This document shows, piece after piece, positions 1 through 64,000 of a stretch of DNA of 64,000 bases. Both the position numbers and the translations under genes were made by a program. The first letter of the stretch is position 1. Each line of letters opens with the position of its first letter. The notes below the pieces were generated by a model. It was given only the letters and a program-made list of their open reading frames with translations. It searched no databases and had not been told where the DNA came from. Source of the DNA: Clostridia bacterium (lineage in GTDB: Bacteria > Bacillota > Clostridia > Christensenellales > CAG-138); the NCBI GenBank assembly GCA_017524445.1, contig JAFXVP010000050.1, positions 1-64,000 on the forward strand, written 5' to 3'.

Positions 1-1751
1 AGCCGCTGCAGTTCCACCATGTGCGCATACGCGGGACAGGTTTTCAGAAGCTCGTCGTGGCTGCCGACCGCCGTGACGCGGCCGTCCTCCATGAAGATCA
101 GCTTGTCAAGATCGCGGACCGTCGAGATGCGGTGCGCGATCAGGATCGTCGTCTTGCCCTTGCGGCTCTCGCGAAGATTCTTCAGAATGACTTTTTCGGT
201 ATCGCTGTGGCCCGCGGACACGGAATCGTCGAGGATCAGGATCGGCGCATTCTTCATGAGCGCGCGCGCGATCGAAATGCGCTGCTTCTGTCCGCCGGAT
301 ACCGTAACGCCGCGCTCGCCGAGGATCGTACCGTAGCCGTCGCGGAATTCCGTGATGTTGTCGTGGACGTCGGACAGCGCCGCCGCCGCTTCCACAGCCT
401 CCTCGTTCAGCTCGTCACAGGCGAAATTGATGTTGTTCGCGATCGTGTCGGAGAACAGGAAGTTGTCCTGCGGAACGTACGCGCACGCGTCGCGCACCGA
501 GCGGATCGACGCGTCGGTCACGTCGTGCCCGTCGATGAACAGCGTGCCCTTCTCCACGTTATAGGTGCGCAGAATGAGGTCGACCAGCGTGGTCTTGCCC
601 GCGCCGGTCTTGCCGATGAGCCCGACGCTTTCGCCCGGCTCAATGGTGAACGACACGTCCTCCAGCGCGTTGAACTCGCCGTCCGGATACCGGAAGGAGA
701 GATGCCGGAACTCGATCCCGCCCCGGATCTGTTCAAGCGGCTCGACGTCCGGCTCGTCGCGCACCGTGACCTCCGCCTCCAGAAGCTCCGCGACGCGCTT
801 CATGGACGCCCTGCCGCGTGCGCTCTTTTCGATCAGCATGGACACCGCCATGACAGGCCACACGACCGACTGGAAATAGGCGATGTATTCCACGAGCTGA
901 CCGGCGTTGAACCGCTTGCTGAAGACGAGCCAGCCGCCGTAGCCGAGGATCACGCAGATGACCGTTTCGACGAGCAGCACGATAAAGACGTGCATCAGCG
1001 TCGAAACGCGGGTGTAATCGACGTTCGTATCCTCATTCTCGACGTTAAGCTTGCGGAATGACATGAGCTCGTGCAGTTCCTTCACAAACGCCTTGATGAC
1101 CGCGTAACCGGAAAAGCTTTCCTGCGAAAAATCGGAAAGGTTCGAGAACGCGCGCTGCCGGACCTCCCATTTTTTCATCATCGCCCTGCCCATGAAAACG
1201 CCGATCATCAGGATCAGCCCGAGCGGGATCAGCGTCAGAAGCGTCAGCCGGATGTCCATGCGCCACATCTTTGTGAACGCGAGCACGCCCAGGAACAGCG
1301 CGTCGAACAGCATCAAAAGCCCGTCGCCGAAGCATTCCTGGATCGTGTCAAGGTCGTTGGTGAACAAGCTCATCAGGTTGCCGACCTTGTTGACCTGGTA
1401 ATACTCGTGCGAGAGGTCCTTGCAATGGTCAAACATTTTGATGCGGAGATCCGTTTCGACGCGGATCGCCGAACCGAAAAAGCAGACGCGCCATAAAAAC
1501 CGCCCGATCACCATCACGAGGACCACCCAGACGATCGGCAGGCAGATCTTATCCATCAGAAACGCCGTATTGAAGGGCGTCATGACGTCCTTATACAGCA
1601 CCTGTCCGTCGTTCAGCCCGTTGATCAGCATACGGTACAGTTCCGGAATGATCAGCTGCACGTAGTCCACGAGGATCAGCGCGATCGCTCCGAGCAGCAG
1701 CCGCGGCGCGTATTTGAGATAGTATTTGTTGATGTGTTTTCCGAATATCAA
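1..1751 (-). CDS. ABC exporter, fused permease and ATPase (3' end outside window)
   Basis: About 583 codons are visible; the C-terminus lies beyond base 1. The N-terminal half is a six-helix exporter membrane domain (TYR..LLLGAIALILVDYVQ, later IGVFMGRAMMKKW). The C-terminal half is an ABC ATPase with Walker A GKTGAGKTT (about bases 590-615), signature SGGQKQRIS, Walker B ILILDDS and H-loop AHRIST. This is the architecture of homo- or heterodimeric type IV exporters for lipids, drugs or peptides; the substrate cannot be told. The start is a TTG at 1751 preceded by AAAGGGG at 9 nt. An in-frame ATG at 1787 lies inside the predicted -10 box and so cannot be used. Family certain, substrate unknown. 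Confidence 0.9.
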   Translation of the reverse strand, partial: MIFGKHINKYYLKYAPRLLLGAIALILVDYVQLIIPELYRMLINGLNDGQVLYKDVMTPFNTAFLMDKICLPIVWVVLVMVIGRFLWRVCFFGSAIRVETDLRIKMFDHCKDLSHEYYQVNKVGNLMSLFTNDLDTIQECFGDGLLMLFDALFLGVLAFTKMWRMDIRLTLLTLIPLGLILMIGVFMGRAMMKKWEVRQRAFSNLSDFSQESFSGYAVIKAFVKELHELMSFRKLNVENEDTNVDYTRVSTLMHVFIVLLVETVICVILGYGGWLVFSKRFNAGQLVEYIAYFQSVVWPVMAVSMLIEKSARGRASMKRVAELLEAEVTVRDEPDVEPLEQIRGGIEFRHLSFRYPDGEFNALEDVSFTIEPGESVGLIGKTGAGKTTLVDLILRTYNVEKGTLFIDGHDVTDASIRSVRDACAYVPQDNFLFSDTIANNINFACDELNEEAVEAAAALSDVHDNITEFRDGYGTILGERGVTVSGGQKQRISIARALMKNAPILILDDSVSAGHSDTEKVILKNLRESRKGKTTILIAHRISTVRDLDKLIFMEDGRVTAVGSHDELLKTCPAYAHMVELQR

Positions 1752-1785
1752 GGTCCTGTACCCCTTTGTTCCGTCCTGTATCTGC

Positions 1786-1814
1786 ATTATACTGTTGCCC
1801 GGAATAAAAAGCAA
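1786..1814 (-). promoter_or_regulatory. Sigma-A-type promoter of the ABC exporter
   Basis: On the minus strand TTGCTT (1814-1809), a 17-nt spacer and a perfect TATAAT (1791-1786) precede the TTG start by about 35 nt. It decides the start codon of the exporter. Confidence 0.7.
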
Positions 1815-1846
1815 CCTGTTTTTGTGTCCATTGGAAACAATCTGAA

Positions 1847-1880
1847 AAAGAAAACGCGGGAGTCGTCCGCTCCCGCGTTT
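1847..1880 (-). terminator. Rho-independent terminator of pckA
   Basis: Minus-strand hairpin with 8-bp arms CGCGGGAG / CTCCCGCG (1855-1877), followed by a T-rich run (TTTTCTTTTTC). It sits between the pckA stop and the exporter promoter. Confidence 0.8.
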
Positions 1881-1892
1881 TTTCCGTTGTTT

Positions 1893-3491
1893 TTAAGCTC
1901 TGGGACCGGCGTTCTTGATCGCCTCGGGCATGTCGGGATACTTCTTTTCGAAGTTGTCAAAGAACATGCCGGCAAGCTTCTTCGCCTGCGCGTCGTACGC
2001 GTCCTTGTCTTCCCAGAGATTCCGCGGGTTCATGATCTCCGCGGGGACGTCCGCGCCGGGCACGAAGGACGGCACGTCGAGGTTGAACACGTCGTTGTGC
2101 GTGAACGGGACGTTCTCCTTCGCGTACGCGTCGTTCAGCGCGGCGGTGATCATCGCGCGGGTATAGCGCAGCTTCATGCGCGGGTTCTTGCTGCCGTCCG
2201 GATTGACCGCGGGACCGGAGACCCAGCCCGTGTTCACGAGATAGACCTTCGTGTTGTACTTTTCGATACGCTCGCCGAGCATGTTGGCGTAGACCGACGC
2301 GCGCAGCGGCATGAACGGCTCGCCGAACAGCGTGGAGAACGTCGGGACCGGCTCGTTGATGCCGATCTCGGTGCCGGCAACCTTGGAGGTGAAGCCGGTC
2401 ACGAACTGGTACATCGCCGCTTCCTTCGAAAGCAGGGAGATCGGCGGGAGCACGCCGAACGAGTCGCAGGTCAGGAAGATGACCACCTTCGGGATGCCGC
2501 CGACGCCGGGGATCGCGGCGTTCGGGATGTATTCGACCGGATAGCCGACGCGGCTGTTGATCGCAAGCGACGGATCGGAGTAATCCGGCTGACGCTTATC
2601 GTTGACCACGACGTTTTCAACGAGCGAACCGAAGCGGATCGCGCGGTAGATCTCCGGCTGCTCCTCCTCGACGAGGTCGATGCACTTTGCATAGCAGCCG
2701 CCCTCGATGTTGAAGATGCCCTCTTCATCCCAGCCGTGTTCGTCGTCGCCGATCAGCATGCGGTTCGGGTCGGCGGACAGCGTCGTCTTGCCCGTGCCGG
2801 AAAGTCCGAAGAAGACCGCGGTCTCTTTCGTTTCGGGGTCCATGTTCGCCGAGCAGTGCATCGGCAGGATGCCTTCGAGCGGCAGCACGAAGTTCATGGT
2901 GGAGAAGACGGACTTCTTGATCTCGCCCGCGTACTGGCTGCCCGCGACAATGATCATGTGCGCCTCATAGTCGATCATGATGGCGGCTTCCGAGCGCGTG
3001 CCGTCGATCTCGGGGCTGCACTTGAAGCCCGGGCACGCGATCAGCGTGTAATCCGGCTCGCCGAAGCTTTCGAGTTCTTCTTCCGTCGGACGGACGAGCA
3101 GATCGCGGATGAACAGCGCCTCGCTCGCGTATTCGCAGATCACGCGGAATTTCTTCGCGTATTTCTTGTCCGCGCCGGCAAAGCCGTCGAACACGAACAC
3201 GTCGCGGCCCTGCAGGTACGCGACCATCTTGGACTTGATCGCGTCGAACTTTTCGCGCTTGACGGGCACGTTGACCTTGCCCCACGCGATCAGATCGTGT
3301 ACGCCTTCGCTGTCCACGATAAACTTGTCCTGTGCGCTTCTGCCGGTGTATTTGCCGGTTTTCACAAGCAGCGCGCCGTTGTCCATGATCACGCCTTCCC
3401 TGCGCTCCAAAGCATGCTCATAGAGCTCCGGGACCGTCAGATTGCGGTAGACCGCTTTGGGATGAATAATACCGAGAGATTCGAGATTCAT
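1893..3491 (-). CDS. pckA: Phosphoenolpyruvate carboxykinase (ATP)
   Basis: 532 residues, the normal length for ATP-dependent PEPCK. It interconverts oxaloacetate + ATP with PEP + CO2 + ADP: gluconeogenesis, or in anaerobes CO2 fixation toward succinate. The kinase-1a P-loop GLSGTGKTTLSAD is present (about residues 230-242). So are the phosphate and metal-binding stretches FLTCDSFGVLPP and NTGWVSG, and the N-terminal substrate segment GKYTGRSAQDKFIV. The start is supported by AAAGGAG 7 nt upstream. It is a single gene with its own promoter and terminator. Confidence 0.97.
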   Translation of the reverse strand: MNLESLGIIHPKAVYRNLTVPELYEHALERREGVIMDNGALLVKTGKYTGRSAQDKFIVDSEGVHDLIAWGKVNVPVKREKFDAIKSKMVAYLQGRDVFVFDGFAGADKKYAKKFRVICEYASEALFIRDLLVRPTEEELESFGEPDYTLIACPGFKCSPEIDGTRSEAAIMIDYEAHMIIVAGSQYAGEIKKSVFSTMNFVLPLEGILPMHCSANMDPETKETAVFFGLSGTGKTTLSADPNRMLIGDDEHGWDEEGIFNIEGGCYAKCIDLVEEEQPEIYRAIRFGSLVENVVVNDKRQPDYSDPSLAINSRVGYPVEYIPNAAIPGVGGIPKVVIFLTCDSFGVLPPISLLSKEAAMYQFVTGFTSKVAGTEIGINEPVPTFSTLFGEPFMPLRASVYANMLGERIEKYNTKVYLVNTGWVSGPAVNPDGSKNPRMKLRYTRAMITAALNDAYAKENVPFTHNDVFNLDVPSFVPGADVPAEIMNPRNLWEDKDAYDAQAKKLAGMFFDNFEKKYPDMPEAIKNAGPRA

Positions 3492-3559
3492 ATCGTTCGC
3501 TCCTTTACATGATAATCTTCACGGAACGGCACGTTCCCATACCGCCCCATCTTAATTTC

Positions 3560-3588
3560 AGTATACTCCAACCCCGCCGCGATTGCAA
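3560..3588 (-). promoter_or_regulatory. Promoter of pckA
   Basis: Minus-strand TTGCAA (3588-3583), a 17-nt spacer and TATACT (3565-3560), about 70 nt upstream of the ATG. Confidence 0.65.
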
Positions 3589-3613
3589 TAAAAAAAAGAT
3601 GCGGCTTTGCCGC
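3589..3613 (-). terminator. Terminator of the small membrane-protein pair, built on a repeat hairpin
   Basis: Minus-strand hairpin GCGGCAAAGCCGC followed by a run of eight T. The hairpin looks like one unit of the AATTCAT-linked mini-hairpin repeat that follows. Confidence 0.6.
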
Positions 3614-3753
3614 AATTCACGCCCGTCAGGGCAATTCATCCGCGAAAACGTTCCGCTTTTCAACGCATCCACCTCATCCGCCTCGTTCCTCGGCACCTTC
3701 CCCTCAAGGGGAAGGCTTTTGGTTCGCACGCGCCGCAAGGCAATTCATTCCGC
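3614..3753. repeat. Mini-hairpin/AATTCAT units plus a CCTTCCCC inverted-repeat module
   Basis: Holds CAATTCAC/CAATTCAT linkers at about 3612-3645 and 3739-3750. Between them lies a module with a CTCATCCGCC motif and the palindrome CCTTCCCC-tcaa-GGGGAAGG (about 3690-3716). The same modules recur at 6.2, 13.0 and 43.7 kb. No gene seen. Confidence 0.65.
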
Positions 3754-4317
3754 TTATCGTCCGAAGAACAGCTTTGCATACCAAAGGAGAACCGTGAGCA
3801 GCACGGACAGCGCCGGGATGCCGACGGCGTTCGGAATCACCGTCAGCGCGCTTCTGTTTTCGATCTGTTTTTTAAGCTTTGCCCGGACCTTTTCGGCATA
3901 CTCCTTTCGGTTCCGGATCCGGTTGCCCCGGTAGAGCGTAAATCTGCGGGAAAAAAGCGCCGGAAGCCATGAAAGAAGCGCGCAGATCGTCGACGCCCGG
4001 ACGGCAAACAGCGTCCATTCCGCCTTGAGCCATAGATTCGCAATCACCGCCGATACAAGCAGAACGGAAGAAACGAGAAATACCCAGAACTGCGTATAGT
4101 ACCCGATGGGCACGTCCTTGCGAATGTCCAGGAACAGCAGTTTTTTCATGCTCCCGTACCGTTCCGGAAATTGAAAAAGCTTCTTTGCGCTTCTCCTTCC
4201 GTGGATGAATTCGATATCGTCATGAAAGCGCACGTCGAATGCAACATGACACAGCGGAAGCATCAGCAGATACGCGATCAGCACGCCGACGGACGCCAGA
4301 ATATTGCGAACGATCAT
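3754..4317 (-). CDS. Predicted integral membrane protein, 187 aa
   Basis: Starts MIVRNILASVGVLIAYLLML. There are about four hydrophobic segments: residues 5-25, about 85-105, about 110-130 and the C-terminal 165-183. A basic loop (RFTLYRGNRIRNRKEYAEK) lies between the third and last. It follows the preceding minus-strand gene by 16 nt and is probably cotranscribed. A longer in-frame ORF upstream overlaps that gene in another frame and reads like a shadow, so the ATG at 4317 was chosen. No family recognised. Confidence 0.7.
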   Translation of the reverse strand: MIVRNILASVGVLIAYLLMLPLCHVAFDVRFHDDIEFIHGRRSAKKLFQFPERYGSMKKLLFLDIRKDVPIGYYTQFWVFLVSSVLLVSAVIANLWLKAEWTLFAVRASTICALLSWLPALFSRRFTLYRGNRIRNRKEYAEKVRAKLKKQIENRSALTVIPNAVGIPALSVLLTVLLWYAKLFFGR

Positions 4318-4333
4318 AGAATTGCTCCATCCG

Positions 4334-4741
4334 TTAAACAGTCGGATTGCAATTGAGCCCGTTCCGGAAGAGCAGGATGCGCAATACCGCGAGAACGATC
4401 CATTTGCTGCCGCATACGGCGACCCAGATCCACATGAGCGGCAGCCGTTCCGACGCGGCTGCAAACAGCAGAAACGCATCGGAAAGCAGTGCGACGACCG
4501 CATATCCGAGATACAGCCTTCGGATCCTCTGCGCCGTCTCCGGCTTCCTGCACTCCGCTGCGACGGAGGCAAGCGTGAGCCTGTCCCAAAGCGAAAGCTC
4601 CCGCAGACGTTCCGTTCTTTTCTTCTTTCGCACATACTTTCCGCAGCCGCCGAACCGCAGCGCAAGCAGCGCTCGGCGGAAGCTGTACAGAATCAGCCCG
4701 TCGAGCAGCAGGACCGAGAGCATGAGCAAAGCTTGTTTCAC
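4334..4741 (-). CDS. Small predicted membrane protein, 135 aa
   Basis: Starts with GTG (VKQALLMLSVLLLDGLILYS). It has a hydrophobic N-terminal segment, a basic middle (GKYVRKKKRTERLRELSLWD) and two further hydrophobic stretches (YAVVALLSDAFLLFAA; MWIWVAVCGSKWIVLAVLRI). A longer in-frame extension to an ATG at 4864 reads as hydrophilic non-homologous sequence and crosses the palindrome at 4781; the GTG with a GGACAGG-like SD is preferred. No family recognised. Pairs with the downstream membrane gene. Confidence 0.6.
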   Translation of the reverse strand: MKQALLMLSVLLLDGLILYSFRRALLALRFGGCGKYVRKKKRTERLRELSLWDRLTLASVAAECRKPETAQRIRRLYLGYAVVALLSDAFLLFAAASERLPLMWIWVAVCGSKWIVLAVLRILLFRNGLNCNPTV

Positions 4742-4780
4742 GTTTGATACCTGTCCTTCCGCGTTCTCCGATCCGATAAC

Positions 4781-4794
4781 GAAACGATCGTTTC
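4781..4794. promoter_or_regulatory. 14-bp perfect palindrome GAAACGATCGTTTC
   Basis: Lies about 40 bp upstream of the GTG start of the 135-aa membrane protein. Its length and position suit a dimeric repressor operator, but no other copy was noticed in the window. Confidence 0.3.
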
Positions 4795-4861
4795 CGAAAC
4801 AGCCGGGAAATGACGTTTCATTGTCTTTTCTGCGAGACCTCATTTCCCGATACCATCCTAT

Positions 4862-4895
4862 CAAAACAGGACCGTATCTGTAAACCGGTCCTTTT
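4862..4895 (-). terminator. Terminator of the 293-aa membrane protein gene
   Basis: Minus-strand hairpin AGGACCGG ... CGGTCCT followed by GTTTTG. Its reverse reading also ends in CCTTTTC. Confidence 0.6.
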
Positions 4896-4951
4896 CGGAA
4901 ATAGATTGCCGTATATTGTGAAAAACGCGGAATTACAGCCGAAGCCGCGCA

Positions 4952-5833
4952 TCACTCCTGATACAGTTCGTGCTTCAGGCACTCCTTCATGTAAAGGACG
5001 CAATATTCCTCGAATTCGGCTTCGTTCTCGCCGGAATTTAGAAGCGTGCGCAGAAGATTGTACGGGATCACGATGTTGCCGGACGTGTCCTGCTTGCTGC
5101 GGATCGCCGCGATGTGCAGGATGACGTCGCGCATGTTATTTGCGCCGTACGCCTCGAGGTACAGCTTGCGCGCCTGTTTGCGATAGCGGTCGACGCTGCG
5201 GTTGTGCAGGATGCGCAGACCCGTCGCGATGCCGAACGTCACCGGCAGAAACGCGGACATTGAGATCCATCGCGGAATAAGCGTCAGAAAACCGTAAAAA
5301 TCGTCCCAGCGCTCCAGCACCGCGACGAGCATGTAGTAGATAATGGCGTATAGGAACACCGGAATGAGCGAGAGAAACGTCGACGCGAACGAAAGACGCA
5401 GGTCCTTCAGTACGAAGCAGAACACGGCGATCGCAAGGATCGGGCACAGTCCGTGCAGGAAAAAGCGCGAACCGGTGAAGATCAGCCGAAAGCTCTTGAC
5501 CGGCGAGAGGATGCAGAGCGAGACAAGGAACGTCAGCGAAAGCGCCGTCGTCGCGACGAACAGCAGCCGCACGAGCCAGTCCGGCAGACGAAAATACTTG
5601 TTGCGGAGCCCGTCGACGGTATACGGCAGCGTCAGAAACATCGCGATCCCCATCAGGATATTGGAATTGACGGTGAACATATAGAACGTCTCGATCCCCA
5701 TGTGGTCGAAGTTCTCGTCCTCCAGCGTCGTGAGGTTCATGACAACGCCGATGATCACGCAGACCACGACCGCCGCCGAAAACAGCAGCGTCAGCAAACA
5801 TTTTCTGCGATTGATCCGTTCGATCTGTTTCAT
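4952..5833 (-). CDS. Seven-helix membrane protein, Pr6Pr-like
   Basis: 293 residues with about seven hydrophobic segments, then a soluble C-terminal domain from about residue 215. The second segment has MFTVNSNILMGIAMFLTLPY, an asparagine-rich motif typical of bacterial Pr6Pr-like (TMEM164/AIG1-related) membrane proteins; this family guess comes from motif memory. The C-terminal 75 residues are hydrophilic and may be a cytoplasmic add-on. RBS GGGAGGG 8 nt before the ATG. Function unknown. Confidence 0.75.
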   Translation of the reverse strand: MKQIERINRRKCLLTLLFSAAVVVCVIIGVVMNLTTLEDENFDHMGIETFYMFTVNSNILMGIAMFLTLPYTVDGLRNKYFRLPDWLVRLLFVATTALSLTFLVSLCILSPVKSFRLIFTGSRFFLHGLCPILAIAVFCFVLKDLRLSFASTFLSLIPVFLYAIIYYMLVAVLERWDDFYGFLTLIPRWISMSAFLPVTFGIATGLRILHNRSVDRYRKQARKLYLEAYGANNMRDVILHIAAIRSKQDTSGNIVIPYNLLRTLLNSGENEAEFEEYCVLYMKECLKHELYQE

Positions 5834-5863
5834 GACCGCATTCCCTCCCGTTTCTTTGTTAAT

Positions 5864-5892
5864 AGCATAAAGGAACGGGCGTCGGATGTCAA
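5864..5892 (-). promoter_or_regulatory. Promoter of the Pr6Pr-like gene
   Basis: Minus-strand consensus TTGACA (5892-5887), 17-nt spacer, TATGCT (5869-5864), about 30 nt upstream of the ATG. Confidence 0.7.
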
Positions 5893-5949
5893 GCCGGACG
5901 TCACGGCGATCCGGATCATTCCGATCAGAACCGCATAGGGGGTGTGTAG

Positions 5950-6117
5950 CATTTGTCGCATTTGTCGCATTTGTCGCGGAAGAAGTTCAATATGACATGA
6001 TTCTTATATAATGAGATATCATTCTGTTGCCGGGGTTTCTATTATTATTCTCTATATCTTGATCTGTTCAGAATCCGCGACATTTGCGACACTGCTGCGC
6101 ACAGGGGGGTGATTGTC
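5950..6117. repeat. Tandem GCATTTGTC repeat and flanking GTCGC inverted repeat around an AT-rich core
   Basis: Three tandem copies of GCATTTGTC (about 5951-5977), then an AT-rich stretch of about 95 bp. After it come CCGCGACATTTGCGACAC (about 6075-6092) and GATTGTCGCAGG. The CCGCGACA motif at the right mirrors TGTCGCGG at the left, so the AT-rich core is bracketed by an 8-bp inverted repeat. No coding potential seen. Confidence 0.5.
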
Positions 6118-6144
6118 GCAGGAATTCCGCTGTCGTGTTGCTTG

Positions 6145-6245
6145 ACGGGACGTCGAGGTCGACGTCCCCTACGGTCCGTTGGCGTGTTTCTCGCCTCCCC
6201 TGTGTAAGGGGAGGTAGCGAGGAACGAGCCGGAAGGGTTGGCATC
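6145..6245. repeat. GTCGACGTCCCCTAC module and CCTCCCCT hairpin module
   Basis: Holds GGGACGTCGAGGTCGACGTCCC (about 6147-6168), then GCCTCCCCTGTGTAAGGGGAGG and the GAGGAACGAGCC motif. These recur at 42.4-42.6, 43.6-44.3 and 45.3 kb. Confidence 0.6.
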
Positions 6246-6260
6246 CCCTTCCGCTTGTGA

Positions 6261-6407
6261 GATGAATTGCGCCTGTCGGCGCGTGAATCGGCTGCGCCGT
6301 GAATTGTCCTTCGGACGTGAATTGACGGCAGAGCCGTCATGAATTGTGCTGCGCACATGAATTGACCTTACGGTCGTGAATTGTCCCTGCGGGACATGAA
6401 TTGACGG
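6261..6407 (+). repeat. Mini-hairpin array with ATGAATTG linkers (forward)
   Basis: Eight linkers ATGAATTG/GTGAATTG/GTGAATCG separate seven short palindromes: CGCCTGTCGGCG, GCTGCGCC, TCCTTCGGA, ACGGCAGAGCCGT, TGCTGCGCA, ACCTTACGGT and TCCCTGCGGGA. The linker is non-palindromic and always in the same orientation; the palindromes all differ. It ends about 45 bp before the GH3 gene. Confidence 0.8.
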
Positions 6408-6439
6408 AAGTTTTACTGGTAAAAGTGCAAAAGCCGTGC

Positions 6440-6445
6440 TATAAT
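6440..6445 (+). promoter_or_regulatory. -10 element six nt before the GH3 ATG (likely leaderless mRNA)
   Basis: A perfect TATAAT ends 6 nt before the ATG at 6452, which puts the expected transcription start on the start codon. No Shine-Dalgarno fits between them. The -35 region is poor. Confidence 0.5.
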
Positions 6446-6451
6446 GGTATT

Positions 6452-7750
6452 ATGAAGAAGTTTTGGTGTTTGCTTCTGATCGCGTTCCTTCTCATCGGCT
6501 GCAAGGCGGAATCCGACGCGCCGATCGGGCAGGTGACCCCTGCGCCGGAAACGCCGGAGACGGTTGAAACATCCCCTGTAGGGGACGTCGACCCCGACGC
6601 TCCGCCCGAGTCGGAACCGACGCCGGAGGAAATTCCTGCAGAGGGCGACGTCCCCGGCGCCCCGTCCGACGCCACGCCCGCGCCGACGCGTTCGCCCGAG
6701 GAACGGCTGTACGCCTATATCGCGGGTATGACGGCGGAGGAAAAGATCGGGCAGCTCTGTATGTTCGGCTTTTCGGGCACGCAGGAGATCAGCGCCGACT
6801 TCAAAAAGATCCTGCAGGAGTATCGCATCGGCAACGTCATCCTGTACGGGCAGAACGTTTCCCGCACGAACGGCGACGGCGGCTTTGCGCAGTGCAAAAA
6901 GCTGACGGACAGCGTGAAAAACGCGAGCCGGTCCGAGATCCCGTTTCTCATCAGCATCGACGTGGAGGGCGGGCGCGTCACGCGGTTCCGCTGGAAACAG
7001 ACGCTATCAAGCGCGCAGTCGCTCGGCAAAAAGGACGACTCCGAGCGCGCGCGGGAGCAGTTTCAATACGTCGCGGAGGGGCTTTTGTCCGCGGGGATCA
7101 ACGTGGACCTTGCGCCGTGTCTGGACGTTGCGGAAAAACCCTCGCAGACGTTCCTCGGCAACCGGATCATTTCGTCCGACGAGGAGATCGCGGCGCGGAT
7201 CGGGCTTGCGTGCATCGAAGGTCTGCACGACGGCGGGTGTCTGTCGATCGTCAAGCACTTTCCGGGGCATGGCGCGACGACGGCGGATTCGCACGAGGGC
7301 ACGCCGGTCGTGAACAAGACGTTCGAGGAGCTGATGCAGTACGAGCTTGTACCGTTTGCGGAGGCGCTTTCGGAGGCGGACGCCGTCATGATCGCGCACA
7401 TCTCGTATCCGGAGATCGACGAGGCGCACATCGCGAGCCAGTCGTACATGTTCATCACGGAGATTTTGCGCGGGGAGTTCTGTTTTGACGGGATCGTCGT
7501 AAGCGACGATTTCCGCATGGAGGGACTTCGGAAACAGACCTCGCTTAAAAACGGCGCGGTGCAGTTCATCCTCGCCGGCGGGGACATGATCCTGTGCGGC
7601 GCGAACCACTCCTATCAGCGGGAGATTCTGAAGGGTCTTACAGAGGCCGTCGAAAACGGCACGATCAGCGAAGACCGGCTGAACGAAAGCGTATACCGGA
7701 TCCTGTCCGCAAAGATGCGGCTCGGCTGGGATCCGTTCGAAAATGAATGA
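6452..7750 (+). CDS. Lipoprotein glycoside hydrolase family 3, NagZ-like beta-N-acetylglucosaminidase
   Basis: 432 residues. Signal peptide MKKFWCLLLIAFLLIGC with lipobox LIGC, then a Pro/Glu/Thr linker to about residue 85 and a GH3 TIM barrel. Diagnostic motifs are KHFPGHGATTADSH (general acid/base loop of NagZ-type enzymes) and the nucleophile segment VVSDDFRMEG. Related enzymes release N-acetylglucosamine from peptidoglycan fragments or chitin; here it would act outside the membrane. The linker holds a copy of the GTAGGGGACGTCGAC repeat (6578-6592) in frame. The DUF1846 gene follows 15 nt downstream. Confidence 0.9.
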   Translation: MKKFWCLLLIAFLLIGCKAESDAPIGQVTPAPETPETVETSPVGDVDPDAPPESEPTPEEIPAEGDVPGAPSDATPAPTRSPEERLYAYIAGMTAEEKIGQLCMFGFSGTQEISADFKKILQEYRIGNVILYGQNVSRTNGDGGFAQCKKLTDSVKNASRSEIPFLISIDVEGGRVTRFRWKQTLSSAQSLGKKDDSERAREQFQYVAEGLLSAGINVDLAPCLDVAEKPSQTFLGNRIISSDEEIAARIGLACIEGLHDGGCLSIVKHFPGHGATTADSHEGTPVVNKTFEELMQYELVPFAEALSEADAVMIAHISYPEIDEAHIASQSYMFITEILRGEFCFDGIVVSDDFRMEGLRKQTSLKNGAVQFILAGGDMILCGANHSYQREILKGLTEAVENGTISEDRLNESVYRILSAKMRLGWDPFENE

Positions 7751-7765
7751 TAAGGGGCATGGATT

Positions 7766-9253
7766 ATGACAAAGATCGGGTTTGACAACGACAAATACAT
7801 CCGGATGCAGTCGCAGAAGATCCTCGAACGCATCGAGAGGTTCGGCGACAAGCTGTATCTGGAGTTCGGCGGCAAGCTGTTCGACGACTATCACGCAGCG
7901 CGCGTGCTGCCGGGCTTTGCGCCGGACAGCAAGATCCGCATGCTGGAGCAGCTTAAAGATTCCGCCGAGATCATCATTGCGATCCACGCGGGCGATATCG
8001 AGCACAACAAGGTACGGAACGACCTCGACATTGCGTACGATCGCGAGGTGCTGCGGCTGACCGACGCGTTCCGCAAGAAGGGTCTTCTCGTTTCCGGCGT
8101 GGTCATCACGCGCTATGCGAACCAGCCCGCCGTCGACGCGTTCGCGGACAAGCTCCGCCGCCTCGGCGTCAAGGTCTATCTCCACTATCCGATCGCGGGC
8201 TACCCGCAAAATCCCGCCCTGATCCTGAGCCCGGACGGGTTCGGCAAAAATGAATTTGTCGAAACGACGCGGCCTCTCGTCGTCGTCACCGCGCCGGGAC
8301 CGGGCAGCGGCAAGCTTGCCGTGTGCCTTTCGCAGGTCTATCAGGAATTCACCCGCGGCGTGCGGGCGGGCTACGCGAAATTTGAGACATTCCCGATCTG
8401 GAACCTGCCCGTTTCGCACCCGGTCAACCTTGCCTATGAAGCGGCGACGACCGACCTGGACGACGTAAACCTCATCGACCCGTTCCACCTCGAGGCGTAC
8501 GGGCAGACCACGACGAACTACAACCGCGACGTGGAATCCTTCCCGGTTCTGAACGCCATGTTCGAGCACATCTACGGCACGTCGCCCTACCATTCGCCGA
8601 CGGACATGGGCGTCAACATGGCGGGCTTCTGCATCACCGACGACGAAGCGGTGCGCAAGGCCGCCTCTCAGGAGATCATCCGCCGCTATTATCAGGCGGC
8701 GTGCGCGTGCAAGCGCGGTCTCATCGACCGCGAGCAGGTCGACAAGGCGGAATATCTGATGACCCGCGCGGGCGTCTCCGTCAAGGACCGTCCGGTCGTC
8801 GCGGCGGCGCTCGAACGCGATCGCGAGACCGGCGGCGCGGCAATGGCGATCGAGCTGCCGGACGGCAGCATGGTCACCGGCAGGAACGGCTCCATGATGG
8901 GCGCGGCGGCAGGCGCGCTGATGAACGCGCTGAAGGCGCTTGCCGGGATCCAGCCGGACATCGACCTCATTGCGCCGATCGTCCTCGAGCCGATCCGCGA
9001 GCTCAAAACGAACCATTTCGGCAGCGAAAACCCGCGTCTGCACAGCGATGAGCTTCTGTACGCGCTTTCTATCTGCGCGACGATGAACCCGACGGCGGGA
9101 CGCGCCATGAAGGCGCTCGAAAAGCTCAAGGGACTCGAGGCGCACTCGACCGTCATGCTTTCGCGCGTGGACCTCGAGGTCTACCGTCGGCTCGGCGTCA
9201 ACCTGACCTGCGAGCCGCAGCGCAAGACGAACCGTCTCTTCGACAAGAATTAA
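7766..9253 (+). CDS. DUF1846 domain-containing protein
   Basis: 495 residues, the usual full length. The N-terminal Rossmann-like region (IIIAIHAGDIEHNKVRNDLDIAYD) and the P-loop-like VTAPGPGSGKLAVCLS at about residue 175 identify the DUF1846 family. DVESFPVLNAMFEHIYG and SPYHSPTDMGVNMAGFC are also characteristic. The family is cytosolic, widespread in Bacillota and Fusobacteria, and of unproven biochemical function; a nucleotide-handling role is only inferred from the glycine-rich loop. RBS AAGGGG. Probably cotranscribed with GH3 and the next gene. Confidence 0.9.
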   Translation: MTKIGFDNDKYIRMQSQKILERIERFGDKLYLEFGGKLFDDYHAARVLPGFAPDSKIRMLEQLKDSAEIIIAIHAGDIEHNKVRNDLDIAYDREVLRLTDAFRKKGLLVSGVVITRYANQPAVDAFADKLRRLGVKVYLHYPIAGYPQNPALILSPDGFGKNEFVETTRPLVVVTAPGPGSGKLAVCLSQVYQEFTRGVRAGYAKFETFPIWNLPVSHPVNLAYEAATTDLDDVNLIDPFHLEAYGQTTTNYNRDVESFPVLNAMFEHIYGTSPYHSPTDMGVNMAGFCITDDEAVRKAASQEIIRRYYQAACACKRGLIDREQVDKAEYLMTRAGVSVKDRPVVAAALERDRETGGAAMAIELPDGSMVTGRNGSMMGAAAGALMNALKALAGIQPDIDLIAPIVLEPIRELKTNHFGSENPRLHSDELLYALSICATMNPTAGRAMKALEKLKGLEAHSTVMLSRVDLEVYRRLGVNLTCEPQRKTNRLFDKN

Positions 9254-9256
9254 GCC

Positions 9257-10306
9257 ATGAAACGCATCCTTTCGCTCCTGTTCGCGCTGCTGCTGCTTGC
9301 GGGCTGCGCGGGACAGCAAACGCCGAAGCCGGTCGCCGAAACGACCGCCGCGCCGGAAATCGAAGAAGAGATCACGCTCGTTACCGCGATCCCGACCGAA
9401 CCCCCGACGCCGACGCCCGAACCGACGCCTTCGCCCACGCCGGAGCCGACCGAGGTCCCGACCCCGACGCCCGAGCCTACGCCGGAACCAGAGCCGTTCG
9501 TCGCCTCCATGCTGCCCGATACCGTGCGCGTGCGCAACGGGTTTACGGGATCGAGCTTCACCGGCGTCGTGCGGCGCAATTCCGACGGCGCGTGCTTTGC
9601 CTACGGCTCGACCGGCACTGCGGAGCCGTGCTTCTATCCGTGCGACGAAAACGGCTCGGTCGCTTTGGGCGCGGAGCCCGTCGATTTTCCCTGCGTCGTA
9701 CCCGCCTATACGCCGACGGACCCACCGAAGGCCGACGGCGAAAAGCTTCTGGTCGTATACACCGGCTCGCAGAGTGTCGTGGGCTACGTGGGGAAAGACG
9801 GCGACTGGGAGGAGCAGCGCATCATGATCTGCTCATCCGGGCGAAAGAATCACGATACGCCCACGGGCACCACGAAGATCACCGACCGCTACACCTACAA
9901 GAAGCTCGGCACCACGGAGGATTCGCATTGTTACGGATTCTATGCAAGCCGCTTCCGGACGCATCATCTGTTCCATTCGGTGCCGATCAGCGAAAAGGCG
10001 ACGAAAGCCGACGAAGGGCATTACATGTGCAATATGCACAAATATGAAAAGCTCGGCACGGTCGCGTCGGACGGGTGCGTGCGCATGACCGTCGCGGACG
10101 CAAAGTGGATCTATGAGTTTTCCGAGACCGGCAAGGTCACCGTGTGCGTCACAAGGGACAAGGGCCCGACGCCGGAAAAGCCGCCCGCGATCATCTGGGA
10201 GGAGCCGTACACGGACAAGAACGGCTACGGCTGGGACCCGACCGATCCCGACCCGCGCAATCCGTACCTGCTGCTCGCAACGCCGGAACCGACCAAAGAA
10301 CCGTAA
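9257..10306 (+). CDS. L,D-transpeptidase (YkuD) lipoprotein
   Basis: 349 residues. Lipoprotein signal MKRILSLLFALLLLAGC, a Pro/Thr/Glu linker (about residues 45-78), then a YkuD catalytic domain ending in HKYEKLGTVASDGCVRM. The Cys and the upstream His of the HX(n)S-x-GC-[IV]-R motif are present. Such enzymes make 3-3 peptidoglycan crosslinks or attach proteins to the wall. The C-terminal tail is Pro/Asp-rich (TDPDPRNPYLLLATPEP). It begins 3 nt after the DUF1846 stop, with only a weak SD inside that gene, so translation is probably coupled. Confidence 0.93.
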   Translation: MKRILSLLFALLLLAGCAGQQTPKPVAETTAAPEIEEEITLVTAIPTEPPTPTPEPTPSPTPEPTEVPTPTPEPTPEPEPFVASMLPDTVRVRNGFTGSSFTGVVRRNSDGACFAYGSTGTAEPCFYPCDENGSVALGAEPVDFPCVVPAYTPTDPPKADGEKLLVVYTGSQSVVGYVGKDGDWEEQRIMICSSGRKNHDTPTGTTKITDRYTYKKLGTTEDSHCYGFYASRFRTHHLFHSVPISEKATKADEGHYMCNMHKYEKLGTVASDGCVRMTVADAKWIYEFSETGKVTVCVTRDKGPTPEKPPAIIWEEPYTDKNGYGWDPTDPDPRNPYLLLATPEPTKEP

Positions 10307-10307
10307 A

Positions 10308-10343
10308 CAAAGGGCGTAAAAACAATCTTGTTTTTACGCCCTT
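10308..10343 (+). terminator. Hairpin terminator after the L,D-transpeptidase
   Basis: Near-perfect inverted repeat AGGGCGTAAAAACA / TGTTTTTACGCCCT (about 10310-10342). The T stretch lies inside the right arm; no separate downstream U tract. Confidence 0.55.
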
Positions 10344-10520
10344 CGCGATATAAATCCCTGCGGGATTTTCGATATTCTCCTTCGGAGAACGATATATCTT
10401 CGACACGATATGCCTTGCGAGGCACAGGGATTTATATCATATCGTGCTGTCGCTTGCGACAGCATATCGCATTTGCCGGAGGCAAATATATCGTGCCGCG
10501 CAAGCGGCATATCGTCCGAA
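10343..10520 (+). repeat. Mini-hairpin array with CGATAT/ATATCG linkers
   Basis: Palindromes CCCTGCGGG, TTCTCCTTCGGAGAA, GCCTTGCGAGGC, GCTGTCGCTTGCGACAGC, TTTGCCGGAGGCAAA and GCCGCGCAAGCGGC are joined by CGATAT, ATATCG or ATATCGTG. The design matches the ATGAATT arrays (constant linker, variable short hairpin) and uses similar CTTCGG, CTGCGG and CTTGCG loops. 10521-10598 holds nothing recognised. Confidence 0.75.
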
Positions 10521-10598
10521 ATCAAACAGCAAAAAAGCTCCTTCGGTCCAGTTCGTTCCGATAGACGCTTGTTTTTTTACTTATGCACGAACCGCGCG

Positions 10599-11369
10599 TC
10601 ATTCCGGAATGCTCAAATCCGGCTGCGGGTCCATGACAAGCTCGATCCTGCCCATCGTTTCGGTGATCTCGCCGAGGCGTTCCGTGAGCGTCAGCCCGAA
10701 CGTGCCGGTGTCGAGGTTCGCGTCGCGCACGGCGCGGAACAGAATATAGTTCCCGTCCTCTTCCAGAAGCGAGAAAAAGCCGTTCTTCTGCGAAAACGCC
10801 GACAGCGACGAGGTATGCGTGATAAAACGGAACCAGCCGACCTTACTGAACGTATCCTCATTTGAGCCGTAATGATAGGTATAGAGAAGGTCCGGCTCGT
10901 CGTCGAGATCGAGATCGGTGATCATCACGTCGACGACGCCCTTGCCGTCCTCGCCTTCGCCGAGGCGGTAATATTCGCCGTTTTCCACGACGTACGAGCA
11001 GCCGAGGTCGATGCTGCGGATCACGGTAAAGCCCTCCGCGCCGTCCGGCGTCAGGTCGATCCAGCGCGTCGCGTCGGACAGATATTCCGAATACTCGTCC
11101 AGATGTCCCTGCGTCAGACCGAGCTTGTCGAGCGGCGGGGCTGCGGGCGGGTTCTTGTCCGCGGAATAGACGCGGTCCGGCAGTGGCGTGGGCTCCGGCG
11201 TCGGCGTCGCCTGTGATACGTATCCGCTGCCCGACGTGCATCCGCGGCGCACGCGCAGCGTCACGTAAACCGCGGCGAACAGAAGCAGCGCGGCAACGAC
11301 GATGCAGCTGACGACAAACGCGCCCTTTGCAAGCCATTTTTTCCAGTTCGGTTCGTTTTTTTGTTCCAT
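10599..11369 (-). CDS. Membrane-anchored protein of unknown function, 256 aa
   Basis: MEQKNEPNWKKWLAKGAF starts a cytoplasmic segment. It is followed by one transmembrane helix (VVSCIVVAALLLFAAVYVTL, residues about 18-37), a short Pro/Thr linker and an extracellular domain. That domain contains VVDVMITDLDLDDEPDLLYTY, which resembles an acidic FG-GAP/VCBS-type calcium loop. The start has GGAGG 9 nt upstream and overlaps the preceding gene's stop (TGATG). A longer in-frame extension is a shadow of the CAT-like gene. Third gene of the operon; function unknown. Confidence 0.8.
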   Translation of the reverse strand: MEQKNEPNWKKWLAKGAFVVSCIVVAALLLFAAVYVTLRVRRGCTSGSGYVSQATPTPEPTPLPDRVYSADKNPPAAPPLDKLGLTQGHLDEYSEYLSDATRWIDLTPDGAEGFTVIRSIDLGCSYVVENGEYYRLGEGEDGKGVVDVMITDLDLDDEPDLLYTYHYGSNEDTFSKVGWFRFITHTSSLSAFSQKNGFFSLLEEDGNYILFRAVRDANLDTGTFGLTLTERLGEITETMGRIELVMDPQPDLSIPE

Positions 11370-12013
11370 CAAAGCGCCTCCAATGCGTGTATTGCCCCGT
11401 TGAGGCCTTCGTTCAGCCGATGGAGGTGGATCCCGTCGATCAGGCGGTGATTGACCTGTACGGTGTAAGAAAGCGTTTTTCTGCCCTGCGCATCCGTTTC
11501 GAAGCGTCCCCACATGACGCGGGGCGTGCTGTCCGTATTGTCCAGCGGAAACTCCTGCGAAATATGCGTATAGTCGATCCATGGCAGCGACGAGATGTAC
11601 ACGTCGTGCCCGGCTTCGTCCGCCTCGGCGGTCGGGATCGGGGACGGGTTTGCCGCTTCCGCCGCCTTCATCCGAGCGGCAAACGAAGCGGGATCCTCGC
11701 CGTCGATCCACGGGACGCCGCAGATGCCGAACAGCTCCTCGTTCCATTGGTAGGTATAGGACGGGTTGCGGCGATCCAAAAGATACACGTCTTCGCCGCG
11801 CAGCTCGTAACGGAACACCTCGACGCCGTTGATCGCCTGCATGGTACACCAGATCATGACGGAATAGAACGGGATCCCGCGGCGTTTTGCGCACGCCGCC
11901 GCTTCGGTCACGTCCAGCCGCCACGTCACGCTGTAAAAGGGGACCTCGAGCCGCGCAAAGAGCGCGTCGTGCGCGCCGCGGCTCCATGTTTTGCGGTCAA
12001 TGCGTCGTTCCAT
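11369..12013 (-). CDS. Chloramphenicol acetyltransferase-like (CAT family) acyltransferase
   Basis: 214 residues, matching CAT length (about 210-220). N-terminal MERRIDRKTWSRGAHDALFARL corresponds to the CAT start. The active-site region VNHRLIDGIHLHRL aligns with CAT HHAVCDGFH, keeping the catalytic His and the structural Asp-Gly. SPIPTAEADE and VMWGRFE also fit. Divergent CAT homologues are common in Clostridia and often are not resistance enzymes, so the substrate is open. It starts 2 nt after the NlpC/P60-like stop and is overlapped by the next gene, indicating a tight operon. Confidence 0.85.
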   Translation of the reverse strand: MERRIDRKTWSRGAHDALFARLEVPFYSVTWRLDVTEAAACAKRRGIPFYSVMIWCTMQAINGVEVFRYELRGEDVYLLDRRNPSYTYQWNEELFGICGVPWIDGEDPASFAARMKAAEAANPSPIPTAEADEAGHDVYISSLPWIDYTHISQEFPLDNTDSTPRVMWGRFETDAQGRKTLSYTVQVNHRLIDGIHLHRLNEGLNGAIHALEAL

Positions 12014-12015
12014 CC

Positions 12016-12771
12016 TCAAAATACCCGCCGTGCGAACACGAACGCCTCCGTCCAGTAGCTGCTTGTGATCTTGTTCGTGATGACCTTGCCCTCGCCGGAG
12101 GACGGATAGATGATCTGATCCTTGCCGAGATAGATCGCGACGCAGTTCACGCTGTCGTTGCCCGGCGTCATAAAGAAGCAGAGATCGCCCGGCTCGAGAT
12201 CGTCCATCGACTCCACGCGCTGCCACGCGTCGTATTCGGAATAGCCCTTGCTCGTCTTGTGCTTCACCTTGACGCCGACCTTGTTCAGACAGTAGTAGAC
12301 GAATCCGCCCGGGTCGAAGCCGGTCTCGAGCTTCGTGCCGCCGCGCTTGTATACCACGTCCAGAAGCGACTCTGCGATATCGCAGAATTTCTCCGCCTCG
12401 GTGCGGTTCGGCTCCGGCGTCGCGGTGGGCGCGGGCGTCGGCGCTTCCGTCGGCGCCTCGGTCGGTTCCTCGGTGGGTTCCTCGGTCGGTTCTTCCGTCG
12501 GCGCTTCGGTCGGTTCCGGGGTCGCGGGATCGCTTACGACGATCGGCTGCGGCGTAACGGCGTCCGATGCGTTCGATTCCGAAACGGCGGCCGACGCCAA
12601 CGGCACGGCGGTTTCCTTCACAGCTTCCGTCGGCGCGGCGGTCTCGATCTGTCCGACGATCTGTATCTTTTCGGTATCCGTTCTGGAATCGATGACCTTC
12701 GCCTGCGCACCGCAGCCGAACGTCAGAACGAGTCCCAGAAATCCGGCGATGATCCTGCATGCTCGCTTCAT
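12016..12771 (-). CDS. Lipoprotein with inactive NlpC/P60 domain
   Basis: 251 residues. Lipoprotein signal with lipobox LTFGC, then a long low-complexity TPEPTEAPTEEPT linker, then an NlpC/P60 fold of about 125 residues. The fold is clear (GGFVYYCLNKVGV; LEPGDLCFFM; VAIYLGKDQIIYPSS) but the catalytic triad is gone. The nucleophile position of FDCSGF reads FDPGGF (Pro154), the His of HVGIYLG reads Cys210 (NCVAIYLG), and the third polar residue region reads IIYP. It is probably a wall-binding or regulatory pseudoenzyme. AGGAGGTG 7 nt before the chosen ATG excludes the upstream ATG, which overlaps that SD. Confidence 0.88.
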   Translation of the reverse strand: MKRACRIIAGFLGLVLTFGCGAQAKVIDSRTDTEKIQIVGQIETAAPTEAVKETAVPLASAAVSESNASDAVTPQPIVVSDPATPEPTEAPTEEPTEEPTEEPTEAPTEAPTPAPTATPEPNRTEAEKFCDIAESLLDVVYKRGGTKLETGFDPGGFVYYCLNKVGVKVKHKTSKGYSEYDAWQRVESMDDLEPGDLCFFMTPGNDSVNCVAIYLGKDQIIYPSSGEGKVITNKITSSYWTEAFVFARRVF

Positions 12772-12894
12772 ACGGATACACCTCCTCATTTATCATGTGG
12801 CTTGATTATAAAGGAACAATGTCACCGAACCGTAAACGGAATGTGAACAATTCTTTATTTTTGCACTTCAGACGAAAAAAGTGCGTCGGATCAT

Positions 12895-13008
12895 GTCCCG
12901 CAGGAACAATTCATGACGGCTCCGCCGTCAATTCATGATCGCAGATCAATTCATGTGCGAAGCACAATTCATGTCCGCAGGACAATTCATACGCGCAGCG
13001 CAATTCAT
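12895..13008 (-). repeat. Mini-hairpin array with CAATTCAT linkers (reverse orientation)
   Basis: Read on the minus strand the linker is ATGAATTG. Palindromes between linkers: GACGGCTCCGCCGTC, GATCGCAGATC, GTGCGAAGCAC, GTCCGCAGGAC and GCGCAGCGC. Same family as 6261-6407. Confidence 0.8.
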
Positions 13009-13100
13009 CCATCTCATCCGCCTGACGGCACCATCTCCTCAAGGAGAAGACATGAGTAAGAGGCTTCCCCTTGTGGGAAGGCTTCGGCGACGCGCGCGGC
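13009..13100. repeat. CATCCGCCTGACGGCACC module with CTTCCCC hairpin
   Basis: CTCATCCGCCTGACGGCACC followed by TCTCCTCAAGGAGA and GCTTCCCCTTGTGGGAAGGC. Nearly the same module, in reverse orientation, lies at 43750-43812. Confidence 0.6.
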
Positions 13101-13107
13101 AGGATAT

Positions 13108-13138
13108 CAAAAAACCGGGAGGACGATCCTCCCGGTTG
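13108..13138 (-). terminator. Terminator of thiT
   Basis: Minus-strand hairpin ACCGGGAGGATCGTCCTCCCGGT followed by TTTTTTG. Confidence 0.8.
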
Positions 13139-13150
13139 CGGAATCCTGCT

Positions 13151-13753
13151 TTACTCCGCCGGTTTCTGTGTCGGCTGAAGCTGTTCGCCGCGGAAATACT
13201 GCTTCAACGGCGAATAGATCAGCATGGCGACGATCTCGGTCGCGACAAGCTCGATCAGCATATACCAGCCGTTGTACAGCGCGGAATAGATCCACGGACT
13301 GACCATCTTCATTCCCATGAACTCCTCCGGCATCCAGACGCCCCAGATCCATGCGCCCGCCACGTAGTGGCAGAGGAAGCGCAGCGTGAACGTGACCGCA
13401 ATGCCGACGGCGACGGACTTGCGCTCTTTGCCGAAGATCCCGGAAAGACCAATCACCGTATACGCGATCACGTAGTCCAGAAGGATGATGCCCGCGCCCA
13501 TCAGGAACGAGTTCGCGTACGCGACGTTATCCAGTCCCAGAAGCATCTGTGCGATGCTGTACGTAAACGCAACCAGCATGCCCCATTTCCATCCGTAACG
13601 ATGGCTGATCATAACGATCGGAAGCATACTCAGGATCGTGACGCCGCCGCCGAACGGCAGGTCGATCTTGATCATGCTGCAAACCGTTGCGATCGCGATC
13701 ATCAACGCGCTTTCCACAAGCTGCAGCGTCGTGATCTTTTTCTTTGTTTCCAT
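13151..13753 (-). CDS. thiT: Energy-coupled thiamine transporter substrate-binding protein ThiT
   Basis: 200 residues with six hydrophobic segments, the size of ECF S-components. AIATVCSMIKIDLPFGGGVTILSMLPI matches the ThiT/YuaJ N-terminus with the AxxxA-type helix that contacts EcfT. The aromatic segment AGAWIWGVWMPE and the C-terminal YNGWYMLIELVATEIVAMLIY match ThiT thiamine-binding regions. The TPP riboswitch directly upstream supports thiamine specificity. It would share the cell's common ECF energising module, which is not in this window. RBS GGAGGG 6 nt before the ATG. Confidence 0.93.
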   Translation of the reverse strand: METKKKITTLQLVESALMIAIATVCSMIKIDLPFGGGVTILSMLPIVMISHRYGWKWGMLVAFTYSIAQMLLGLDNVAYANSFLMGAGIILLDYVIAYTVIGLSGIFGKERKSVAVGIAVTFTLRFLCHYVAGAWIWGVWMPEEFMGMKMVSPWIYSALYNGWYMLIELVATEIVAMLIYSPLKQYFRGEQLQPTQKPAE

Positions 13754-13778
13754 TTTTTACCCTCCAAAATGATGATTG

Positions 13779-13798
13779 CCGCCCCTCTTGGGACGGCA
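13779..13798 (-). promoter_or_regulatory. Hairpin between TPP aptamer and thiT start
   Basis: Minus-strand GCCGTCCC-aaga-GGGGCGGC, 20 nt upstream of the SD. Only AATCATCATTTT follows, so it may be a weak terminator or part of an SD-masking expression platform. Confidence 0.4.
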
Positions 13799-13814
13799 TC
13801 CGAAAAGCTTATGG

Positions 13815-13895
13815 TTTACGCTTCCTACGATGGCATGACCCAACAGGTTCCAAGGGTGCTTCTCAGCCGAAGGTCGTTTCGGCGCCCCTGCGTCG
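13815..13895 (-). ncRNA. TPP riboswitch (THI element)
   Basis: On the minus strand the conserved aptamer cores appear in order: CAGGGGCG, CGGCTGAGA, CACCCTTGGAACCTG (with the invariant GAACCTG) and CATCGTAGGAAGCG. It lies about 65 nt upstream of thiT and should repress it when thiamine pyrophosphate is bound. Confidence 0.93.
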
Positions 13896-13925
13896 GGTCC
13901 AATATAGCAGAAAACGTGCAGTTCG

Positions 13926-14474
13926 TCAAGAGTCCTGCGTGAAAACCGTTAAATCGCGCAGCCGCACGCGCACGAGCCCCAGGATCTCACTGGCTCCCAG
14001 ACACCCGATCGTTTCCTTGCGGCTGTCCTCGCCGTAGTTCCGATCGTCGCTCAGCACGAACACCGTGCCCTCCGGCACGACCGTTTCCGGAAAGTCGATA
14101 GGTGCTTCCGCCCCGTACCGGTGCTCGTCAAGTCCGTACTTGCCGTCGATGATCAGCACGCCGTCCTTCGCCTCGACCGTCTCCCCGGAAAGCGCGATCA
14201 CGCGCTTGATGAGAAGCGAGCCGGTCTCCGGATCGCGGTACACGACCATGTCCCCGCGCGAAAGCTCGTGAAAATGCTTATAGAGCCGGTCATAGAAGAT
14301 CGTATCGCCCTCCGTAAGCGTCGGCGCCATGGACGGATCGGCGACGTATACGGGCGAAAACCATACGAACAGCACGAACAGCACGGCGGAAAGTCCCAAC
14401 AGACCCGCAAAGATCCAGCTCAGGACGTTCTGCGCGCGATGTTCGTTTTTATACCGTTCGAAGCGTGTTTTCAT
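13926..14474 (-). CDS. lepB: Type I signal peptidase (second copy)
   Basis: 182 residues: one N-terminal transmembrane helix (VLSWIFAGLLGLSAVLFVLFVWF) then the extracytoplasmic catalytic domain. Serine nucleophile box PSMAPTLTEGD, lysine box LLIKRVIALSGE and the conserved LSDDRNYGEDSR box (usually GDNR..S.DSR) are present. It cleaves secretory signal peptides. It starts right behind the first signal peptidase and is translationally coupled to it. Confidence 0.93.
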   Translation of the reverse strand: MKTRFERYKNEHRAQNVLSWIFAGLLGLSAVLFVLFVWFSPVYVADPSMAPTLTEGDTIFYDRLYKHFHELSRGDMVVYRDPETGSLLIKRVIALSGETVEAKDGVLIIDGKYGLDEHRYGAEAPIDFPETVVPEGTVFVLSDDRNYGEDSRKETIGCLGASEILGLVRVRLRDLTVFTQDS

Positions 14475-14476
14475 AT

Positions 14477-15112
14477 TCAGATCAAGTGCGCGTTTTCAAA
14501 CGGGAAGAGAATGAAACGTACCTTTCCGACGACCCGATAGAACGGGATCGGTCCCACTGTGTCGTAACGCGAATCGCGGCTCACGGAGCGGTTGTCGCCC
14601 ATCACGTATACGCAGCCGTCCGGGATCCTCTGCGCGCGGACGTACTGTCCCCCAACGCGGTCCGGGGTCAGGTACGGCTCAACGAGCTTCTCGCCGTTCA
14701 CGTAGAGCTCGCCGTCGATCGTTTCGATCGTGTCGCCGCCGACGGCGATCACGCGCTTGACGCGCGTCGCGTACTGTAAGCCCTGCGATTCATAGTATTC
14801 GTCGGGATAGTAGCAGAGTACGATGTCCCCGCGCGCGGGCGTGCTGAACGCGTACGCCGTGCGGTCGACGATCATGACCTGTCCGTCAACGAGCGTATCG
14901 AGCATGGACTTTCCGTCCACGCGCACCGGGTCGATGAGCACCGTGCGGATCGAGAACATGATCAACACGATCAGAACGAGATACAGCAGAAAATCAAGCG
15001 CGCGCCAAAGCATGCCGCCCTCGAGCGACTCATTTTGCTTTTCCGCCGCACGCTGCAATTTCCCGATCGGCGTCATCGTGACGCGTATTTTTTCAACCAT
15101 ATTCCCCGCCAT
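14477..15112 (-). CDS. lepB: Type I signal peptidase (first copy)
   Basis: 211 residues: a cytoplasmic lead, a transmembrane helix (LLYLVLIVLIMFSIRTVLI) and the catalytic domain. Boxes: DGKSMLDTL (Ser), ATRVKRVIAVGGD (Lys), MGDNRSVSRDSR. Two tandem type I peptidases suit the large lipoprotein/exported protein load here, although lipoproteins themselves need LspA, which is not in this window. The start ATG follows the DUF951 stop directly (TAAATG). A second in-frame ATG four codons later is possible. Confidence 0.95.
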   Translation of the reverse strand: MAGNMVEKIRVTMTPIGKLQRAAEKQNESLEGGMLWRALDFLLYLVLIVLIMFSIRTVLIDPVRVDGKSMLDTLVDGQVMIVDRTAYAFSTPARGDIVLCYYPDEYYESQGLQYATRVKRVIAVGGDTIETIDGELYVNGEKLVEPYLTPDRVGGQYVRAQRIPDGCVYVMGDNRSVSRDSRYDTVGPIPFYRVVGKVRFILFPFENAHLI

Positions 15113-15307
15113 TTATTCCGTCTCTTTCTCCATGATTTTCTTTGCCGCCTTCAGAAACGCAAGCCGGTCGAGCATCACGACGCGCCCGCAGCCGAGGCAT
15201 CGGATCTTGACGTCCGCGCCGGTGCGGATCACCGTCCAGAGGTCGTTTCCGCAGGCATGCGGCTTTTTCATGCGCACCGTATCGCCGAGCGCAAATGATT
15301 CGATCAT
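15113..15307 (-). CDS. DUF951 domain-containing protein
   Basis: 64 residues, full family length. VRMKKPHACGNDLWTVIR.GADVKIRCLGCGRVVML shows the DUF951 pattern with CxxC-type cysteines (Cys19 and CLGC), probably a single zinc or nucleic-acid-binding fold. Function unknown. Its ATG overlaps the hydrolase stop by 4 bp, so the two are cotranslated. Confidence 0.92.
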   Translation of the reverse strand: MIESFALGDTVRMKKPHACGNDLWTVIRTGADVKIRCLGCGRVVMLDRLAFLKAAKKIMEKETE

Positions 15308-16191
15308 TTCGCTTCCCCTTTGTAGCGGATGTAGCGGTCCGCCGCCTCCGCGATCTGCGCCGCCTTCTCCTCGTGCATCCAGTGTCCCGTGTTGCGGATG
15401 CTGTGGAACACGCTGTCCGGCAGCATTTCCCGCAGCGTAAACAGCCGCGCGATCGGCTGCAGCCGATCCTCGTCGCCCCAGATGATGAAGAACTCACGCG
15501 AGGTCTTTCGGATCGCTTCGAGTGCGTATTCCTCGTCGAAATTGCGGATCGCGTACATGATCGCCTGCCGCGACGCGTGATCGTCGCAGGACTTGTAATA
15601 CTGATCGACGACCGTTTCGGTGCAGACCGTGCCGTCGTAATAGAACAGCGGCATGTATTTTTCGAAATCCTTCTTGCTGTACATCTCGCGCCAGAACGCG
15701 CCGAACGGTCCTTCGAGCCGCCGGATCTTTTTCGGCATCTGGTCCGTGATCCCGCCCGGCGTCAGCGCAATGACCTTCATGAAGCGGTCCGGATACCGGA
15801 CGGCGGCATACATCAGATACACCGCGCCCATCGTCACGCCGAGCGCGTGCGTCCGCTTGATCCCGATCGCGTCGAGACATTTCACGATTGCGCCGGCCGT
15901 TTCATCCATCGAATAGTTCAGCGAAAGAGGACGGTCGGAAAACCCGAAGCCGGGCAGATCGATCGCGATCACGCAATAGTGTTCCGCGAGCTTCGGCATC
16001 AGCTCGCGCCAGGTGTAGATCGACTGCCCCACCGAATGGATGAGCAGCAGCGGCTCGCCCCTGCCCATCGTGAGGTAGTGGATGCGGCACTGCTCCGGTT
16101 TCGGATGCGATCCGGGGAATCCCGGAAGCTCTATGGTGACGTAGTCGCCGATCAGGTCGGAATTGACGATCGGTTTGAAGTTTTGTTTCAT
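15304..16191 (-). CDS. Alpha/beta hydrolase-fold protein with Thr at the nucleophile position
   Basis: 295 residues. Oxyanion-hole region LLLIHSVGQSIYTWRELMP, IDLPGFGFSDRP, then the nucleophile elbow reads LGVTMGAVY, i.e. G-x-T-x-G with Thr120 instead of Ser. The acid (WGDEDRLQPI) and the catalytic His (IRNTGHWMHEE) are conserved. Either threonine serves as nucleophile or the protein has lost hydrolase activity. First gene of an operon with DUF951 and two signal peptidases. Confidence 0.9.
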   Translation of the reverse strand: MKQNFKPIVNSDLIGDYVTIELPGFPGSHPKPEQCRIHYLTMGRGEPLLLIHSVGQSIYTWRELMPKLAEHYCVIAIDLPGFGFSDRPLSLNYSMDETAGAIVKCLDAIGIKRTHALGVTMGAVYLMYAAVRYPDRFMKVIALTPGGITDQMPKKIRRLEGPFGAFWREMYSKKDFEKYMPLFYYDGTVCTETVVDQYYKSCDDHASRQAIMYAIRNFDEEYALEAIRKTSREFFIIWGDEDRLQPIARLFTLREMLPDSVFHSIRNTGHWMHEEKAAQIAEAADRYIRYKGEAK

Positions 16192-16464
16192 GATACACCT
16201 CTTTTATCGTTTCGATTATACCGCCACGCCTCGCCCGATGCAAGGATACGGCGGAAAACTTTTCTTTTCGTACATATTTCTGTTGCAAAAAGGTCTCTGC
16301 CTGACCGTATTTTGTGTAAATTGCGGCACGAATTGCATGTTTTGCGGATTTTTCTTTGTTGAAATCGCTTTTCTTTCCGGAAAAAATCTGTTATGATAAT
16401 AGCGGTATAGGAGCGTCATAAAAACGCTTTGGGTTTTTGTGCGCAAAAAGATTGGGGAAACACT
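16192..16464. promoter_or_regulatory. Divergent intergenic region before dnaA
   Basis: AT-richer than its surroundings. A likely dnaA -10 (TATGAT at about 16393 in CTGTTATGATAATAG) lies about 70 nt before the start. No consensus DnaA box was found on this side of dnaA. No gene seen. Confidence 0.45.
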
Positions 16465-17784
16465 ATGGAAGATCTGAAAAAAATCTGGTTTGACGCGCGG
16501 GAGATCATTCGTCCGCAGCTGACGTCGGTGACGTTTCACCGCTGGATCGACGCGCTCGATCCGGTCATCGTGCAAAACGGTATCCTCGTGCTGGAAGCGG
16601 CGGATGAGGTCGTGAAAAACACCGTTACGGAATACTATTTCGATCATGTTCGCTCGGCTGTGCAGAAGGCGGAGCCGGATATTCTGGACGTGCTTCTGAT
16701 CCTGCCGTCCCAACGCAGGGATTTCATCAAGTCCGCGGCGGAAGAGATTTCCCTGAATTCATTGACGCTGAATCCGAAGTACACCTTCGATACGTTCGTC
16801 GTCGGCAAATCGAACAACTTCGCACACGCGGCGGCGGTTGCGGTCGTCGAAGCGCCCGGCAGAGCTTATAATCCGCTGTTCCTGTACGGCGGCGTGGGGC
16901 TCGGCAAGACGCACTTGATGCACGCGATCGGACATGCGGTGAAAGAAGCGAATCCTTCCGCGCGCATCGTTTACGTAACGAGCGAAATGTTCACCAACGA
17001 CATGATCGAAGCGGTCCGCGCCGGCAAAAACGTCGAATTCCGGCAGCGGTATCGCAACGTGGATCTTCTGATGATCGACGATATCCAGTTCATCGCGGGA
17101 AAGCAGGCAGTGCAGGAGGAATTCTTCAATACCTTCAACACGCTGCACAACGCGGGCAAGCAGATCGTCATCAGCTCCGACCGTCCGCCGAAGGAGATTA
17201 AAGCGCTTGAGGAACGTCTTTCCTCCCGCTTCGAATGGGGTCTTGTCGCGGATATCCAGGCGCCGGATCTTGAAACAAGGACCGCGATCTTACGGAACCG
17301 CGCGCAGAACGAGCACGTGGATATTTCCGACGATATCATCAACTTCATTGCGGAAAATATCGTCGACAACATCCGAAAGCTTGAGGGCAGCCTGAACCGG
17401 GTCATTGCATACGCGCGTTTGAAACGCCTGCCGATCACGCTGAATCTGGCCAAGGAAGCGATGAAGGACATGCTGCCGCAGAAGCAGGAGATTGTCGTGA
17501 CGCCGGACCGCATCAAGGAAACGGTCGCGGAATACTATTCTGTGCCGATGGAAAGTCTGCTGTCGCAGCGGCGCGACAAGGAGGTCGTGCTCCCGCGGCA
17601 GATCGCGATGTATTTCTGTCTGAAGCTATTAAGTCTTCCTTATAAAAAGATCGCAACGCTGTTCGATCGCGACGATCACACAACGGCGATCTCGGCGTGC
17701 AGAAAGATCGAAAAGATGATCGAGGAAGACCGCGGATTTGCGGATACGATCGAAAGCATTCAGACGCGCATCAAGGAAGGATAG
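16465..17784 (+). CDS. dnaA: Chromosomal replication initiator protein DnaA
   Basis: 439 residues. Domain I at the N-terminus (MEDLKKIWFDAREIIRPQL), a short domain II, AAA+ domain III with Walker A GGVGLGKTHLMHAIG, Walker B LLMIDDIQFIAGK and the arginine-finger region. Domain IV has the DnaA-box-binding motif RDDHTTAISACRKI. DnaA binds boxes at oriC and melts it. The ATG at 16465 was chosen over an upstream in-frame ATG because domain I begins here and a GGGG SD precedes it. Confidence 0.98.
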   Translation: MEDLKKIWFDAREIIRPQLTSVTFHRWIDALDPVIVQNGILVLEAADEVVKNTVTEYYFDHVRSAVQKAEPDILDVLLILPSQRRDFIKSAAEEISLNSLTLNPKYTFDTFVVGKSNNFAHAAAVAVVEAPGRAYNPLFLYGGVGLGKTHLMHAIGHAVKEANPSARIVYVTSEMFTNDMIEAVRAGKNVEFRQRYRNVDLLMIDDIQFIAGKQAVQEEFFNTFNTLHNAGKQIVISSDRPPKEIKALEERLSSRFEWGLVADIQAPDLETRTAILRNRAQNEHVDISDDIINFIAENIVDNIRKLEGSLNRVIAYARLKRLPITLNLAKEAMKDMLPQKQEIVVTPDRIKETVAEYYSVPMESLLSQRRDKEVVLPRQIAMYFCLKLLSLPYKKIATLFDRDDHTTAISACRKIEKMIEEDRGFADTIESIQTRIKEG

Positions 17785-18018
17785 TTATCCACAGTTCGTG
17801 GAACGGACAAGTGGAAGGATTTTGGATACTGCGGAGAGCGGGGATACCGTGGAAAAGCGATCGGTTTGTCCACGTTCAAAACGCAGCGGCGCCCACATCC
17901 GAAAGAGGCAGGAAACGGGGAAAATACGGGTTATCCGTTTTTTCCACACCGCCTACTGATACGGCTACTGTAAAAAGAATAAAAACGAGCATAAACACAA
18001 CGAAGAAATGGTGGATAA
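17785..18018 (+). other. oriC: Replication origin oriC (DnaA-box cluster and AT-rich segment)
   Basis: Between dnaA and dnaN. DnaA boxes: TTATCCACA 17785-17793 (perfect, abutting the dnaA stop), TTGTCCACG 17866-17874, TTATCCGTT 17931-17939, TTTTCCACA 17940-17948 and reversed TTATCCACC at 18010-18018. The AT-rich stretch 17968-18003 (TAAAAAGAATAAAAACGAGC) is the likely unwinding element. Inferred from gene context and boxes. Confidence 0.85.
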
Positions 18019-18037
18019 CCGCCGGAAAGGAATTGAT

Positions 18038-19132
18038 ATGAAGTTTACCATGCAAACCGAAGATCTTGCTTCGGGCGTTCTCTCCGTTATCAAGGCGCTG
18101 CCGGTGCGCTCTGCAATGCCCGCTCTCGAAGGCGTTCTGATCGAGGCGACAAGCGAGGGACTGAAGCTGACCTGCTCCGATCTGATGTTCCAGAAGGAAT
18201 GCGTGCTTCCCGCAACCGTCGAGGAAGAAGGCAAATGCGTTCTGAAGGGCAAGTTTTTGGCGGAAATATTAAGAAAGCTGCCGAACGAACCGCTTTACGC
18301 GGAACAGGAAGGCATGATTTTGAAGATCAGGAGCGGCCGCGTTCGTCAGCGTCTGCAATGCGTCGAGTTTGACGAGTTTCCGATCATGCGAGCAAAGGGC
18401 GACGTGGTGGATATCAAGGTCAGCGCGGATCAGCTTAAAAGCATGATCGACCACACGGTGTTCGCTGTTTCGCTGGACGATTCCCGTCCGGTGCTCACCG
18501 GCGCGCTGATCGAAGCAAGCGAGGATCTTCTGACGTTCGTCGCGACCGACTCCTTCCAGTTTGCCATGACAAATCTTCATACCGAAAACCGCGGCGTGAC
18601 CGCGCGCACGATCGTGCAGGGCAAGGTGCTGACCGAGATCGCGAAGATGGCGGAAGAGACCGAACAGGACGTCACGCTTTCGATCACCAAGACGCACCTT
18701 ACGGTGCAGGTAAACGACACGCGGCTGACCGCGCGGCTTCTGGACGGCAACTATATTGATTATAAGCGCATCATTCCGAAGGAGTGCAAGACGCGCGTGC
18801 TCGTGAATACCGCGGACTTCTACACCATGACCGACCGCGCGCAGCTGATCGCCAGAGAAGGCAACAACAGCGTTATGCTGCACTTTGAAGGCGATTCGCT
18901 CACCATGAGCGCGGAGAGCTTCGTCGGCCGCGGCGAGGACACGATGGAGGTCAGCATCGTCGGCGATCCGATCGACATCGCGTTCAATCCGAAGTACATT
19001 ATGAACGTGCTGAAAAATGTCCCGGACGAAACGGTCTACGTCGAATTCAACAGTCCGATCAGCCCGTGCGTGATCCGTCCGGTGCAGGGCGACGCGTACC
19101 TCTATCTGATCGTTCCGATGCGGGTGTACTGA
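18038..19132 (+). CDS. dnaN: DNA polymerase III sliding clamp, beta subunit
   Basis: 364 residues, standard for DnaN, with three clamp domains. Typical pieces: MKFTMQTEDLASGVLSVIKAL, the second-domain SLDDSRPVLTGALIE, ATDSFQFA and the C-terminal LIVPMRVY. It forms the ring that tethers replicative polymerase. The ATG at 18038 has GGAAAGGAA upstream; a longer in-frame start lies inside the origin. Confidence 0.98.
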   Translation: MKFTMQTEDLASGVLSVIKALPVRSAMPALEGVLIEATSEGLKLTCSDLMFQKECVLPATVEEEGKCVLKGKFLAEILRKLPNEPLYAEQEGMILKIRSGRVRQRLQCVEFDEFPIMRAKGDVVDIKVSADQLKSMIDHTVFAVSLDDSRPVLTGALIEASEDLLTFVATDSFQFAMTNLHTENRGVTARTIVQGKVLTEIAKMAEETEQDVTLSITKTHLTVQVNDTRLTARLLDGNYIDYKRIIPKECKTRVLVNTADFYTMTDRAQLIAREGNNSVMLHFEGDSLTMSAESFVGRGEDTMEVSIVGDPIDIAFNPKYIMNVLKNVPDETVYVEFNSPISPCVIRPVQGDAYLYLIVPMRVY

Positions 19133-19141
19133 TTTAAGAAG

Positions 19142-19174
19142 AATAAAAAAAGAGCTGCATGGCTCTTTTTTTAT
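19142..19174. terminator. Bidirectional terminator between dnaN and the phosphoesterase gene
   Basis: AAAAAAAGAGC-tgcatg-GCTCTTTTTTT: a short stem with A tract on the left and T tract on the right, usable from both strands. Confidence 0.75.
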
Positions 19175-19863
19175 ATGATTTGTTTCGGAATGAAGTTCAG
19201 ATAATCCGCCGGGACCGCGTGATAGGTGACGCCGTCATGATCGCCGTTAAAGAGATAACGATGTGAAGCGCCGTGCAGATGGCCGTAAACGACGTCCGTG
19301 ACGCCTGCTGCGGCAAACTTCTCTGCAAACGCACTCGGCTCGCCGGATTCCGAAAACGGCGGAAAATGCAGCATGCCGATCGCTCTGACGTCCTTCGGCA
19401 GGGCATGCAGCGACAGATCGAGGCGGATCAGCTCGCGATCGAAGAGCTTTCGGTCGGCGTTCTCCTTGAAATGCGACGACTCCGGAATCGTCCAGCCGCG
19501 CGTGCCGCAGATACAGAGATCGCCGAAACGAAAGACGTCGTTCTGAAGCGCGTACATGCCCTCAGGAAGCGCTGCGCGGACCTTTGTCACACTTTGCCAC
19601 CAATAGTCGTGATTGCCCCGTAAAAGCAATTTCGCGCCCTTCAGAGAGCCGATAAATGCAAGATCGGCGATCGCGTCACTGAGATACATTGCCCAACTGA
19701 CGTCACCGGGGATCAGAACGAGATCGTCCTCCCTTACCGTATCCTGCCATGCCTCTTTGATGCGGCCCGCGTGATCCTTCCAGTGCGCGCCGAACACGTC
19801 CATTGCCTTGTTCGGAACGGACAGACTGAGGTGCAGATCACCGATGGCGTAAACGTGGGGCAT
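19171..19863 (-). CDS. Calcineurin-like metallophosphoesterase
   Basis: 230 residues. All metal-binding motifs of the family are present in order: GDLHL near the start, GDVSWAM, GNHDYWW, the late LHFPPF (His) and YGHLHGASH. It resembles the cytosolic YkuE/phosphohydrolase group found near dnaN in Clostridia; its substrate is unknown. Converges with dnaN and ends within the shared terminator. Confidence 0.92.
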   Translation of the reverse strand: MPHVYAIGDLHLSLSVPNKAMDVFGAHWKDHAGRIKEAWQDTVREDDLVLIPGDVSWAMYLSDAIADLAFIGSLKGAKLLLRGNHDYWWQSVTKVRAALPEGMYALQNDVFRFGDLCICGTRGWTIPESSHFKENADRKLFDRELIRLDLSLHALPKDVRAIGMLHFPPFSESGEPSAFAEKFAAAGVTDVVYGHLHGASHRYLFNGDHDGVTYHAVPADYLNFIPKQII

Positions 19864-19941
19864 GGACGCCTCTCCTTCAAAGAAATAAAAGGAAGAAACT
19901 CTTCCTTTTGATACGGCGGTATTCGGCGAAAACGACGTGCG

Positions 19942-20238
19942 TCAGTCTTCGTCGTCCGCGGATTCGGTAATATCCTCTTCGAGCGGATCGTCCGCTTCGT
20001 CGGCGCGTACCTTATCCGCAAGGATCTCGAGATTCGCCTGCCGCTTCTGTTCCTTCAGACAATCTTCACAGAGATCGTGACCGGGCAGCGCGGGCTTTTC
20101 GCCGCATTCGCTGCACATGATGATCTCGTCATCGTTGCTCGGCGCGTACCGGTGCGTGCGCTCCGCCGCGCAGGTGCGGCACATGGTTTCATTTCCGCGG
20201 ATATAATTCAGTTCACAAATCGGGCATTTTTTGAGCAT
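19942..20238 (-). CDS. Small zinc-ribbon protein, 98 aa
   Basis: Starts MLKKCPICELNYIRGNETMC with two cysteine pairs, CPIC and CRTC. A second set follows (CSECG, CEDC), then a charged tail ending ITESADDED. It resembles Clostridial zinc-ribbon proteins of the TIGR03826/YvyF type, but that assignment is weak. An extended TTG start 33 nt upstream is also possible. Between engB and the phosphoesterase, probably one operon. Function unknown. Confidence 0.75.
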   Translation of the reverse strand: MLKKCPICELNYIRGNETMCRTCAAERTHRYAPSNDDEIIMCSECGEKPALPGHDLCEDCLKEQKRQANLEILADKVRADEADDPLEEDITESADDED

Positions 20239-20314
20239 ACCTATTTTGAATACCTCGCTTGTAGATTTCAAAGCATAGTATGCAAAGAGATGCCGCTTCT
20301 GTCAAGCCCTTTTT

Positions 20315-20938
20315 TTATTCTTTTTGAGATTCTTTTCCGATCGCTTCGCAGTCGCGGAAAATCTGACCGATCCGTTCTAAAAGCTCCTCTTTGCCTTCTC
20401 CCGTTTCCGATGAAAAGGGAATCGCAAACGGCGGCGCGCCGAGCTCCTTCGCGCGCTTGTTCGCTTCCGGTTTTCGCTTCGATTTTGCGATCTTGTCCGC
20501 CTTCGTCGCGACAAGCGTATACGGAATATTGTAATAAATCAGGTAGCGAAACATCATCAGATCGTCTTGTGTCGGCGCGTGACGGACGTCGACGAGCATC
20601 AGAAGATGCTTGACCCGCCCGCTTTGCAGATACCGTTCAAGCAGCTCGCCCCAGCTTTTTTGCTCGGTCTTCGACGCCTTCGCAAAGCCGTAGCCCGGCA
20701 GATCGACAAGATAGAACGCCTTGTTCAGCAGAAAAAAATTGACAAGGCGCGTCTTGCCCGGGCTTGCCGAGGTCTTAGCAAGCTTGTTGTTGTTCGTAAG
20801 GCGGTTGATGAGGCTTGATTTGCCGACATTCGACTTTCCGACGATCGCGATCTCGCACGGAAGCGGCGCGGGGTATGCGCCGTCGATCCCCGCGCTGGTA
20901 ACAAATTCCGCCTGTCTGATTGCAAAAAGTTCTTCCAT
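20315..20938 (-). CDS. engB: Ribosome biogenesis GTP-binding protein EngB/YsxC
   Basis: 207 residues. TRAFAC GTPase with G1 GKSNVGKSS, G3 DLPGYGFA, G4 TKADK and G5-like SSETGEG. The family is essential in many bacteria for 50S subunit assembly. The ATG at 20938 has a strong GGGGG SD 3-8 nt upstream; the longer frame reaches into the divergent promoter region. Confidence 0.96.
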   Translation of the reverse strand: MEELFAIRQAEFVTSAGIDGAYPAPLPCEIAIVGKSNVGKSSLINRLTNNNKLAKTSASPGKTRLVNFFLLNKAFYLVDLPGYGFAKASKTEQKSWGELLERYLQSGRVKHLLMLVDVRHAPTQDDLMMFRYLIYYNIPYTLVATKADKIAKSKRKPEANKRAKELGAPPFAIPFSSETGEGKEELLERIGQIFRDCEAIGKESQKE

Positions 20939-21003
20939 AGCCCCCAGTATACCGTGAAAATTCACATTTCGCAAGATATTCGTTTACACTTTCGTCATTC
21001 GTT

Positions 21004-21031
21004 TTGGAAAACAGCATGGTACAATTATGGT
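21004..21031 (+). promoter_or_regulatory. Possible promoter of the MreB-like gene
   Basis: TTGGAA (21004-21009), a 16-nt spacer and TATGGT (21026-21031), about 40 nt before the start. Weak match, with an overlapping TACAAT at 21020. Confidence 0.35.
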
Positions 21032-21070
21032 ACAAGTATAAGAGGCCGAACTGTCGGCGGAAGGATCGGT

Positions 21071-22108
21071 ATGGGACTGTTTCATTCATCGGATATCGGA
21101 TTGGACCTCGGCACGAGCAACGTGCTCGCGTACGTACGGGGCAAAGGCATCGTACTGCGTGAGCCGAATATCGCCGCGGTCGAACGCGGTTCGGGCAAGC
21201 TCGTCGCGATCGGTCAGGAGGCGAAGGAGCTCGTGGGCAGAGCGCCGGACAATCTGATGATCATCCGGCCGATGCAGGACGGCGTTGTCGCGAACTTTGA
21301 CGCGACGGAGCGTATGCTGACGCTGTTTTTCAACCGTATCGTCGGCAGCCGCATCTTCTTCAAGCCGCGCGCGGTCGTGGCGGTTCCGTCGATGGCGACC
21401 GAAGTGGAAAAGCGCGCGGTCATCGAAACGACCGAGGGTGCGGGCGCGCGGTATACGTTTCTTTTGGAAGAGCCCGTGGCGGCGGCGATCGGCGCGGGGC
21501 TCGACATCAACGAACCGAAGGCGAACATTGTTCTGGACATCGGCGCGGGTACGTGCGACATTGTCGTGACCTCGATGGGAAAGGCGGTCCGGCACGATTC
21601 ACTGCGCGTCGGCGGAGACAAATTCGACGCGGCGATCGTGCGGTATCTGAAACGGCAGCACGGCGTCGTGATCGGCACGGGCGCGGCGGAGGAGCTCAAG
21701 ATCGCATATGCCTCCGCGTTCCCGCGCAAGGAAGAACTGAAAATGGAAGTGCGCGGAAGGTCCTTGGGCGGCGGGCTTCCGATCTCGATGGAGCTTGGTT
21801 CTAACGAGCTCACCTACGCGCTTGCGGAGCCGCTTCTGTCGATCGCGGAGGCATTGAAGGACGTACTCGAGCAGACGCCGCCGGAGCTGTCCGGCGATAT
21901 CGCGTCGCGGGGGATCTGCCTGACCGGCGGCGGCGCACAGCTGTTCGGTCTGGATCAGTACATTGCGGAGCAGATCGGCGTACCGTGCTACGTCGCGGAG
22001 GATCCGGTCGCGTGCGTCGCGATCGGCTGCGGCAAGGTGCTGGAGGAGCCGAGAAAATACGAAGGCGTGCTGTATGATTATCGACGCGGCGATTATTACG
22101 AGGATTGA
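21071..22108 (+). CDS. mreB: Rod-shape determining protein, MreB/Mbl family
   Basis: 345 residues. Actin-fold motifs: phosphate-1 IGLDLGTSNVLAYV, phosphate-2 LDIGAGTCDIVVTS and the adenosine loop ICLTGGGAQLFGLDQ. The N-terminal SSDIGLDLGTSN matches MreB/Mbl rather than DnaK or FtsA. It polymerises under the membrane to guide lateral wall synthesis. It stands alone without mreC/mreD, as Mbl often does; the exact paralogue is not certain. SD GAAGGA. Confidence 0.93.
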   Translation: MGLFHSSDIGLDLGTSNVLAYVRGKGIVLREPNIAAVERGSGKLVAIGQEAKELVGRAPDNLMIIRPMQDGVVANFDATERMLTLFFNRIVGSRIFFKPRAVVAVPSMATEVEKRAVIETTEGAGARYTFLLEEPVAAAIGAGLDINEPKANIVLDIGAGTCDIVVTSMGKAVRHDSLRVGGDKFDAAIVRYLKRQHGVVIGTGAAEELKIAYASAFPRKEELKMEVRGRSLGGGLPISMELGSNELTYALAEPLLSIAEALKDVLEQTPPELSGDIASRGICLTGGGAQLFGLDQYIAEQIGVPCYVAEDPVACVAIGCGKVLEEPRKYEGVLYDYRRGDYYED

Positions 22109-22120
22109 GGGGAATTCATT

Positions 22121-23089
22121 ATGGCAGAAACAAAAGGGAAAAAAGCGTTGTCGCTGTGCATTCTGCGCGTACTGGAGCAGCATGCCGGCAAGACGGATCC
22201 GTTGTCGACGCGCCATATCATCGAATATTTAGCGGAGGATCACGGCATGATCGCCGAGCGCAAGGCGGTCGGCCGCAACCTGCTCCTTTTGCAGGAGATG
22301 GGCTTTCCGCTTTCCACCTATCAGGAGAACGGCAAGGGCTACTATCTCAAAACGGACGCGGGCTCCGTACAGCATGAACACAACCCCATCGCGCTGGACG
22401 CGTATTTAAGGGCGCCGCGTTCCGAACGCACGGAGCGCGAGATCGAACGGCTTCAGGATCTCGTGCCGGTCTACGTCTCGGAGGCGGAAACCGGAAAACA
22501 GCCGGAAAACGTGTTCGAAACGCTCGATGTTCTGAAGGACGCGATCTTAAAAAACGTGCAGATCAGTTTTCTGTACGCCGTCGTGCAGCCGGACGGCAGA
22601 AAAAAGCCGCAGCTGGAAACGCCGTTTACGGTGTCGCCGTACGCGCTCTTCCTTGCGGAAGGGTATTACTACGTGATCGTTTCCATGTCCGGCTACGGGC
22701 GGCTGCTGCACTACCGCTGCGACCTTATGGAGCAGGTCACGCTGACCGAGACGCCGGCGCGCGCGGCGGAGACGCTGATCGAATGCAGGGACGGACTGGA
22801 CGTAAAAGCATACGTGAACCGGACAATGTATCTCACTGACGTCAGGGAACAGCATACCGTACTCTGCGCGGAGCATCTTGCGGGCGCGCTTCTGGACACG
22901 TTCGGCGACGCCGTGCGGATGCGTCCGGAGGGCGAAACGATCCGCGCGGAGATCGACGCGCCCTGGGAGATGGTGCATCGGTTTCTGGTCGGAAATCTCA
23001 AGCACACGACGCTGCTTGCGCCGGCGTGGCGGCGGGCGCAGATCCGCGAGGAGCTGCTTTCGGCGCTTTCCACGTATCCGCAGGGATAA
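22121..23089 (+). CDS. WYL-domain transcriptional regulator
   Basis: 322 residues. N-terminal winged helix (STRHIIEYLAEDHGMIAERKAVGRNLLLL), a middle WYL-type sensor domain (SPYALFLAEGYYYVIVSMSG.GRLLHYRCDLM) and a WCX-like C-terminal extension. This family usually represses or activates nearby or stress genes on ligand or nucleic-acid binding. Starts 12 nt after the MreB-like gene with SD GAGGGG, so likely cotranscribed with it. Confidence 0.88.
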   Translation: MAETKGKKALSLCILRVLEQHAGKTDPLSTRHIIEYLAEDHGMIAERKAVGRNLLLLQEMGFPLSTYQENGKGYYLKTDAGSVQHEHNPIALDAYLRAPRSERTEREIERLQDLVPVYVSEAETGKQPENVFETLDVLKDAILKNVQISFLYAVVQPDGRKKPQLETPFTVSPYALFLAEGYYYVIVSMSGYGRLLHYRCDLMEQVTLTETPARAAETLIECRDGLDVKAYVNRTMYLTDVREQHTVLCAEHLAGALLDTFGDAVRMRPEGETIRAEIDAPWEMVHRFLVGNLKHTTLLAPAWRRAQIREELLSALSTYPQG

Positions 23090-23164
23090 AAAGAGGGAAT
23101 CGTTTTGGATTTCTACGCATTTATGACACATTTGTATGGTATCGTATGAGCTGAGGGAACAGCT

Positions 23165-24931
23165 ATGGAACAACAGGAAAAAACGTCCGGCAAGGTGCTC
23201 TTTGAGACGCTCCGGGAACAATTCAGAAAAATCATTCCGAAAAAACCGCTGCGCGTACTGCTTACGGCGGTCACGATCGTGCTGCTTCTGGGGCTTGTGA
23301 TCGGGATCGTCAGCGGCTCTCTTGCGATCGCGAGATGCGGAACGGGCCGTGTGATCGAAGCCGACGCGGAGCCGGTCGCAAACGTACAGCCCGCGCGTCC
23401 GGACCCGGGCTTTTCCAGCGATACGGTGGTCGTGGTCCATACGAAGGAGCCGGAAGCGACAGCTGTCCCGCTTCCTACCGAAGCGCCGACGCCCGAACCG
23501 CAGGATACGCCGGAGCCGGAGGTCACGCAGGACCCCGCGGACGCAACGAACTTTCTCAACGGAAAGACCCTCCAGAAGGGCGATACCGACGAGCTCATTA
23601 TCACCGTGCAGTCGTCGCTGATGGAGCTCGGCTACATGGACCCCGACGAGCCGACCGACTATTTCGGCAATCAGACGCAGGACGCGATCATCACGTTCCA
23701 GAAGCACAACAACCTGCTGCCGGACGGCATCGTGGGCGAGGTCACCTATGCGCTGCTCGTCGGCGGACAGGCCAATGAGTACGTCATGCAGGAGGGCGAC
23801 GAGGGCGACGACGTCAAGGAGGTGCAGGACCGTCTTTACGAGCTCGCCTATCTCGATAAAAACAGCCGTACCGGCACGTTCGGCGAAAAGACCGCCGCGG
23901 CGGTGCGATCGTTCCAGAGCGCGAACGGTCTGAAGGTCGACGGAAAGGTAGGCGCAAAGACGCTGAACACGCTGTATTCGAGCGACGTCGTCAGCAACAG
24001 CTATAAAGCCGGCGATTCGGACGAGATCATCATTTCCTATCAGAAGCGCCTGCAGAAGCTCGGGTATCTTTCAAGCGACTATGCGTGCTCTGGCAAGATG
24101 GACAGCAAGATGGTTTCCGCCATCAAGACGTTCCAGGAGGCAAACGGCCTCGTACGCGACGGCTGTCTCGGTCCCGCGACGATGGAGCAGATCAACAGCA
24201 AGGACGCGGTGCATTACGCCATGCGTCTCGGCATGAGCGGCTCCGCGATCCGTGCGGCGCAGCAGAAGCTGTACAAGCTCGGCTATATTCGCTCCAGCCA
24301 GGTCACCGGCTATTACGGAGAGACCACGGTCGAGGCGGTCAGGTCGTTCCAGAAGCGCAACGGCATTTCGCAGAGCGGCGAGATCAACGCCAAAACGCTT
24401 GAAAAGCTGGACAGCGAAAAGGCGAAAGCGGCGCAGACGGCTTCCGTCAAGAAGACGGCGACGCCGAAGCCCTCCGGCGGCAAGACGACGCCGAAACCCA
24501 GCGGCAGCAGCGGCAGCAGTGGTACGGTCTCAAGCTCAAAGGGCGTCGAACGGTTCATCGAGATCGCGCAGAGCAAGATCGGCTGCCGGTACGTGCGCGG
24601 CGCAAAGGGACCGAACCAGTTCGATTGCTCCGGCTTCGTATACTGGTGCATGAATCAGGCGGGCGTGCGGCAGAGCTATATGACCAGCATCATCTGGCGT
24701 TCGTGCTCGAAGTACAAGCGCATCAACTCGATGAGCTCCATCGAACGCGGCGACGTCCTCGTGTTCTCCGGCTCGTCCATGGCGACAGGTCACGTCGGCA
24801 TCTATCTCGGCGACGGAAAGATGATCGACGCGTCCTCCTCGGACGGACACGTCCGCATCACGTCGAGCAACATCCTGAAGAGCAAGTACTGGCAGGAGCA
24901 CTTCCTGATGGCATACCGCATCTGGGATTAA
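23165..24931 (+). CDS. Membrane-anchored NlpC/P60 peptidoglycan hydrolase with four peptidoglycan-binding repeats
   Basis: 588 residues. Cytoplasmic N-terminus, one TM helix (LLTAVTIVLLLGLVIGIVSG, about residues 36-56), a Pro/Glu linker, then four PG_binding_1-type repeats with LG(Y)-x-x-D..G..T..A(I/V)..FQ patterns (about residues 140-420). A Ser/Lys linker and an intact NlpC/P60 domain follow. The catalytic Cys is in FDCSGFVYWCM and the His in ATGHVGIYLG. It would cut stem-peptide bonds in the wall; contrast the inactive copy at 12016. Confidence 0.93.
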   Translation: MEQQEKTSGKVLFETLREQFRKIIPKKPLRVLLTAVTIVLLLGLVIGIVSGSLAIARCGTGRVIEADAEPVANVQPARPDPGFSSDTVVVVHTKEPEATAVPLPTEAPTPEPQDTPEPEVTQDPADATNFLNGKTLQKGDTDELIITVQSSLMELGYMDPDEPTDYFGNQTQDAIITFQKHNNLLPDGIVGEVTYALLVGGQANEYVMQEGDEGDDVKEVQDRLYELAYLDKNSRTGTFGEKTAAAVRSFQSANGLKVDGKVGAKTLNTLYSSDVVSNSYKAGDSDEIIISYQKRLQKLGYLSSDYACSGKMDSKMVSAIKTFQEANGLVRDGCLGPATMEQINSKDAVHYAMRLGMSGSAIRAAQQKLYKLGYIRSSQVTGYYGETTVEAVRSFQKRNGISQSGEINAKTLEKLDSEKAKAAQTASVKKTATPKPSGGKTTPKPSGSSGSSGTVSSSKGVERFIEIAQSKIGCRYVRGAKGPNQFDCSGFVYWCMNQAGVRQSYMTSIIWRSCSKYKRINSMSSIERGDVLVFSGSSMATGHVGIYLGDGKMIDASSSDGHVRITSSNILKSKYWQEHFLMAYRIWD

Positions 24932-24947
24932 AAGAAACGAAACAAAA

Positions 24948-24982
24948 AACGGTCTCCCGTTCGGGGGACCGTTCTTGTTATA
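24948..24982. terminator. Shared terminator of convergent genes
   Basis: Hairpin ACGGTCtccCGTTCGggggGACCGT-like (24951-24974). A-rich on the left and TTCTTGTT on the right; lies between the two stop codons. Confidence 0.6.
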
Positions 24983-24989
24983 TGAATGG

Positions 24990-26180
24990 TTATCCTTCTC
25001 CGCCGTTCAACTCCGGTTCGAAATCGGATCCCGTCTCGGGATCGGATTCCGATTCGAAATCGGATCCGGTTTCAAAATCGGATTCCGGCTCCGGCGTGGG
25101 ATCCGGTCCGGTGCGGAAGAAGATGATGTCGGAGATCAGACGCCCGCCGCCGTTTTTGTTCCGGTTCGCGCCGTTGAAGTACATCTGCGCGGACTGCCCG
25201 CCGTCCAGATTGTATGCGACCTTACAGCCGAGCCGATACATGATCTCGGAAAAATCCCACATATCCACGCCCTTCGAATAGTTATCGGCGCGGCCGTCCA
25301 CGACGACGAAGCAGTAATGCCCGGGGCTGAAATAGCCGATCGCACAGCGCGGATTGATCGCTTCGAGCTGGGAATTGAACTTATACGGATAGGGTCTCGG
25401 CTGACCGTTTTCATCGAGCAGCGACGGACCGAACTGCCAGGTCTGCCACGGATCCTGCGCGATGATCTCTTCCGTGGTGTACGTGCCGACTTCGAAGGTC
25501 TTCATGACGCCGTCCCGGTACAGCACGCAGAGATCGCGTTTCGGATCATATTCATTCCGGTACAGTACGCCGTTGCGGATGACCAGTCCTCTGCTCACCA
25601 CGCCTTCGTTCTCGTAGTTGAAATAGTCGCCGGAGATGGCCAGAAGCGCGCCGTTTTCCGCCGCCATATTCCGGACGTAGTCCTCGCCGCGGACGGCGAA
25701 ATCGCCGCCTGCCGCCGCGGTCTTCATCCGTTTGACATCCTTGACATAGATGTCGGCGACGTAGTAGACGCAGAGATACTTGCAGACTTCGAAATTGTCG
25801 TCGTACCGCGTAATGGTGAAGCTCAGACTGTCGTCCGAATAGCCGTCCTCCGTCAGGATCGGCGTGTCGGTGAACAGATGGGAATAGTCCGGACCCAGAA
25901 GATCGACGGGCGTCGGTTCCGGCGTCGGCGGTTCGGTGGGTTCCGGCGTCGGCGTCGGCGGTTCGGTGGGCTCCGGCGTCGGCGTCGTCACTTCGGTGGG
26001 TGCCGGCGTTGCGGTCGGCGCCGCTGTATGGACAAGCGCGACGACGTCCGTTGAGGACGTTTCCTGCGGCTGCGGCGTGACAGGCGCCGCATCAACCGCG
26101 GGCGACGGCGAAGCGGAACCCGGACCGGTCCCGCAAGCAAGCAATATGATGAAAAGACAGAGGATGAATAATCGTTTCAT
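24990..26180 (-). CDS. Phosphodiester glycosidase (NAGPA-type) family lipoprotein
   Basis: 396 residues. Signal MKRLFILCLFIILLACG (lipobox LLAC), a Thr/Pro/Glu linker (about residues 60-95), then a domain with ISGDYFNYENEGVVSRGLVIRN, NPRCAIGYF and YNLDGGQSAQMYFNG. These are the motifs of the NAGPA/exopolysaccharide phosphodiester glycosidase family, which opens sugar-phosphodiester bonds in wall polymers. The C-terminal 45 residues are acidic Ser/Glu/Asp repeats. The start was set at the lipoprotein signal, since the longer frame reads through the promoter. Confidence 0.88.
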   Translation of the reverse strand: MKRLFILCLFIILLACGTGPGSASPSPAVDAAPVTPQPQETSSTDVVALVHTAAPTATPAPTEVTTPTPEPTEPPTPTPEPTEPPTPEPTPVDLLGPDYSHLFTDTPILTEDGYSDDSLSFTITRYDDNFEVCKYLCVYYVADIYVKDVKRMKTAAAGGDFAVRGEDYVRNMAAENGALLAISGDYFNYENEGVVSRGLVIRNGVLYRNEYDPKRDLCVLYRDGVMKTFEVGTYTTEEIIAQDPWQTWQFGPSLLDENGQPRPYPYKFNSQLEAINPRCAIGYFSPGHYCFVVVDGRADNYSKGVDMWDFSEIMYRLGCKVAYNLDGGQSAQMYFNGANRNKNGGGRLISDIIFFRTGPDPTPEPESDFETGSDFESESDPETGSDFEPELNGGEG

Positions 26181-26200
26181 AGAGTTTGTACCTGTCACAT

Positions 26201-26229
26201 AGTATAGCGTATACAGATCGAAAATGCAA
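26201..26229 (-). promoter_or_regulatory. Promoter of the phosphodiester glycosidase gene
   Basis: Minus-strand TTGCAT (26229-26224), 17-nt spacer, TATACT (26206-26201). Confidence 0.7.
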
Positions 26230-26381
26230 GTACCACGCGACCCGCCGGATCGGACGGGAACGGCGGCGGGATTGCCGCAACAGGCAGAGAATACGGGCGG
26301 TTCGCGCGTTTTCGGACGGAAACGGCATGCATAAACGGTTTTTTGCACCGGATACGGAATCGTCCCTGTTCATCGGGCTTT

Positions 26382-26517
26382 TTCGACAAACATCGCATCC
26401 ATGCGTGAATATTCATTCCCCCGAAAAAGGGTGCATAATCGTATACATTTCCACACCGTCCACACAGTTATCCACAATTCAGGGCACGAAACACTTGTTT
26501 TTTCGGAGTTATCCACC
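26382..26517. promoter_or_regulatory. DnaA-box cluster with a nearby Spo0A-box-like site
   Basis: Perfect DnaA box TTATCCACA at 26468-26476 and a near box TTATCCACC at 26509-26517, with further TCCACAC sequences just upstream. TTCGACAAA (reverse of the 0A box TTTGTCGAA) lies at 26382-26390. AT-richer than the surroundings; no gene in 26230-26731. Confidence 0.55.
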
Positions 26518-26731
26518 GTTTTTGCGCCCTTGCATATGCGGTATATCGGCTTTGAATACGCAATGAATAATTCATATTTTCATTCGAAAAACACGGTGAA
26601 ATGATCATAAATAAAAAACAAGACGGTTATCCGCGTGCATGATGCATGCGATTATGCGTCGCACGGATCGCCTTGTATATTTGAAGGAAAGGACGTCGGG
26701 AAACGGTCCCGACGCCCTCTTTTGCTCCCCT

Positions 26732-27118
26732 TCATTCGTCTTCCCCGGGGCAGAACGGCTTCAAAGCGCCGGTCTCTGCCGCGGCGATCAGCAACAGCGA
26801 CAGCACCTCGTTTTTCCGTTGATACAGGGTCGACTGCGATACGTGGAACGCAAACGTCAGCGCGACCATGCCCTTTTTATCATGCTGTTTTCTGCCGCCG
26901 TCGATCCCGTAGCACACCCGGAAGAACCGTTCCGTCTCCGGGTCGTTTTGCCTCAGGTATCGAAGAACACCGTCTATCGCACGGACCCACTTCCGATATT
27001 GCTCCGCGCGGCTCGTCGTATCGCACCCCGCATCTTTGACGCCCTTCAGAAACGCTTTACGCTCCCGATAGTGCATCGCCTCCCATTCCGCAATCCGCTT
27101 CCATTCTTTTACGCACAT
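26732..27118 (-). CDS. Small HTH-like protein under a LexA box, 128 aa
   Basis: 128 residues, hydrophilic and basic. The C-terminal half (VALTFAFHVSQSTLYQRKNEVLSLLL) reads as a sigma-region-4-like helix-turn-helix. The overall size recalls phage-type late regulators (ArpU/DUF1492-like), but that is a shape-based guess. Good SD GGAAAGGAG 5-7 nt before the ATG. The perfect LexA palindrome overlapping its promoter marks it as a DNA-damage-induced gene. No phage or recombination gene lies next to it. Confidence 0.7.
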   Translation of the reverse strand: MCVKEWKRIAEWEAMHYRERKAFLKGVKDAGCDTTSRAEQYRKWVRAIDGVLRYLRQNDPETERFFRVCYGIDGGRKQHDKKGMVALTFAFHVSQSTLYQRKNEVLSLLLIAAAETGALKPFCPGEDE

Positions 27119-27139
27119 TTCCGATCTCCTTTCCTGCGG

Positions 27140-27159
27140 ATTATACGAACATATGTTCG
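27140..27159 (-). promoter_or_regulatory. LexA/SOS operator abutting a -10 element
   Basis: CGAACATATGTTCG at 27146-27159 is a perfect match to the Gram-positive LexA box (CGAAC-N4-GTTCG). It directly touches a TATAAT (27145-27140 on the minus strand), so LexA would block the promoter of the 128-aa gene. Confidence 0.85.
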
Positions 27160-27534
27160 CATAAGGACAGTATAGCAGGATTTCGAAAAAAGAAAAGACC
27201 TTTTATGGGACAGAAAGATAATATATGATCCGCAGGCATCATCAGCATGGGATCCGCGCCGTTTATCTTGCCTTTTATTCCGTCAACTGGTATTATTATT
27301 TACGATATAACCCGAATACGGCAGCCGCGGAGGATGTACCTTTTTAGGGTAAAAACGCGTTCTCTCTGCGGAGCGGCAATGTATTTACGCGGCGGCAACG
27401 GGGCCCGCGTTTTTCGCGCGCGGCCTTCAGCTGCGCATTTTTGCCGATCGAAACAAAAAATGCCGATCGCATCAAACCAAATTGTGAGAAACGGCGTCTA
27501 TACGGTAAACCAACAGGGAGCGGGGCGGATCCAT
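27160..27534. other. Leader region of the ECF-sigma fusion gene
   Basis: No gene supported: the frame stays open upstream of 27535 but encodes no zinc-ribbon-like or signal sequence. It holds two copies of TGCCGATCG (about 27442 and 27462) and T-rich tracts. A promoter is probably here but none can be fixed with confidence. Confidence 0.4.
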
Positions 27535-30168
27535 ATGAAATGTAAGTATTGCGGAGCGGAACTCAACGAAGGCGAGCTGTTTTGCTATCGCTGCGGAAAA
27601 CAGGCTGAACCGGAACCGGCGGCGCGGTTTTGCATACAGTGCGGCGCAGAGCTCGAGGCGGACGCGGCTTTTTGCTGGAGGTGCGGCGCGTCGGTCGACG
27701 TCGAAGCAGGGCAGGAGAGCGACAGCGCATCTGCCGCCGGACAGGACGGCGCCGAAGCGGACGATCGTAAGGCGAAGACGGAAGCGCTGGTCGTTTCCGC
27801 GCAGGGCGGCGACAGCGACAGCTTTACCGAGCTGTATCAGCTGTATTATCAAAAGGTGTTTGCACTCGCGAAAACCACGGTCAAGACGGACGCCGACGCA
27901 GAGGACGTGCTGCAGATGACGTTTCTCAAGGCGTGGAACAACCTCGACAGGCTCAAGAATCCCTCCGCCTTCTCCACGTGGATCCAGCGCATCACCCTGA
28001 ACCAATGCTACAGCCTGCTCCGCAAAAAGCACGCGGATGTGTCCATCGACAACGATGACGAGGACGCGGAGCCGATCCAGCTCGAATCCGACCTGATGCT
28101 GCCCGAGGTCTACGCCGAGCGCAGCGATCTCAAGGCGCGGCTCGGCAAGATCATCCGCGAGCTCAGCGCCGTGCAGCAGCAGACGATCACGCTCTACTAT
28201 TATGATGAGCTGCCCGTTGAAAACATCGCGTGGATCATGGACTGCAGCGTGAACACGGTCAAGTCCCGTCTGTTCCTCGCCCGCAAGTCGATCAAAACGG
28301 AGATCGAGGAACAGGAGCGCAAGTCCGGTCAGCCGTTTTACGGCGTCATCGGTCTTGCATCCATACCGTTCGGCAAGCTGTTCGTCGGACAGATGGAATC
28401 GACGGCCTTGCCGGAATCCGCCGCGGCGGAAGTGCTCCGCGCCATCACAAAGCAGATCGCGCGGCGCGCGGCGGGCGCTGCCGGACAGGCCGCGGGAACC
28501 GCTGCAAAGGGAGCGGCCAAAGTCGGCGTCAAGACGGCGACGAAGGCGGTTTCGACAGCCGTTTCCAGGAAGATCATTGCGGGCATCGTTGCCGGCGCGC
28601 TTGCGACAGGCGCCGTCGCCGGCGGCACGGCCGCGGCGGTCAGCGCGGTAAGGAAGGATCGCGCGGAAACCGCACAGGTGCAGAGCGCAGAGGAAACGCC
28701 CCGTACTGCCGCAAACGGACCGTACGGACAGGATTTGCCCACGGTTCAGCCGACAGAGGACGATCCGCGGCAGCAGGAGCTGCAAGCCGCCTATCAGGCG
28801 TATCTCGACTGTCTGATCGAAAACAAATCCGGCATCGATAACTATATCTGGCAGAGGGGATATGCGATCCCCTTGTTCGATGATAATGACAATTCTTATT
28901 TCGCGCCTTTGACGGACGAGTATCTTGCCCGTCCGGTCGTTCTGTGCGACATTTGCGGCGACGAAATACCGGAATTGATGTACATGGGAGACGTCGCGCC
29001 CGGAGAATGGGGAAATGAGTATTATTACAACGAAACCGGCGCGAACCTGCATATTGTGACCTATCGGGACGGCAAGCTTGTCGACTTGTTTTCAAGCGAC
29101 AGATCCTGGGATGACGCCGAGTATTGTTTTCCGTACAGCTTGTTTCAGGTCGAGGGCGGCAAGGAATTATACGCAACATATGCGTGGGGAGACCTCTGGG
29201 AAGAAGATACCTTATTCTGCTTTCAGGAAGGATCTGACGGGAAACTGCATCAGACGCAGGTGTGCAGATATTATTTCGAGGGATATGAAGGCGACGATAA
29301 TGGATCCGCGTTGCGCGAACCGGAGTATTATTACGGCGCTGATGAGACGGAGATCCCGAAAGAAGAATATGACAGGATCCGGGGTTCCAAGATCGATCAT
29401 ATATCGAATCCCCTGATGTACAATTATTACGGCATATGGGACGTTCGCCCGGCCGTGGAGCAGCACGGCTGTGCCGCCATGACCTGTGACGAGGCGATCG
29501 CATGGCTGGAAAAGCAGCTTGAAGGCGGCGCGCCAACCGTGTCGCTTCCCGCCGACATGCCCGCTTCGTTCTGGCAGAGTTCCGGCGTGGGCGCATGGAG
29601 CGAGGATATCACGTTCCGTGCAGACGGAACAATTGTCGGCGAATTCCACGACACGGACGCCGGCTGGGACGGCGACGGCTATGACTGGACCGTAGATTAT
29701 TCCTCTTATACCTGCCGGATCGGCAGCGTCCGCAAGATCAACAGCTATACGTATTCCTTTGTCGTGGAGAGCGTTGAATATGACCACCCGATCGGGAAGG
29801 AAGAGATCGTCACGGACGACGGTGAACGCATTCGTTATTGTTACACGACCGGCTCGTTTGCGGAAGGCGCCGAGGTCACGGTGTACTTAAGAAACGCGCC
29901 GATCGAAGCGATTCCGGCGCCGGCTTTGGAACTGTATGAAACAGCGACCGCGCAGCAGGTCATGAGCCCCATGCCTTGCTGGGTGCTGTATTGCGAACGA
30001 ACCAACGGGAGTTTTTTCTCGGATCCGTCATTTTTTACAAATTTCATCAAACCAAATATAAAATTACCGCGTCTATGTAGTGTAAAACAAGGAGAGTATG
30101 GAGGAACAATATGGGCTCGGGCGGAATTACTTTTATCATTGTCGCCGTCATGCTCGGCATCGCCGTGA
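27535..30168 (+). CDS. Zinc-ribbon / ECF sigma factor / transmembrane / extracellular fusion protein
   Basis: 877 residues from MKCKYCGAEL. Two zinc ribbons (CKYCG..CYRCG, residues 3-21; CIQCG..CWRCG, 39-57). Sigma-70 region 2 at about 95-165 (LYQLYYQKVFALAKTTVKT; AEDVLQMTFLKAWNNL) and region 4 at about 210-262 (VENIAWIMDCSVNTVKSRLFLA). An Ala/Lys-rich stretch, one TM helix at about 345-368 (IIAGIVAGALATGAVAGG), then about 500 extracellular residues of no known family. The protein would be a membrane-tethered sigma factor. The last 60 or so residues read across the promoter and 58 bp into the next gene and look foreign to the domain, suggesting a lost stop or frameshift near 30000. Confidence 0.85.
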   Translation: MKCKYCGAELNEGELFCYRCGKQAEPEPAARFCIQCGAELEADAAFCWRCGASVDVEAGQESDSASAAGQDGAEADDRKAKTEALVVSAQGGDSDSFTELYQLYYQKVFALAKTTVKTDADAEDVLQMTFLKAWNNLDRLKNPSAFSTWIQRITLNQCYSLLRKKHADVSIDNDDEDAEPIQLESDLMLPEVYAERSDLKARLGKIIRELSAVQQQTITLYYYDELPVENIAWIMDCSVNTVKSRLFLARKSIKTEIEEQERKSGQPFYGVIGLASIPFGKLFVGQMESTALPESAAAEVLRAITKQIARRAAGAAGQAAGTAAKGAAKVGVKTATKAVSTAVSRKIIAGIVAGALATGAVAGGTAAAVSAVRKDRAETAQVQSAEETPRTAANGPYGQDLPTVQPTEDDPRQQELQAAYQAYLDCLIENKSGIDNYIWQRGYAIPLFDDNDNSYFAPLTDEYLARPVVLCDICGDEIPELMYMGDVAPGEWGNEYYYNETGANLHIVTYRDGKLVDLFSSDRSWDDAEYCFPYSLFQVEGGKELYATYAWGDLWEEDTLFCFQEGSDGKLHQTQVCRYYFEGYEGDDNGSALREPEYYYGADETEIPKEEYDRIRGSKIDHISNPLMYNYYGIWDVRPAVEQHGCAAMTCDEAIAWLEKQLEGGAPTVSLPADMPASFWQSSGVGAWSEDITFRADGTIVGEFHDTDAGWDGDGYDWTVDYSSYTCRIGSVRKINSYTYSFVVESVEYDHPIGKEEIVTDDGERIRYCYTTGSFAEGAEVTVYLRNAPIEAIPAPALELYETATAQQVMSPMPCWVLYCERTNGSFFSDPSFFTNFIKPNIKLPRLCSVKQGEYGGTIWARAELLLSLSPSCSASP
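30033..30062 (+). promoter_or_regulatory. Promoter of the 168-aa membrane protein gene
   Basis: TTTACA, a 17-nt spacer and TATAAA (about 30055-30060), inside the 3' end of the fusion ORF and about 50 nt before the next ATG. Confidence 0.55.
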
Positions 30169-30617
30169 TCGTCGGTGTTGTAACGTACAACAAAAAGAAG
30201 AATTTACAGGAGGAAGGAAAGATCATCAACCGTTCCGGTAACTTCTGGGAAAGCGCGGAGTTTCTGACGACCGTTTCAAGCTACGCCGAGATCAAAAGCG
30301 GGATCAAAAAAACCGATCTTGCTTCATGCGGCGTCACGGCGGAATACGATTTCAACGGAAAGGCGGCTATTTTCTTCAAGTGCTCGCACGGCTGGAACGG
30401 CGTTTTGCAGCTCTCCGGCGTCACGACGGACGGGAAGCAGAACGTGTTTAAGCTGTACTTTCCGGCATGGCGAACGATCAAATACGGTTTTCCCGCAGGC
30501 GCGATGGAAATGAATCAGTTCCGGACGACGATCGAAAAGGTCTTTTTGGATTACGACTACGACACAACGGTTCAGCTTCGCAGAATGGAGCTGAAAACGA
30601 AAACCGATTTTGTTTGA
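30111..30617 (+). CDS. Single-pass membrane protein of unknown function, 168 aa
   Basis: MGSGGITFIIVAVMLGIAVI starts an N-terminal TM helix (about residues 6-26), then NKKKNLQEEGK and a soluble domain of about 130 residues. The domain has no recognised motif (FKCSHGWNGVLQLSG; FPAGAMEMNQFRTTIEKVFLD). Orientation is probably N-out/C-in by the positive-inside rule. SD AGGAGAGTATGGAGG. First of a run of envelope genes that may follow the sigma fusion. Confidence 0.75.
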   Translation: MGSGGITFIIVAVMLGIAVIVGVVTYNKKKNLQEEGKIINRSGNFWESAEFLTTVSSYAEIKSGIKKTDLASCGVTAEYDFNGKAAIFFKCSHGWNGVLQLSGVTTDGKQNVFKLYFPAWRTIKYGFPAGAMEMNQFRTTIEKVFLDYDYDTTVQLRRMELKTKTDFV

Positions 30618-30631
30618 GGGGGTGACGGCAA

Positions 30632-32077
30632 ATGGAAGGAAACGCGGTATTATGGCTCATTTTAATCATCGGCGGTCTTACGCTCGTTTACCTGCTGATC
30701 CGGTACGTCATCAACCGCGGCGTTGACAAGGCGACGGACGCGATCCATAACTCGCGGGTTCGCAGCAAGAACGAACAGGCGGGCAGCGTCTATAACGCGC
30801 CGGTTCAAAGAAACGCGGCGGTCACAGGCTCCGCCTCCGCCATTTCCGCCGGGAGCGACAGCTCCCCCGTTCTGCGCGATGGCGTGCAGTATCTGCGCGA
30901 CTGGTATCCGAATTACCGGCCCGCGCACATTCGTCACGGTCTGCAGGGATATGCGTCGACGGCTGCCGTACCGACGGCGCCTAAGCCCGATCCGGCTCCC
31001 GTGCGTTCCGTTCCGGTTTCGGAACAGCCCGCCGCGCAGAGAACCGCGCCGGTTGAAGCGTACCGGTCGGAGCCGCTGAACCGTACGCCGGCTGAGACGA
31101 CGCCGGTCAGAAGCGCGCCTGCGGCGCAGCCGGTCGCAGCGACCCGTTACGGCGCGGCAAAGGACGCCGCTGTGAAAACGCCGCAGCGCACCGCCGAGGG
31201 CAAGCAGCCGGAAGAACCGCTTCGCGGATTTCTGAAGGCGATCGTCATCATCTACTATGTCTGCACGGGATTGACGCCGACCTTGGGGCTGATCGCCGCG
31301 ATCACCATGTTTTCCTCAGCGGCATTGCTGAACAGCTTCGGGATCGGCGCAGGGTTCTTCGTATTCCTCGGCGTTTTCATGCTTGCCGTCTGCGTCGGCG
31401 TCGGGATCGTCTGCTTTCGGTTTGCAAAAAAGATCGTCAAACGCGATGCAAGCTTTTTGCATTACTATCATAAGGCGTTCATCGTGTGCGTCCTTGCGGA
31501 GCTTCTCATTCTGATCCTGATGCTGACGGTGCCGGTCTACGGCGCGCCGCTGGCACGCTACAGCCCGTCGGTGATCGGAGAAATGATCATTTCGATCCTG
31601 CAGGGCGCGGCGGGCACGATCGGGCTGACGGTATTCTTTGTCCGTTCACGATATGTGCATGCCTACATGGGAAGCGACGATTATCTGTACCAAAGCCCGT
31701 TCACCAGACGCTGCGCAAAGTTTGACGCGCCCGCGAAGCAGCCCGTTTCCGCGCGCACGACCGCGCCGCAGACAGCCGGACCGGCTCCCGCGCAGGACAT
31801 TTCTTTCGGCTGCTGCTGCATCTGCAGCAAGCCGCTCGAAAGCCGGTACGCCGTGCTGTACCGTTCCGCCGACGGAACGGATGCGCGCGTGGATCGCATC
31901 TGCTACGAAGCGCTGCGCGATCTCGGCACAAGCGAGGATCCGGACGCGGTTCTTCGGGCAAAGCAGTATATATTCGGAAAGGCAGAGGTCTACCGCAATC
32001 GGGCGTTATCCGAATACCTGGAACCGTACGAGCAGTCCGCCGTCGCGTTTCTGCGGCAGAGCCGGACAGCCGACTGA
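30632..32077 (+). CDS. Multi-pass membrane protein with a Cys-rich cytosolic tail, 481 aa
   Basis: N-terminal TM (LWLILIIGGLTLVYLLIRYV), a long low-complexity Ala/Pro/Arg segment (about residues 40-195), then four hydrophobic helices (about 200-345). The C-terminal domain carries GCCCICSKPLESRYAVLYRS, a possible zinc site. It contains DWYPNYRPAHIRHGLQGYA before the low-complexity part. No family recognised. Begins 14 nt after the preceding stop with a GAGGGGG SD, so same operon. Confidence 0.75.
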   Translation: MEGNAVLWLILIIGGLTLVYLLIRYVINRGVDKATDAIHNSRVRSKNEQAGSVYNAPVQRNAAVTGSASAISAGSDSSPVLRDGVQYLRDWYPNYRPAHIRHGLQGYASTAAVPTAPKPDPAPVRSVPVSEQPAAQRTAPVEAYRSEPLNRTPAETTPVRSAPAAQPVAATRYGAAKDAAVKTPQRTAEGKQPEEPLRGFLKAIVIIYYVCTGLTPTLGLIAAITMFSSAALLNSFGIGAGFFVFLGVFMLAVCVGVGIVCFRFAKKIVKRDASFLHYYHKAFIVCVLAELLILILMLTVPVYGAPLARYSPSVIGEMIISILQGAAGTIGLTVFFVRSRYVHAYMGSDDYLYQSPFTRRCAKFDAPAKQPVSARTTAPQTAGPAPAQDISFGCCCICSKPLESRYAVLYRSADGTDARVDRICYEALRDLGTSEDPDAVLRAKQYIFGKAEVYRNRALSEYLEPYEQSAVAFLRQSRTAD

Positions 32078-32105
32078 CAGAGATCGGAGATAGGAGAGAG
32101 AATAA

Positions 32106-33350
32106 ATGTTTTGTATCTATTGCGGAAAAGAATTGCGGGAAGACGCGACGTTCTGCTCGTACTGCGGAAAGCCGATCGCGGCGGATCGTCCGGCGGAACC
32201 GGCTCAGGCGGAAACGGTACGCCCTGTGCCGGAGGAACAGCCGATCGCGGCTCCGGTGCATGTACCGGAAGAACCGGCATGGCAGACGGATGCGGCCGGG
32301 ACGGAACCGTCGGAGCCGTCCGGCGTGCACCGAATGAACAAGGTGCAAACCTTTGTATCGGTCCCCGCGGAATGGCAGGTCGACGCGCCGCCGAGGACGA
32401 GTTACGAAAAGCAGCCCGCGCCGAAGCCGAAAACAGCGGCAGCCGCCGACGCGGTGAAGGAGAAAGCCGCGCGTTACGGTGAGATTGCGAAGGAAAAGGC
32501 CGTGCAGGTCGGCACAGTCGCAAAAGAGAAGGCTGTACAGTACGGCACCGTGGCCAAAGAGAAGGCCGTCCAATACGGCGGCGTCGCCAGGGAACAGGCA
32601 AAGAAGCTCGGCGCGACCGCAAAGGAAAAGGCGTCGGAAGGCGTCGGCAAGCTGAAAAAAGCGCCGGTCGGAAAGCTCGAAAAGAACGCGTTTACGGCCG
32701 CTTCCGTTGTTTCCCTGCTGTCGCTGCCGATCCTTCTGCTGACGGCATTCGTTCCGTATTGCCGCGTTGCGTATTCCGAGGAGCGGGCGGCGAACATGCC
32801 GCTCCTAAAGCTCATCTTCGGCGGGACCTATACGCTCGGCAGCTCCAATCCGCTGCAATTCACGCTGAAAGCGCATCCGGAGCTGATGGCGCTGCTGCTG
32901 ATCCCGCTGATCGCGCTTCTGATCCTGTTCTTCCGAAGAGCGAAGCAGCGGCTTTGGATCGCCTCCGGGGTCCTGCTTGCGGACGGTCTGGCGACTGTGA
33001 TCTGGAACCGTGCGGCGCTTCGTCAGATGCAGGATATCGTTTCGGGATTGTCCTTGGAAACATTTGAGGAGCATGTCGTCAGCATGAACAGCGTGGTTGT
33101 GAAGTGGGTGCAGAATGTACTGCGCGGGGATCTGTCCTTCCGGAACACCTTTTTCCTGACAGGAAAGCTCGGACGCGGGCTGATCGGGCTGTTCGGATGG
33201 AGCGCAATGCTTGCCGGCGTCGCGGGAACGGCGCTTTGCGTGATCCTGCTGATCGTCAAAAAGAGCGCGAAGCGGGCAGCGCCGTCGGACGCCGCGAAGA
33301 ATGGACCGGGCGAAGACGACGTGCCGGTATTATCGGGGGAATGGTTATGA
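32106..33350 (+). CDS. Zinc-ribbon membrane protein with 11-residue helical repeats, 414 aa
   Basis: An N-terminal double CxxC zinc ribbon (CIYCGKELREDATFCSYCGK) is followed by a Pro/Glu-rich stretch. Six tandem 11-residue repeats of the form KEKAVQYGTVA lie at about residues 117-182, and four or so TM segments follow (PILLLTAFVPYC; ALLLIPLIALLILFF; the last LAGVAGTALCVILLIV). The 11-mers resemble LEA/synuclein amphipathic repeats. Function unknown. The next gene overlaps it by 4 bp (ATGA). Confidence 0.82.
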   Translation: MFCIYCGKELREDATFCSYCGKPIAADRPAEPAQAETVRPVPEEQPIAAPVHVPEEPAWQTDAAGTEPSEPSGVHRMNKVQTFVSVPAEWQVDAPPRTSYEKQPAPKPKTAAAADAVKEKAARYGEIAKEKAVQVGTVAKEKAVQYGTVAKEKAVQYGGVAREQAKKLGATAKEKASEGVGKLKKAPVGKLEKNAFTAASVVSLLSLPILLLTAFVPYCRVAYSEERAANMPLLKLIFGGTYTLGSSNPLQFTLKAHPELMALLLIPLIALLILFFRRAKQRLWIASGVLLADGLATVIWNRAALRQMQDIVSGLSLETFEEHVVSMNSVVVKWVQNVLRGDLSFRNTFFLTGKLGRGLIGLFGWSAMLAGVAGTALCVILLIVKKSAKRAAPSDAAKNGPGEDDVPVLSGEWL

Positions 33351-35248
33351 TCTGTAAATATTGCAACACCGTATTTGATACAAGCAGGGTCAGACCCGGC
33401 GAGCGCGTGCGCTGCCCCGGCTGCGGCCAGTCCTATCTTCGCAAGGCGGCGCCGAGCGTACCGTCCGTGCCGGAGAAACCGGCGTATGAACCGAAGCCGC
33501 AGGCAGCGTCCAAACGGAAAGCGGCGCGCGAAAAGCCGTCGGTCGGCCTGATCGTCGTACTGATCGTCTTTATCGTTCTGCTGCTGACGGTGATCGCGGG
33601 GATACTCACGTACGTGTTTGCGCCGGATACGTTCCAAAGGATCATGTCCGGGAAGCTTGAGAAAAAGCAGGCGGAAAGCATAAACGATCCGTATGTCACG
33701 GTTTCGTCGCGCGCCGTGCGGTACAACGACGACGGATCGGAGCGGGACGCTTCCGTCACGGCTTTTGCATACGAACCGAACGGACTGGTGCGTTTCGCGA
33801 CCGTCGACGGCGAACAGACGTTCATCTCCTATGAATACGACGGGAACGGGTATCCGTCCAAGATCACGATTTGGCGGCCGGGATACGATGATTCCTGTGA
33901 AATCTCCGTGAAAACGGAACGCAAGGCCGACGGGATCACGCGCGTCACGATGACAAACGAAGACGAATTCGGTTTTATGTGGAATCTCGGTTTTATGTTT
34001 GCGTACTTTTCTCTGTACCGCGACGCCGACCTGACCGACGGAACGGATCTCATACAGATCCGGGACGGCGAAGTCGTTTTCAGCCGTCTGCACGAACAGG
34101 GTACCCTGCATACAACGGAAGTGCAGAAGAACCGTGACGGCAGCAGAACGGTCGTTGAAGTATACGAGAATACCGATTCCGCAAGTTATTCAAAGATGAT
34201 CGCGCAATACGACGCAAACGGCCGCCTTCGGAAAACAAAACAGCAAACCGGCGAAGCGTCGGCAGTCGTTACGCTGCAGTACTTCCGCGAAGAAACGGAG
34301 GATACCGAGGGCTTCCTCGAAAACGGTATCGTCGTCGACGTGCAGGGCGACAGCACGCTGATCGCGGAGGACTATCAGGCGTTGGGCGGCATTGCCAAGC
34401 GGTACCGTTATGACGAAAGCGGCGAACTGACCGAAGAAGAGACGTTTGATCTGATCCATACGGAACCGACGAAACAGGAGTTCTACGAGAACGGCGATCT
34501 CGTCCGCGCCGTTTACAACACGTACTTCGACGACAGGCTCCATTTACAAGCGATCACGGAGCTTGCGCCGCTTTCCGAAGCGTCAAGGCGGAATCACGAA
34601 CAGACGCCCCAAAGCGCCGCGGTCATACCGAGCCCCGCAGCGCAGCCCGAACAGCGCCCCTCAGAGCAGCCTGAGCAGAGCACGGAAACGCCCGCGCCGA
34701 TCATGCCGGCCGAAGCATTGACGCCGGAACCGACCGAGCCGCCGACGCCTGCCCCGACGCCGGAGCCGACGCAAGAACCGACCGAACCCCCGACGCCGAC
34801 GCCGGACGCGACGACCGTACCGACGCCGGATGAGGACGAATCGTTCCTGTACGGCACGATCACCAACGTCAAGAAGCGCGGCACGGTGCGCATCGGTCCG
34901 TCGGAGAACAGCGAACGCATCGGCGCGATCGCCAAAGACGCCATCGTGATCGTGCTGGACATCGGCGAGGAGTATACCAAGATCCGTTATTCGGGCGGCG
35001 TTGCCTATGTCCATACAAAGCTGTTCACGTTCTCGGCAAAGGGCAAGATCGTGAACGTGAACAATCGCGCGACCGTTCGCTCGCAGCCGGATTCGGAAAG
35101 CGACCGGCTCGGCGCGATCGACAAAGGCAAGTCCGTTACCGTGCTGGAATTCGACGGAACGTGGATGAAGATCGAGTACAACGGCGGGATCGGCTACGTA
35201 TTCGGCGAATATGTACAGGTCGACGTAACGATGGACTTATTGGATTGA
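33347..35248 (+). CDS. Zinc-ribbon, single-pass protein with two C-terminal SH3-like domains, 633 aa
   Basis: N-terminal ribbon MICKYCNTVFDTSRVRPGER with CPGCG, one TM (VGLIVVLIVFIVLLLTVIAG, about residues 64-84) and a YD-repeat-like extracellular region (YEYDGNGYPSKI; RYRYDESGELTEEE). Then a TPEPTEPPTPAPTPEPT linker at about 460-500 and two bacterial SH3 domains (ITNVKKRGTVRIGPSENSE..; IVNVNNRATVRSQPDSESD..). SH3b domains usually bind wall peptides. The ATG at 33347 has the better-spaced GGGGG SD; the ATG at 33341 is the alternative. Confidence 0.85.
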   Translation: MICKYCNTVFDTSRVRPGERVRCPGCGQSYLRKAAPSVPSVPEKPAYEPKPQAASKRKAAREKPSVGLIVVLIVFIVLLLTVIAGILTYVFAPDTFQRIMSGKLEKKQAESINDPYVTVSSRAVRYNDDGSERDASVTAFAYEPNGLVRFATVDGEQTFISYEYDGNGYPSKITIWRPGYDDSCEISVKTERKADGITRVTMTNEDEFGFMWNLGFMFAYFSLYRDADLTDGTDLIQIRDGEVVFSRLHEQGTLHTTEVQKNRDGSRTVVEVYENTDSASYSKMIAQYDANGRLRKTKQQTGEASAVVTLQYFREETEDTEGFLENGIVVDVQGDSTLIAEDYQALGGIAKRYRYDESGELTEEETFDLIHTEPTKQEFYENGDLVRAVYNTYFDDRLHLQAITELAPLSEASRRNHEQTPQSAAVIPSPAAQPEQRPSEQPEQSTETPAPIMPAEALTPEPTEPPTPAPTPEPTQEPTEPPTPTPDATTVPTPDEDESFLYGTITNVKKRGTVRIGPSENSERIGAIAKDAIVIVLDIGEEYTKIRYSGGVAYVHTKLFTFSAKGKIVNVNNRATVRSQPDSESDRLGAIDKGKSVTVLEFDGTWMKIEYNGGIGYVFGEYVQVDVTMDLLD

Positions 35249-35411
35249 CGGCAATTGCTTTGCCATCAAACAATCGAAAGGGGCGCGCCTGCGCCGCGTC
35301 AGACAATTTGCATAGGGGAAGCGCCGCCTTCTTCAAGGCGCTTCCATCAGAACGAAATGATTCAATGAGTATTATGACTGTTCAAAAAACAACCGCAAGG
35401 AGGAAAAAGAC
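35249..35411. other. Gap with a GC-rich inverted motif, no gene seen
   Basis: Contains GGGGCGCGCCTGCGCCGC and GAAGCGCCGCCTTCTTCAAGGCGCTTC (about 35318-35344). The latter could fold as a hairpin GAAGCGCC..GGCGCTTC and end the preceding operon. Confidence 0.45.
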
Positions 35412-35996
35412 ATGTTTGAGGATTCGGGCAAAAGTTTGAAAAAATGGGCAGCGGTATTATTCACGCTTTCCGTGATTGGGTTTATCATCTATGCAATCGT
35501 TGCAATCGTTCAGATCAATAAAGCGGGGTATGATGTCACAAAACTGATATTGATTGCGCTCGGGGTTTTGGTCATTGAGATACTGGGTGCGCTGGTCAGT
35601 GCCAAAATGATGTATGCGATCGGCGACACGCATGAAAAAACAGATCAACTGTTTACGATGCAGTGGAAACTGGATAAATTGTTGGAAGAGCATAAGCAAA
35701 TTGAGAAAAACCTGGAAGATCTCAAAAAGATGTTTCCCAAAGGATCCGTCAATACGAGCGTACCGCATGTAAACTCGACGACTGACAAATCCAATGCTTC
35801 GGACAACGGTTCAAATATGGGATCCGAAGCGGCAGGCAAGAACACGGCGGCAAGCAGCATCGTACAAATGCAAACCGACAAGGAGCTGCCAAAAACGCAA
35901 GAACCCGTCGTTCACCGCAGGATCTGTCCGAAATGTCACCAAGACAATCCGCAAGCTGCTCTGTTCTGTCGGTATTGCGGCGAGAAGTTGAAATAA
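35412..35996 (+). CDS. Two-TM coiled-coil protein with C-terminal zinc ribbon, 194 aa
   Basis: Two hydrophobic helices (AAVLFTLSVIGFIIYAIVAI, about 13-32; LILIALGVLVIEILGALV, about 45-62). A coiled coil follows (QLFTMQWKLDKLLEEHKQIE, EKNLEDLKKMF), then a Ser/Asn-rich linker and a ribbon CPKCHQDNPQAALFCRYCG at the end. Clearly lower GC than the genes before it, perhaps acquired separately. SD AGGAGGAAAAAGAC. Function unknown; shares the ribbon theme of the cluster. Confidence 0.78.
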   Translation: MFEDSGKSLKKWAAVLFTLSVIGFIIYAIVAIVQINKAGYDVTKLILIALGVLVIEILGALVSAKMMYAIGDTHEKTDQLFTMQWKLDKLLEEHKQIEKNLEDLKKMFPKGSVNTSVPHVNSTTDKSNASDNGSNMGSEAAGKNTAASSIVQMQTDKELPKTQEPVVHRRICPKCHQDNPQAALFCRYCGEKLK

Positions 35997-36038
35997 ATAC
36001 CGCAAGCTTGTTATACAGACATATTGAAAGGAACTGAC

Positions 36039-36983
36039 ATGAAACGATTTTTAATACTCTTGATTGCCCTGCTGATGCTGCTCGCGCTCGGCTGCGCATC
36101 GACATCCGCTGTCCTTTCAGAAGCGAATCATGAGGATATATTCGATTTGATCGCATCAAGCAGTGAAATCACAGGGGATAATCATGATAATCAAGGAATT
36201 TCAGAATCAACGGAAGAAGTAGTATCAGATTCGGCAACAGCAACTGATCCCGAGGGAAACTCATTATCTGAAATTCCAGACAGAAAAAACAATTCTGCGC
36301 AATTGGAATCATATTATTCTGCTCGAAACAGCGTGAATCATTCCGGTTTGTCGGTAGGCGATCATTTTGTATTGGGGAACTACGAAATAGTATCAGTTGA
36401 TTGGGATTCCAGACATTATATGAGCGAAACATCGTTGAAACAGGTCCCACTCGAATGGAAAATACTTGAAATAAACGGATCGCAGGCTGTCGCTATCGCT
36501 GTGTACTTGCTTAGAGGGCAGGGAAGCTCTGCAATTCCCTTTGATAAAAGTTTTGATAAGGTTGTTAATGAACAGTTAACATGGGAGAATTCTTCTGTTA
36601 GGGAATGGCTGAACAATGAATTCTATAATAATGCTTTTTCCGAGTCAGAGAAAGCTGCAATACTGACTACCCCTTTGGAAAACAAAGGATTGAAAGATTA
36701 CGGGGATCTCAGTTCTCCGAATACATTGGATAGAGTATATTTCCTTTCGTACGAAGAAGTTCTGAAATATATGCCGAATAGAAGCGACAGAAAGTGCTAT
36801 TTTTACGGTGATGTTGGAATGGATAGCGACCACGGTTTCTGTACAAGGACGGTCACAGTCGCTTCTTACGGAGGAAACTACATTGTTCAGATTTGGGGAG
36901 ACGGAAGCATTACCTTCTTAGGAACAACGAGGGGAGTTATCGGAAGTCTACCGGTGATATGCGTTGATCTCAATATGCTGTAA
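36039..36983 (+). CDS. Lipoprotein with DUF6273-like domain, 314 aa
   Basis: Signal MKRFLILLIALLMLLALGC, then a Ser/Glu-rich linker and a C-terminal domain from about residue 110. That domain has PLEWKILEINGSQAVAIAVY, SSVREWLNNEFYNNAFSESE, DRVYFLSYEEV and LPVICVDLNML. This series matches the DUF6273 family common in gut Clostridia, whose function is unknown. Much lower GC than its neighbours, suggesting recent transfer. The leader and signal peptide are almost the same as in the next gene. Confidence 0.83.
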   Translation: MKRFLILLIALLMLLALGCASTSAVLSEANHEDIFDLIASSSEITGDNHDNQGISESTEEVVSDSATATDPEGNSLSEIPDRKNNSAQLESYYSARNSVNHSGLSVGDHFVLGNYEIVSVDWDSRHYMSETSLKQVPLEWKILEINGSQAVAIAVYLLRGQGSSAIPFDKSFDKVVNEQLTWENSSVREWLNNEFYNNAFSESEKAAILTTPLENKGLKDYGDLSSPNTLDRVYFLSYEEVLKYMPNRSDRKCYFYGDVGMDSDHGFCTRTVTVASYGGNYIVQIWGDGSITFLGTTRGVIGSLPVICVDLNML

Positions 36984-37095
36984 TATTTCCCAGGTAATAG
37001 TCATAGAATCACCACCCATACAACAACTGGTATAAAATTGCTTTTGAATATCAGCGTCTTAGAATATAGAATAAGACAAAGAGAAAGGAATTGAC

Positions 37096-39540
37096 ATGAA
37101 ACGATTTTTAGCAATCTCCCTTGCTGCTTTGATGCTGCTCGCGCTCGGCTGCGCATCGTCGACCCCGGCGCGGGAAACGAACGAGGTCGGCGATCTGTTC
37201 GATCAGCTTGCCGAAACCGAGGAACAGGCAAAGGAACGGATCTATTCTTCCGTGCGGAACAAGCTGATGACGGATGCGGAGAAACAGGAAATGACCGCAG
37301 ACGAACGGGCAGAAAACGCCGCGCTGGAAGCGGCGATGCGGAATGCACTGCAAAGCGGCACCCGTGAGGAGCTGGAGCAGCGGATCGCGGAATGGACGGC
37401 GTTCGCCGATGACCTCAGGGACGTTTTTTCGGCATATCGGAAATGCGATCTGACGCCGTTTTCGGATGCGGAGCTTTCACTGCTGTCGAAGGACGAGCTG
37501 AACGAATACTATGCCTATCAGCGGAAGATCGACGAAGCGTTTGCCGCGCGAAAGGAGAAGGATCTGAACCTGCTGAACAGCCAATGGCAGAGCTTCCAGT
37601 CCGAATCAAGGAGAAACATGGAGGCGGCAAAGGAAGAAATGCTGAACGATTGGGTGTCCTCCGCCGATCTCGGCTCTGCGATCACAGGCCTGTTTTCGCT
37701 CGGAACGATCAAAACCGCCACGACCGTCAGCGGACACAGGATCACGGCCACCACGCAATACACGACCGACTTCGGCGTGACCGACGATCAGATCAAAAAC
37801 GGGATGGATTCCTATCTGAGCTGGGCGTCCTCCATGCTGCAGAACGCCGTCAATTCGCTCGGATTCTATATCGGCGATCTTGTGATCCGCATCGAGTACA
37901 TAAACGTGAATGGCAAACTGATCTGCGACAAGGAGTTCAAGGTGATCAAGGCGACGCAGCCCGCAGGCTTCAACCCGCCTGACAAATACTATCCGGATCG
38001 GGATGAGATCAGGTCCGGAGAATCGGACGGCGGCAGCGCTGCGGATCCCGGATCCGCACCCGAAGTCCGGGCGACGGCGGAACCGGGCGAGACAAATGCT
38101 CCGGCGGTCTCCGCCGCGGATCCGACCGCAGCGCCGACGGCAAAGCCCACGGAGACGCCGACGGCAAAGCCGACGGAGACGCCGACCGCAGCGCCGACGG
38201 AGACGCCGAACATCGTATCCGTTCCCGCGATAGAGAACGGGCTTCTGCTTGCGCAGGAGATCGAACCGAAGGAGACGCAGGCGCCGGACGCGACGATTTT
38301 AAGCTGGTCCGGCGAATTCAAAAAGAAAGACCAGACGGACAAGCATACGTTCACGGCGGAGCGCGATGGCGTCTACAGCTTCTTCTTTACAAACATCCCG
38401 GAAGGACAGGAATATGGGATCCAGGTCAGCAACGAAGCGGGAAAAGAGATAAACAATCAATACTGGTCCTACAAATATTCACTGGGTGAAGGCGTCGATC
38501 TGGAACTGAGCGGCGGACAGACCTATACAGTAGCGGTCAGACAAAACGGAGAGGATTACGGAACCTACACGATCAACGTCGGCGTGCAGAAGGCATACAC
38601 GGAGATCGGCGACTATACGGCCATCTATGACAGCATCGAATTTGTGAAGCAGCAGAACGGCTACCTCTTTGTTCCGCCCGTCAGCGGAGAATACCGTTTC
38701 GGCGTATCGGGACTGCCGGAAGGTTACGAATGCGGCATCCAGGTGGTCAATGCATCCGGGAAGGCAATCAGCAATCAGTACTGGAGCTATACTTATGGAG
38801 ACCGAGAAGGGCAGACTGTTACCCTTACAGCCGGACATAACTATCTCATTAAGGTTCGTGAAAACGGATACTTCGGTTCCTACTGTTTCGAAGCAGCCAT
38901 GTATAAACAGGTCGGAGATATCAGCGAAGCGTTTGCGGTGGACGACAGCATCCAATTCCTGAACCAGCGCAACATGTACACATTCACGCCGAAGCATACG
39001 GCGTCGTATCAGTTCGGAATCTCCGGGATCCCGGAAGGTTACGAATACCTCATCCAGGTATGGAATGCCGCAGGCAATGCGATCAGCAATCAATATTGGT
39101 CTTATTCGTATAGCAATAAAAAAAGTCAATCGGTGAATCTCACAGCGGGACAAACATACACCGTGATCGTGCGTCCGCACGAAACGCTTTATGGGACCTA
39201 TCGGCTGGATATCGGAACATTCCGGGAACCGATCGAAATCAAAGAGGACGAACGCGTCAAAGATACGATGCAATACCGGCTGCAGAAAAACCTATACGCC
39301 TTTGCACCGGATTCGGACGGTAAATACCAGATCGAACTGTCCGGCATGCCGAACGGATACGAATACAGGATTCAGGTATGGAATCCTGCCGGCGATACCA
39401 TCAGCAATCAATACTTGAGTTACTCTTACAAAAACGGAGAAAGTCAGGCCGTATCCCTTGTCGGCGGGCAGACGTATCTGATCGTGATCTGGCAGAACGA
39501 AGATTTTCTCGGCGATTATATCGCTACAATTCATCAATAA
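37096..39540 (+). CDS. Lipoprotein with four C-terminal beta-type repeats, 814 aa
   Basis: Signal MKRFLAISLAALMLLALGC. A helical N-terminal half follows to about residue 210 (rich in Glu/Lys/Ala). Then comes a small domain, a PTAKPTETPTAKPTETPT linker (about 345-375) and four repeats of about 95 residues from about residue 400. Repeats share patterns such as GYEYxIQVWNAAGNAISNQY and YSYxNxESQxVxLxxGQTY, and resemble PPC-type beta sandwiches. Probably a wall- or glycan-facing adhesin-like lipoprotein; function unknown. Confidence 0.83.
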   Translation: MKRFLAISLAALMLLALGCASSTPARETNEVGDLFDQLAETEEQAKERIYSSVRNKLMTDAEKQEMTADERAENAALEAAMRNALQSGTREELEQRIAEWTAFADDLRDVFSAYRKCDLTPFSDAELSLLSKDELNEYYAYQRKIDEAFAARKEKDLNLLNSQWQSFQSESRRNMEAAKEEMLNDWVSSADLGSAITGLFSLGTIKTATTVSGHRITATTQYTTDFGVTDDQIKNGMDSYLSWASSMLQNAVNSLGFYIGDLVIRIEYINVNGKLICDKEFKVIKATQPAGFNPPDKYYPDRDEIRSGESDGGSAADPGSAPEVRATAEPGETNAPAVSAADPTAAPTAKPTETPTAKPTETPTAAPTETPNIVSVPAIENGLLLAQEIEPKETQAPDATILSWSGEFKKKDQTDKHTFTAERDGVYSFFFTNIPEGQEYGIQVSNEAGKEINNQYWSYKYSLGEGVDLELSGGQTYTVAVRQNGEDYGTYTINVGVQKAYTEIGDYTAIYDSIEFVKQQNGYLFVPPVSGEYRFGVSGLPEGYECGIQVVNASGKAISNQYWSYTYGDREGQTVTLTAGHNYLIKVRENGYFGSYCFEAAMYKQVGDISEAFAVDDSIQFLNQRNMYTFTPKHTASYQFGISGIPEGYEYLIQVWNAAGNAISNQYWSYSYSNKKSQSVNLTAGQTYTVIVRPHETLYGTYRLDIGTFREPIEIKEDERVKDTMQYRLQKNLYAFAPDSDGKYQIELSGMPNGYEYRIQVWNPAGDTISNQYLSYSYKNGESQAVSLVGGQTYLIVIWQNEDFLGDYIATIHQ

Positions 39541-39563
39541 CAGGTTGTGATCGGCTATACGAA

Positions 39564-39608
39564 ACCGCGGGCCGGAACGGGATCACCGTTCCGGCTCGTT
39601 TCTGTTTC
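39564..39608 (+). terminator. Terminator after the repeat lipoprotein
   Basis: Hairpin GCCGGAACGG-gatca-CCGTTCCGGC followed by TCGTTTCTGTTT. Confidence 0.75.
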
Positions 39609-39646
39609 CGGGAGGCCGAGGTCGGCCTGCCCTGCATGTTTCCGTC

Positions 39647-40759
39647 TTACTCAAACTGCTCCGCCGCCTGTTTCAGGAGATCGCGGATCGGAAGGTGCTG
39701 CGGGCAGACGCCCTCGCACGCGCCGCATCCGATGCAGTCGGACGCCTTGCCGCCTTTACTCGTCACCCAGCCGTAGGAGTTGCCGGGCTTACCCGGAAAC
39801 TTGATCTTATCGTTGATGCAGCGGAACACGCCGGGGATGTCGATGCTTTGCGGGCAGCCGTCCTTGCAGTAGCGGCAGGCGGTGCAGGTGACAAGCGGCA
39901 GCGCGCGCATCATTGCGCGGACCTCGTCGATCGTCCGGTGCGCGGCTTCCGAAAGCGGCTTCGGGTCCTTCATAAATGCGATGTTTTCTTTCATCTGCGC
40001 CACGTTGTTCATGCCGGAGAGGATCATCACGACCGGCTCCTGCTCCGCGACAAACCTGAGCGCGATCTCCGCGGGCGTGCCCTCGTTCAGCGCATGGAAC
40101 TTTTCGAGCGCCGCGTCCGGCAGAAACACCAGTCCGCCGCCCTTGATCGGTTCCATGACGAGCACGGGCTTATCGTGCTTTTTACACACGTCCATGCACG
40201 CCTGCGACTGCACGTGCGGATCGTCGAGGTCGAGCCAGTTGTACTGGATCTGCACGACCTCAAGCTCCGGATGCTCGGTGAGCACGCGATCCAGAAACTC
40301 CGGCGAATCGTGGAACGACATGCCGACATGCTTCACCTTGCCCTGCCGTTTCAGCTCCTGCACGATTTCAAACGCGCGGCAGTCCGTGTATTTTCCGTAG
40401 TTTCCCTCGAGCACACAGTGGATCAGATAGAAATCGAAATACTCCACGCCGCACGCATCGAGCTGCTTCTCGAACAGCGGCAGGATGTCCTCTTCTTTTT
40501 CAAAGCAGCCGGAGGTCAGCTTGTTCGTGAAAACGTAGCTTTCGCGCGGGTAGCGGCTCGTGAGCCCCGCCCGAAGCGCAAGCTCGCTCTTGCCTTCATA
40601 GTAGACGTGCGCCGTGTCGAAATAGTTGAAGCCCGCGTTCATGTAGCAGTCCACCATCTCGCGGAAGTTATCGAGGTCCACCTCGCCGTTTGCGTCGAGC
40701 TGCATGCGCATGCACCCGAACGCGAACTTGCCCTTCAAAAGCTCCGAAAATCGTTCCAT
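39647..40759 (-). CDS. Aldo/keto reductase with C-terminal 4Fe-4S ferredoxin domain
   Basis: 370 residues. AKR barrel with catalytic Tyr (FDTAHVYYEGKSE), DFYLIHCVLEGNYGKY and the NADPH-phosphate region ILSGMNNVAQMKENI. The C-terminal domain has CTACRYCKDGCPQ and CIGCGACEGVCPQ. This two-part architecture is common in anaerobes and may couple the reductase to a redox partner; the substrate is unknown. ATG 40759 chosen for its GGGAGG SD. Confidence 0.93.
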   Translation of the reverse strand: MERFSELLKGKFAFGCMRMQLDANGEVDLDNFREMVDCYMNAGFNYFDTAHVYYEGKSELALRAGLTSRYPRESYVFTNKLTSGCFEKEEDILPLFEKQLDACGVEYFDFYLIHCVLEGNYGKYTDCRAFEIVQELKRQGKVKHVGMSFHDSPEFLDRVLTEHPELEVVQIQYNWLDLDDPHVQSQACMDVCKKHDKPVLVMEPIKGGGLVFLPDAALEKFHALNEGTPAEIALRFVAEQEPVVMILSGMNNVAQMKENIAFMKDPKPLSEAAHRTIDEVRAMMRALPLVTCTACRYCKDGCPQSIDIPGVFRCINDKIKFPGKPGNSYGWVTSKGGKASDCIGCGACEGVCPQHLPIRDLLKQAAEQFE

Positions 40760-40871
40760 ACCGTGCCTCCCGTGTCTTTGTTTATCCCTATTGTAACGGG
40801 CGGCGGCGCTTTCTGTCAAGGAAAAGCCGCGCCGCGCCGGCTTTCTTGCCGGCGTTCACAATTTGGACACA

Positions 40872-40914
40872 CTATCCACGCTCCTTTTCCACCTTATCCA
40901 CAAAGTTATCCACA
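40872..40914 (+). promoter_or_regulatory. DnaA-box pair and flanking half-match away from oriC
   Basis: Two perfect TTATCCACA boxes at 40894-40902 and 40906-40914, in the same direction, 12 bp start to start. CTATCCACG lies at 40872-40880 and TTTTCCACC between them. Confidence 0.65.
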
Positions 40915-41133
40915 ATCCATGTATTTATGGGCGTTTCAAAGGCGGTTTGTATGTGGAAAAATGCGAAAACGGGCACAAGACGGCGGTGCGCTGCGGGCGG
41001 AAGGACCCGTGGGGCGATACGGAAACGTTTCGTCGGAACGCGGTGTTTTTTCGGAAAACCACTTTTCAAATCATGCGGGATATGGTATGCTGTATACGGA
41101 TAAAATCGTGCGATTGTGCAGAGGGAGGAGCTT

Positions 41134-42354
41134 ATGGAACAGACGCCCCAGGAACCGAAAAAAACGGGAAAAAGCGGCGTACCGGTGTGGGTGGTGATCG
41201 CGCTTGTCTGCGTGATCGCTGCAATGGCGGTCTCGCTCTGCCTGATCCTGTTGCCGCGCTGCTATACGATCCGCTGTGAAAGGGTCACGGACCCGTCCGC
41301 GGAGGCGACGCCCGAAGCGGATGAACCGACGCAGCAGCCGGAGACGCCCAGCGAAGTGCCCGCGCCGACGCCCGAGCCCGGCGGTGAAACGGTCGTGACC
41401 GCCACAGAAACGCCCACGCCCGAGCCGACGGAAGAACCGACGCCCGAGCCGACGGAGGAACCGACGCCCGAGCCCACGGAGGAACCGACGCCTACGCCTA
41501 CGCCGGAACCGACCCCGACGCCTTCGCCGACCCCTGTGCCGGAGTATTTCATGTTCGGCGGCAAACAGGTCAAGACCGGTTCGAAGAAGGTTTATGGCAA
41601 AAGCCTCGGCATTGACGGATCGAGCAAAAAACAGAACCTCATTCCCCCGGAAGACGTCGAAAATCTGGTTCTTCTGTGTCCGGACCTTGAGGAGTTCGAG
41701 CTTGATTACTGCAGTTTGCAGGATTATGCGCCGCTCGGCAAGCTTACGAAGCTGCGCGTTCTGAAGCTGCAAAGCTGCGGTGCGGGCGACGGAAACGCGG
41801 TCAAGGACGTCAGCTGGGTCAAGGGGCTGACTGCGCTGATCGAGCTGAGCTTCGTACACAACAAAGTCAGCGATACGACGCCGCTCGAGGGGCTTACGAA
41901 TCTGACGTATCTGAACCTGGGCGACAATCCGCTGACGAACAAGAGCCTCGAATCGATCGGAAAACTCACGAACCTTAAGGAGCTTTATCTGTACAGCGTC
42001 AAGAACGTCTCGGATATCACGCCGCTCGGGAAGCTGACAAAGCTGACATATCTGCACCTCGGAGGCATGAAGAACCTCGAAAACGTCAAGCCGCTGTCCT
42101 CGCTTACCAAGCTCGAAAAGCTTCGCATCCACGGCACCAAGGTAAAGGATCTGACCGGCTTCGGCAAGCTCACCGCACTGAAAAAGCTGGATCTGAGCGG
42201 ACTGAAGATCAAAACGAGCACGATCTCCGAGCTGAAGAGCTGCAAAAAGCTTGATACGGTCGTCATCGAAATGGGCGATGTCGACACCTACAACGCGGTT
42301 CTCGATCAGCTGATCAACAACGGGATGCAGGTCCATTTCTCCTATAAATGGTAA
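41134..42354 (+). CDS. Membrane-anchored leucine-rich-repeat protein, 406 aa
   Basis: N-terminal TM (VPVWVVIALVCVIAAMAVSL, about residues 16-40), a long TPEPTEEPTPEPTEE linker (about 80-130), then about eight LRRs of 22-24 residues. They follow the internalin-type pattern LTNLTYLNLGDNPLTN..LESIGKLTNLKELYL. LRRs bind proteins or glycans outside the cell; the ligand is unknown. AGAGGGAGGAG lies 4-8 nt before the ATG at 41134, which excludes the upstream GTG that overlaps that SD. Confidence 0.9.
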   Translation: MEQTPQEPKKTGKSGVPVWVVIALVCVIAAMAVSLCLILLPRCYTIRCERVTDPSAEATPEADEPTQQPETPSEVPAPTPEPGGETVVTATETPTPEPTEEPTPEPTEEPTPEPTEEPTPTPTPEPTPTPSPTPVPEYFMFGGKQVKTGSKKVYGKSLGIDGSSKKQNLIPPEDVENLVLLCPDLEEFELDYCSLQDYAPLGKLTKLRVLKLQSCGAGDGNAVKDVSWVKGLTALIELSFVHNKVSDTTPLEGLTNLTYLNLGDNPLTNKSLESIGKLTNLKELYLYSVKNVSDITPLGKLTKLTYLHLGGMKNLENVKPLSSLTKLEKLRIHGTKVKDLTGFGKLTALKKLDLSGLKIKTSTISELKSCKKLDTVVIEMGDVDTYNAVLDQLINNGMQVHFSYKW

Positions 42355-42368
42355 GCTTCGGACAATCA

Positions 42369-42403
42369 TACGGACCTTCGCACACGCGGAGGTCCGTTTT
42401 TGA
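42369..42403 (+). terminator. Terminator of the LRR gene
   Basis: Stem ACGGACCT-tcgcacacgcgg-AGGTCCGT followed by TTTTTG. Confidence 0.8.
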
Positions 42404-42409
42404 TATACG

Positions 42410-42660
42410 GGAACGGACAATCCTCCCGTCGGGCTGCGCTCGCCGCCCTTCTTTACACAAGGGGGGCGAGAATACGACAGCGAACCCGTAGGGGCGGATA
42501 TCATCCGCCCGTCATGCAACACAACAGCGGAGCGGGAATGGACAACCCTCCCGTCTCGCTTCGCGATCCACCCTCCCTTACACAGGGCGGGCGAGTTGGC
42601 GCGAGAGGCCCGCAGGGAGCGACGGCACTTCTGTAACGGAGTGATAACGAAGTGGTTAAG
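42410..42660. repeat. Repeat modules between the LRR and PH-SHOCT genes
   Basis: Two copies of a module of the form GGACAAxCCTCCCGTC..GC..CCxCCCTT..TACACAxGGxGGGCGAG (42415-42470 and 42540-42594) flank GTAGGGGCGGATATCATCCGCCC (42489-42511). No gene seen in 42404-42751; short ORFs are shadows of the repeats. Confidence 0.6.
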
Positions 42661-42710
42661 ACGTCTTCGACGCCTCGCCGGGCAGCATAACTGCGGCGTC
42701 GGCGATAAAG

Positions 42711-42742
42711 CAAACAGCGGGGATCGCTCCCCGCTGCCGTGA
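42711..42742 (-). terminator. Terminator of the PH-SHOCT gene
   Basis: Minus-strand hairpin AGCGGGGAGCGATCCCCGCT followed by GTTTGCTTT. Confidence 0.7.
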
Positions 42743-42751
42743 TGTTGATTG

Positions 42752-43279
42752 TTACAGCCCCAGAAGCTGCTTTTTCTTTGCGTCGAATTCCTCCTGCGTG
42801 AGGATGCCGGCGTCCACGAGCTCCTTGAGCTGCTTCAGTTGTTCTGCGACGTTCGACGGCGCAGCGGGCTTTTCTTCCTGCACGACCGCCTTCGGCTTGC
42901 TCTGCCGTTCGATCAAAAGATCGCTGATGACCTTGTGGATCTCGTCGCGGTTTTTGATCCCGATGAAGGTGATCCGACCCGACGAGGTCGCGACCGACAG
43001 TCCCTTGAACGCGCTCGTTGCAACCGCGGAAACGCTGTCCAGCGGCAGGTCCACACGGCTCTTATGTGCGGCGATACCGTACACGCGCTTGTCTGTGACC
43101 GTGATCTGATGGGTCGGACGACCGAGAATCAGGAGAATGAGGATGGCAATCAGCAGAGCAATCGCGGAAAAAAGGGGAATTATACCAAAAATAGTAGCTA
43201 ATATGTTTCTTACATTATCATCTATAATAACATTGAATACACTGATCGGAAGAATAACAAAATACATAACAAAATACAA
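42752..43279 (-). CDS. PH-like membrane protein with C-terminal SHOCT domain (start uncertain)
   Basis: From the TTG at 43279 it is 175 residues: two TM helices, a bacterial PH-like region (HQITVTDKRVYGIAAHKSRVD; ITFIGIKNRDEIHKVI) and a SHOCT tail (EQLKQLKELVDAGILTQEEF). The frame stays open upstream to 43387 and reads plausible sequence there (SVRTKYRDPKVKQLRKKLG), so the TTG start probably truncates it. The best-placed ATG (43399, with AGGGG upstream) is followed in the same frame by TAA (codon 2) and TAG (codon 4). Either an ATT codon at about 43384 starts translation or two nonsense changes have damaged the gene. 5' end is AT-rich. Confidence 0.7.
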   Translation of the reverse strand: MYFVMYFVILPISVFNVIIDDNVRNILATIFGIIPLFSAIALLIAILILLILGRPTHQITVTDKRVYGIAAHKSRVDLPLDSVSAVATSAFKGLSVATSSGRITFIGIKNRDEIHKVISDLLIERQSKPKAVVQEEKPAAPSNVAEQLKQLKELVDAGILTQEEFDAKKKQLLGL

Positions 43280-43456
43280 GGCTAAAACTCCGATGCAGAT
43301 AAGGAGCGCAACCCCAAGTTTTTTTCGCAGCTGTTTGACTTTAGGATCTCTGTATTTTGTCCGGACGCTTTCACTTTGAATAATGATCTATTCTTACATG
43401 GATTTCCCCTCTTTCCTCAAAATATGAAACCGATATTGGTTTATATAATTATACCG

Positions 43457-43615
43457 CGTATTCGGTTACTACGCAAGCGGAAAACGGCGCGGCAGGGATG
43501 GATTTATCGTAATCCTGCCGATATCAAGGCGTGCCGCGGCATGCACACGATCGAAATGTTTTGCCGGATCTTGCATTGCCGCGTCGAGGACGTGATGGAG
43601 TATATCGAGGATTGA
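43457..43615 (+). pseudogene. Fragment of a Cro/C1-type HTH regulator
   Basis: The reading ending in MHTIEMFCRILHCRVEDVMEYIED matches the last helix and tail of small XRE-family regulators, but the recognition helix region is not recognisable. An AT-rich promoter-like stretch precedes it. Read as a decayed remnant; the ORF runs from about 43376. Confidence 0.4.
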
Positions 43616-44030
43616 AATGAATTGCGGAAGCGGGGCGCCGAGGACGTCGCCCCCTACACGCACACGAATTGATCTGCGATCATGAATTGTGCTTCGGCAT
43701 ACCCCCTCATCAGTCTGCTTCGCAGACAGCTTCTCCACCCTAAAGGGGGAGAAGCCTCAGCATAAGCCTTCCCCTTGATGGGGAAGGTGCCGTCAGGCGG
43801 ATGAGGTGGACACGCAGAAAAGCGTCAAGCTTATCGCGGATCAACGAATTGCACCGGAGGCACATGAATTGACCTTACGGTCATGAATTGCCTGCGGCAT
43901 GAATTGTGGAAACGGGGCGCCGAGGACGTCGCCCCCTACACGCACATGAATTGACGGCAAAGCCGTCGTGAATAGTCCCTGCGGGACATGAATTGTGCTG
44001 CGCACATGAATTGCGCATGCGACGCACGTG
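43612..44030 (+). repeat. Compound repeat island: ATGAATT arrays, GGGGCGCC modules and CTTCCCC hairpin module
   Basis: ATGAATTG linkers with palindromes at 43612-43690 and 43845-44030 (GACCTTACGGTC, GCCTGCGGC, GTCCCTGCGGGAC, GTGCTGCGCAC). Two copies of GGGGCGCCGAGGACGTCGCCCCCTACA-type units lie at about 43632 and 43915. The module CAGACAGCTTCTCCACCC..GGGGGAGAAGCC then CCTTCCCCTTGATGGGGAAGG..CGTCAGGCGGATGAGG is at 43710-43812. No gene seen in 43616-44301. Confidence 0.75.
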
Positions 44031-44209
44031 AAGAACCGCCGCTTGATCCCTTGCGGTATTTCAAACGACGGTTCTCCACGGATTATGAGGTTGGGGCATT
44101 CCTGCAAGGAGACGGGGCTTCTCCTGCAAGTCTGTATGAAAAGCGGTTTATCCCGCTTTCTTATTTTGTTCTTCCGCATCGTGTTCCACTTTGAATATCT
44201 TCTCCGTGA

Positions 44210-44300
44210 GGAAACAACCCTTTCGGCTCGTTCCTCGCCACCTCCCCTTACACAGGGGAGGCAAGGCGCGACGGAACCGCGTGCGGTGGATGGGGCGTTG
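44210..44300. repeat. CCTCCCC-TTACACA-GGGGAGG module downstream of spo0A
   Basis: TTTCGGCTCGTTCCTCGCC followed by CCTCCCCTTACACAGGGGAGG (about 44233-44262). It is the inverted form of the module at 6183-6220. Confidence 0.6.
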
Positions 44301-44301
44301 T

Positions 44302-45081
44302 TTATCCTGCTTTCTTACTCTGTTCTTCCATCAAGAGCTTGTCCGCGACGAGCGCGATGAACTCGCCGTTGGTCGGCTTGTCGTTCTTGCCGTAGATGTT
44401 GTAGCCGAACAGCGCGTTCAGGTTTTCGATCTTGCCGCGGGTCCAGGCGACCTCGATCGAGTGGCGGATCGCGCGCTCCACCTTGCTCGCGGAGGTGTTG
44501 AATTTCTTCGCGATGCCCGGATAGAGCTCCTTGGTGATGCGGTTGATCAGCGTCGGGTCCTCATAGACCATGCGGATGCCTTCGCGCAGATAATGATAGC
44601 CCTTGATGTGCGCGGGGATCCCGGCGACGAGAAAGATCGCCGTCACCTTTTCGTCAAAGGACTTCGGCGCCTGCTGATACGAGAGCACGCCGCCCTTTGC
44701 GCGGTCGTTTTCCAGCATGTCGAGCGCGCGCCTTAATAGCGTCTCCGGCTCGATCGGCTTGACCATGAAGTACCGTGCGCCGAGCGTGCAGCAGCGGCGG
44801 ACCATCGTTTCGTTGCGGAGCGCGGAGATCACGATCACCGCCGGCGCGGCAGCGCCCGCGATCGCCGAAAGCTGTTCCAGCACCGTCAGTCCGTCGGTGT
44901 TCGGCATAATGAGGTCGAGCGTCATAAGATCGTAATGCTTGTCCCGGAGCCGCTCGAGCGCTTCGCGTCCGTCCGCGGCCGTGTCGACCTCTCCGATGCG
45001 TTCCTCCGTCAAGAGATACCCTTTCATAAGATCGGTGAAGCGCGTGTCGTCGTCCACCAGCAGGATCCGAAGTTTACTCAT
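44302..45081 (-). CDS. spo0A: Sporulation master regulator Spo0A
   Basis: 259 residues. N-terminal receiver with acidic pocket DDD, phospho-acceptor Asp in LDLIMPN, and KPIEPETL containing the conserved Lys. The C-terminal Spo0A DNA-binding domain is nearly diagnostic: ITKELYPGIAKKF, SKVERAIRHSIEVAW and NDKPTNGEFIALVADKLL. It activates sporulation and represses abrB-type genes. It stands alone here without spoIVB. RBS AAGGGAGG. Confidence 0.98.
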   Translation of the reverse strand: MSKLRILLVDDDTRFTDLMKGYLLTEERIGEVDTAADGREALERLRDKHYDLMTLDLIMPNTDGLTVLEQLSAIAGAAAPAVIVISALRNETMVRRCCTLGARYFMVKPIEPETLLRRALDMLENDRAKGGVLSYQQAPKSFDEKVTAIFLVAGIPAHIKGYHYLREGIRMVYEDPTLINRITKELYPGIAKKFNTSASKVERAIRHSIEVAWTRGKIENLNALFGYNIYGKNDKPTNGEFIALVADKLLMEEQSKKAG

Positions 45082-45200
45082 GCCGTCCTCCCTTTGCGCC
45101 GCATGTCCGGCGCACGTTCTTGATTACCTGTATTGTACGATACTCCGATCAAAGAATATAGCGTGCGCGGATCGTTGTTTGTGTCACTTTTTTCGCGTTC

Positions 45201-45209
45201 TTTGTCGAA
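45201..45209 (+). promoter_or_regulatory. Candidate Spo0A box upstream of spo0A
   Basis: TTTGTCGAA, a perfect 0A-box core, lies about 120 bp upstream of the spo0A start and could mediate autoregulation. A 9-mer may occur by chance. Confidence 0.4.
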
Positions 45210-45249
45210 CGGGACGGGCGGAGACAAAAAAGGGAGCCGTTAACGGCCC

Positions 45250-45615
45250 CTCAATGAATTCTCGCTTCGCTCCGTGAATTGTCCAAAGGACATGAATTGT
45301 TAAACGGGGCGCCGAGGACGTCGCCCCCTACAGCGGCACATGAATTGACGGCAGAGCCGTCATGATGGTACGCGCGATGTTACGCGCGAGAAACGCGCGA
45401 CATACCGCCGTAACGAAGTGGAGCTTGTGGAAGCGCGCGATCTACCTATGTAATGTTGATTTTCCGGACGGAAAATCTTCCTGTCATGACAACCGTAGGG
45501 GAAGATACCATCTTCCCGTTCTTCTGGTTTAACGGGCGGATAATATCCGCCCCTACGGACAATCCGGATCATTCACGGCGGAGCCAATTCACGCGGCAAA
45601 GCCGCAATTCATTGA
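45250..45615 (+). repeat. Repeat island between spo0A and hsp20
   Basis: ATGAATTG-linked palindromes at about 45253-45365 and 45570-45615, GGGGCGCCGAGGACGTCGCC at about 45305, and GTAGGGGAAGATACCATCTTCCC (45497-45519) next to GGGCGGATAATATCCGCCCC (45533-45552). No gene seen in 45082-45671. Confidence 0.7.
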
Positions 45616-45660
45616 AAAGGGGGATGTTAAGAATCGCAGTTTCTTAACATCCCCTTTTCG
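45616..45660 (-). terminator. Terminator of hsp20
   Basis: Minus-strand 14-bp stem GGGGATGTTAAGAA / TTCTTAACATCCCC with a 7-nt loop, followed by CTTTTC. Confidence 0.8.
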
Positions 45661-45671
45661 GTTGATTTCCA

Positions 45672-46109
45672 TTATTCGATCGTGATGCTGTGCGTCTCGG
45701 GCAGCTTCGGCTGCTCCTCTTTCGGGAACGTCAGCGTCAGCACGCCGTCCTCATACTTGCACTTGATCGATTCGGGGCGAATGTCGCCCACATAGAAGCT
45801 GCGGCTCATCGAGCCCACGTAGCGCTCGGAGCGGATGACCTTCTTTTCCTTCTTTTCTTCCTTCTCAAGGTTCTTCTCGGCGCGCAGCGTCAGATAGCCT
45901 TCGTTGAGATCCACGTGGATGTCCTCTTTCTTGAAGCCGGGCAGCTCCACGTTCATCTCATAGCTCGTTTCCGTCTCGTGGACGTCGGTCTTCATCAGGT
46001 TTGCCGCGCGCTTGCCGTACAGCTCGCGTTCGGCGGGCCACGGCGTCATTTCAAAGCTCCTGTCAAACAGGTCGTCAAACCAATTATTACTCCAAATACT
46101 GGGCAGCAT
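45672..46109 (-). CDS. hsp20: Hsp20/alpha-crystallin small heat-shock protein
   Basis: 145 residues. Alpha-crystallin domain with ETETSYEMNVELPGFKKEDI, LRAEKN and the C-terminal DGVLTLTFPKEE, followed by the IxI-like tail (PETHSITIE). It is an ATP-independent holdase chaperone. A CIRCE operator overlaps its promoter, so HrcA should repress it. SD AAAGGAAG. Confidence 0.96.
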   Translation of the reverse strand: MLPSIWSNNWFDDLFDRSFEMTPWPAERELYGKRAANLMKTDVHETETSYEMNVELPGFKKEDIHVDLNEGYLTLRAEKNLEKEEKKEKKVIRSERYVGSMSRSFYVGDIRPESIKCKYEDGVLTLTFPKEEQPKLPETHSITIE

Positions 46110-46129
46110 AGGTCACACTTCCTTTCTTT

Positions 46130-46204
46130 TTGTCACAATCCCTTGTGCCCTCGGACACCCTTTGGGATACCCTTAGGATGCCCTTCTTTCTTCTTACGAT
46201 ACCC
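46130..46204 (-). promoter_or_regulatory. 5' leader of hsp20 with 11-nt periodic AAGGG motifs
   Basis: On the minus strand AAGGGCATCCT, AAGGGTATCCC, AAAGGGTGTCC and GAGGGCACAAGGG follow one another about every 11 nt, between the transcription start and the SD. Confidence 0.55.
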
Positions 46205-46246
46205 ATTATACGCACGATTTTAGCACTGTCAAGGGGAGAGTGCTAA
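46205..46246 (-). promoter_or_regulatory. CIRCE operator overlapping the hsp20 promoter
   Basis: Inverted repeat TTAGCACTG (46220-46228), 9-nt spacer, GAGTGCTAA (46238-46246): the HrcA-binding CIRCE element with one mismatch. The minus-strand promoter TTGACA (46232-46227), 16 nt, TATAAT (46210-46205) lies across it. Confidence 0.93.
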
Positions 46247-46340
46247 ACGTCACAAAGGAAACACAATCGACAAAATTGCGACACAATCCCGCTTCGGCGC
46301 AAAATCAACTGACGGTAGAGCGAAGAAGAATTTGCCTCGC

Positions 46341-46368
46341 TTGTTTTTTCAAAAAAGACAGGTATAAT
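46341..46368 (+). promoter_or_regulatory. Promoter of the XRE-TPR regulator gene
   Basis: TTGTTT (46341-46346), 16-nt spacer, TATAAT (46363-46368), about 60 nt upstream of the ATG. Confidence 0.7.
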
Positions 46369-46429
46369 AAAGGCATAAGATCGATCTGAACAAGAAATGA
46401 ATCAAACAACGGTTTAGGAGGAACAAACC

Positions 46430-47455
46430 ATGATCGGCATGAATATCAAACAACTGAGACAGGAAAAACATATCAAACAGGACACGCTTGCTGACGCGAT
46501 CGGCGTCTCCGCGCAGGCGGTCAGCAAATGGGAGACCGGCGCAAGCGATCCGGACGTCGCGCTTCTGCCGCGGCTTGCGACCTACTTCGGCGTGAGCATC
46601 GACGAGCTCTTCGAGGTGCCGCGCGCCGAAAAGATGGAGCGCATTCAGAATATGATCTGGAACGAGCGCCGCATCCGCCCGGAGACCTTCGACCGCACCG
46701 TTGCGTACCTCGAAGGGATCCTGAAGGAGGATCCGAAGGACGCGGAAGCGCTGACCATGCTTTCCGAGCTCTACAACCATCGTGCGCACAGCGATCACGA
46801 AAACGCGTCCTATTATGCGGAGCGCGCGCTCGAAGCCGACCCGGAGGACGAAAACAACGCGTGGGCGGCATACCTTGAGGCGAACAACGCGCCCTGCGGC
46901 GACGAGTATCTGGACAACCACTTCTCCGTGATCCGCTTTATCCGGGATTATATCGAACGCCGCCCGGATCTCAGATACCCGCGGATCCTGCTGGTTGAAA
47001 ACCTGCTTGCGGATCATCTGCTCGACGAGGCGGAGGCGGAGATCGCGAAGATGAAGAAAGAATATTCCCGCACCGGTGCCGCCGCAAAGCTCGCTTTTCT
47101 GAGAGGCGACCGCGAGACCGCGCGGAAGCTCTGGGAAAAGTGCGCGCAGGATAATCCGACCGTCTGGCAGGCGACCGACATGCTCGGCGAGGGATACCGC
47201 CGGCTCGGCATGTATGAGGAGGCGCTTGCGGCGTTCGACAAGTCGTTTACGATGCAGAACGCGCCGCGCTATACCGACGGACTCCTCGCAAGAGCGCAGG
47301 TACACGAGCAGCTTGGCGATTACGAAGGCGCGATCGAGGACCGCAAGCGCATCATCGAGTGCCTCAGGACCGATTACGACGTCACCGACGGCGAGGAGGT
47401 CGACGCGAGCGCTCGCGAGATCGAGCGGCTCAAGGCCTTGATCGCAAAGCGATAA
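46430..47455 (+). CDS. XRE-family regulator with TPR domain, 341 aa
   Basis: N-terminal Cro/C1 HTH (IKQLRQEKHIKQDTLADAIG, AQAVSKWETGASDPDVALLP, LATYFGVSIDELF). It is followed by TPR-like helical pairs (GILKEDPKDAEALTMLSELY; GMYEEALAAFDKSF; DYEGAIEDRKRIIE). In Bacillota such proteins often read a peptide or protein signal through the TPRs. AGGAGG 10 nt upstream. The GNAT gene follows in the same direction after 22 nt. Confidence 0.92.
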   Translation: MIGMNIKQLRQEKHIKQDTLADAIGVSAQAVSKWETGASDPDVALLPRLATYFGVSIDELFEVPRAEKMERIQNMIWNERRIRPETFDRTVAYLEGILKEDPKDAEALTMLSELYNHRAHSDHENASYYAERALEADPEDENNAWAAYLEANNAPCGDEYLDNHFSVIRFIRDYIERRPDLRYPRILLVENLLADHLLDEAEAEIAKMKKEYSRTGAAAKLAFLRGDRETARKLWEKCAQDNPTVWQATDMLGEGYRRLGMYEEALAAFDKSFTMQNAPRYTDGLLARAQVHEQLGDYEGAIEDRKRIIECLRTDYDVTDGEEVDASAREIERLKALIAKR

Positions 47456-47477
47456 TAAGAAACGAACGGAGGAAACC

Positions 47478-47924
47478 ATGATCCGATTGGAACCGGTCAC
47501 ACCGGATAACTGGAGGGAACGGCTGGAGGTTCGTCCCGACCAGGAAAAATTCGTCGCGCCGAAGGCGACGATCCTCGCAAGAGCGTGGGCATATCGCGAC
47601 GCGCGAAGCAGGGCGTTCATGATCTATGACGGCGAAACGCCGGTCGGGCTCGTGCTGTACCATGATTACGGGGACCCGGAAGAAAACGAGTACAGCTATG
47701 ATTTCGATCAGCTGCTGATCGACGCGCGTTACCAGGGCAGGGGCTACGGCACGGAAACCGTCAGACAGATCCTTGCCATGATGGAGGCGGACGGAAAATA
47801 CGACAAGGTCACGCTCTGCTACGTCGAGGGAAACGACGACGCGCGGCGGCTCTATGAGAAATTCGGGTTTGTCCAAACGTGGGACGAAGACGGCGAGATC
47901 GTCATGGAGAAACGGATCCGGTGA
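47478..47924 (+). CDS. GNAT-family N-acetyltransferase, 148 aa
   Basis: Acetyl-CoA-binding motif A is DFDQLLIDARYQGRGYGTETV (Q/R-x-x-G-x-G/A form), followed by TLCYVEGNDDARRLYEKFGF. Overall it resembles spermidine/spermine acetyltransferases (BltD/PaiA type: LEPVTPDNW start, CYVEGNDDARRLYEKFGF), so a polyamine substrate is possible. SD GGAGG. Confidence 0.9.
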   Translation: MIRLEPVTPDNWRERLEVRPDQEKFVAPKATILARAWAYRDARSRAFMIYDGETPVGLVLYHDYGDPEENEYSYDFDQLLIDARYQGRGYGTETVRQILAMMEADGKYDKVTLCYVEGNDDARRLYEKFGFVQTWDEDGEIVMEKRIR

Positions 47925-47939
47925 GGATAAAACGGCATG

Positions 47940-47973
47940 TAAAAAGGAGCTTTCAGGCGAAAGCCCCTTTTTC
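47940..47973. terminator. Shared terminator of convergent GNAT genes
   Basis: AAAAAGGAGCTTT-caggcg-AAAGCCCCTTTTT: stem with A tract on the left and T tract on the right, between the two stops. Confidence 0.75.
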
Positions 47974-48603
47974 TCAGTCGAACAATTGGCCGGGCAGCTT
48001 CAGCTTTTCTTTCGGCGGGAAGGAAGCGTCGAACAGCTCGGCGTCGTCCGGGTCCACGTAATAGCCCGCGGGCGTCTGATACACGCCGGTAACGTCGTCG
48101 AGATATCCCGGGACCAGCTCCCTGCAGAGGAAGAACGAATCGTCCTCGCCCTCCTCGAGATCGTGGTAGCGGATGCCGAAGTTCCGCGCGTAGTCGAACC
48201 CGCTGTGCCCGTAAAAGCCGATATTGCCCTCGAAGAGCACCGCGGAAAAGCCCATCTCCCTTGCCTTTTCGAGTGAATAGTCGAGCAGAAGCTTGCCGTA
48301 GCCCTTGCGTTTCAGCGCGGGCGTGATCCCGATCGGCCCCATTGTGAGTACCTCGATCCGCCGTCCGTCGTCGGCGTCGATATGCGTTTTCATAAACATG
48401 TTCTGCCCGATGAGCTCGTCGTCCTTTTCCATGACGAAGTCAAGCTCTTTTACGAACGCGGGATCGTCGCGGAGCACGTGGATCACATAATGTTCCAGAC
48501 AGCCCGGGCGGTACACGTTCCAGAACGCTTCCCGCACGAGATTTTCGACGGCGCGGAAGTCCGCTTCGGTCTCGTTGCGGATGATGACGTTGTTCTGCTC
48601 CAT
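47974..48603 (-). CDS. GNAT-family N-acetyltransferase, 209 aa
   Basis: Starts MEQNNVIIRNETEADFRAVE (GGAGGGAAC upstream). Motif A MGPIGITPALKRKGYGKLLL, then FSAVLFEGNIGFYGHSGFDYA, which is typical of the Eis/YhbS-like N-acetyltransferase group. Substrate unknown. The longer in-frame ORF upstream is not supported. Confidence 0.9.
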   Translation of the reverse strand: MEQNNVIIRNETEADFRAVENLVREAFWNVYRPGCLEHYVIHVLRDDPAFVKELDFVMEKDDELIGQNMFMKTHIDADDGRRIEVLTMGPIGITPALKRKGYGKLLLDYSLEKAREMGFSAVLFEGNIGFYGHSGFDYARNFGIRYHDLEEGEDDSFFLCRELVPGYLDDVTGVYQTPAGYYVDPDDAELFDASFPPKEKLKLPGQLFD

Positions 48604-48639
48604 AGTTCCCTCCTGATCGTTTGATGCTGCTGCAAACCC

Positions 48640-48671
48640 GGTCCGTTGAAAACCTGTTTTCAACGGACCGA
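48640..48671. terminator. Perfect inverted repeat between AraC and GNAT genes
   Basis: GGTCCGTTGAAAAC-ct-GTTTTCAACGGACC: a 14-bp stem with almost no loop and no T tract. It may attenuate AraC-to-GNAT readthrough or act as a cruciform. Confidence 0.5.
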
Positions 48672-48677
48672 ACGGCG

Positions 48678-49562
48678 TTACCGCCGGTTCACCGGGATCC
48701 AGATCGCACTTTTGTAGTCCGGCGCGGACGTATCGCCCATACCGTACCACTCGACGTTGGCGACGCCTGCGAATTCGTAGTCCGGGTTGCCGGGCAGCCA
48801 TTCGTTGAAGATGCGCGTGTTCACGCTTTGCAGCGCCTCCGGAAGCGGTCCCGTGCAGTCGAAGATCGCCCAGTCTCCGCGCGGCAGTTCATAGACGGTC
48901 ATGCCTTCCGGCGCGTCCCCGCCCATGTATTCGCCCGCGATCAGGTAGCGGAACCGATTGCCCGCAACGTCGTCGACGCAGACGCCGTATTCGCCGATGT
49001 GATGGTCGGCGACCGCCTTTTCAAAAGCATTTGCGGGCGGATTGCCGGCCCAGACGTTCGCGCAGTATGTTTGCACGATCTCGTCCCAGAACGCCGGGAC
49101 CTTTTCGTACGCGGTTTCGTTGTCGAACGTCCGTTCAAAGCCGATGACCCTGAAGGAATCCATTTGTGTGATTTTGCAGTCCATTTGATTGCCTCCCTGA
49201 ATGGTAAGATGAATGGTCAGAGGAAGGAACGTACGGATCGGCGCGCCGCTGCGGACCTGCGAGGGCGTTGCGCCGTGAAAGCGCGTGAACGCCTTCGTGA
49301 AGCTCTCCGGCGTCTCGTAGCAATATCGCAGCGCGACGTCGATGACCTTGTCGTCCGTATCCTTAAGATCGAGCGCCGCCTGATAAAGCCGACGGTTTTT
49401 GAGGTATTCCCCAAGCCCGACGCCGGTCATCAGCGAAAACCCGCGCTGCAGAAAGAACGGCGAAAGATACACCGCCTTTGCGACGTCGTCCGCGCCGATA
49501 TCGTCGACGAGATGCCGTTCCATGTAATCAACGGACGCGCGAATGCAGGTCAGCCATTCCAT
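48678..49562 (-). CDS. AraC-family regulator with GyrI-like effector domain, 294 aa
   Basis: N-terminal two-HTH AraC domain (ASVDYMERHLVDDIGADDVA, SPFFLQRGFSLMTGVGLGEY, VIDVALRYCYETPESFTKAF) followed by a GyrI-like/effector-binding domain (GMTVYELPRGDWAIFDCTGP, RIFNEWLPGNPDYEF). It resembles Rob-type activators that sense small molecules. AAAGGAG SD. It may control the GNAT gene downstream. Confidence 0.93.
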   Translation of the reverse strand: MEWLTCIRASVDYMERHLVDDIGADDVAKAVYLSPFFLQRGFSLMTGVGLGEYLKNRRLYQAALDLKDTDDKVIDVALRYCYETPESFTKAFTRFHGATPSQVRSGAPIRTFLPLTIHLTIQGGNQMDCKITQMDSFRVIGFERTFDNETAYEKVPAFWDEIVQTYCANVWAGNPPANAFEKAVADHHIGEYGVCVDDVAGNRFRYLIAGEYMGGDAPEGMTVYELPRGDWAIFDCTGPLPEALQSVNTRIFNEWLPGNPDYEFAGVANVEWYGMGDTSAPDYKSAIWIPVNRR

Positions 49563-49641
49563 ACGGTTACTCCTTTCTTTGACGGGATCATTGTATCGCG
49601 TCCATTCGCGTCTGTCCTGTCATTTTCTGCGCGGTTTTGTC

Positions 49642-50403
49642 CTACCGAAGTCCGAAAAACGCGCAGATCTTTGCGATCGCGAGATCCATCTTCTCCGGCG
49701 ACTGAAAGCGGTGGTCGGCGTTTTCGACCGGCTCGAAGTCGATCACGTTGTCCTCCGCAAACGCCTTCACCGCGTCGAACGGGACGACCTCGTCCTTCGT
49801 GCCGTGCAGGATGAACAGCTCGTCCGCGTACGGGAGAAAATCGCGCTTCGCGATGTCTGCTTCGCGGAGCTCATCCAAATATGTCCGGTCGATCGTGACC
49901 TTGCGGTCGAAGCCGACGGAAACGGGCTTGCCCTTTCGGATGCGTTCGAGATCGTCGCCGGTCATGATCGAGGACGTGATCACATCGTACATGGGCACAG
50001 CGGGACAGCGCAGCGCGGTCTTCAGAAACGGGTCGCCGTGCTCGGAGACGTATTTCAGAAAGAGATATCCGCCGAAGCTCGTCGCGTAGCCGAACAGCTT
50101 TGCGTCGGGATACCGCGCCCTTGCCCACGCGAGCACCGCGGAAAGGTACGCGTCACAGTCGGAAAGTCGCAGTGTTTTACGCACGTCGTCGCCGTGGCAC
50201 GGCCAGTTATAGGTCAGGACCGCGACGCCGTGGTTTTTGTCGAGTACGTGTTTGGAAAACCGCTCCGCTGCGCGGTTGTCCTTGTGCCCGCCGAAGCCGT
50301 GCCCGCAGATCACGAGCGTTTTCACCTCGCCCGCCCCCTCGGAATAGAGCTTTGCGCGGATGTTCAGCCCCGCGTCATTGATGTTGAAATAGTGCTGTTG
50401 CAT
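49642..50403 (-). CDS. Serine alpha/beta hydrolase, 253 aa
   Basis: Starts MQQHYFNINDAGLNIRAKLY (AAGGA SD). Oxyanion region VICGHGFGGHKDN, nucleophile elbow FGYATSFGGYLFL (A-x-S-x-G with Ser), acid in LHGTKDEVVPF and catalytic His in VENADHRFQSPEKM. Likely an esterase or dienelactone-type hydrolase. It starts just past the leuS terminator, so it depends on readthrough or its own promoter. Confidence 0.9.
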   Translation of the reverse strand: MQQHYFNINDAGLNIRAKLYSEGAGEVKTLVICGHGFGGHKDNRAAERFSKHVLDKNHGVAVLTYNWPCHGDDVRKTLRLSDCDAYLSAVLAWARARYPDAKLFGYATSFGGYLFLKYVSEHGDPFLKTALRCPAVPMYDVITSSIMTGDDLERIRKGKPVSVGFDRKVTIDRTYLDELREADIAKRDFLPYADELFILHGTKDEVVPFDAVKAFAEDNVIDFEPVENADHRFQSPEKMDLAIAKICAFFGLR

Positions 50404-50407
50404 AGTC

Positions 50408-50441
50408 CTTGCATGAAAAAAGGCGGGAGATCCCGCCTTAT
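50408..50441 (-). terminator. Terminator of leuS
   Basis: Minus-strand AAGGCGGGATCTCCCGCCTT followed by TTTT, just after the leuS stop. Confidence 0.8.
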
Positions 50442-50443
50442 GT

Positions 50444-52849
50444 TCAGCCAACCACGAGGTTGATGATATTCTTGACGACGATCGTCTTGCGGATCGTCTT
50501 GCCCTCGATAAAGGGCTTCACGTCGCCGAGCGCAAGCGCCGCGTCGACGATATCCTTCTGCTCCATGCCGACCGGCAGCTTGATCCTTGCGCGGACCTTG
50601 CCGTTGACCTGCACGCCGTATTCGACGGTGTTCAGCGCGAGCGCGTCGGGATCGTATGCGGGCCATGCCGTGTGATGCAGCGGCGCAAAGCCGATCCGTT
50701 CGTTGAGCTCTTCGCTGATGTGCGGCGCGACCGGGTAGAGCAAAAGCAGCAGCGTATGGAATTCGTCCTTTGTGAGCGAGCCCTTTGTGTAGCAGTCGTT
50801 GACGAGCGACATCATCGCCGCGATCGCGGTGTTGAACTTCATGCGCTCGTAGTCCTCGCCGACCTTTTTGATGCAGGCGTTGACCTTGGTGCGCATGTCG
50901 CCGTCGATCCAGCCCTCGCCCTTTACCATGTCCTGCAGTCTCCAGACACGGTCGAGGAAGCGTTTGCAGCCGTTTGCGGAGTCCTCGCTCCACGGCGTCG
51001 CCGCCATGTAATCGCCCATGAACATGACGTACAGGCGCAGCGCGTCCGCGCCGAGACGCTCGATGACGCTGATGGGGTCGACGACGTTGCCCTTCGACTT
51101 GCTCATTTTATCGCCGTCGGGCCCCAGGATCAGTCCCTGATACGTGCGCTTCGCGTACGGCTCCGGCGTGTTGACCTCGCCGATGTCATACAGGAAGTGA
51201 TGCCAGAAGCGCGAATACAGCAAATGCCGCGTGACGTGCTCCATGCCGCCGTTGTACCAGTCGACCGGCATCCAGTACTGCATTTCCTCGGGATCGCAGA
51301 AGACCTTGTCGTTGTGCGGATCGATGAAGCGGAGATAGTACCAGGAGGAACCCGCCCACTGGGGCATGGTGTCCGTCTCGCGCTTTGCGGGACCGCCGCA
51401 CTGCGGGCAGGTGCAGTTCACGAACGACTCGATGCGTGCAAGCGGGCTCTGTCCGTCGGTGCCGGGCGCGAAGTTCTCGACGTCGGGAAGCTTTAAAGGC
51501 AGCTCTTCATACGGCACGCCGACCGTGCCGCATTTTTCGCAATGAATGAGGGGGATCGGCTCGCCCCAGTAGCGCTGGCGGTTGAACGCCCAGTCCTTCA
51601 TCTTGTACTGGATGCCCTTTCTGCCGAGCGCGTGTTCGCCGAGGTATTCGAGCATCGCTGCGATGGAGTCCTTTTTGTTGTCATAGGCGTTCAGGAAATC
51701 GGAATTGATCATCCTGCCGTCGCCGGTGTACGCCTCTTTTTCAATGTCGCCGCCCTCGATGACCGGGATGATGTCCACGCCGAATTTATGCGCAAACTCC
51801 CAGTCGCGCTGATCGTGCGCGGGCACCGCCATGATCGCGCCGGTGCCGTAGCCCATCATGACGTAATCCGCGATAAAGACCGGGATCTCCTTTCCGCTGA
51901 CCGGATTGATCGCGGTAAAGCCCTGCAAACGAACGCCCGTCTTATCTTTCGAAAGCTGCGTGCGCTCGAACTCGGTCTTTTTCGCGCAGGCCGCGCGGTA
52001 TGCCTCGACCTCGTCCCAGTTTTCGATGCGCTCGCGGTACTTGTCGAGCATCGGATGCTCGGGCGCGATGACCATGAACGTCACGCCGTAGAGCGTGTCG
52101 CAGCGGGTCGTGTAGATCTCGAGCGCTTCGGGGATATCCTTTACCTTGAAGTTCACGAACGCGCCGACCGATTTTCCGATCCAGTCGACCTCCTGCTGCT
52201 TGATCGCGTCGGGATAATCGACGTCGTTCAGCCCTTCGAGCAGCTTATCCGCGTACGCCGTGATCTTTAGATACCAGACGTCCTTCGGCAGCTGCACGAC
52301 GTCGCTGTGGCACACGTCGCACTTGCCGCCCTGCGAATCCTCGTTCGAAAGGACGACCTTGCAGTTCGGGCAGTAGTTGACGAGCGTCTTTGCGCGGAAG
52401 ACGAGTCCGTGATCGAACAGCTTCCGGAAGATCCACTGCGTCCACTTGTAGTATTCGGGCACGGACGTGGCGATCTCGCGCGTCCAGTCGAACGAATAGC
52501 CGACGCGCTTCATCTGATCCTTGAAATGCTCGATGTTCGCGGTCGCGATGTCGTGCGGATGCGTGTTGGTCTTGATCGCGTAGTTCTCGGCGGGCAGACC
52601 GAACGAGTCGAAGCCCATCGGGAACAGCACGTTGTATCCCTGCATGCGGCGTTTCCGGGAGAGGATCTCCAGGCTCGTGTACGCCTTGATGTGCCCGACG
52701 TGCATGCCCGCGCCGGACGGATACGGAAACTCCACGAGCGCGTAGAATTTCGGCTTTTTATGGTCCGCCTCCGCGGTAAAGCAATGGTGCGCGTCCCAAT
52801 ACGCCTGCCACTTCTTCTCAACAGCGTTGAAATCGTATGTTTCAGCCAT
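50444..52849 (-). CDS. leuS: Leucyl-tRNA synthetase
   Basis: 801 residues, standard bacterial length. HIGH box as GMHVGHIKAY, KMSKS box DKMSKSKGNVVDP, zinc region CPNCKVVL..CDVCHSD, and the CP1 editing domain with GYGTGAIMAVPAHDQRDWEF. The editing threonine-rich motif reads TTRCDTLYG (usually TTRPDT). Charges tRNA-Leu. No T-box leader was found in the short upstream gap. SD AAAGGAG. Confidence 0.98.
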   Translation of the reverse strand: MAETYDFNAVEKKWQAYWDAHHCFTAEADHKKPKFYALVEFPYPSGAGMHVGHIKAYTSLEILSRKRRMQGYNVLFPMGFDSFGLPAENYAIKTNTHPHDIATANIEHFKDQMKRVGYSFDWTREIATSVPEYYKWTQWIFRKLFDHGLVFRAKTLVNYCPNCKVVLSNEDSQGGKCDVCHSDVVQLPKDVWYLKITAYADKLLEGLNDVDYPDAIKQQEVDWIGKSVGAFVNFKVKDIPEALEIYTTRCDTLYGVTFMVIAPEHPMLDKYRERIENWDEVEAYRAACAKKTEFERTQLSKDKTGVRLQGFTAINPVSGKEIPVFIADYVMMGYGTGAIMAVPAHDQRDWEFAHKFGVDIIPVIEGGDIEKEAYTGDGRMINSDFLNAYDNKKDSIAAMLEYLGEHALGRKGIQYKMKDWAFNRQRYWGEPIPLIHCEKCGTVGVPYEELPLKLPDVENFAPGTDGQSPLARIESFVNCTCPQCGGPAKRETDTMPQWAGSSWYYLRFIDPHNDKVFCDPEEMQYWMPVDWYNGGMEHVTRHLLYSRFWHHFLYDIGEVNTPEPYAKRTYQGLILGPDGDKMSKSKGNVVDPISVIERLGADALRLYVMFMGDYMAATPWSEDSANGCKRFLDRVWRLQDMVKGEGWIDGDMRTKVNACIKKVGEDYERMKFNTAIAAMMSLVNDCYTKGSLTKDEFHTLLLLLYPVAPHISEELNERIGFAPLHHTAWPAYDPDALALNTVEYGVQVNGKVRARIKLPVGMEQKDIVDAALALGDVKPFIEGKTIRKTIVVKNIINLVVG

Positions 52850-52888
52850 ACAATGCTCCTTTCATCGGTCGCCCGATAGATATAATAG

Positions 52889-52916
52889 GATATAACTTTT
52901 TCCTATGTTTTGTCAA
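52889..52916 (-). promoter_or_regulatory. Promoter of leuS
   Basis: Minus-strand consensus TTGACA (52916-52911), 16-nt spacer, TATATC (52894-52889), about 40 nt before the start. Confidence 0.7.
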
Positions 52917-52995
52917 CCGCTTTACAAGATTTTCAAGATGTGATAAACTAAACAACTACCGAAAAAGCGGCGGGAAAGCCGCGAAAGGAGATCAT

Positions 52996-54123
52996 ATGAT
53001 CGGTGCTTACCTATTTAAGATCGGCAGCTTCGGCGTTCCGGCGATGGGCGTGTGCGTGCTCGTCGGCACGGTGCTTGCCGTGCTGTTAAGCTGGATCCTC
53101 AGAAAGCGGACGACGCTCGACTGGAATGACGAGTTCGTCGACGCGATCATCACGGCGGTGCTTCTGGGCTTCGTCGGCATGAAGCTCCTCTACTGGTTCG
53201 TCACGCCGGGCGTATTCAAGACCGCGTTTCAGCACGGCTTTTTCCAGGGCATTCTGAGTCTTCTCATGGAAGGCATGGTCTTCTACGGCGGGCTCATCGG
53301 CGGGATCATCGGCATCTTCCTCGTCGCGCGGAAAAAGAAACGGAACGTTTTGGAGTTCACGGACCTCTTCGCGCCGTGCTTCTGTGTGGCACACGCGTTC
53401 GGACGCGTCGGCTGCCTGCTTGCGGGCTGCTGCTACGGCGTGCAGATCGGCGAAACGACGCAGTTCGGCGTGCTGACCTATAAGGGCGCGCTTGCCGTGA
53501 AGTATCTGGACGGCACGATGCGTCTTCCCGTGCCGCTCATGGAAACGGTGTTCCTGCTCGTGCTGTGCGAAGTGCTCGTGCTGGTATTCTGCACCGAAAA
53601 GCGCCTCGGCACGACGACGGGCTGGTATCTCATCGCGTACGCGGTCTGGCGTTTCGTGATCGAAATGTTCCGCGGCGACGCGGAGCGCGGCAAGTTCGGC
53701 GCGCTCTATACCTCGCAGTGGATCAGCATCCTGATCCTGCTCGCGGGCGTTGCGGTCCTGCTCCTTGCGCGCCGGTTCAACTGGAAGAAGGGCAAGCCGT
53801 TCAAGGTCTTCCGGGAGGAGGATCTGACCGTTCCCGAACCGGACGAAGCCGCAGAGGAAGCGGAAGACGCGATCGAGATAGCCGAAGCATTTGCGGAGAA
53901 AGCGGAAGAAGCGGAAGAAATCGCGGAAGAAGCGGTTGAAGAAGGCGAAGAAGCTGCCGAGGAAGCGGCTGAGGAAGCCGAAGAAATCGCGGAGGAAGCG
54001 GTCGAGGAAGCCGAGGAAAATGCCGAGGAAGCGGTCGAAGAAGCCGAAGAAACGGTCGAAGACGCGACGGAAGCGGCAAATGACACGATCACAAACTGGG
54101 TCCGCGGAACGCTCGGCGAATAA
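52996..54123 (+). CDS. lgt: Prolipoprotein diacylglyceryl transferase with acidic repeat tail
   Basis: 375 residues; the Lgt body covers about residues 1-270. Membrane segments include FYGGLIGGIIGIFLVA, and the signature region AHAFGRVGCLLAGCCYG holds the conserved Arg, as in Clostridial Lgt. It adds diacylglycerol to lipoprotein cysteines, fitting the many lipoproteins nearby. About 100 C-terminal residues after KVFREEDLTVPEPDEAA are Glu/Ala repeats (AEEAVEEAEE), an acidic coiled-coil tail absent from usual Lgt. SD AAAGGAG. Confidence 0.93.
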   Translation: MIGAYLFKIGSFGVPAMGVCVLVGTVLAVLLSWILRKRTTLDWNDEFVDAIITAVLLGFVGMKLLYWFVTPGVFKTAFQHGFFQGILSLLMEGMVFYGGLIGGIIGIFLVARKKKRNVLEFTDLFAPCFCVAHAFGRVGCLLAGCCYGVQIGETTQFGVLTYKGALAVKYLDGTMRLPVPLMETVFLLVLCEVLVLVFCTEKRLGTTTGWYLIAYAVWRFVIEMFRGDAERGKFGALYTSQWISILILLAGVAVLLLARRFNWKKGKPFKVFREEDLTVPEPDEAAEEAEDAIEIAEAFAEKAEEAEEIAEEAVEEGEEAAEEAAEEAEEIAEEAVEEAEENAEEAVEEAEETVEDATEAANDTITNWVRGTLGE

Positions 54124-54176
54124 GCGCTGCGGGCGGCGCGGCCGGAACAGTCAACAAACCAAATAAGAAAGAAAAC

Positions 54177-54212
54177 AGGCATCTTTTGATCATCAGACCG
54201 AAGATGCCTTTT
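54177..54212 (+). terminator. Terminator of lgt
   Basis: AGGCATCTT-ttgatcatcagaccg-AAGATGCCT followed by TTTTT. Confidence 0.8.
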
Positions 54213-54224
54213 TTGACGATGTAC

Positions 54225-54330
54225 TGCCGATGCAGCATGATATACCTGCCTTCGGCAAATGCGATGTGCGTCGCGAGCGATCGCACGATATCGCGGAGGG
54301 TGTTCAAAACGCGGCGGTTTTTGAACGCCC
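54225..54330. repeat. Short ATATCG-type hairpin array and LytM gene terminator
   Basis: ATGATATACC..GCCTTCGGC, ATGCGATGTGCG and CGCGAGCGATCG with ACGATATCGC resemble the array at 10343-10520. The following inverted repeat GTTCAAAA..TTTTTGAAC (about 54301-54327) is the probable terminator of the minus-strand LytM gene. Confidence 0.55.
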
Positions 54331-54332
54331 TC

Positions 54333-55088
54333 TTATCCCAACCTCACATACTTTGCCGGGTCCTTGACCGTCCCGTCGACGGTGATCGCAAAGTGCAGAT
54401 GCGGCGGCAGAGCGCATTCGGAAATCGCGCTCGTGCCGACCGTGCCGAGCACGTCGCCCGCGTTCACGCGGTCGCCGACCTTGACGCGCACGTCCTCGCC
54501 CAGATTGGCATAAAGCGTGGTGCGGCCGTTTGCGTGGCTGACCGTGACGGTGTAGCCCAGCGCGTCGTCCTTATGGACGCGCTCGACCGTGCCCGCGAAC
54601 ACGCACTTCACCGGCGTGCCCGCATCGGCCTTGATATCCACGGCGGCATGCGTCGTCCATTGATCGAGCGTCACCGAATACAGCAGCTTGTCGACCGCGT
54701 AGCCGAACACGATCTCGCCCTCGACGGGCGGCGCGGCTTTACTCGGCGCGCTTGCGGGCTTTTTGGTCGGCTCAGCCGTTGCAGCAGCCGTCGGGATCGC
54801 CGTCGGTAGCATCGTTGGGACGGGCGTTTTATTAGGCGCGTACGGCAGCGCGGTCGGCACGTGCAGGATCTCGCCGAGGCGCTCGTCCTCCGATTTTCCG
54901 ACGATCACGATCGGCGCGTCCGTCGGCGCTTCGGCCTCTTCCTCCTCCGGCTTGTCCAGAGCGAGCAGCAGGATCGCGCCGCCGATCACGATGAGACACA
55001 CCACCAGCGCGATGTAGAATCCGTTGTTTTGCAAAAACAGACGGAACCGTTCCATACGGTCATTGGTTTCGATCTTCGGTTCTTCCAT
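54333..55088 (-). CDS. Membrane-anchored M23 (LytM) protein, SpoIIQ-like, 251 aa
   Basis: N-terminal TM (FYIALVVCLIVIGGAILLLAL), a Pro/Thr linker, then an LytM domain. The zinc ligands are complete: HAAVDIKADAGTPV (H-x3-D) and LPPHLHFAI (HxH). The anchor-plus-LytM layout resembles SpoIIQ of the forespore feeding channel, but wall endopeptidases share it. ATG 55088 has GAGGTG upstream; the longer reading to 55241 is unsupported. Follows the degenerate LytM gene after 165 bp. Confidence 0.85.
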   Translation of the reverse strand: MEEPKIETNDRMERFRLFLQNNGFYIALVVCLIVIGGAILLLALDKPEEEEAEAPTDAPIVIVGKSEDERLGEILHVPTALPYAPNKTPVPTMLPTAIPTAAATAEPTKKPASAPSKAAPPVEGEIVFGYAVDKLLYSVTLDQWTTHAAVDIKADAGTPVKCVFAGTVERVHKDDALGYTVTVSHANGRTTLYANLGEDVRVKVGDRVNAGDVLGTVGTSAISECALPPHLHFAITVDGTVKDPAKYVRLG

Positions 55089-55253
55089 ATTTTTATCACC
55101 TCGGCTGTAGTATGGACGCGCCGAAACGGAAACATACCCTGTGAAACATATTTTTTTACAAAAAAACGACCCGCCGCGGGGTCGTCGGATCGGTTGATTC
55201 GCAAATTGTCCTTCATACATTCTACATTCGACATTCCGCATTCCGCATTCTCT

Positions 55254-56420
55254 TCATGGCAGATAATACAATGGATTATACGGGATACCGTCGATCAGAA
55301 GCTCGTAGTGCAGAACGGCTTCCCTTGCGCCTTCCGGAGCGGAAAGCACGGCGATCGTTTCGCCCTTGTTCACGTGCTTTTCGAGCATCAGTCCCCTTGC
55401 GGCCGTGCCCGCGGGAAACGAGACGCGGGAGAGAAACCCCTCGTCGTGGCGGATGTCGATCACGAAGCCGAGCCCCGCGCGTTCGCCCAGAAAGACGATC
55501 GTGCCGGATTCCGGCGCGAGCACGCGCGTGTCCGGCGCAGCGGTATAGTCGACGCCGTAGCGCATTTCGCCGGTCTGCAAGCCGTAATAACCCGTCAGCT
55601 TTCCGTCCCGTACCGGCGCGATGAACGACAGCGACGCGGGCACGGTCCCGATGCGGCCCTCGTACAGATTCGGCGCTTCGGGATCGTAAACATGATTCAC
55701 GGGAAGACGGTATGTGCCGACGAGCTCCGTTGTTGCGCTTCCGGCGCGCACCGGCGTATTGAGCGTCTCGGCTTCGGAAGCGGGAAGGCCGTTCTGATAA
55801 AGCGTTTCGGTATAGACGAGCGTGCGAGAGGGCGTTCCGAGCTTTCGGAACATGCGCGCGCCTTCCGGCAGCAGCGGCGTGCGCTCGGTCTGCGGATCAG
55901 ACGCTTCGGTGCGCACCTCGACGCGCTCCGCGGTGCGGCGCACGGGGATCAAGGTACGGTCCTTGCGCAGAAGATTCAGGGCGACGTCGTATTCGAGGTA
56001 TTCCACGGAGCCGTCCGCGGGAACGGTCGAAAGCGCCGCGTCGATCGACGCCGAAAGGAGGATCGCGTTTGCGCTGAGGTTTTCCGCGGCGCATTCGTCC
56101 AGAAAATTGCGGACGAGCTGCTCGGCGATCTCACGGCTGCCGACCGCAAAAAGCGGATTGCCGTCGACGAGGAGATTGACCGCTTTTTCGGGATAGACCG
56201 GCTTCGGCGTGGTGATCAACGGCACGGGCGAAGGCGTGGGCGTGTAGATCGCGATCGCGTCCTCGCCGGTCTCCGGCTCGGGCGTGATGACGGTGACCGG
56301 CTCCGAAAAAGCCGCCTTCGGAAGGTCCTTTGCGAACAGAAGCGGAACGAGGACGGCAAGCAGCGCCAAAGCGAGCGTAAAGCTGCCGATCAGGATCCAA
56401 TGCTTCGTCGATTCCTTCAT
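55254..56420 (-). CDS. G5 plus degenerate LytM/M23 domain membrane protein, 388 aa
   Basis: N-terminal TM (HWILIGSFTLALALLAVLVP), an extracellular region, a G5-like domain at about 190-250 (LVYTETLYQNGLPASEAETL, ELVGTYRLP), then a C-terminal LytM fold. The H-x3-D motif reads RYGVD and HxH reads VLHYE, so two zinc ligands are missing and peptidase activity is unlikely. It probably binds peptidoglycan or partners the neighbouring intact LytM protein. SD AAAGGAG. Confidence 0.85.
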   Translation of the reverse strand: MKESTKHWILIGSFTLALALLAVLVPLLFAKDLPKAAFSEPVTVITPEPETGEDAIAIYTPTPSPVPLITTPKPVYPEKAVNLLVDGNPLFAVGSREIAEQLVRNFLDECAAENLSANAILLSASIDAALSTVPADGSVEYLEYDVALNLLRKDRTLIPVRRTAERVEVRTEASDPQTERTPLLPEGARMFRKLGTPSRTLVYTETLYQNGLPASEAETLNTPVRAGSATTELVGTYRLPVNHVYDPEAPNLYEGRIGTVPASLSFIAPVRDGKLTGYYGLQTGEMRYGVDYTAAPDTRVLAPESGTIVFLGERAGLGFVIDIRHDEGFLSRVSFPAGTAARGLMLEKHVNKGETIAVLSAPEGAREAVLHYELLIDGIPYNPLYYLP

Positions 56421-56528
56421 GGCCCCGCTCCTTTCTCTTTTTGGTGCAGTATATCACATCCCGCAGGAAAAAGAAAACGATTCCGTTAAAATTTCACGGT
56501 TTTGCAATAAATTCACGCAATGAAATAC

Positions 56529-56557
56529 TTTCCAACGACGGAAATATATGATATGAT
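56529..56557 (+). promoter_or_regulatory. Promoter of the glycogen operon
   Basis: TTTCCA (56529-56534), 17-nt spacer, TATGAT (56552-56557), about 55 nt before glgB. Confidence 0.55.
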
Positions 56558-56613
56558 ACAAATGTATAAATATAGGGCGCAGGACCGCCTGTGCCCGGGG
56601 ATGAGGTGCAATC

Positions 56614-58503
56614 ATGTCACATCTGACGGATGAAGAACTGTACTACTTTAACGAGGGTACGACGAAGACCGCATACCATTCGCTCGGCTGCCACAGGGTC
56701 GAGAATAACGGCGAATGGGTATGGCGGTTTTCCGTGTGGGCGCCGAACGCGAGAAGCGTTGCGGTCGCGGGCGACTGGAACGGCTGGAATCCGAACGCGG
56801 ACCGGATGTACCCGGTCGGTTCGACCGGCGTCTGGGAGATCCTCATCGGCATCGCGCAGGAAGGGCAGCTCTACAAGTACGCGGTCGAGGGACCGAACGG
56901 CAACGTCTCGATGAAGGCGGACCCGTACGCGCAGCGCTGCGAGCCCGCAGGGACGGCGTCGATGGTCTGGGAAGCGGGCACGTTCCCGTGGACGGACGAG
57001 GCGTATCTTTCGCACTGCACGAAGCGGCACAGTGAACCGATGAACATCTACGAGGTGCATCTTGGCTCCTGGCGCAAGGGACTCGGCTATCGTGAGCTCG
57101 CGACCGAGCTCGTCGATTACTGCGTCGACATGGGCTATACGCACATCGAGTGCATGCCGCTGATGGCGTATCCGTTCAATCCGAGCTGGGGCTATCAGGT
57201 CACCGGCTACTATGCCCCGACGACGCGCTACGGCACGCCGGACGATCTCCGGTACTTCGTCGACCGCGCGCATGCAAAGGGCCTCGGCGTGATCATGGAC
57301 TGGGTCCCCGCGCACTTCACGCGCGACAGCTACGGGCTCGCGTATTTTGACGGCACGCCGACGTACGAGCATCCCGACTGGCGGCGTTCCGAGATGAAGC
57401 AATGGGGCACGCTGCTGTTCGACTACGGCCGGACACAGGTGCAGAGCTTCCTCGTTTCGAACGCCTGCTACTGGCTCAAGGAGTTCCACATCGACGGTCT
57501 GCGCGTCGACGCGGTGAGCTGCATGCTGTACCTCGATTACGGCCGCAACGACGGCGAATGGCTCCCGAACCAGTACGGCGGCAAGGAGAACCTCGACGCG
57601 GTCAATCTGTTCCACAAGATCTCGGCGGCGGTTCATGACATCCCCGGCAACAAGATCCTGATCGCGGAGGAGAGCACGGCGTTCCCGTGCGTGACGAATA
57701 AGCACGAGGACAGCCTGGGCTTTGACTACAAGTGGAACATGGGCTGGATGAACGACATGCTGCGCTACATGCAGATGGATTCGCTCTACCGCAAATGGCA
57801 CCACGACAAGCTGACGTTCTCCCTGATGTACGCGTTCTCCGAAAACTACATCCTCGCGTTCTCACACGACGAGGTCGTGCACGGGAAGCTCTCGATGCTC
57901 AATAAAATGCCGGGCGATTACTGGCAGAAATTCGCGCAGCTTCGGCTTCTGTACGCCTATCAGATGGCGCATCCGGGCAAGAAGCTGACGTTCATGGGCA
58001 TGGAGTTCGGTCAGTTCATCGAATGGCGGTTCGACGAATCGCTCGACTGGATGCTTCTGGAATATCCGAAGCATGCCGAAATGCAATGCTACGTGCGCGA
58101 GATGAACAAGTTCTATCGCCGCACGCCGGCGTTCTATCAGCGCGACGACGACTGGAACGGCTTCGATTGGATCGCGGTGGACGACGCCGTGCATTCGATC
58201 GCCGCGTTCGTCCGCAAGGACGCGGACGGCAATCCGGTCCTGTGCGTGTTCAACTTCACGCCGGTCCCGTGGGACGATTACTGCCTCGGCAGCGAACAAC
58301 CCGGCACGTATTCCGAGATATTCTCGACCGACGCGCCGTACTTCGGCGGCGGCGGACTGTCGTTCAACGAGCCCGTCAAGACCGTCGAGGAGCCGTTCGG
58401 CAAGTTCCGTCATCGCCTGCACGTGAAGCTGCCCGCCTACGGCGCGGTATTCTTCCGCTTCACACACGATAAAACAGATGACCCGAAAGGAGAAAACGAA
58501 TGA
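56614..58503 (+). CDS. glgB: 1,4-alpha-glucan branching enzyme
   Basis: 629 residues. N-terminal CBM48 ([20 protein letters not shown]), then a GH13 barrel. Conserved regions: [21 protein letters not shown] with the Asp nucleophile, ILIAEEST with the Glu, and FSHDEV. It forms alpha-1,6 branches in glycogen. First gene of glgBCDA; glgC overlaps its stop by 4 bp. SD GAGGTG. Confidence 0.97.
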
Positions 58504-59738
58504 AAAAGAAAATCGTCTGCATGCTGCTTGCGGGCGGACAGGGCAGCCGTCTCGGCGTCCTGACGTCCAGCATGGCAAAGCCTGCGGTCCCGTTCGGCGG
58601 AAAGTACCGCATCATCGACTTTCCGCTGTCTAACTGCGTAAACTCCGACATCGACACCGTCGGTGTTCTGACGCAGTACCGTCCGCTCGCGCTGAACGCG
58701 TACCTCGGCACCGGTCAGCACTGGGACCTCGACCGCACGGACGGCGGCGTGTTCGTGCTCCCGCCGTACATGACGGAGCATGACGGAAGGTGGTACTCCG
58801 GCACCGCAAACGCGATCTGGCAGAACCGCTATTTCCTCGATCAGTACGATCCCGATTATGTGCTGATCCTTTCGGGCGACCATATCTATAAGATGGATTA
58901 CACGAAGATGCTCAAGTTCCACGTGGCAAACAGCGCGGCGGCGACGATCGCGGTGCTCCGGGTCCCGATGGAGGAAGCGCACCGCTTCGGCATCATGAAC
59001 ACGGACGAGAACGGAAGGATCGTTTCGTTCGAGGAAAAGCCGAAGGAGCCGAAGAGCAACAACGCCTCGATGGGCATCTATATCTTCAACTGGAAGCTGC
59101 TGCGCGACTACATGGAACGTGACGACGCCGATCCCGAAAGCGAAAACGACTTCGGCAAGAACATCATTCCGAACATGCTGAACGCGGGCGAAAAGATGGT
59201 CGCGTATCCGTTCGAGGGATACTGGAAGGACGTCGGAACGATCCAGAGCCTGTGGGAAGCGAACATGGATCTTTTGGGCGAACCGCCGGTGCTGGAGCTC
59301 AACGATCCGTCCTGGCGCATCTATACGCGTAACCCCGTCATGCCGCCGCATTATACCGACGCGGCCGCGGACGTGAAGAACAGTCTCGTGACCGAGGGCT
59401 GTGTGGTACGCGGAACCGTGCGGCATACCGTGCTGTTCTGCGGCGCGAAGGTCGAAGGACGTTCGGAGGTCCTCGATTCGGTCGTGTTCCCGAACGCCGT
59501 GATCGGCGAAAACTGCTTTGTGAAGAAGGCGATCATCGGCGAAAACGCGGTCATCGGCGACAACGTACAGATCGGCATCCCGCCGCGGGAAGGCGAAACG
59601 GTCGACAACCGGCTCACCGGCGATATCGCGCTCATCGGCAACGACGTAACGATCCCTGCGGGCACGGTGATCCCGTGCGGCGCGGTTGTGACCGCCGAAA
59701 CGATCGGACAGTTTATCAATGGAGGAATTGAAGCATGA
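58500..59738 (+). CDS. glgC: Glucose-1-phosphate adenylyltransferase, catalytic subunit
   Basis: 412 residues. Nucleotide-binding [44 protein letters not shown] and SFEEKPKEP, with a left-handed beta-helix C-terminal part ([20 protein letters not shown]). It makes ADP-glucose, the committed step. Overlaps glgB and glgD by 4 bp each (ATGA), so stoichiometric translation is likely. Confidence 0.97.
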
Positions 59739-60862
59739 ATCAGGAAGCATTCGGTCTGATCTTTACGGGCGAACACAATCCCTACATGCGCGATCTCGTA
59801 CTGAGCCGCGCAGTCGCCGCGGTGCCGTTCGGCGGCCGCTACCGCTGCATCGACTTTACCCTTTCCAATCTGGTGAACACGGGCATCCGCAACGTCGGGC
59901 TCATCGTGCAAAAGAACTATCATTCGCTGATGGATCATCTCGGCACGGGCAAGGAATGGGACCTGAACCGCAAGCGCGACGGTCTGTTCCTCCTGCCCCC
60001 GTTCTCCACCAAGGACAATACCGGCGTGTATCGCGGCGACATCGACGCGTTCCACTCCGTCATGCAGTACGTGCGCCGTTCCAGTCAGAAATACCTGATC
60101 CTCTGCGGCAGCCACACCGTATTCAATACGACGTTTGACGCAATTTTAAAGCAGCATCGTGAGACCGGCGCGGACATCACCATCATGTACAACGAGGATC
60201 CGCGCTTCTTCCCGGAGGAGCAGAACCGCGACCTTCGCCTGATTCTCGACGAGGACGGCGTCTCGGTAAAGCGGCTGGAATGGAATCCGCGCAATCCCGG
60301 CTCGAATTTCCGCTCCTGCGAGGTCACGATCATCGACAGGGATCTGTTCGAGGACCTTGTGGAAGAATCCTATTCGCGCGGCGGCGTTGATTTCGTCCGA
60401 GAGATCCTGCTGCCGAAGGTCCGTGAGCTCAAGATCATGGGCTGGCGCTACGACGGCTACGTCGGACGCATCGACTCGATCAATACCTATTTCATGCACA
60501 GCATGGAGCTTCTGAACGCTTCCGCGGCGAAGGATCTCTTCAACATGCAGCATCCGATCTATACCAAGGTCAAGGACGAGATCGCGTCGGAGTACGGTGA
60601 AAACGCCAACGTCCGCAACGTCCTCATGGCAGACGGCTGCGCGGTCGACGGCACGGTCGAGAATTCCATCGTGTTCCGCGGCGTCACCGTAGAGCGCGGC
60701 GCGATCGTGAAGAACTCGATCCTGATGCAGGGCGTGACGGTGCGCAAGGGCGCCGTGCTCGATCACGTCATCCTCGACAAGAACGTCACCGTCAACGCGG
60801 GACGGCAGCTCACGGGCTACGAGGGCATTCCGCTCGTCTTCCGCAAGAACCTGACCGTCTGA
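59735..60862 (+). CDS. glgD: Glucose-1-phosphate adenylyltransferase subunit GlgD
   Basis: 375 residues, shorter than GlgC. It retains the fold ([20 protein letters not shown]) but the ATP-binding GGxGxRL motif is replaced ([14 protein letters not shown]) and other catalytic residues are missing. In Bacillota GlgD is a regulatory partner that raises GlgC activity. Directly coupled to glgC; glgA follows 22 nt later. Confidence 0.95.
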
Positions 60863-60884
60863 CGATACCGAAAGGAGAATCATC

Positions 60885-62453
60885 ATGAAAATACTGTTTG
60901 CGGCAAGCGAATGCTTCCCGTACATCAAGACCGGCGGTCTCGCCGACGTCGTGGGCTCGCTTCCGAAGGAGCTTGTGCGGCAGGGCGCGGACGTTGCGGT
61001 CATGATCCCGAAGTACACGCAGATCGGCGATTACTACATCCTCAAGATGCAGCACGTCTGCCACTTCAACCTGCAGCTCGGAAGCTATTCCGTCTTCTGC
61101 GGCATCGACATGCTCGAGCAGGACGGCGTGAAATTCTACTTCGTCGACAACCTCGCCATGTTCGGCGGCGAAAAAATCTACACCGGCGACGAACAGGAGG
61201 GCTTCCGCTTTGCATTCTTCTGCCGCGCGGTGCTCGAATCGTTCAAGTACATGAACTACTATCCGGACGTGATCCACTGCAACGACTGGCAGACGGGTCT
61301 CATTCCGGTACTGCTGAACGATCAGTATCGCACGCTCGACGGCTACCGCGACGTGCATACCGTGTTCACCATCCATAACCTGAAATTCCAGGGCATCTTC
61401 GACTGGCACCGCATCAACAGCGTGCTCGGTCTCAACGAGGGATACTTCTCACCGAACAACCTCGAGTTCTACGGCCTGCTGTCGTTCATGAAGGCAGGTC
61501 TCGTGTTCGCGAACCGCATCACGACTGTCAGCCCGACCTACGCGGAGGAGATCCGCACCGGCTACTACGGCGAACGTCTCGACGGCCTCCTGCGCGCCAG
61601 ACAGAACGTCCTGTCCGGAATCCTCAACGGAATAGACGGAATATCGTTCGATCCGAGCAACGATATGCACATTCCCGCTCATTTTAACGCGGCGGATCCG
61701 TCCGGCAAGAAGCTCGACAAGGCGGCGCTGCAGGAAGAGCTGGGCTTGCAGAAGCGCGACGTGCCGCTGATTGCGATGGTAACGCGTCTGACCGCACAGA
61801 AGGGTCTGGATCTCGTGACCTGTGTATTGAACGATATTATGCGCATGGACGTCCAGTTTGTTGTGGTCGGCACCGGCGATCAGTATTTTGAGGACGCGTT
61901 TCGCGACGCACAGTACCGCTTCCCCGGCAGATTCGTCTGCTGCCTCCGTCACGACGAGCAGATCGCGCGCCGTGTTTACGCGGCAAGCGACATCTATCTG
62001 ATGCCGTCGCAGTTTGAACCGTGCGGTTTAAGTCAGATGATCGCGATGCGCTACGGCTCCATCCCGCTCGTCCGCGAGACCGGCGGATTGAGAGACAGCG
62101 TACTGCCGTATAACTGGTACACGGATGACGGAAACGGATTCAGCTTCCACGATTACAACGCGCACGATATGCTGCACGTGTTGGAACACGCGGTCGGTTA
62201 CTGGTATGACGACCGCGAGATGTGGAAACGTCTGATGAAGCGCGCGATGAAGACGGACTTCTCGTGGGCGGTCTCCGCAAGGAAGTACATGGAACTCTAT
62301 CGGAACCTGCTCGGATTGCCGGATGAGCCGATCAAGCCGGTGCGCAGACGTACGACGCGCACGGTGAAGCCCGCGGGCGAGAAAAAGGAAGCACCCGCAA
62401 AGAAGACGACCGCAAAGAAACCTGCGACAACAAAGAGTAAAAAGTCCGAATAA
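60885..62453 (+). CDS. glgA: Glycogen synthase with basic C-terminal tail
   Basis: 522 residues. GT5 fold: the N-terminal KTGGLADVVGSLPKEL motif (ADP-glucose binding), HCNDWQTGLIPVLL, and the C-terminal EPCGLSQMIAMRYGSIPLVR. It uses ADP-glucose to extend alpha-1,4-glucan. About 40 extra C-terminal residues are Lys/Ala/Thr-rich (RRRTTRTVKPAGEKKEAPAK), histone-H1-like and unusual for this enzyme. SD AAAGGAG. Confidence 0.96.
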   Translation: MKILFAASECFPYIKTGGLADVVGSLPKELVRQGADVAVMIPKYTQIGDYYILKMQHVCHFNLQLGSYSVFCGIDMLEQDGVKFYFVDNLAMFGGEKIYTGDEQEGFRFAFFCRAVLESFKYMNYYPDVIHCNDWQTGLIPVLLNDQYRTLDGYRDVHTVFTIHNLKFQGIFDWHRINSVLGLNEGYFSPNNLEFYGLLSFMKAGLVFANRITTVSPTYAEEIRTGYYGERLDGLLRARQNVLSGILNGIDGISFDPSNDMHIPAHFNAADPSGKKLDKAALQEELGLQKRDVPLIAMVTRLTAQKGLDLVTCVLNDIMRMDVQFVVVGTGDQYFEDAFRDAQYRFPGRFVCCLRHDEQIARRVYAASDIYLMPSQFEPCGLSQMIAMRYGSIPLVRETGGLRDSVLPYNWYTDDGNGFSFHDYNAHDMLHVLEHAVGYWYDDREMWKRLMKRAMKTDFSWAVSARKYMELYRNLLGLPDEPIKPVRRRTTRTVKPAGEKKEAPAKKTTAKKPATTKSKKSE

Positions 62454-62464
62454 CTGACAAGCAA

Positions 62465-62498
62465 TGCAACGGAGCCGCATTTTAGCGGCTCTGTTTTT
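62465..62498 (+). terminator. Terminator of the glycogen operon
   Basis: AACGGAGCCGC-atttta-GCGGCTCTG followed by TTTTTA. Confidence 0.85.
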
Positions 62499-62499
62499 A

Positions 62500-62553
62500 T
62501 GTTTCACGTGAAACAAACGCGACCACGTATCAAAAAATGTTTCCCGTGAAACA
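62500..62553. other. parS: Two parS centromere sites
   Basis: TGTTTCACGTGAAACA (62500-62515) is a perfect 16-bp parS. TGTTTCCCGTGAAACA (62538-62553) differs by one base. ParB binds these to load condensin and position the origin. Confidence 0.95.
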
Positions 62554-62565
62554 TGAAAAATCAGT

Positions 62566-62603
62566 GTAACGGTATTGCATAATGTTCACCGTTACGCTAT
62601 AAT
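62566..62603 (+). promoter_or_regulatory. parAB promoter with overlapping inverted repeat
   Basis: TTGCAT (62575-62580), 17-nt spacer, TATAAT (62598-62603). The inverted repeat GTAACGGT (62566-62573) / ACCGTTAC (62588-62595) straddles the -35 and spacer and could be an autoregulatory operator. Confidence 0.75.
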
Positions 62604-62623
62604 GAGTACGAAAAGGAGCGATT

Positions 62624-63397
62624 ATGGGAAAGATCATTTCAATCACCAATCAAAAAGGCGGCGTGGGAAAGACGACGACCGCAATCAATCTGAGCGCGTG
62701 TGTGGCGCAAACGGGGAAACACGTGCTGCTTGTGGACCTCGATCCGCAGGGAAACAGCACAAGCGGACTGGGCGTGACGAAGAAAAAGGAATTTCCGACG
62801 AGCTATGACGTACTGATCGACGACGTTCCGGCGCAGGACGCGATCCGTCATACGATGATCGAAACACTGGACGTGCTGCCGTCACGTATCGAGCTTGCCG
62901 GCGCGGAGGTCGAACTGGTATCGATGATGGCACGTGAGCAGCGTCTCAAACAGGCGCTTGCGCCAATCGTCGACATGTACGACTATATCTTCATTGACTG
63001 CCCTCCGTCCCTCGGGCTTTTGACGCTGAATGCGCTTACGGCGTCGGATTCGCTGCTGGTACCGATCCAGTGCGAGTATTACGCGCTCGAAGGATTGTCG
63101 CAGCTGATGAACACGGTAAAACTCGTGCGTCGAAATCTGAACAGCAAGCTGGATATACAGGGCGTTGTGCTGACGATGTTTTCGTCACGTCTCAATCTTT
63201 GCGTGCAGGTCGTCGAAGAAGTCAAGAAATATTTCCGCGAGAAGGTCTACAACACGATCATTCCGCGTTCGGTGCGCATGAGCGAAGCGCCGAGCCACGG
63301 TCTGCCGATCACGCTGTACGATCCGCGCAACATCGGCGCGAAGGCGTACGTCAATTTAGCGGAAGAATTTATCAAACGGGAGGAAGCAAATGGCTAA
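62624..63397 (+). CDS. parA: Chromosome-partitioning ATPase ParA/Soj
   Basis: 257 residues. Deviant Walker [28 protein letters not shown] and [15 protein letters not shown] identify ParA/Soj. With ParB and parS it separates origins; Soj also regulates DnaA in Bacillus. SD AAAGGAG. parB starts 8 bp before its stop. Confidence 0.97.
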
Positions 63398-64000
63398 GAA
63401 CAAGGGCCTCGGGCGCGGGCTTGACGCGCTTCTGGACGAGATCGACGCACCGGAACAGGCACAGAACGGAAAGTTTGAAGTCGATCTATACGATATCGAC
63501 ACGAATCCGAATCAGCCGCGGAAGACGTTCGACCCGGAAAAGCTTGCGGAGCTTGCGCAGTCGATCAAGCGTCACGGCGTCGTGCAGCCGATCCTGGTCA
63601 AGAAAAACGGCGCACGGTACACCATTGTCGCCGGCGAGCGCCGCTACCGTGCCGCACGTCAGGCGGGTCTGATGACCGTACCGGTCGTACTGACGGACAT
63701 CGACGAAGACGCGGTCATGGAGATCTCGCTTGTTGAAAACATTCAGCGTGAGAACCTGAACCCGATCGAGGAAGCTGCCGCGATCAAGCTTCTGATGCAG
63801 CAGCACGACCTTACGCAGGAGGAGGTCTCCGAGCGTGTCGGTAAATCCCGTCCCGCGATCGCAAACGCGCTGCGCCTTCTTACGCTTGCGAAGTCCGTGC
63901 AAAAGCTCGTGAAGGACGGACGCCTGTCCGCGGGACACGGCAAGATGCTCGCGGGCGTCGGCGATCCGCGCGTGCAGATGGAGATGGCGGAAAAATGCGT
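63390..64000 (+). CDS. parB: Chromosome-partitioning protein ParB/Spo0J (3' end outside window)
   Basis: About 203 residues are visible. ParB/RepB N-terminal CTPase domain with [32 protein letters not shown] and [17 protein letters not shown], then the HTH region ([23 protein letters not shown]-type: [20 protein letters not shown]). It binds parS as a CTP-dependent clamp. Overlaps parA by 8 bp. Dimerisation domain lies past base 64000. Confidence 0.97.

Follow-up and report, generated by a model that had tools for sequence, protein, structure and literature searches.

ECF signalling usually takes two proteins, a sigma factor and an anti-sigma factor. The window analysed here, the whole stretch of 64,000 nucleotides from a Clostridia bacterium, contains a gene for which an earlier note, made from the same DNA, had proposed another arrangement, with outer domain, anchor and sigma factor combined in one polypeptide. 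This raised the question whether one protein does the whole ECF job, as it seems to do, with a sensor outside the cell, an anchor and a sigma factor. The reading frame was open from the ATG at 27535 to the stop codon at 30168. In the encoded protein a double zinc ribbon was followed by sigma regions 2 and 4, a motif of 20 aa, a neck, a TM helix, an outer part and a tail:

27535..30168, + strand: reading frame encoding the tethered ECF sigma factor, 877 aa, homologous up to near 30027
27541..27693, + strand: double C4 zinc ribbon, cytoplasmic, aa 3-53; Pfam Zn_Ribbon_1 8e-9, DZR 6e-8
27832..28029, + strand: sigma region 2, aa 100-165; Pfam Sigma70_r2 2e-14, model and fold match
28138..28290, + strand: sigma region 4, aa 202-252; Pfam Sigma70_r4_2 7e-12, fold match
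28324..28383, + strand: conserved hydrophobic motif SGQPFYGVIGLASIPFGKLF, aa 264-283, immediately past region 4
28420..28572, + strand: basic Ala-rich neck, aa 296-346, from composition
28573..28641, + strand: single TM helix, Ala/Gly-rich, aa 347-369, from hydropathy; position kept in relatives
28765..29520, + strand: outer domain 1 (YQAYLxxL...DIxGDxxPELIYxGD...), aa ~411-662, common to L138, L043 and L044; medium-confidence model
29566..30021, + strand: outer domain 2 (SGVGAW...), aa ~678-829, predicted beta-rich, common to L138 and L142; low-confidence model
30031..30168, + strand: non-homologous C-terminal tail, about 45 aa, without counterpart in relatives

The domain search (Pfam) and hydropathy analysis agreed with the earlier note that two zinc ribbons, sigma regions 2 and 4, neck, TM helix and outer part lie in one frame. 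The neck of 51 aa contained 18 Ala, 10 Lys or Arg and a single acidic residue. Residues 347-369 formed the hydrophobicity peak of the protein, with a modest best 19-residue Kyte-Doolittle mean of 1.74 (1.6-2.8 in relatives). Behind the TM helix followed about 460 outer residues in two domains and then the tail (about 480-500 residues in all); the claim of roughly 500 extracellular residues thus held for the length, but the last ~45 of them are non-homologous.

By the features tested, the window protein is an ECF (group 4) sigma-70 factor. It scored 94.9 bits with the sigma70-ECF model TIGR02937 (cut-off 42.9), no Pfam match to a region 1.1 or region 3 domain was found up to E 0.1, and its closest PDB relatives by sequence were AlgU, sigmaE and SigW. 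In the AlphaFold2 model the pLDDT was about 90 and above for region 2 and about 80-88 for region 4. The modelled region 2 superposed on E. coli sigmaE bound to -10 DNA (4lup) with 1.3 A over 87 columns, and the modelled region 4 on E. coli sigmaE bound to -35 DNA (2h27) with 1.2 A over 63 columns. Moreover, the segments that correspond in the alignment to the sigmaE helices for core and -35 binding were conserved. A degenerate sigma domain with missing core- or promoter-binding residues, which the earlier note had named as a possible refutation, was ruled out by these superpositions and conserved contact segments; as judged from alignment and model, the regions contacting core, -10 and -35 are intact and the sigma part looks working.

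Relatives were searched in 23 genomes of the source genus, namely the window's own and 22 others. Two of the 22 had orthologues (A-type): G007 carried two copies (L043 and L045) and G011 one (L044); the same contigs occur in the public MAGs RGIG775, from dairy cattle omasum, and RUG13494. Further A-type relatives were L138 (RUG14781), L142 (a Ruminococcus sp. MAG) and L143 (another Clostridia MAG), cattle rumen and omasum being the source of relatives. In a buffalo rumen MAG the A-type sigma (L144) was truncated to 142 aa with region 4 missing and appears to be a decaying copy. A second subfamily, B, without zinc ribbons, was present in 9 of the 23 genus genomes including the window's own (contig C12, an open frame of 730 aa), and other tethered ECFs were present elsewhere in the class. 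Among 68 compared sigma regions, 31 had a TM helix 63-118 aa past region 4, 34 belonged to solo ECFs ending 0-19 aa past region 4, and three had a long extension without TM helix. The same genus also contained L057, L058 and L059, with C-terminal extensions of ~270 aa without TM helix, as a separate clade of one-piece ECFs. In the tree, the A clade of seven related proteins (support 100/97) and the B clade (98/99) were both firm. All tethered proteins fell on one side and 33 of the 34 solo ECFs on the other, with a support of 91/94, below the level that the tool marks with a star. One old fusion is the simplest reading of this tree, the number of origins being unsure because of long branches. 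The layout of outer domain, anchor and sigma part in one polypeptide was kept in the relatives, and the window protein belongs to a widespread, little-studied Clostridia family.

The outer part was a variable module that differed even among close relatives. Interchangeable outer domains in the family included NPCBM, RCC1 and YD repeats and others; L044 carries NPCBM domains, and no carbohydrate-binding module was recognised by Pfam in the window protein. Many of the subfamily B proteins (L038, L046, L047, L049, L050, L052, L054) had W[ST]EWSxxxPP motifs, and many B proteins had long TP-rich linkers followed by a terminal aromatic-rich stretch with R/Y/W residues. For the outer domains of the window protein, no sequence match to solved structures was obtained up to E 1. 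Foldseek gave a best E of 2e-3 with TM-scores under 0.2, and VIA-align of the medium-confidence outer model gave a best Z of 5.4 over 139 residues, a value that common arrangements also reach. These comparisons covered mainly outer domain 1 and, to a small extent, the low-confidence outer domain 2. Given these low scores and the medium confidence of the model, no fold was assigned, and the search yielded no convincing likeness to any known structure.

We propose, as the probable explanation of this architecture, a single-polypeptide membrane-tethered ECF sigma factor in which an outer signal would free the sigma domain, likely by proteolysis, to drive promoters with the motif TYAAACY-N16-CGTCTRT. 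The cytoplasmic sigma domain would be held at the membrane by the Ala-rich neck and the one TM helix, the sensor would be the variable C-terminal portion on the outside, and a change sensed there would make the sigma domain available to RNA polymerase. Release would most likely proceed by trimming of the outer part and subsequent intramembrane cleavage of the Ala/Gly-rich TM helix. The freed sigma would then start transcription at promoters of this type, yielding more of the sigma itself, the adjacent membrane-protein operon and other secreted proteins. That the outer part acts as sensor and the tether as inhibitor is held with moderate confidence. To our knowledge, IutY of Pseudomonas putida is the only one-piece case studied experimentally. 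Less strongly, proteolytic release of the sigma domain is suggested by analogy, since cleavage by Prc and RseP sets IutY free (PMC5411451), truncations of the ECF52 protein SCO4117 from Streptomyces coelicolor suggest excision of its sigma domain (PMC5826349), and M50/S2P-type and PrsW-type protease genes are present in the window genome. The presence of proteases is a weak argument, as M50 genes were found in 14 of 14 control genomes; these enzymes are common and nothing links them to this protein. The moderate hydrophobicity of the TM helix also counts against the proposed explanation.

The long neck of ~65-120 aa between region 4 and the TM helix, which occurs in all tethered relatives, could also give the sigma domain enough reach to act in the membrane. 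The signal would then rearrange or oligomerise the outer part and expose the sigma domain, and the neck would let RNA polymerase load without cleavage, similar to ToxR/CadC-type one-component regulators. No protease gene was noted beside the orthologues examined, which fits this explanation. However, IutY depends on its two proteases and the sigma domains of ECFs are as a rule free, and we regard activity at the membrane as unlikely, though worth keeping in mind.

The stretch immediately past region 4 offers another way of control without cleavage. A counterpart of SGQPFYGVIGLASIPFGKLF, of the type LYGxxPIPFLxYFL, was found at the same place in nearly all of the 31 tethered ECFs, whereas solo ECFs end before this site and so cannot carry one. 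The motif is a signature of tethered ECFs and could help to find more of them. Its conservation in otherwise divergent proteins would fit an on-board anti-sigma element (SGQPFYG...PFGKLF in the window protein) that is pulled off by signalling through the TM helix, in the manner of ECF41-type extensions. Against this, the AlphaFold2 model showed no confident contact between neck and sigma domain, and the stretch could equally be a helix on the membrane surface, which makes such an element doubtful. The neck itself was rejected as an intramolecular anti-sigma domain, the confidence of the model being low in the neck past aa 319. Nor was an anti-sigma domain recognised by Pfam in the window protein or the scanned neighbours. 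In line with the earlier note, Pfam recognised no anti-sigma gene adjoining the window gene, as would be canonical for ECFs, and the neighbourhoods of five orthologues (L138, L142, L143, L044, L045) agreed.

The zinc ribbons are indeed present in the window protein, but they stand outside the core design, since L142, L143 and the whole of subfamily B lack them; they are a lineage-specific addition that is dispensable in the family. At the 5' end of the L043 sigma ORF (G007:C2), the zinc ribbon (MYCQHCGAEIKEDDRFCAICGT...) was complete and had a good ribosome-binding site, but its frame differed from that of the sigma part; either the MAG contains a frameshift here, or ribbon and sigma have been separated. 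A role of the ribbon as ZAS-type anti-sigma domain was dismissed, as it has no HxxxCxxC motif and lies at the wrong end of the protein. Similar zinc ribbons occurred on several membrane proteins of the predicted regulon, and it is a guess that the ribbons of the sigma may contact them. A far-reaching and rather improbable extension of this guess is a large Clostridia family of one-piece sensor-sigmas without anti-sigma or proteolytic release, in which RNA polymerase would be recruited at the membrane and the ribbons of sigma and targets would assemble, feeding the envelope state back to the sigma domain.

Of the new results, the predicted cognate promoter, derived by comparative genomics, is the most useful. 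An ECF-type promoter, TYAAACY-N16-CGTCTRT, with a -35 element of AAC type and a -10 element of CGTC type ~16 nt apart, lay upstream of the sigma gene in all seven A-clade members. The window contained two copies:

27472..27507, + strand: predicted ECF promoter of the sigma gene, TCAAACC (-35-like), N16, CGTCTATACGGTA (-10-like and downstream), exact match, 63 nt upstream of the gene
30047..30082, + strand: second predicted promoter copy, for the downstream operon, exact match, 64 nt upstream of gene 30111; same arrangement in L138

In genomes that lack the sigma, a first, shorter motif also matched what seems to be conserved coding sequence, and for this reason a longer, strict pattern of 36 nt was adopted (TYAAACY-N16-CGTCTRTRNNGTR, up to one mismatch). 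This pattern matched 16 times in the seven genomes with an A-type sigma (counting the truncated L144 copy), and the reversed-pattern control gave 0 matches. From base composition, about 0.001 exact matches and about 0.06 matches with one mismatch are expected per 2.4 Mb. All 16 sites were on the right strand and 53-118 nt upstream of a start codon, except one at 265 nt. Six lay upstream of sigma genes and the other 10 upstream of other genes; the seventh self site, that of L142, departs from the strict pattern in its outermost bases. The motif was defined partly on sites that it now describes, so the self sites are no independent evidence, which comes from the sites found after motif definition and from the empty relatives. 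A loose version with two mismatches gave 20-30 matches per genome against 6-16 in the control and was too noisy for a target list. Subfamily B genes had sigma-A-like, not ECF-like, sequences upstream. Elsewhere in the class, no AAAC-CGTC promoter was seen before the six long tethered ECFs scanned, minus-strand loci being left unturned.

These comparisons strongly suggest that the A-type sigma reads the TYAAACY-N16-CGTCTRT motif. Its position before the sigma genes and the next operon, and its co-occurrence with the sigma across genomes, further indicate that autoregulation and control of envelope genes by the sigma are very probable. Region 2 was matched 22 times in the genome and the link between sigma and motif is a correlation, so another, soluble sigma might read the motif, with the tethered protein merely a target and its sigma domain serving something else. 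This is very unlikely, as motif and A-type sigma occurred together in seven of seven genomes and the strict pattern had no match in any of the 24 related genomes lacking an A-type sigma (all being incomplete MAGs, in some of which the missing sigma may be a gap). Moreover, these 24 motif-free relatives share many soluble ECFs, and autoregulation is typical of ECFs.

Behind the second motif lies a predicted operon (30111-35248) that consists partly of zinc-ribbon membrane proteins:

30111..30617, + strand: predicted target, small membrane protein, 168 aa, motif 64 nt upstream; homologue L091 1624-2103
30632..32077, + strand: predicted target, membrane protein, 481 aa, no Pfam match
32106..33350, + strand: predicted target, zinc-ribbon multi-TM protein, 414 aa; homologues behind a motif in L138 and L092
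33347..35248, + strand: predicted target, zinc-ribbon-like, TM and bacterial SH3 protein, ~633 aa; in L138 and L092 located behind the 32106 homologue

The motif also stood upstream of zinc-ribbon membrane proteins in L138, L144 and G011. In G011, homologues of 30111 and of 32106-33347 were found at two other places, both with a motif; at one of them it preceded a small membrane protein whose C-terminus carries a zinc ribbon, with the 30111 homologue as second gene. In G017 the downstream genes were kept, including an ORF resembling the 30632 gene before the 32106 homologue, and neither sigma nor motif was seen. Further motifs preceded mutually similar secreted proteins of L142 and of a remote part of the L143 genome, a secreted repeat protein in G007 and a lipoprotein in G000; another site in L142 lay before a secreted Big_2 protein whose transcription is directed away from the sigma gene. 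In L144 (2275-3497) the motif was followed by a zinc-ribbon membrane protein and then by the truncated sigma. Near the sigma gene, the window also encodes a four-fold peptidoglycan-binding NlpC/P60 protein (23165-24931), whose homologue in G011 (L091 2646-4361, minus strand, 45% identical) adjoins the regulated genes although those have moved.

The last ~45 aa of the window protein have no counterpart in the relatives. L138 and L142 end right past the equivalent of FFSD (window aa 827), the third-position GC falls from ~0.7 in the gene to 0.41-0.48 in the tail, and the predicted promoter and start (30111) of the next gene lie within the tail-coding DNA. These observations suggest that the tail is probably a read-through after a lost stop codon, or a local sequence error. 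That the fusion as a whole is a frameshift, chimera or annotation artefact, as this read-through and the frame offset in L043 might suggest, is hardly credible, since the sigma-neck-TM-outer order recurs in 31 proteins of many genomes, third-position GC is steady over the sigma-TM junction and all relatives carry both parts in one frame, which rules out the frameshift at this junction that the earlier note had considered.

In comparison with known systems, the SigI/RsgI and SigW/RsiW pairs of Bacillota likewise pass an envelope signal through a single-pass protein with exchangeable outer domains and a site-2 protease pathway (PMC12203970), but their sigma and anchor are two proteins instead of one polypeptide. 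Two Clostridia groups, ECF262 (Ruminococcus albus) and ECF288 (Blautia producta), have extensions of unknown mechanism according to a review table of the Casas-Pastor classification (PMC8999054); ECF288 is described with a Cys-rich extension like that of CorE, and ECF262 may include relatives of the window family. An earlier description of this family elsewhere is possible, our literature search having covered open papers. The predicted promoter makes a tethered one-component sigma testable and would provide a sigma/promoter pair with a built-in surface sensor. Closest in design is IutY (ECF243), in which sigma and anti-sigma form one polypeptide (PMC5411451; PMC8999054). Both chains combine an ECF sigma domain, one anchor and a C-terminal outer part, so that a separate anti-sigma gene is not needed. 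However, IutY contains a FecR-like anti-sigma portion and responds to a siderophore receptor of the outer membrane, whereas the window protein is from Clostridia, has unrelated outer modules and gave no Pfam match to a FecR domain up to E 0.1. Members of ECF52 and of ECF48/ECF53 also join sigma domain, TM helix and a large variable outer part, and excision of the sigma domain has been proposed there; the TM helix followed by a large outer extension is present in the window protein. In contrast, ECF52 is known only from Actinobacteria and has a zinc finger (pfam13490) between sigma and TM helix, a proline-rich stretch and a carbohydrate-binding module. The window protein had neither a match to this ZAS-like zinc finger nor an HxxxCxxC motif there, and its C4 zinc ribbons are N-terminal and dispensable in the family. 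Lacking both the FecR-like domain and the zinc finger between sigma and TM helix, the window sigma would, by analogy, work like IutY and ECF52 while being a member of neither group.
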